Source of the DNA: a virus
Strand: one strand, 5' to 3'
Virus record (IMG/VR): IMGVR_UViG_3300009420_000089
Span: 1 to 24,041 of that record
Length of the DNA: 24,041 nt
Made by a program: the position numbers and the translations under genes. Positions within the stretch are counted from its first letter, which is position 1, and the number at the start of each line of letters is the position of its first letter. Shown piece after piece: positions 1 through 24,041 of the stretch. The notes beneath the pieces are model-generated. The model saw nothing but the letters and a program-made list of their open reading frames with translations, was not told where the DNA came from and did no database searches.

Positions 1-1
1 T

Positions 2-436
2 ATGGCCACAGATTTATATAAACAAATTAAAGTAACAACAGCTAAACAAGCACAGCCTGCTATCGGCCAAAAAGCCTATAGAGGATTTAGCACAGTCAAT
101 CCGGGAAACAATTCCTTCCAGCAATATGACATAGCAGTAATTAAACAAAATTTGCTTAATCATTTTAACATTAGGCAAGGTGAAAAATTATCTGATCCTA
201 ACTTTGGTTGTATTATTTGGGAGGCGTTATACGAGCCGTTGACAACCCAGCTTAAAGAAGCAATTACTGCAAACGTTACAAACATTATAAACTATGATCC
301 AAGAACGATTGCTGACAATGTACTAGTATCAGAGTATGAATCGGGTCTTCAGATCGAGTGTACAGTTACATATTTAACATATAATATTAGCGAATCCTTG
401 CAAATGCAGTTTGATAAAGATGCTGGATTAATATAG
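2..436 (+). CDS. 25: Baseplate wedge subunit gp25
   Basis: A 144-residue protein of the gp25 (GPW_gp25) family, the small wedge protein that clamps the gp6 dimer at the inner baseplate and contacts the sheath initiation region. The family signature is visible. D65-P-N-F-G-C70 matches the D-P-x-F-G-C segment of T4 gp25, and Y98-D-P-R101 corresponds to the conserved (E/D)-P-R motif, followed by a beta-rich C-terminus. T4 gp25 is 132 residues, so length is normal. The ATG is the second base of the window, so its ribosome binding site is outside and an upstream in-frame start cannot be excluded. The frame ends in TAG. Gene 6 follows after 64 bases, the usual partner gene in T4-like phages from marine hosts. 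Family assignment is firm; exact contacts are known only from T4. Confidence 0.93.
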   Translation: MATDLYKQIKVTTAKQAQPAIGQKAYRGFSTVNPGNNSFQQYDIAVIKQNLLNHFNIRQGEKLSDPNFGCIIWEALYEPLTTQLKEAITANVTNIINYDPRTIADNVLVSEYESGLQIECTVTYLTYNISESLQMQFDKDAGLI

Positions 437-465
437 CCGAATTAACTACTAGCTTTATTGTTTTC

Positions 466-475
466 AATAAATACT
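466..475 (+). promoter_or_regulatory. Putative T4-type late promoter for gene 6
   Basis: AATAAATACT lies in the 64-base gap between genes 25 and 6. It matches the T4 late promoter TATAAATA except for its first base. The octamer ATAAATAC (467-474) recurs before two other genes in this window. It ends about 26 bases before the gene 6 ATG, leaving room for a short leader with a ribosome binding site. In T4 this element is read by the gp55 sigma factor with sliding-clamp activation; that mechanism is inferred here. Confidence 0.6.
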
Positions 476-489
476 TGTAGAGATTAGAT

Positions 490-493
490 AAGG
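490..493 (+). promoter_or_regulatory. Ribosome binding site of gene 6
   Basis: AAGG with seven bases before the ATG at 501. It supports this start, which also matches the beginning of the gp6 family as I recall it. Confidence 0.6.
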
Positions 494-500
494 ATAACCG

Positions 501-3254
501 ATGTCATCAACCGACAGACAGAATAGACTGCTACTTGCAGAAGACTGGACAAAAGTCTACCAAAGTTTCCGAAATGCAGAGTTTCGTAGCTATGACTTTG
601 ACACATTAAGAAGATCAATGATCACATATCTAAGGAATAACTATCCTGAAGATTTTAACGATTATATTGACACATCAGAGTATCTTGCACTAATTGATAT
701 GATTGCCTTCCTTGGGCAAAATATTAGTTATAGAGTTGACTTGAATGCAAGAGAAAACTTCTTAGAACTTGCAGAGCGTAGAGAATCAGTTCTCCGCATG
801 GCACGTATGTTGTCTTATAATGCAAAGCGTAATCAAGCCGCTAACGGTCTTATTAAGTTTGAGACAGTAGCAACTACAGAAGAAATAATTGATAGTAACG
901 GCATTAACTTATCTGATCAAACTATTATTTGGAACGACCCTAGCAACATAAATTGGACAGAACAGTTTAGACGGGTGCTTAATGCGGCCCTGCCTAGAAA
1001 CAACACAGTTGGAAAACCAGCAAAGTCTCTACAAGTTGACGGAGTACTAACACAACAATATAGATTTAGATCTACTAATTCAGATGTTCCAGTCTTTGGT
1101 TTCGCAAAGGGCGTAAACGGACTTCAAACACAATTTGAAATAGTATCAACTGACGTTAATTCTAATACCTCCCAAATTAAGGAAGAAAATCCAGTACCTG
1201 GAAATAGTTTAGCATTTCTTTATAGAGAAGATGGCAGAGGAACTAGCAGTGCAAACACAGGATACTTTTTACACTTTAGACAGGGTACAATGCAGTCTGC
1301 TAATTTTAATGTTAGCAACCCAACATCAAATCAAGTAATTGCAATCGATGCACAAGACATTAATAATTCTGATGTATGGTTATATCAACTTGACGAAAAC
1401 GGTAACCCGGAAACTTTATGGACTCAAGTAGATGCAATCGAAGGTAATAATGCAATATACAACAGTGTAAATAAAAAAATTAGAAACTTTTATGTTGTGC
1501 AAACTAGAGCCAACGATCAGATTAGTTTAGTATTTGCTGATGGTACTTTTGGAAATATTCCAAATGGTAATTTTAGAGTATACTACAGACAAAGTGCTAA
1601 CAGATCTATGAAGGTTGTTCCTAGTGAATTAACTAGTATTACATTTAGCTTTCCATATTTGGCTACTAGTGGAAAAACAGAAACTTTAACAGTTGGCGTA
1701 GAATTAAAACAAGCAGTTACTAACGCTACTAATAGTGAATCATCTTCTAGCATTAAGCAAAATGCACCACAAACATACTATACACAAAATAGAATGGTAA
1801 CCGGTGAAGATTATAATATTGTTCCGTTAACAGCAAACCAAGAAATTATAAAAGTTAAATCGACAAATAGGGTTAGTAGCGGAATTAGTAGATATTTTGA
1901 TCTCAAAGATGCTACAGGAAAATATTCAAGTACAAACTTGTTTGGCTCTGACGGTGTACTTTATAGAGAAAAATATGAAAGTAAAGCGTCATTTACTTTT
2001 TCAACTCAAACGGATATTGAAGGAACTATTGAAAATACAATTCTTCCTACTATACAAAATAGAGCAATTAGCAATTATTACTTTGCAAACTATGCAAAGA
2101 TTATTGTTAGTGATCTTAGTGCCACTTGGCAACAATCAACTAAGACAACTAATAGTTCATCAGGCCTATTAAATAATATCAGTAGTGTTCCGTATCAAAT
2201 TGGAACATTTACTGGTGGCTCGTTAAAATATGTAGAAGCTGGCGCATTATTAAAGTTTGTTCCTCCTGTAGGATTTTACTTTGTTGATAATGGCAAGTTA
2301 ACTAGTAATGCCGGTGCCAAAGGCGCAAGTACATACAAGTGGGTTAAAGTTATTAGTACTGCCGGATCGGGTGTATCTGTTAATAGCACAACCGGTGAAG
2401 GGCCTATTGTCCTTAATGAAATACTTCCAGCTAACAGTGTACTTGAAGAAATTAAACCAAAACTAGTAAAAGATATTACCACTGATGTAAGATCACAAAT
2501 TATTGACCAAGTATTTGCTTATAAAACTTTTGGGTTACGCTACGACCAAGTTAATAGAATTTGGCGTGTTATCATTAACGAAAACTTAAATGTAAATGAT
2601 GTGTTTAGTAATGGTAAAACTGGTGACGTAACTAATAACCAATTAGACTCAAGTTGGTTGGTATTATTCCAAACTAACGGAGAGACTTACACTGTTACTA
2701 ACAGGGGATTGCGATATGTATTTGAAAGTGATAAAGAGCTATCATTTTACTTTGATGGGCAAAACAAAATCTATGACTCTTCAACAGGCCAACTAGTTAA
2801 AGATAAAATTGGTATTATGAATTTTAATACTAAGCCCGATGTATTGACAGCATTTAATAATGATGTTAATTGGGAAATTGTAAAAGAATTTAGAAACACA
2901 GACGGATACGTTAATAGTAAAAAAGTAGAAGTTAGTTTTTACGATTTAAATGATGACGGTAGTATTGACGACCCAGATGTATTTGACGTAGTAGTTGCTC
3001 CATTAACTAATACATCAACAAAATATATTTTCTTAAAGAAGGTAGAGTCAGATCAAGGATTTAGTAAGTATAATTTCTATAGCGACAGTAACTTAATTAA
3101 TGTTGTATCTACTGAAACTGAGATTGGTGCATATAGTCAATATACATCAGGACAAGTATTTTATATTATAGATAGCAATAATTTCAAAGTGTTAAATAAT
3201 AGTGTGCTAATAGTTACAGCAGACTATAAGCACACATTGGAAGAAGTAATTTAA
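501..3254 (+). CDS. 6: Baseplate wedge gp6, N-terminal part (frame interrupted)
   Basis: A 917-residue frame carrying most of gp6, the wedge protein that dimerises and links neighbouring wedges into the inner baseplate ring. The N-terminus is highly characteristic of marine T4-like gp6: Y-D-F-D-T-L-R-R-S-M, then N-Y-P-E-D-F-N-D-Y, then D-L-N-A-R-E-N-F-L-E with E-R-R-E-S-V-L within the first 100 residues. A baseplate-J-like beta-rich region follows. The frame stops at a TAA (3252-3254) in the middle of the protein. After Y909 the frame -1 to this one is open from 3230 and continues with the expected gp6 C-terminal sequence, so residues after about 910 are probably out of frame and the true product is about 1178 residues. 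T4 gp6 is 660 residues. The break could be a sequencing or assembly deletion, a real mutation, or less likely programmed frameshifting. Confidence 0.9.
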   Translation: MSSTDRQNRLLLAEDWTKVYQSFRNAEFRSYDFDTLRRSMITYLRNNYPEDFNDYIDTSEYLALIDMIAFLGQNISYRVDLNARENFLELAERRESVLRMARMLSYNAKRNQAANGLIKFETVATTEEIIDSNGINLSDQTIIWNDPSNINWTEQFRRVLNAALPRNNTVGKPAKSLQVDGVLTQQYRFRSTNSDVPVFGFAKGVNGLQTQFEIVSTDVNSNTSQIKEENPVPGNSLAFLYREDGRGTSSANTGYFLHFRQGTMQSANFNVSNPTSNQVIAIDAQDINNSDVWLYQLDENGNPETLWTQVDAIEGNNAIYNSVNKKIRNFYVVQTRANDQISLVFADGTFGNIPNGNFRVYYRQSANRSMKVVPSELTSITFSFPYLATSGKTETLTVGVELKQAVTNATNSESSSSIKQNAPQTYYTQNRMVTGEDYNIVPLTANQEIIKVKSTNRVSSGISRYFDLKDATGKYSSTNLFGSDGVLYREKYESKASFTFSTQTDIEGTIENTILPTIQNRAISNYYFANYAKIIVSDLSATWQQSTKTTNSSSGLLNNISSVPYQIGTFTGGSLKYVEAGALLKFVPPVGFYFVDNGKLTSNAGAKGASTYKWVKVISTAGSGVSVNSTTGEGPIVLNEILPANSVLEEIKPKLVKDITTDVRSQIIDQVFAYKTFGLRYDQVNRIWRVIINENLNVNDVFSNGKTGDVTNNQLDSSWLVLFQTNGETYTVTNRGLRYVFESDKELSFYFDGQNKIYDSSTGQLVKDKIGIMNFNTKPDVLTAFNNDVNWEIVKEFRNTDGYVNSKKVEVSFYDLNDDGSIDDPDVFDVVVAPLTNTSTKYIFLKKVESDQGFSKYNFYSDSNLINVVSTETEIGAYSQYTSGQVFYIIDSNNFKVLNNSVLIVTADYKHTLEEVI
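3221..3232 (+). other. Frame change (-1) inside gene 6
   Basis: Around GACTATAAGCAC the gp6 reading frame passes from the frame of 501 to the frame of 3329. The downstream frame has a TAA at 3227-3229 and is open from 3230. Adding one A to the AA at 3228-3229 gives Y-K-A-H-I-G-R-S-N-L-K-F-Q-Y-V-H-S, joining both halves without loss. No X-XXY-YYZ slippery heptamer stands in the upstream frame between 3221 and 3254, which argues against classical programmed frameshifting. Confidence 0.75.
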
Positions 3255-3328
3255 AGTTCCAGTACGTACACAGTGCCGATGAAGGAAATAGAATTGATCC
3301 TAGTGCAAGTAATATTATAGATGTATAT

Positions 3329-4036
3329 ATGTTGACTAAAACATATGATACTAATTTTAGAAAATATATTACAGGATCTATTACTAATCCCCCGTTGCCT
3401 CCTAGTACAGATGAATTATATCAAAACTATGGCAGAACAATTAACCAATATAAATCAATAAGTGATGAAGTAATTTATCACTCGGTTGAATATAAACCGT
3501 TATTTGGAACACACGCACAAGATAATTTGCAAGCAACATTTAAAATTGTAAAAAATAATGGTCAAGTAATTAATGATAATGAAATAAGAACACTTGTTAT
3601 TACTGCAATTAATCAATTTTTTGCATTAGAAAATTGGGACTTTGGAGATACATTCCATTTTACAGAACTTGCAACGTATGTAATGAACCAAGTAGCACCG
3701 GATGTAGTTAATATTCTTCTTGTACCAAAACAAGCAACACAGGGGTTTGGTAGCTTGTATGAAGTTAAAGCAGAAAATAACGAAATCTTTATTAATGATG
3801 CAACTGTTGCTGATGTTGAAATTATTGACTCTGTAACAGCTTCTAGAATACAAGCATCAGGTAATATAATTACAGCTACTAACACAACAAACACAGGTAT
3901 TAAGAGTCAAGCGTTGACAACAAGTACTACAACTACAACAACTACAGCAACTACAACAAGCTCAAGTAGTTCAAATAGTTCAGGATCAAGCGGCGGAAGC
4001 GGAAGCTCCGGCGGCGGCGGAGGTTATGGATACTAA
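3329..4036 (+). CDS. 6: Baseplate wedge gp6, C-terminal part (open from 3230)
   Basis: A 235-residue frame from an ATG that is probably only an internal methionine. The frame is open back to 3230, and those 33 codons encode K-F-Q-Y-V-H and R-I-D-P-S-A-S-N-I-I-D, the run into the gp6 C-terminal domain. No ribosome binding site precedes 3329. The conserved C-terminal domain follows: S-I-S-D-E-V-I-Y-H, L-Q-A-T-F-K-I-V-K-N, F-F-A-L-E-N-W-D-F-G-D-T-F-H-F, and I-L-L-V-P-K-Q with F-G-S-L-Y-E-V. In the wedge this end should lie near gp25 and the gp7 equivalent. The last 39 residues (197-235) are an unusual Thr-rich, then Ser-rich, then Gly-rich tail ending in Y-G-Y. The stop TAA overlaps the ATG of the giant gene by one base. 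An independent small protein is possible but unlikely. Confidence 0.85.
   Translation: MLTKTYDTNFRKYITGSITNPPLPPSTDELYQNYGRTINQYKSISDEVIYHSVEYKPLFGTHAQDNLQATFKIVKNNGQVINDNEIRTLVITAINQFFALENWDFGDTFHFTELATYVMNQVAPDVVNILLVPKQATQGFGSLYEVKAENNEIFINDATVADVEIIDSVTASRIQASGNIITATNTTNTGIKSQALTTSTTTTTTTATTTSSSSSNSSGSSGGSGSSGGGGGYGY
3917..4033 (+). repeat. Low-complexity Thr/Ser/Gly tail of gp6
   Basis: Near-triplet repetitive DNA of ACA/ACT, then AGT/AGC/TCA, then GGC/GGA codons. It encodes 39 residues made almost only of T, S and G, ending in two tyrosines. The local G+C rises sharply in the Gly-coding part (about 3990-4023) compared with its surroundings. It looks like a flexible linker rather than a folded domain. 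Confidence 0.85.
4019..4023 (+). promoter_or_regulatory. Ribosome binding site of the giant gene, within the gp6 tail
   Basis: GGAGG stands 12 bases before the ATG at 4036, inside the glycine codons that end gene 6. It is the best Shine-Dalgarno match in the window, slightly far from the start. With the TAATG overlap it suggests re-initiation or coupled translation. Confidence 0.55.
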
Positions 4037-7000
4037 TGGCACAAGATGAATCACCAATTCCGGTAAACGGAGAAAGCACAAACAGAAACACTGCTGACTT
4101 ATTACCTAGGTACTTTAGAACAGTGGCTAATAAAAAGTTTCTAAGTAGCACCCTTGATCAAATGATGCAACCAGGTGTTGTTGAAAAGGTTGACGGGTTT
4201 ATTGGTCGAAAAGATGCCAAAGCATTTAAAGCCGGTGACAATTACTTACAAGAAGTTAGTGATAACAGACAAAATTATCAATTAGAACCTGTTGCTACAA
4301 TTACTAATAATTTGGGCAATACTACGTTTTATAGAGATTATAGAGATTTTACAAACAGTGCTAAAATTAGAAACACAGATAATAGCAATCACAGTTTGTT
4401 TAACTCTCAGGAATATTATTCTTGGGATCCACATGTTAACTTTGATAAGTTTGTAAACTTTAGAGAATACTATTGGTTACCAGCAGGACCTAATGAAGTT
4501 CCTGTTTACGGCGCCGCCAGGAATATTACTAGTACATATAATGTTAAGCGTCAAGACAACGTTGATAATAACAGTTATATTTTTAGTGATGAAAATATTG
4601 TAAGCAATCCTACACTAACGTTGTATAGAGGACAGACTTATAAGTTTGACGTTAACACAGTAGATATGCCATTTAGCATTAGAACTACTAGAGATAACGA
4701 AGATACTACTAATTTGTATACTACTGGAATTAACAAAAATAATATTGAAAAAGGTGTTATTACTTGGACAGTTGATTTAGAGTCTCCTGAATACTTATAC
4801 TATGTTAATGGCAATGACATCGAAGCTTCAGGACTCATTGTTATTAAAGATATTAGAGACAATACTGAATTAGACGTTGCCTCAGCAATAATTGGCAAAA
4901 AAACTTATACTATGCAAAATGGTTATGCATTAACTAATGGCATGAAAGTAAAGTTTTACGGAAAAATTACTCCTGAACAGTACGGTAAAGGTTCTTGGTA
5001 TATTGAAGGCGTTGGCGATTCAATACAACTTATTTCAGAAGAAGATCTTGTTATTACCGCAGACTACTTAACTGATGTATCAACTGAGTTTGATAATCAA
5101 GGATTTGCGGCATTACCGTTCGACGATGCAACATCATATGCTACACTAAAAGATTATATTGTTATTAACAGAGCATCTAAGGATAGGAACCAATGGTCAA
5201 GATATAACAAGTGGACACATAGAAGTGTCATTGAAAATATTGCAACTATTAATAATGTGCCGGTTGTATTAGATCAAAATTATAGAGCTACACGGCCTAT
5301 TGTTGAATTTGACGCAGGACTAAAGCTATTCAACTTTGGTACTGAAGCAAAAACCGCAGTAGACTTAATTGATACTGTTACTAAAGATGTATTTTCAGAT
5401 ATTGAAGGCCAAACAGGATACTTTGTAGACGGAATTGAATTAGTTACTGGCATGCGTGTATTGTTTACTGCTGATCCAGATTCCTTTGTGTCAGGCAAGA
5501 TCTATCAAGTATCGTTTATTAGTCAGAATGGCAACACGCAAATTTCTCTTAAAGAAACTACTGACACTGCTCCATTGCAAGACGAAACAGTATTATCTAA
5601 GTCTGGAGTAAAATACAAAGGTAAGATTTTTTATTACACCGGAACAACTTGGCAACAAGCACAAGACAAGACAAAAGTTAACCAACAACCATTGTTTGAT
5701 TTGTATAACGATGAAGGAACACAGTTATCTGCATTAGAATCTAGTAGTTTTGTAGGTAATAAAATCTTTAGTTATAAAGTTGGCATGGGCGCCAATGATA
5801 CTGAGCTAGGATTTCCACTATCGTATAGAACTATCCAAAACAGCGGAGATATTGTTTTTGATTTTAATCTATTATCAGATACATATCGATATGATGAATT
5901 AGCAGAAGTTTATACAGTTAGTACTGATACTGCACTATTAAAGAAATATTCTAATAGAACTACATTTGTAAATCAATCAGCATGGACAACGGCCCCTGCT
6001 AAATCTCAGCAATTAGTTGTTACCCAACAAGTTGTAACTAATGAAAGAACTAATAACTTTATTGTTGATGTTTATAATAGAAGCGGCGACTTAAATGATT
6101 TAGTAGTTAAAGTTTACGTAGATAATGTTAGAAAAAGAGACGGTGTTGATTATACTATTAATAGAGTTAACGGTTATGCATATGTTACTTTTAATACTAA
6201 TTTAGTTTTAAATAATAGTTTAGTTATTAAAACAAGTTCAAGTGCGGCAAAAACTAGTAATGGATATTACGAGTTTCCGATAAACTTTGAAAAAAATCCG
6301 CAAAACGAAAATGTAACTACTTTTACGTTAGGCGAAGTATTAGATCACGTAGACAGTATTGTTGATAATGTTGACGGATTTGTAGGAACGTATCCGGGAG
6401 TGAGCAACTTACGGGACTTGGGCAAAGTAGCACCGTTTGGCTTAAAGTTTGTTCAGCATAGTGGACCAATTAACCTTGCATTATATAACTTGACAGACAA
6501 GGACTACGATGCAATTGAAGCTATGAAGTATTCCGGTATTGAATACATTAAATTTAAAAGAGAATTTTTAAGAGTAGCTAATGATCTTGGTGTTGATAGT
6601 ACTGATAAATTGCATGTAGATAGTGTGTTTGCCACACTTAATGAAACTAAAACAAATGATGATCCTTTTTACTTTAGTGATATGATACCACACGGTGGTG
6701 ATTCTAAGGTTTCGCATATTATTGAAGATCAGTCACAAACAATATTTTCATTAGCCCGCGGTGTTGACTTTACAAAATTATCACAATTAGCAGTACTTGC
6801 ATATCTAAACGAAACACAACTTGTGTTAAACAAAGATTACACAGTTAGTAGTAGTGGATTTTTAACATTAGTTAATGCACCAACAGCAGGAGACATTTTA
6901 GATGTATACGAATTCCCCTCAACTGATGGTTGTTGGGTTCCGCCTACTCCAACTAAACTAGGTCTTTATCCTAAGTTTACTCCAGAAATATATTTAGACG

Positions 7001-10000
7001 ACACGTACATTAGTGAATCGACTGATGTAGCTGGCCCTTACAAAATCTATGCTAGAGACGAAACAACAACATTGTCATACAAAGGTAAGGTTGGTTGGTT
7101 CTATCCATTATTTACTGATGAAGTATCGGCTCAACAAGAAGACCTTAGGAATAACGGAACAGGATTTGCGCACACCCATGTGTTTGCTGGGACTAACACA
7201 GTATTTTATATGCCTAGTAGTAATATGAATCATGCTACTAACGATTCGCAATCTTATATTGAATATCCAAATGCTCAGGCAGTGTTACAAGGACACGACG
7301 GATCAATATGGAAATGCTTTGGCGACTTCAGAGACAGATTATTATTAGACTTAGAAAAACGAATCTACAATAACTTAAAACTTCCATACAATGAAAGTAT
7401 TGTTGACATTGCAGATTTTGTTGAAAGTCAAAATAGAAAAACTGGCTTTACTAGAAAGAAGATTTCAAAAACAATGATTTCTGATTTTAACAGATGGTTA
7501 GAAACAGTTGGCACTCCTGATTATGTTACTAACACATATTATAAAGCTGGCAACGGATTTACATACTATTACGGTAGAGCAGGTAACTTTGCTAACGAAC
7601 CACTAAGCGGATTTTGGAGGTCTATATATAAAGATCTTTATAATACAGATAGACCACACAGTCATCCTTGGGAAGTATTAGGCCTAAAAGAAAAGCCAAC
7701 TTGGTTTGAATCAGTATACGGATCAGCACCGTATTCTAGTAATAACCTTATCCTTTGGGAAGACTTAGCAAATGGTATTGTTCGTGAACCTAATAAAAAA
7801 GTAACATACCGAAATAAATTTAAAAATGCACAAATATATAACTATATTCCTGTAGATGAAAGCGGAAATTTATTACCGCCTAGTCAAACAGGTTATGCAC
7901 AAGGCGGCATAGATAGCACATATGATTCTGAGTTTACGTTTGGTGACGAAGCACCGGTTGAATCAGCTTGGCGTAAAAGTTCACATTATCCGTTCTCGTT
8001 AATGACAGCTTGGGCATTGAATCAACCTGCACAATTTTTTGGTTTAGCATTTGACAGAAGTAGAATTGTTCGTAACGGTGCAGAGCAACTAGTATATGAA
8101 GACACTAGCAAGCGTATTGAATTAATTAACTTGCAATTCCCAAATGGCGTAACAGGTAGTACCAGAGTACTTACAGCAGGTATTGTAAACTATGTACAAG
8201 GATATCTTGCTTCTAATCAAACACTTAGATTTACAGAGTACAAAACAAACCTTACTAATATTGAAAATAAGTTAGCATCTAAAATTGGTGGATTTACACA
8301 AAAGTCTAAATTTAGATTAATACTTGATGCAAGAACTCCTACTAATGAAGGGAACGTTTTTGTTCCAGAAGAAAACTATCGTATACATTTAACAAAAAGT
8401 ATTCCATTAGATGTTTACTCGTACAGTGGAATGATTGTTGAAATTACACCATCAGGATACATTGTCAAAGGTTATGATAAAGATAGTCCAATTTTTAAGT
8501 ACTATCCGCCTAGAGCAAAAAGCAATGATCCAGTAATTACAATCGGTGGCATAAGTGAAAACTTCTTAATATATACTGCTGGCAAACGGTATGAAACTGG
8601 ACAAATTGTTGAATCTAGTGATAGCTATTTCCGTGTAAAAGTATCACACACCGCAGGCGATGCATTTGATGCGGGCAATTTCCAACAGCTTGCCGAACTA
8701 CCAATTGAAGGTGGAGCATCTGCTAGAATTTCAGATACATTTGTAGATACACTTAGCGAAGTACAATACCGAACTTTGTATCGTGACAGGCAAGATGTTG
8801 TAGATCTTATGATGGGGTATCAAAAATACCTTACTAGCGTAGGCTTTAAATTTGACAACTACAACCAAACTATTCAAGAAATTGAAAACTGGAGACTAAG
8901 TGCTAAAGAATTCTTATTCTGGACAACACAGAATTGGGAAACTGGTACAATTTTAACAGTTAGTCCAAGTGCAAATACAATAGCGTTTGGAAAACCTTAT
9001 ACAGTAGTAGACGACATTTATGATAATTTTTATGATTATAGTTTGTTAAAAGCAGACGGCAAGCGGTTGCTTTCTGACTTTGCAACTACTGAAAGAGATA
9101 ATACTAATGAATTTGGGCTTCGTGTAAAGAATACGCAAGATGGAGTTTACCATCTTAAAATTCCAGTAATACAAAATGAACACGTAGTTATTATTGATAA
9201 CAGCACAGTGTTTGGTGACGTAATATATAACAGAGCACAAGGTTATAGACAAGAAAGAATTAAAGTTAAAGGATACCGATCTGATGAATGGAACGGTTCT
9301 TATAACATTCCAGGATTTATATTTGATGATGCAGTAGTTACTGAATGGCTTGCTTGGAAAGATTATTCAATTGGCTCACTAGTAAAACATAAACAGTACT
9401 ACTATGTTGCATCAGTTAATATTGTAGGTTCAAAGACGTTTAATGACAGTGAGTTTTTAATATTACCTAAAAAGCCAGAACAAGGATTATTGCCAAACCT
9501 CGACTACAAGGCTAAGCAATTTGCAGACTTCTTTGATCTAGATAGTGATAATTTTGACATTGAACAACAGCGTTTAGCACAACACACAATTGGATATCAA
9601 AAACGTAAGTACCTTGAAAATATTATTACAGATGATGTAAGTCAGTTTAAATTTTATCAAGGAGCAATTCAAGATAAGGGTACTAAAAATGTTCTTACTA
9701 AATTGTTTGATAAACTTGGAAGCGCAAGTAAAGACAGCTTAGAGTTTTATGAAGAATGGGCAATCCGTGCAGGACGTTACGGTGCAACTGACGGTGACGA
9801 TCAATTTGATGTATTACTTAACGAAGCAAAGTATAGACAAGAACCTCAATTAGTTGAATTAGTTGACGTAGTTAATCCACAAGACACAAGTTTAATTTAT
9901 AGATTAGACCGTAACAACATTTACGTTAAATCTAAAGATTATGCGCATACTCCGTTCCCAACTAAGTTCTTTAATGATGATAATAGTTACACACAAACAG

Positions 10001-19000: not shown

Positions 19001-19059
19001 ATGCAGAAAGTTTAGTAGCACGGTTCTTTAAGGCAGAAAAGGTAGAGCTTCCCAAATAA
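4036..19059 (+). CDS. Giant baseplate/tail structural protein, 5007 residues
   Basis: One unbroken 15-kb frame. Its position directly after gene 6 and before a collar-domain fibre gene is where T4 has genes 7 to 11. I infer an outer baseplate wedge and fibre-docking role; overall it resembles giant virion proteins of marine T4-like phages. Layout by residue: 1-190 conserved start with F-R-E-Y-Y-W-L-P; 191-272 cupredoxin-like; about 630-940 beta domains; 1205-1400 a conserved region starting D-R-P-H-S-H-P-W; chitin-binding-like modules near 1507-1550, 1770-1812, 2273-2305 and 2868-2912; FG-GAP propeller 2180-3190 with insertions; 3266-3560 conserved alpha/beta-looking region; G-x-G-Y repeats 3576-3640 and 3936-4000; fibre-type GDGST domains from about 4190 to the end. 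I see no signal peptide or membrane segment, and cysteine is rare. Start: ATG in the TAATG overlap with GGAGG upstream. Structural role is likely; the precise T4 equivalent is uncertain. Confidence 0.85.
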   Translation: MAQDESPIPVNGESTNRNTADLLPRYFRTVANKKFLSSTLDQMMQPGVVEKVDGFIGRKDAKAFKAGDNYLQEVSDNRQNYQLEPVATITNNLGNTTFYRDYRDFTNSAKIRNTDNSNHSLFNSQEYYSWDPHVNFDKFVNFREYYWLPAGPNEVPVYGAARNITSTYNVKRQDNVDNNSYIFSDENIVSNPTLTLYRGQTYKFDVNTVDMPFSIRTTRDNEDTTNLYTTGINKNNIEKGVITWTVDLESPEYLYYVNGNDIEASGLIVIKDIRDNTELDVASAIIGKKTYTMQNGYALTNGMKVKFYGKITPEQYGKGSWYIEGVGDSIQLISEEDLVITADYLTDVSTEFDNQGFAALPFDDATSYATLKDYIVINRASKDRNQWSRYNKWTHRSVIENIATINNVPVVLDQNYRATRPIVEFDAGLKLFNFGTEAKTAVDLIDTVTKDVFSDIEGQTGYFVDGIELVTGMRVLFTADPDSFVSGKIYQVSFISQNGNTQISLKETTDTAPLQDETVLSKSGVKYKGKIFYYTGTTWQQAQDKTKVNQQPLFDLYNDEGTQLSALESSSFVGNKIFSYKVGMGANDTELGFPLSYRTIQNSGDIVFDFNLLSDTYRYDELAEVYTVSTDTALLKKYSNRTTFVNQSAWTTAPAKSQQLVVTQQVVTNERTNNFIVDVYNRSGDLNDLVVKVYVDNVRKRDGVDYTINRVNGYAYVTFNTNLVLNNSLVIKTSSSAAKTSNGYYEFPINFEKNPQNENVTTFTLGEVLDHVDSIVDNVDGFVGTYPGVSNLRDLGKVAPFGLKFVQHSGPINLALYNLTDKDYDAIEAMKYSGIEYIKFKREFLRVANDLGVDSTDKLHVDSVFATLNETKTNDDPFYFSDMIPHGGDSKVSHIIEDQSQTIFSLARGVDFTKLSQLAVLAYLNETQLVLNKDYTVSSSGFLTLVNAPTAGDILDVYEFPSTDGCWVPPTPTKLGLYPKFTPEIYLDDTYISESTDVAGPYKIYARDETTTLSYKGKVGWFYPLFTDEVSAQQEDLRNNGTGFAHTHVFAGTNTVFYMPSSNMNHATNDSQSYIEYPNAQAVLQGHDGSIWKCFGDFRDRLLLDLEKRIYNNLKLPYNESIVDIADFVESQNRKTGFTRKKISKTMISDFNRWLETVGTPDYVTNTYYKAGNGFTYYYGRAGNFANEPLSGFWRSIYKDLYNTDRPHSHPWEVLGLKEKPTWFESVYGSAPYSSNNLILWEDLANGIVREPNKKVTYRNKFKNAQIYNYIPVDESGNLLPPSQTGYAQGGIDSTYDSEFTFGDEAPVESAWRKSSHYPFSLMTAWALNQPAQFFGLAFDRSRIVRNGAEQLVYEDTSKRIELINLQFPNGVTGSTRVLTAGIVNYVQGYLASNQTLRFTEYKTNLTNIENKLASKIGGFTQKSKFRLILDARTPTNEGNVFVPEENYRIHLTKSIPLDVYSYSGMIVEITPSGYIVKGYDKDSPIFKYYPPRAKSNDPVITIGGISENFLIYTAGKRYETGQIVESSDSYFRVKVSHTAGDAFDAGNFQQLAELPIEGGASARISDTFVDTLSEVQYRTLYRDRQDVVDLMMGYQKYLTSVGFKFDNYNQTIQEIENWRLSAKEFLFWTTQNWETGTILTVSPSANTIAFGKPYTVVDDIYDNFYDYSLLKADGKRLLSDFATTERDNTNEFGLRVKNTQDGVYHLKIPVIQNEHVVIIDNSTVFGDVIYNRAQGYRQERIKVKGYRSDEWNGSYNIPGFIFDDAVVTEWLAWKDYSIGSLVKHKQYYYVASVNIVGSKTFNDSEFLILPKKPEQGLLPNLDYKAKQFADFFDLDSDNFDIEQQRLAQHTIGYQKRKYLENIITDDVSQFKFYQGAIQDKGTKNVLTKLFDKLGSASKDSLEFYEEWAIRAGRYGATDGDDQFDVLLNEAKYRQEPQLVELVDVVNPQDTSLIYRLDRNNIYVKSKDYAHTPFPTKFFNDDNSYTQTAGYVNPSDVALSLLNYDDILTQDPVSVGTYIWTAKDKSGLSWSVYKSEKTDYKITEVTESQEDVFTITVNGVANFEAGEIISISSVDADTDGFYKVISASLNVVRLASTTDVVASSSTSGYVIKFVPARLPTLATANESIKADRNTQFSLTGNTSATSNLWVDDDDTGKWTVLQNKQVYELKSDIINTSLGLNFDSSEKDFGSAVSVTKNNNRIAITSPKDLNGSVYIFQRPSDNTDFGFLQQIDEQTLLFDSNGGFGQSVALSPDGKYLAIGSPHASNTKSKLKGDYANTLSYVTGDIVLYSSQLWKADRNIDADALQVFSNTASGQQSIVNDYVAFSQSYPTVEFMVRGDYALGTTEATDHILIRAEKEQFEGTKAGDILTLKWNNYITSAQAGTAPFNSDTTLTQAFIEGQHTIVSKVQNIAYIQSALSIPDVGSEITTATCRATIAYRKFNDENQMTVYVNNVNGVFEATGSIYSNGILVGAYETVLPITDDYYTGWWQVDVGSSFTTSNLTDTNPNLVVSNITLQNNAVNNPYFSNILDTKQLQSSATPTAASYIGILSHTQGQSNVQVVDSKWFVRTPLAHGNSLNVNDKVSMWLNEIRVNGLVQDPSAIGLTFTGTNKEQTIVDIWNGWTEVRLTNFDLNGDPFIPTVGAIVTDSASGNTATIAYVERAFSTVRLFLKDKSGPWALGSDFSANSNVSFIENDSTVRIIGPVSNTHLENTISGPLIIFDTGVNIPIVASGTNYLRDLEYWLYSDTVIQGINATAPPPSSINLDWERVYNLPLATNGYETNLTEQGTFAVYELKGSDYKLINYYTVPNSADFRKLGTKLKFVQPTNSSYKLFIHAEGNGTEGNQGRIYFVNKNATENWALSVQANYRGDFSQASPYYENEYVRVGDTVYKATTNLIPGMFNVSQWTAQTSGVDLLGYVPNDTNFSLVESTLEQANLEAFGTDFDVSLDGSVMISNSMYTSVYEIESGDAVLGLDSSIANRKVVVYRLNNASFEYSQILEPFNITEDFGSTIAVSNDGTKIAVGAPLNSDLVDGGGCVYLYVQSGNTYVYSQTLRPVDTSNNTQFGSKLDFDGSTLAVTSRGGDNITATTFDANTTSLDNGSTEFTIVDAGSGVISIYEIINNTLLYSQDFAYNLDTQDFGNRLTVNNNHIYVGLPKQQVSNSSILDKGLVAEYRKPIASTSWKTLRSPVIPADTSKFKGVHLYNKTTNQLVTYLDYIDPIQGKIAGPAEQEISFKTSYDPASYNTALTASGLTARELDYTSDKWVGKLWWDIDSAKFINHHQGDITESSANFNKLFPNTQIDVYEWIESTLLPSEWDGQADTEAGIAKNISGTTKYSDNAYSTRRRYDSATQIFTTYYYYWVRAKATLPEIENRVVTCADVIRYITDPASMNYKFVAILGNNKFAIHNCESFIENTSTAISFNWWTIENQQQPTHIQYQLVSDGHVTSVPNIGIEEKWFDSLVGLDKNDRPVPDINLSVKEKYGALNEPRQSWFINKTEARKQFIERANNVLSKNLVVDDFDLSKLTQFDPQPTIVTGKFDTTADSYAEIGFVSIAKVKPAVLTLEVENGSVVNVQIVDGGQGYITSPTYKIINKEGTGAELEFTLDVNGTISAVNIINAGANYTSTLSITVRRFSVLVKNDESVGGKWSVYQWNGNEYIRTLTQSYDVNLYWNYKDWYATTYNQFTFINHTVDSSYQIYGLDDAIGDVVKINSVGTGGWLLLKKVDDQDTADYSVNYNTVGRENGTIEFKNSLYDVTSASIAYDGASFDKLFYDTEPNTEFRKILSILKNNIFVDNLAIHWNELFFASLRYVFSEQPNVDWAFKTSFVTAKHNVGELAQKITFQNDSLPSYQNYVEEMKPYKTKIREYLSSYEKTDPANNTITDFDLTPYYDEQAGKIIPQSVQIIDGKVVSGLSDIANYPSKHWLDNAGFQLTSISIADSGSGYTDPPKIVISGGGGSGATAQAYIGNQKVTSVTVTNLGSGYLTAPTIEVIGSLIDGGTVARLSPILGEGKARSAHIRCKFDRVSGTYLFQTLLETQTFTSVLDQQNFNLKWPMQLKSTQITVTVDGLESLRSEYKFSNIKDVTKGYTRSAGRIAFTTPLKLGQVVVITYNKAPELLQAQDRINLYYNPITGMYGNDLSQLIGGVDYGGVEVSSFDFGTGSGWDSDEWFTTTYDTFDTTFEDEIFQLGDDSTRVLNFGAPLETGIVYNVYKNGVRLDDPNFGLASQTNTNAVITSITGASQTGVALFDDGVELASDIIVFDEDIINTGSGDILVFRKATSDGAFLPDPRSYDTVLSGGDMQFSTAKGFNPEEIIIDGDGFVTPTTSGGPEEQVPGQVQDSVDIKVFHRPKEGGSILSSNSYRTNGIETIFGFGIIPQNKHGLFVRIGDAIQAQSSYTVNYKNKTISFNSVVSANQDVNIMSISGNGKNVLDQGEFIGDGCTLAYVTKVHYTKTLDYYVTVDGETVETIMTSSGDSTEKDPKAMFIFGKAPADNSVINFAVYSSVDSFSKIETTEFTGDGSTAAFTLAKIPYSAKPNSHNVIVKQGNKILNPGYNQQFDVTTSAREYFLEMWQIPIGSFDNSDILVLLNGKELVIAVEYNLRPANSSIILEPGIGKDGDILEVYVRSDGEYAFGSIQVIDNQNTWVDSGAQLQLITAPGIGEKITVYTFNDHASMDFERQNFDVVSRSTLSVGSEDHIQFNHIKAGLVKLRYPAIDAQYVWLTINGVLKTPSVDYRLTDDKLFLKYNGSFADADVVEVLQFSAQGELQPKFGFSQFKDILNRNIYKRLGDIAPIKLAQPLSTFDKEIYLDDASNIGTPDKNSKIPGILFINGERIEYLVKQGNVLRQIQRGTLGTGAPTVHEVGSDVYNQGQMQTAPYMDETIINEQIGDNSTTVFELAFTPNSVNEFEVFVAGKRLRKTAISVFNPLLDQDSPEADETVPAEFSVDGTTPFLTLLNTPANNAKIQIVRRQGKRWTEPGISLNDAESLVARFFKAEKVELPK
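4606..4851 (+). other. Cupredoxin-like domain, copper ligands absent (residues 191-272)
   Basis: N-P-T-L-T-L-Y-R-G-Q-T-Y-K-F-D-V-N, then M-P-F-S-I, then G-V-I-T-W-T-V and L-Y-Y-V-N-G-N-D, ending in G-L-I-V-I. This order matches cupredoxin-like beta-sandwich domains of phage and marine bacterial proteins. The usual ligand positions H-P-F and Y-Y-C-x-x-H read M-P-F and Y-Y-V-N-G-N-D, so a metal site is unlikely. Fold assignment is by pattern only. Confidence 0.5.
10570..13590 (+). other. Seven-bladed FG-GAP beta-propeller with insertions
   Basis: Seven blade cores occur with F(or L)-G at residues 2189, 2245, 2818, 2942, 3010, 3067 and 3142. The best match the FG-GAP pattern F-G-x-x-x-x-(V/L)-x-x-(D)-G-x-x-(I/L)-A-(V/I)-G-(A/S)-P followed by a G-x-V-Y-x-Y strand, for example F-G-S-T-I-A-V-S-N-D-G-T-K-I-A-V-G-A-P. 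Blade 2 breaks after about residue 2270 and resumes at G2789-T-F-A-V-Y. A smaller insertion (about 2860-2915) follows blade 3. Integrin-type propellers have seven blades, so the count is what a closed ring needs. Confidence 0.65.
14761..16020 (+). repeat. Two pairs of G-x-G-Y protein repeats
   Basis: Residues 3576-3640 and 3936-4000 of the giant protein each hold two units of the form V-x-(I/V)-x-x-x-G-x-G-Y-x-x-x-P-x-x-x-I. The aligned tyrosines are Y3587 and Y3627 (40 apart) and Y3949 and Y3988 (39 apart); the second reads A-N-Y. The third unit is followed by a glycine-rich turn. The two pairs are separated by about 300 residues of other sequence. Confidence 0.7.
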
Positions 19060-19064
19060 ATACA
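19055..19064 (+). promoter_or_regulatory. Putative late promoter overlapping the giant gene's stop
   Basis: AATAAATACA contains the shared octamer ATAAATAC (19056-19063) and overlaps the TAA stop at 19057-19059. It ends 16 to 19 bases before the candidate ATGs of the next gene. One mismatch to T4 TATAAATA. Confidence 0.6.
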
Positions 19065-19080
19065 GTATAGGAAAAAGGTA

Positions 19081-19692
19081 ATGATGGATAACATAAAAGA
19101 AGAAAACGGAGTTATGCTCCAAGGACACATTAAGATTTCTAACCCAGAAACGGGCGAAGTTATTGTGGATAAACGTAATGCAATCCATTACGAGAATATG
19201 AGTATATCACTTGCTGAAAGTTTAGCTAATGCTGGACAGGGTACTATCTACCAAATGGCATTTGGTAATGGTGGTACAAGCATTGACCCAACAGGGATCA
19301 TAACGTACCTTACTCCAAACAGCACAGGGACAAACGCTAGTCTTTATAATCAAACATTTATTAAAGTAGTTGATGACAGAAGCGTTAATAATACAGACCC
19401 TGCAAGAAATAAGATTGAAACAAGGCATGTAAGCGGAACAAATTACACAGATATTGTAGTAAGTTGTTTACTTGATTACGGTGAGCCTAGTGGACAAGAT
19501 GCTATTGATAACGCAACCAATGCTGATAGCTTGTATGTGTTTGATGAGTTGGGGCTAGTTAGTTACCTTTCATCAGGACAAGGCAGATTGTTAACACATG
19601 TAATTTTCCACCCAGTACAAAAGAGTTTGAATAGACTTATTCAAATTGACTATACTGTGCGTGTACAAAGTTTATCGGGGTTTAACGAATAA
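19081..19692 (+). CDS. Conserved virion structural protein, about 200 residues
   Basis: 203 residues from the first ATG. The sequence starts ATGATG, and AAAGG (19074-19078) lies only two bases before the first ATG but five before the second, so 19084 (202 residues) is the better start. I recognise the pattern from marine T4-like phages: an N-terminal G-H-I-K-I-x-x-P-E-T-G-E-V with N-A-I-H, then F-G-N-G-G at 61-65, F-D-E-L-G-L at 154-159, and a C-terminal L-L-T-H-V-I-F-H-P with N-R-L-I-Q-I-D-Y-T. The family is annotated only as virion structural or hypothetical, to my knowledge. Between a baseplate giant and fibre genes, it could be a small adaptor joining fibres to the baseplate; that is inference. 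No similarity to T4 gp8, gp9 or gp11 is evident by eye. Its stop overlaps the next ATG (TAATG), pointing to coupled translation. Confidence 0.7.
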   Translation: MMDNIKEENGVMLQGHIKISNPETGEVIVDKRNAIHYENMSISLAESLANAGQGTIYQMAFGNGGTSIDPTGIITYLTPNSTGTNASLYNQTFIKVVDDRSVNNTDPARNKIETRHVSGTNYTDIVVSCLLDYGEPSGQDAIDNATNADSLYVFDELGLVSYLSSGQGRLLTHVIFHPVQKSLNRLIQIDYTVRVQSLSGFNE

Positions 19693-21773
19693 TGGCATAT
19701 ACAATTAACTACTCAGACAGTAACAAAGGTATTATTTCAATTGAAGATAGTACAATTAATCAGCAAACCAGTCTAGATATTCCTGGACGTAACACTACTA
19801 GTTATGGGTCAGTTATTGCCGAGAACTTCTTAAAACAATTAGAAAACTTTGCTAATACTACGGCGCCTAGAAATCCAATTCAAGGACAACTATGGTATGA
19901 TAGTTCAACTGGTGTTGATACACTTAAACTGTACGATGGCACAGTTTGGAGTAATGCTAGTGGACTTAAAAAGGGAAGTACTGCACCTGACGTAGCAAAT
20001 GCACTAACAGGCGATCTTTGGTCAGATACAGACAACAATCAGTTATATATTTTTACAGGTAGTGGTTGGACATTAGTTGGACCAGAATATAGTGATGGTC
20101 TTTTAACTGGGGCAAAGCCAGTTATTATAACAGGTAAAGATGAAGTACTTTATACTATATTACAACTTGAAGTTTCGGGTTCTCCGTTAGCAATTTATTC
20201 TACAAGAACCTTCCAGCCAAAAAGTACAATCGCAGGATTTACAATAATTCAACCAGGACTGAACCTTTCAACAGCTAACATCAGCGGCGACGGAGTTAGT
20301 AAGTATCTTGGCACTAGTGAAAAAGCAGAAAACTTAATTGTATCCGGAGCAAGTGTTGCGGCAAGTAATTTCTTACGTGGAGACGTTGCAAGTACATCAA
20401 CACAGAAATTAACAATTAGTAACAACTCGGGAATACAAGTTGGGCAAGATGCTATTGTTACTTTAGACGTTCAAGGAACTTCGGGAGTTGTTACTAACTT
20501 AACATCGGGTGCTCCAATTGACTTTAAAGTTAACAACTTAGGTGTACAAAAAAATGTTATTAGAATTGACTCGACTGAAAAAGTTGGCATTAACACACTA
20601 AGCCCAGCTGAAGCATTAGACGTAGCAGGATCAATTCAAACAAGTGCAAACTTAATTGTACAGGGTACAACAGATAGTTCTAGTATTGGTACAGGTGCTG
20701 TTAAAATTAGCGGCGGTGTAGGCATTGCTAAAAAGCTATTTGTCGGAACAGATTTTAGTGTTGCAGGGTCAACCACCAGTGGAGCAATTACTCCTATATC
20801 AACACAGAGTTATGCACTAGGTAGCACAACAAAACGTTGGTCAACTGTACATGCAGTTGAATTTAGAGGTAACTTAATTGGTAACATTACTGGTACAGTT
20901 ACAGGTGGCGCGGCAAATGCTAACAAACTTACAAGCGCAAGTACATTTGAGCTTTCAGGTGATGTAAGTTCTAATCAAATTACTTTTGACGGCCAAATAG
21001 GCGGCACAACAAAAACATTTACAACATCAATTAGTAATACATTTATTGCTAACAAAACATTAGCTACAGTACCAAACACAGACGATGAAATTATTATTAA
21101 CAGAATTTCAGGTGATGATACTGGAGTATTTAAGATATCACAAGCCGCACTAGTAAGCAGTGTACCTACAATACCAGTTGGTTCGTTAATGCCATTTGGC
21201 GGCATTAACACCCCGGATGGATGGTTAGTGTGCGATGGATCAGAAGTTAGAATTTCTGACTATTTAACGTTATATAACAGTATACAATACCAATTTAAAG
21301 ACCAAAGTCAAGTATCATCGGGATTCTTTGGACTTCCGGACTTTAGAGGTAGATTTGCACTTGGTGCTGATAACTTAGGTGGCGCTAGTGCAAACAGAGT
21401 TTCAGATGCTAACGCTGATACAGTAGGTCTTGGATCTGGTGTTGAAAGTAGAGTAATTGATGTTAAAAACTTACCAGAACACGAGCATGATTTAAGATCA
21501 CCAAAAGGTGCTCAGTTTTATGTAATGCTTGACGATAGTGGTACACAGCAAGATGCTGACACATTACCGTATGATGCACCCACTGGTTCGCAAGCTGGAC
21601 AAGCTCGTACATCATCAGGTGGTGTGTTAAACAGACGAAACATTACTTATAATTCAGTTACGGGACTTGAAGAATACGAAACATTTGATGTTACGGAACT
21701 TGGAACACCATATAACGTGATGAACCCATTCTTAACAGTAAGTTACATTATCTATACAGGAGTTGGGGGCTAA
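19692..21773 (+). CDS. Short-tail-fibre-like protein with tail collar domain (gp12-like)
   Basis: 693 residues. Residues 1-135 form a domain shared with the next two genes, with two W-x-D hairpin motifs (G65-Q-L-W-Y-D70 and G107-D-L-W-S-D112). The middle is repetitive beta-rich fibre shaft, including V-G-I-N-T-x-x-P-x-x-x-L-D-V, G-A-V-K-I-S-G-G-V-G-I and G-N-I-T-G-T-V-T-G-G. A phage tail collar domain begins at V496 (G-S-L-M-P-F-G-G, G-W-L-V-C-D-G-S, F-G-L-P-D-F-R-G-R-F). After it comes L-P-E-H597-E-H599; in T4 gp12 an H-x-H pair from each chain of the trimer binds a central zinc. The C-terminus (N-P-F-L-T-V-S-Y-I-I-Y-T-G) is typical of this family. I infer a trimeric receptor-binding short fibre. 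Position after the baseplate genes agrees with T4 gene 12, but the N-terminal domain differs, so a symbol is withheld. Confidence 0.82.
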   Translation: MAYTINYSDSNKGIISIEDSTINQQTSLDIPGRNTTSYGSVIAENFLKQLENFANTTAPRNPIQGQLWYDSSTGVDTLKLYDGTVWSNASGLKKGSTAPDVANALTGDLWSDTDNNQLYIFTGSGWTLVGPEYSDGLLTGAKPVIITGKDEVLYTILQLEVSGSPLAIYSTRTFQPKSTIAGFTIIQPGLNLSTANISGDGVSKYLGTSEKAENLIVSGASVAASNFLRGDVASTSTQKLTISNNSGIQVGQDAIVTLDVQGTSGVVTNLTSGAPIDFKVNNLGVQKNVIRIDSTEKVGINTLSPAEALDVAGSIQTSANLIVQGTTDSSSIGTGAVKISGGVGIAKKLFVGTDFSVAGSTTSGAITPISTQSYALGSTTKRWSTVHAVEFRGNLIGNITGTVTGGAANANKLTSASTFELSGDVSSNQITFDGQIGGTTKTFTTSISNTFIANKTLATVPNTDDEIIINRISGDDTGVFKISQAALVSSVPTIPVGSLMPFGGINTPDGWLVCDGSEVRISDYLTLYNSIQYQFKDQSQVSSGFFGLPDFRGRFALGADNLGGASANRVSDANADTVGLGSGVESRVIDVKNLPEHEHDLRSPKGAQFYVMLDDSGTQQDADTLPYDAPTGSQAGQARTSSGGVLNRRNITYNSVTGLEEYETFDVTELGTPYNVMNPFLTVSYIIYTGVGG

Positions 21774-21776
21774 AAC

Positions 21777-23615
21777 ATGGCATATCAGATTAATAAAACA
21801 AGCGGTGCATTACTAGTTAATCTCGCAGACGGACAGGTTGATGTAGCAAGTACTGACATTACATTAATTGGTAAAAACTATACAGGATTCGGCGAAGCAA
21901 TAAATGAAAACTTTGTTTCAATGCTTGAAAACTTTGCAAATACATCAGCACCAACTACTCCATTAGCAGGACAAATTTGGTGGGATACTTCTTCATCAAG
22001 ACTTAAAGTTTATACAGGAGCAAACTGGACAACAGGCGGCGGCCCCTTAGTAGGATCAACTCAACCACCTATGGTTGCAGGCGACCTTTGGATTAACAAT
22101 GAACAGAACCAACTATACTTCTTTGACGGTACAGACTTGGGATTAGCAGGTCCTATCTACAATGCGTTCCAAGGCCAATCTGGTCCAGAAGTTATTACTG
22201 TTCTCGATAATACAGGAACAAGTAGAACTATTGTCAAGTATTGGGTCGGCGGAACATTTGTTGGATTATGGAGCAAAATTGAATTTACTCCCCAAAGTAT
22301 TGATACTATTCCAGGATACACAGGAACGGTTGTAAAAGGATTTAACGTTGTAGATGCAGACTTTGTCTTTGCTGGTACAGCAACAAGAACAACTGCGCTA
22401 GTTGATAGTAACAATGTATCAAGAACTGCGGCACAGTTCCTTGCTAGTGATTCAGACGATGCAACATCTGGTGCATTAACAGTTAGAAATAATAATGGCG
22501 TTACAGTAGGTCTTACAGACAACAATGTACTTAAAGTTGAAGCGTCGGGTGTAATAAGTGAAAACCAAGTATCAGGCGAAAACTACACTTTTAGAATGAC
22601 TACTAGTACTGGTAAAGTAGATGCAATGACTATTGATTCAGCAAATAGTCGAATTGGTGTTTTTAATACAGCACCTGCATATACCTTCGACGTTAACGGA
22701 AGTCTACGAGTTAGTGGCGATTTAATTATTGGTGGTGAACAATTAGTAGTTGACGTAGGCAAATTGTTAGTAAGAGATAAAAGTATTGAGCTTGCTAAAG
22801 GTGACGATAGTACATTGCTAGATGATGCAGGAGTTGACGAAGCAGGTATTATAGTAGCTTCGTCGGGTGGCAATAAATCTTGGTTATGGAGAAACAGCAC
22901 AAGTGCATGGACTTCAAATCAAAGTATTAATATTGAAACCGGTTCATTAAAGTTTGGCGGAGTAGATATTATTACTGGCTCAAATGCTAGTGGTATTACA
23001 CAGTTAGGTGCGCTTACATCAGCTTCTATTGGTAATATTTCGTTTACTGGTGGAATTGGAATGTCAACAGGAGCAGTAGACGGTGATGGCAATGGATTAA
23101 ACATTACTGCGGCCGGCAATATTAACCTTGTAACTGCAAGACAGATTAAAAACGTAACAGATCCAACAGCAAATCAAGACGTTGCAACTAAAGCATATGT
23201 TGATGCTAGTATTAATATAGAAGCACTTTCTATTGCATTAGATGTTACTGGAATAGGATCTGCTGGGACTACACAACAACATACAAATATTGGAACTATT
23301 CTTGAAGATATTGCTCCAGCAGTAACAAAACAGAATGGATCAGAAGCTAGAGTGCATTGTACAACAACTACAGGCGCTACAGCTACACTAACGGGATCTG
23401 CATTGGACACGGCGTTTAACGAAAGTACTGTACTTGTACAGCAAAAGGACAACGGCGGCGCAGATGACGGATCAGTAAGTGTTATACAAAGTGCTACATT
23501 TAACAATGCAACTGGTAACATTACATCGACTGTAACAAGGTCGTTAAAACTATTTAGAGTAGTAACAGGATCATGGGCATATGTACAAGACATATCTCAG
23601 GGCACTCTGATATAA
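21777..23615 (+). CDS. Tail-fibre-type structural protein, paralogue without collar domain
   Basis: 612 residues, starting three bases after the previous stop with GGGGG (21765-21769) as ribosome binding site. Residues 1-130 repeat the N-terminal domain of the preceding gene: G-K-N-Y-T-G-F-G-E-A-I-N-E-N-F, L-E-N-F-A-N-T-S-A-P, G65-Q-I-W-W-D70 and a second G102-D-L-W. The middle also parallels it, for example R-I-G-V-F-N-T-A-P-x-x-x-F-D-V-N-G-S-L-R-V-S-G-D-L. The C-terminal part is different: it has D-P-T-A-N-Q-D-V-A-T-K-A-Y-V-D-A, a motif common in phage fibre and tail proteins, then a beta-rich end of about 130 residues that I do not recognise. No collar domain or H-x-H pair is present. Likely a second fibre or whisker-like protein using the same docking domain; receptor unknown. 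The final TAA overlaps a late-promoter motif. Confidence 0.75.
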   Translation: MAYQINKTSGALLVNLADGQVDVASTDITLIGKNYTGFGEAINENFVSMLENFANTSAPTTPLAGQIWWDTSSSRLKVYTGANWTTGGGPLVGSTQPPMVAGDLWINNEQNQLYFFDGTDLGLAGPIYNAFQGQSGPEVITVLDNTGTSRTIVKYWVGGTFVGLWSKIEFTPQSIDTIPGYTGTVVKGFNVVDADFVFAGTATRTTALVDSNNVSRTAAQFLASDSDDATSGALTVRNNNGVTVGLTDNNVLKVEASGVISENQVSGENYTFRMTTSTGKVDAMTIDSANSRIGVFNTAPAYTFDVNGSLRVSGDLIIGGEQLVVDVGKLLVRDKSIELAKGDDSTLLDDAGVDEAGIIVASSGGNKSWLWRNSTSAWTSNQSINIETGSLKFGGVDIITGSNASGITQLGALTSASIGNISFTGGIGMSTGAVDGDGNGLNITAAGNINLVTARQIKNVTDPTANQDVATKAYVDASINIEALSIALDVTGIGSAGTTQQHTNIGTILEDIAPAVTKQNGSEARVHCTTTTGATATLTGSALDTAFNESTVLVQQKDNGGADDGSVSVIQSATFNNATGNITSTVTRSLKLFRVVTGSWAYVQDISQGTLI

Positions 23616-23620
23616 ATACA
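23611..23620 (+). promoter_or_regulatory. Putative late promoter, exact TATAAATA
   Basis: TATAAATACA is a perfect T4 late-promoter core and overlaps the TAA stop (23613-23615) of the preceding gene. The shared octamer ATAAATAC is 23612-23619. The next ATG is at 23647, preceded by AGGGG at 23633-23637. Confidence 0.7.
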
Positions 23621-23646
23621 TATAACACAATTAGGGGTTTAAAAGA

Positions 23647-24041: not shown

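Follow-up and report, generated by a model that had tools for sequence, protein, structure and literature searches.

The closest described systems

In T4, K571, phiN3, DLP6, Mendera, S-PM2 and Syn19 the slot that follows gene 6 holds gp7, a protein whose size among T4-like phages runs from 503 aa in Mendera to 6483 aa in Syn19. The giant versions of the cyanophages (Syn19_088, PHROG 701; S-PM2p084, about 3048 aa) lie directly after gp25 and gp6 and carry a beta repeat of ~60 aa. A gp7-core profile built without Syn19 recovers the 6483-aa Syn19 protein (E 2.3e-20 and 2.6e-8), from which we conclude that giant gp7 is real in cyanophages. In Syn19 itself, where this protein is called hypothetical (L200:10655-30106), the gp7 core is clear and divided in two by inserts; its presence runs counter to a published view in which cyanomyophages lack gp7.

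A second group of very large proteins, PHROG 10938, includes PA5oct gp355, CBB gp236, RaK2 ORF070 and Atu_ph07 gp180, its named members measuring 3313-4449 aa. The family is widespread and its proteins rank with the larger ones made by phages; even so, its one label is 'virion structural protein', and the literature searched contains no account of its role. Virions of CBB contain CBB_236 (21 unique peptides, 7.72% coverage by mass spectrometry; PMC5259590) and the record annotation of PA5oct gp355 gives detection by ESI-MS/MS; the particle localization that an earlier note on this DNA wished to see checked is thus reported for these two relatives, not for the phage analysed here.

A giant gene behind gp25 and gp6

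The window, by which we mean the whole stretch analysed here (24,041 nucleotides), is the entire IMG/VR record IMGVR_UViG_3300009420_000089, so that whatever lies elsewhere in the same genome is examinable in relatives alone; compared with phage records by megablast, it gave no match. It opens with a gp25-like wedge gene (2-436, plus strand, as are all features up to 21773; Pfam GPW_gp25), followed by a gp6-like wedge gene that matches PHROG 10646. The first part of the latter (501-3254) breaks frame near 3227 relative to L004, a metagenomic relative with about 98% DNA identity to the window, and its C-terminal part (3329-4036; PHROG 10646 positions 966-1139) lies in another frame. In L004 gp6 is one frame of 1165 aa, and the window is one base short near 3227, in a short A run within 3227-3254 when compared with a 99%-identical relative; the split is probably a sequencing or assembly error. 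The gp6 C-terminal part ends in a low-complexity tail rich in S, T and G (3880-4036), which differs even from a relative of 99% identity.

The giant gene itself spans 4036-19059, and its ATG overlaps the stop codon of the preceding gene. The single intact frame of 5007 codons described earlier holds up: the L004 protein is equally long, and among the other complete relatives from metagenomes the lengths are 4982, 4986, 5002, 5003, 5022, 5256 and 5308 aa, which excludes an assembly accident. Searched as three overlapping pieces, the protein matches PHROG 10938 at E 6e-149 (the N-terminal part), 2.5e-84 and 8.4e-88, its middle being matched as well. The 5007-residue protein is real and belongs to a known family of giant tail proteins from very large phages, of which little has been described. 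By tblastn the family extends to about 60 phage records, nearly all of them jumbo phages (PA5oct, Atu_ph07, SCTP-2, RaK2, PBECO4 and CBB included), and each of four IMG/VR scans returned at least 576 to 594 confirmed relatives.

The giant stands directly after gp25 and gp6 in the window, Atu_ph07, PA5oct, PBECO4, RaK2, Vibrio 2.275.O, XacN1, CBB and metagenomic relatives; among the named relatives examined the sole exception is SCTP-2, where about 90 kb separate the giant from the gp6 match. On its other side comes the gene of a conserved 203-aa protein of unknown function (19081-19692; PHROG 11259), which is the giant's neighbour in most of the relatives that were examined, and then a series of fibre genes, including one with a tail-collar-type, gp12-like C-terminal part (19692-21773). 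The flanks are thus those named from the sequence at first reading, gp6 on one side and, one gene on, a gp12-like fibre on the other. The 203-aa protein occupies the place of T4 gp11, and no similarity between the two was detected.

Conserved cores and variable modules

Two conserved regions stand out in the giant, core A (about residues 1-1960) and core B (3200-3880); the insert that separates them (2000-3190) is variable, and conservation is poor in the C-terminal part. All 293 metagenomic loci that contain the second half of core A together with core B have both in one frame, some of these loci being the same contig fetched twice. Near the start of core A stands a conserved segment (LLPRYF..., aa 20-165; 4093-4530), followed by a module named cupredoxin-like by eye (aa 183-275; 4582-4860), which recurs at the C-terminal end of cyanophage gp9 (E 5e-10 by hhalign) and is absent from the giants of PBECO4 and Vibrio 2.275.O. 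Further on are two copies of a fibre-adaptor-like (XD) module, at aa 657-736 (6004-6243), recognized as a profile copy, and at aa 887-962 (6694-6921), recognized by model and profile; modelled residues 888-961 resemble residues 187-250 of CBA120 TSP4 (Z 9.7, rmsd 1.6, 64 residues) and share the fold of the CBA120 TSP4 XD2, T4 gp10-like and T7 gp17 N-terminal adaptor domains, a small module that is widespread in fibre and adaptor proteins and uninformative on the remainder of the chain. Two chitin-binding-like modules follow, one of the CBM5/12 type at aa 1508-1556 (8557-8703) and another at aa 1766-1815 (9331-9480).

The variable insert (10033-13605) matches FG-GAP twice, at aa 2244-2268 and at aa 3009-3043, and measures 131-1476 aa across the 293 loci. 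Core B (13633-15675) is modelled confidently by AF2 (pLDDT 86) and carries the ~60-aa beta repeat (aa 3574-3634; 14755-14937) that is also found in cyanophage gp8, in giant gp7 and in depolymerases; a second copy was found by profile at aa 3937-3995 (15844-16020). The remaining C-terminal part (aa 3996-5007; 16021-19056) is poorly conserved in the named jumbo phages.

PA5oct gp355, CBB gp236, RaK2 ORF070 and Atu_ph07 gp180 resemble the window's protein in following gp6 and in holding both cores in one chain; in contrast, giants of the window's marine lineage measure about 5000 aa, have their cores separated by a large insert and contain CBM-like modules, which RaK2 and PBECO4 lack. The adaptor-like, chitin-binding-like, FG-GAP and cupredoxin-like modules are mostly not retained across the family. 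Fibre-adaptor-like and carbohydrate-binding-like modules are present in the window's protein, in keeping with the mix of domains from which the earlier note had proposed both a scaffold and a surface-binding role; the two roles themselves we infer.

A probable counterpart of gp7

We propose that the giant is probably the counterpart of T4 gp7 in one jumbo myophage lineage, enlarged about fivefold. From our own computations this draws on gene position, conservation as one chain, modular layout and the lack of any other detectable gp7, and from the work of others on virion presence in relatives. A candidate gp7 core, FYQGAIQDKGTKNVLTKLF, lies at aa 1827-1898 (9514-9729). In hhalign against a deep profile made from 99 gp7 cores, this segment scores 31.7 (E 1.6e-4, 51% probability), whereas 20.8 is the most that any other, non-overlapping window of the giant (N-terminal part, cores A and B) attains with the same profile, and 34 control windows from other structural genes stay at or below 16.5 against the gp7 core. 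A second, family-wide profile scores 28.5, compared with at most 19.7 for 100 shuffled decoys and 15.7 for the reversed sequence. The signal is local, extending over 43-72 columns with hhalign probabilities of 32-51%, and the FY-to-KGT spacing differs from that of gp7, in which an LP..YY helix is followed by a DFYxxKGT helix; the AF2 model is weak around this segment (pLDDT about 60-70), too uncertain to decide the fold. Taken together, there is moderate evidence, from profile comparison, that aa 1827-1898 are a diverged gp7 core; it is reasonable to hold that the giant works in the place of gp7, and its formal assignment to the gp7 family is, on sequence grounds, not yet warranted.

T4 gp7 (1032 aa) thus shares with the giant the position after gp6 and a weak similarity at the FYxxKGT core, whereas it is five times shorter and the Pfam and PHROG models of gp7 miss the giant. 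Searches of the relatives' genomes with PHROG 964, Pfam Gp7_helical and a gp7-core alignment do not find the giant, PHROG 964 and Gp7_helical giving clear matches in T4, and the Pfam and PHROG gp7 models give no match with the giant itself. Gp7_helical also misses the gp7 of S-PM2, Syn19 and phiN3, and therefore does not define the wider gp7 family. With the gp7-core profile built without Syn19, no separate gp7 was found in the close relatives G001 (261 kb) and G002 (146 kb) or in seven named jumbo genomes. Compared with the cyanophage giants, the window has the same order directly after gp25 and gp6 and the same ~60-aa repeat; the cyanophage proteins differ in that their gp7 core is clear (E 2e-20) and gp8 is encoded separately, and similarity between them and the window's giant does not extend across the family.

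How could such a chain be built into the baseplate? Around residue 1860, a short gp7 core that has diverged strongly would pair with gp6 in each wedge, and cores A (1-1960) and B (3200-3880) around it could form a large wedge scaffold. The inserted modules (fibre-adaptor-like, chitin-binding-like, FG-GAP and cupredoxin-like) would decorate the outside, where they may serve to dock fibres or make contact with the cell surface; several are present in some phages and absent from others. The binding to gp6, the location in the wedge, the copy number, the fibre docking and the surface contact of the giant are all part of this proposal rather than of the data. Read as probable gp7 counterparts, the PHROG 10938 proteins acquire a testable role, and it is explained that gp7 is not found in these genomes. 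It would also mean that the conserved cores of a wedge gene can be kept apart by as few as 131 or as many as 1476 inserted residues.

How many wedge proteins in one chain?

The earlier note had gone further, in that one chain may replace several separate T4 proteins, gp7 to gp11. The gp7 part of this claim is supported by the gp7 slot and the weak, control-tested core signal; the gp9 part fails. Close relatives G001 and G002 encode separate proteins of the cyanophage-type gp9 family (PHROG 677, 494-498 aa), and RaK2 is reported to have gp10-like domains in separate tail-fibre proteins (PMC10253068), so the giant is not a stand-in for the whole of gp7-gp11. The gp9-family protein of G001 (L032:166-1650) ends in the cupredoxin-like domain that recurs at aa 183-275 of the giant.

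A narrower version, in which the giant replaces gp7, gp8 and gp10, perhaps gp11, without gp9, we regard as rather unlikely, and the same holds for its corollary, that one chain does the work of gp7, of gp8 and of gp10's docking part in a wedge of far fewer polypeptides than that of T4. It is favoured by what jumbo genomes seem to lack: profiles of gp8, gp10-D3 and gp11 match nothing in the 261-kb relative or in the seven named jumbo genomes and match T4 clearly, and a separate gp8 is retained in phiN3, DLP6, Mendera and Syn19, T4-like phages whose gp7 is either small or giant. In the relatives searched, neither gp7-core nor gp8 nor gp10-D3 gave a match, so the separate homologues of gp7, gp8 or gp10 to which the earlier note had pointed as contrary evidence did not appear with these profiles. 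That the gp8, gp10-D3 and gp11 profiles match nothing in these jumbo genomes raises the question of the minimal parts for a T4-type baseplate. The conservation of core B, of unknown fold, and the two gp10-type adaptor modules within core A point the same way. The chain itself, however, gives little sign of these proteins. The profiles of gp8, gp9, gp10 and gp11 match nothing there beyond the promiscuous ~60-aa repeat, through which alone the cyanophage-type gp8 profile scores; the likeness to gp10 is confined to the XD-like fold at aa 888-961, with no gp10 profile match, and when shallow profiles of cores A and B and of the N-terminal part were compared with gp7-gp11 by hhalign, nothing significant emerged. 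The equivalents of gp8 and gp10 may instead have diverged past profile detection, as gp7 nearly has. The comparison of modelled segments with T4 proteins, suggested at the outset and carried out for part of core A and for core B, found no T4 wedge chain among the fold matches. The idea that core B has the fold of gp8 or gp11 was likewise dropped, as no T4 wedge chain was listed and VIA was best with Z 4.6, on an Ig-like stretch, which is not proof of absence.

That the giant is instead an unrelated scaffold of the wedge periphery or surface, placed beside gp6 and without homology to gp7, whose true representative would be lost or unrecognizable, we consider improbable. Ordinary HMMs would agree with it, as they give no gp7 match. 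Core B would fit as well: its model has no match in the PDB (Foldseek best E 0.63) and in BFVD finds, at high coverage, mainly giants of its own family such as that of Atu_ph07. A phmmer search of PDB sequences with the giant gave nothing useful. A precedent exists in the published view that VrlC replaces gp7 in pelagimyophages and cyanomyophages (PMC7029224), yet the cyanophage giant in the same slot carries a gp7 core, which speaks against that view. The giant was also compared with VrlC and showed no match. Against an unrelated scaffold stand the gp7 position, kept in every relative examined but SCTP-2, and the control-tested core signal.

Very improbable, finally, is a protein mainly for host recognition, a giant fibre or spike instead of a wedge component: chitin-binding-like, FG-GAP and adaptor-like modules are there, but those of binding type fall within variable stretches, and RaK2 and PBECO4 lack several of them while cores A and B are kept, and separate fibre genes lie downstream. 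Three consecutive genes of that fibre series (19692-24041) have in common an N-terminal module of ~125 residues, which looks like a tandem duplication of an attachment domain.
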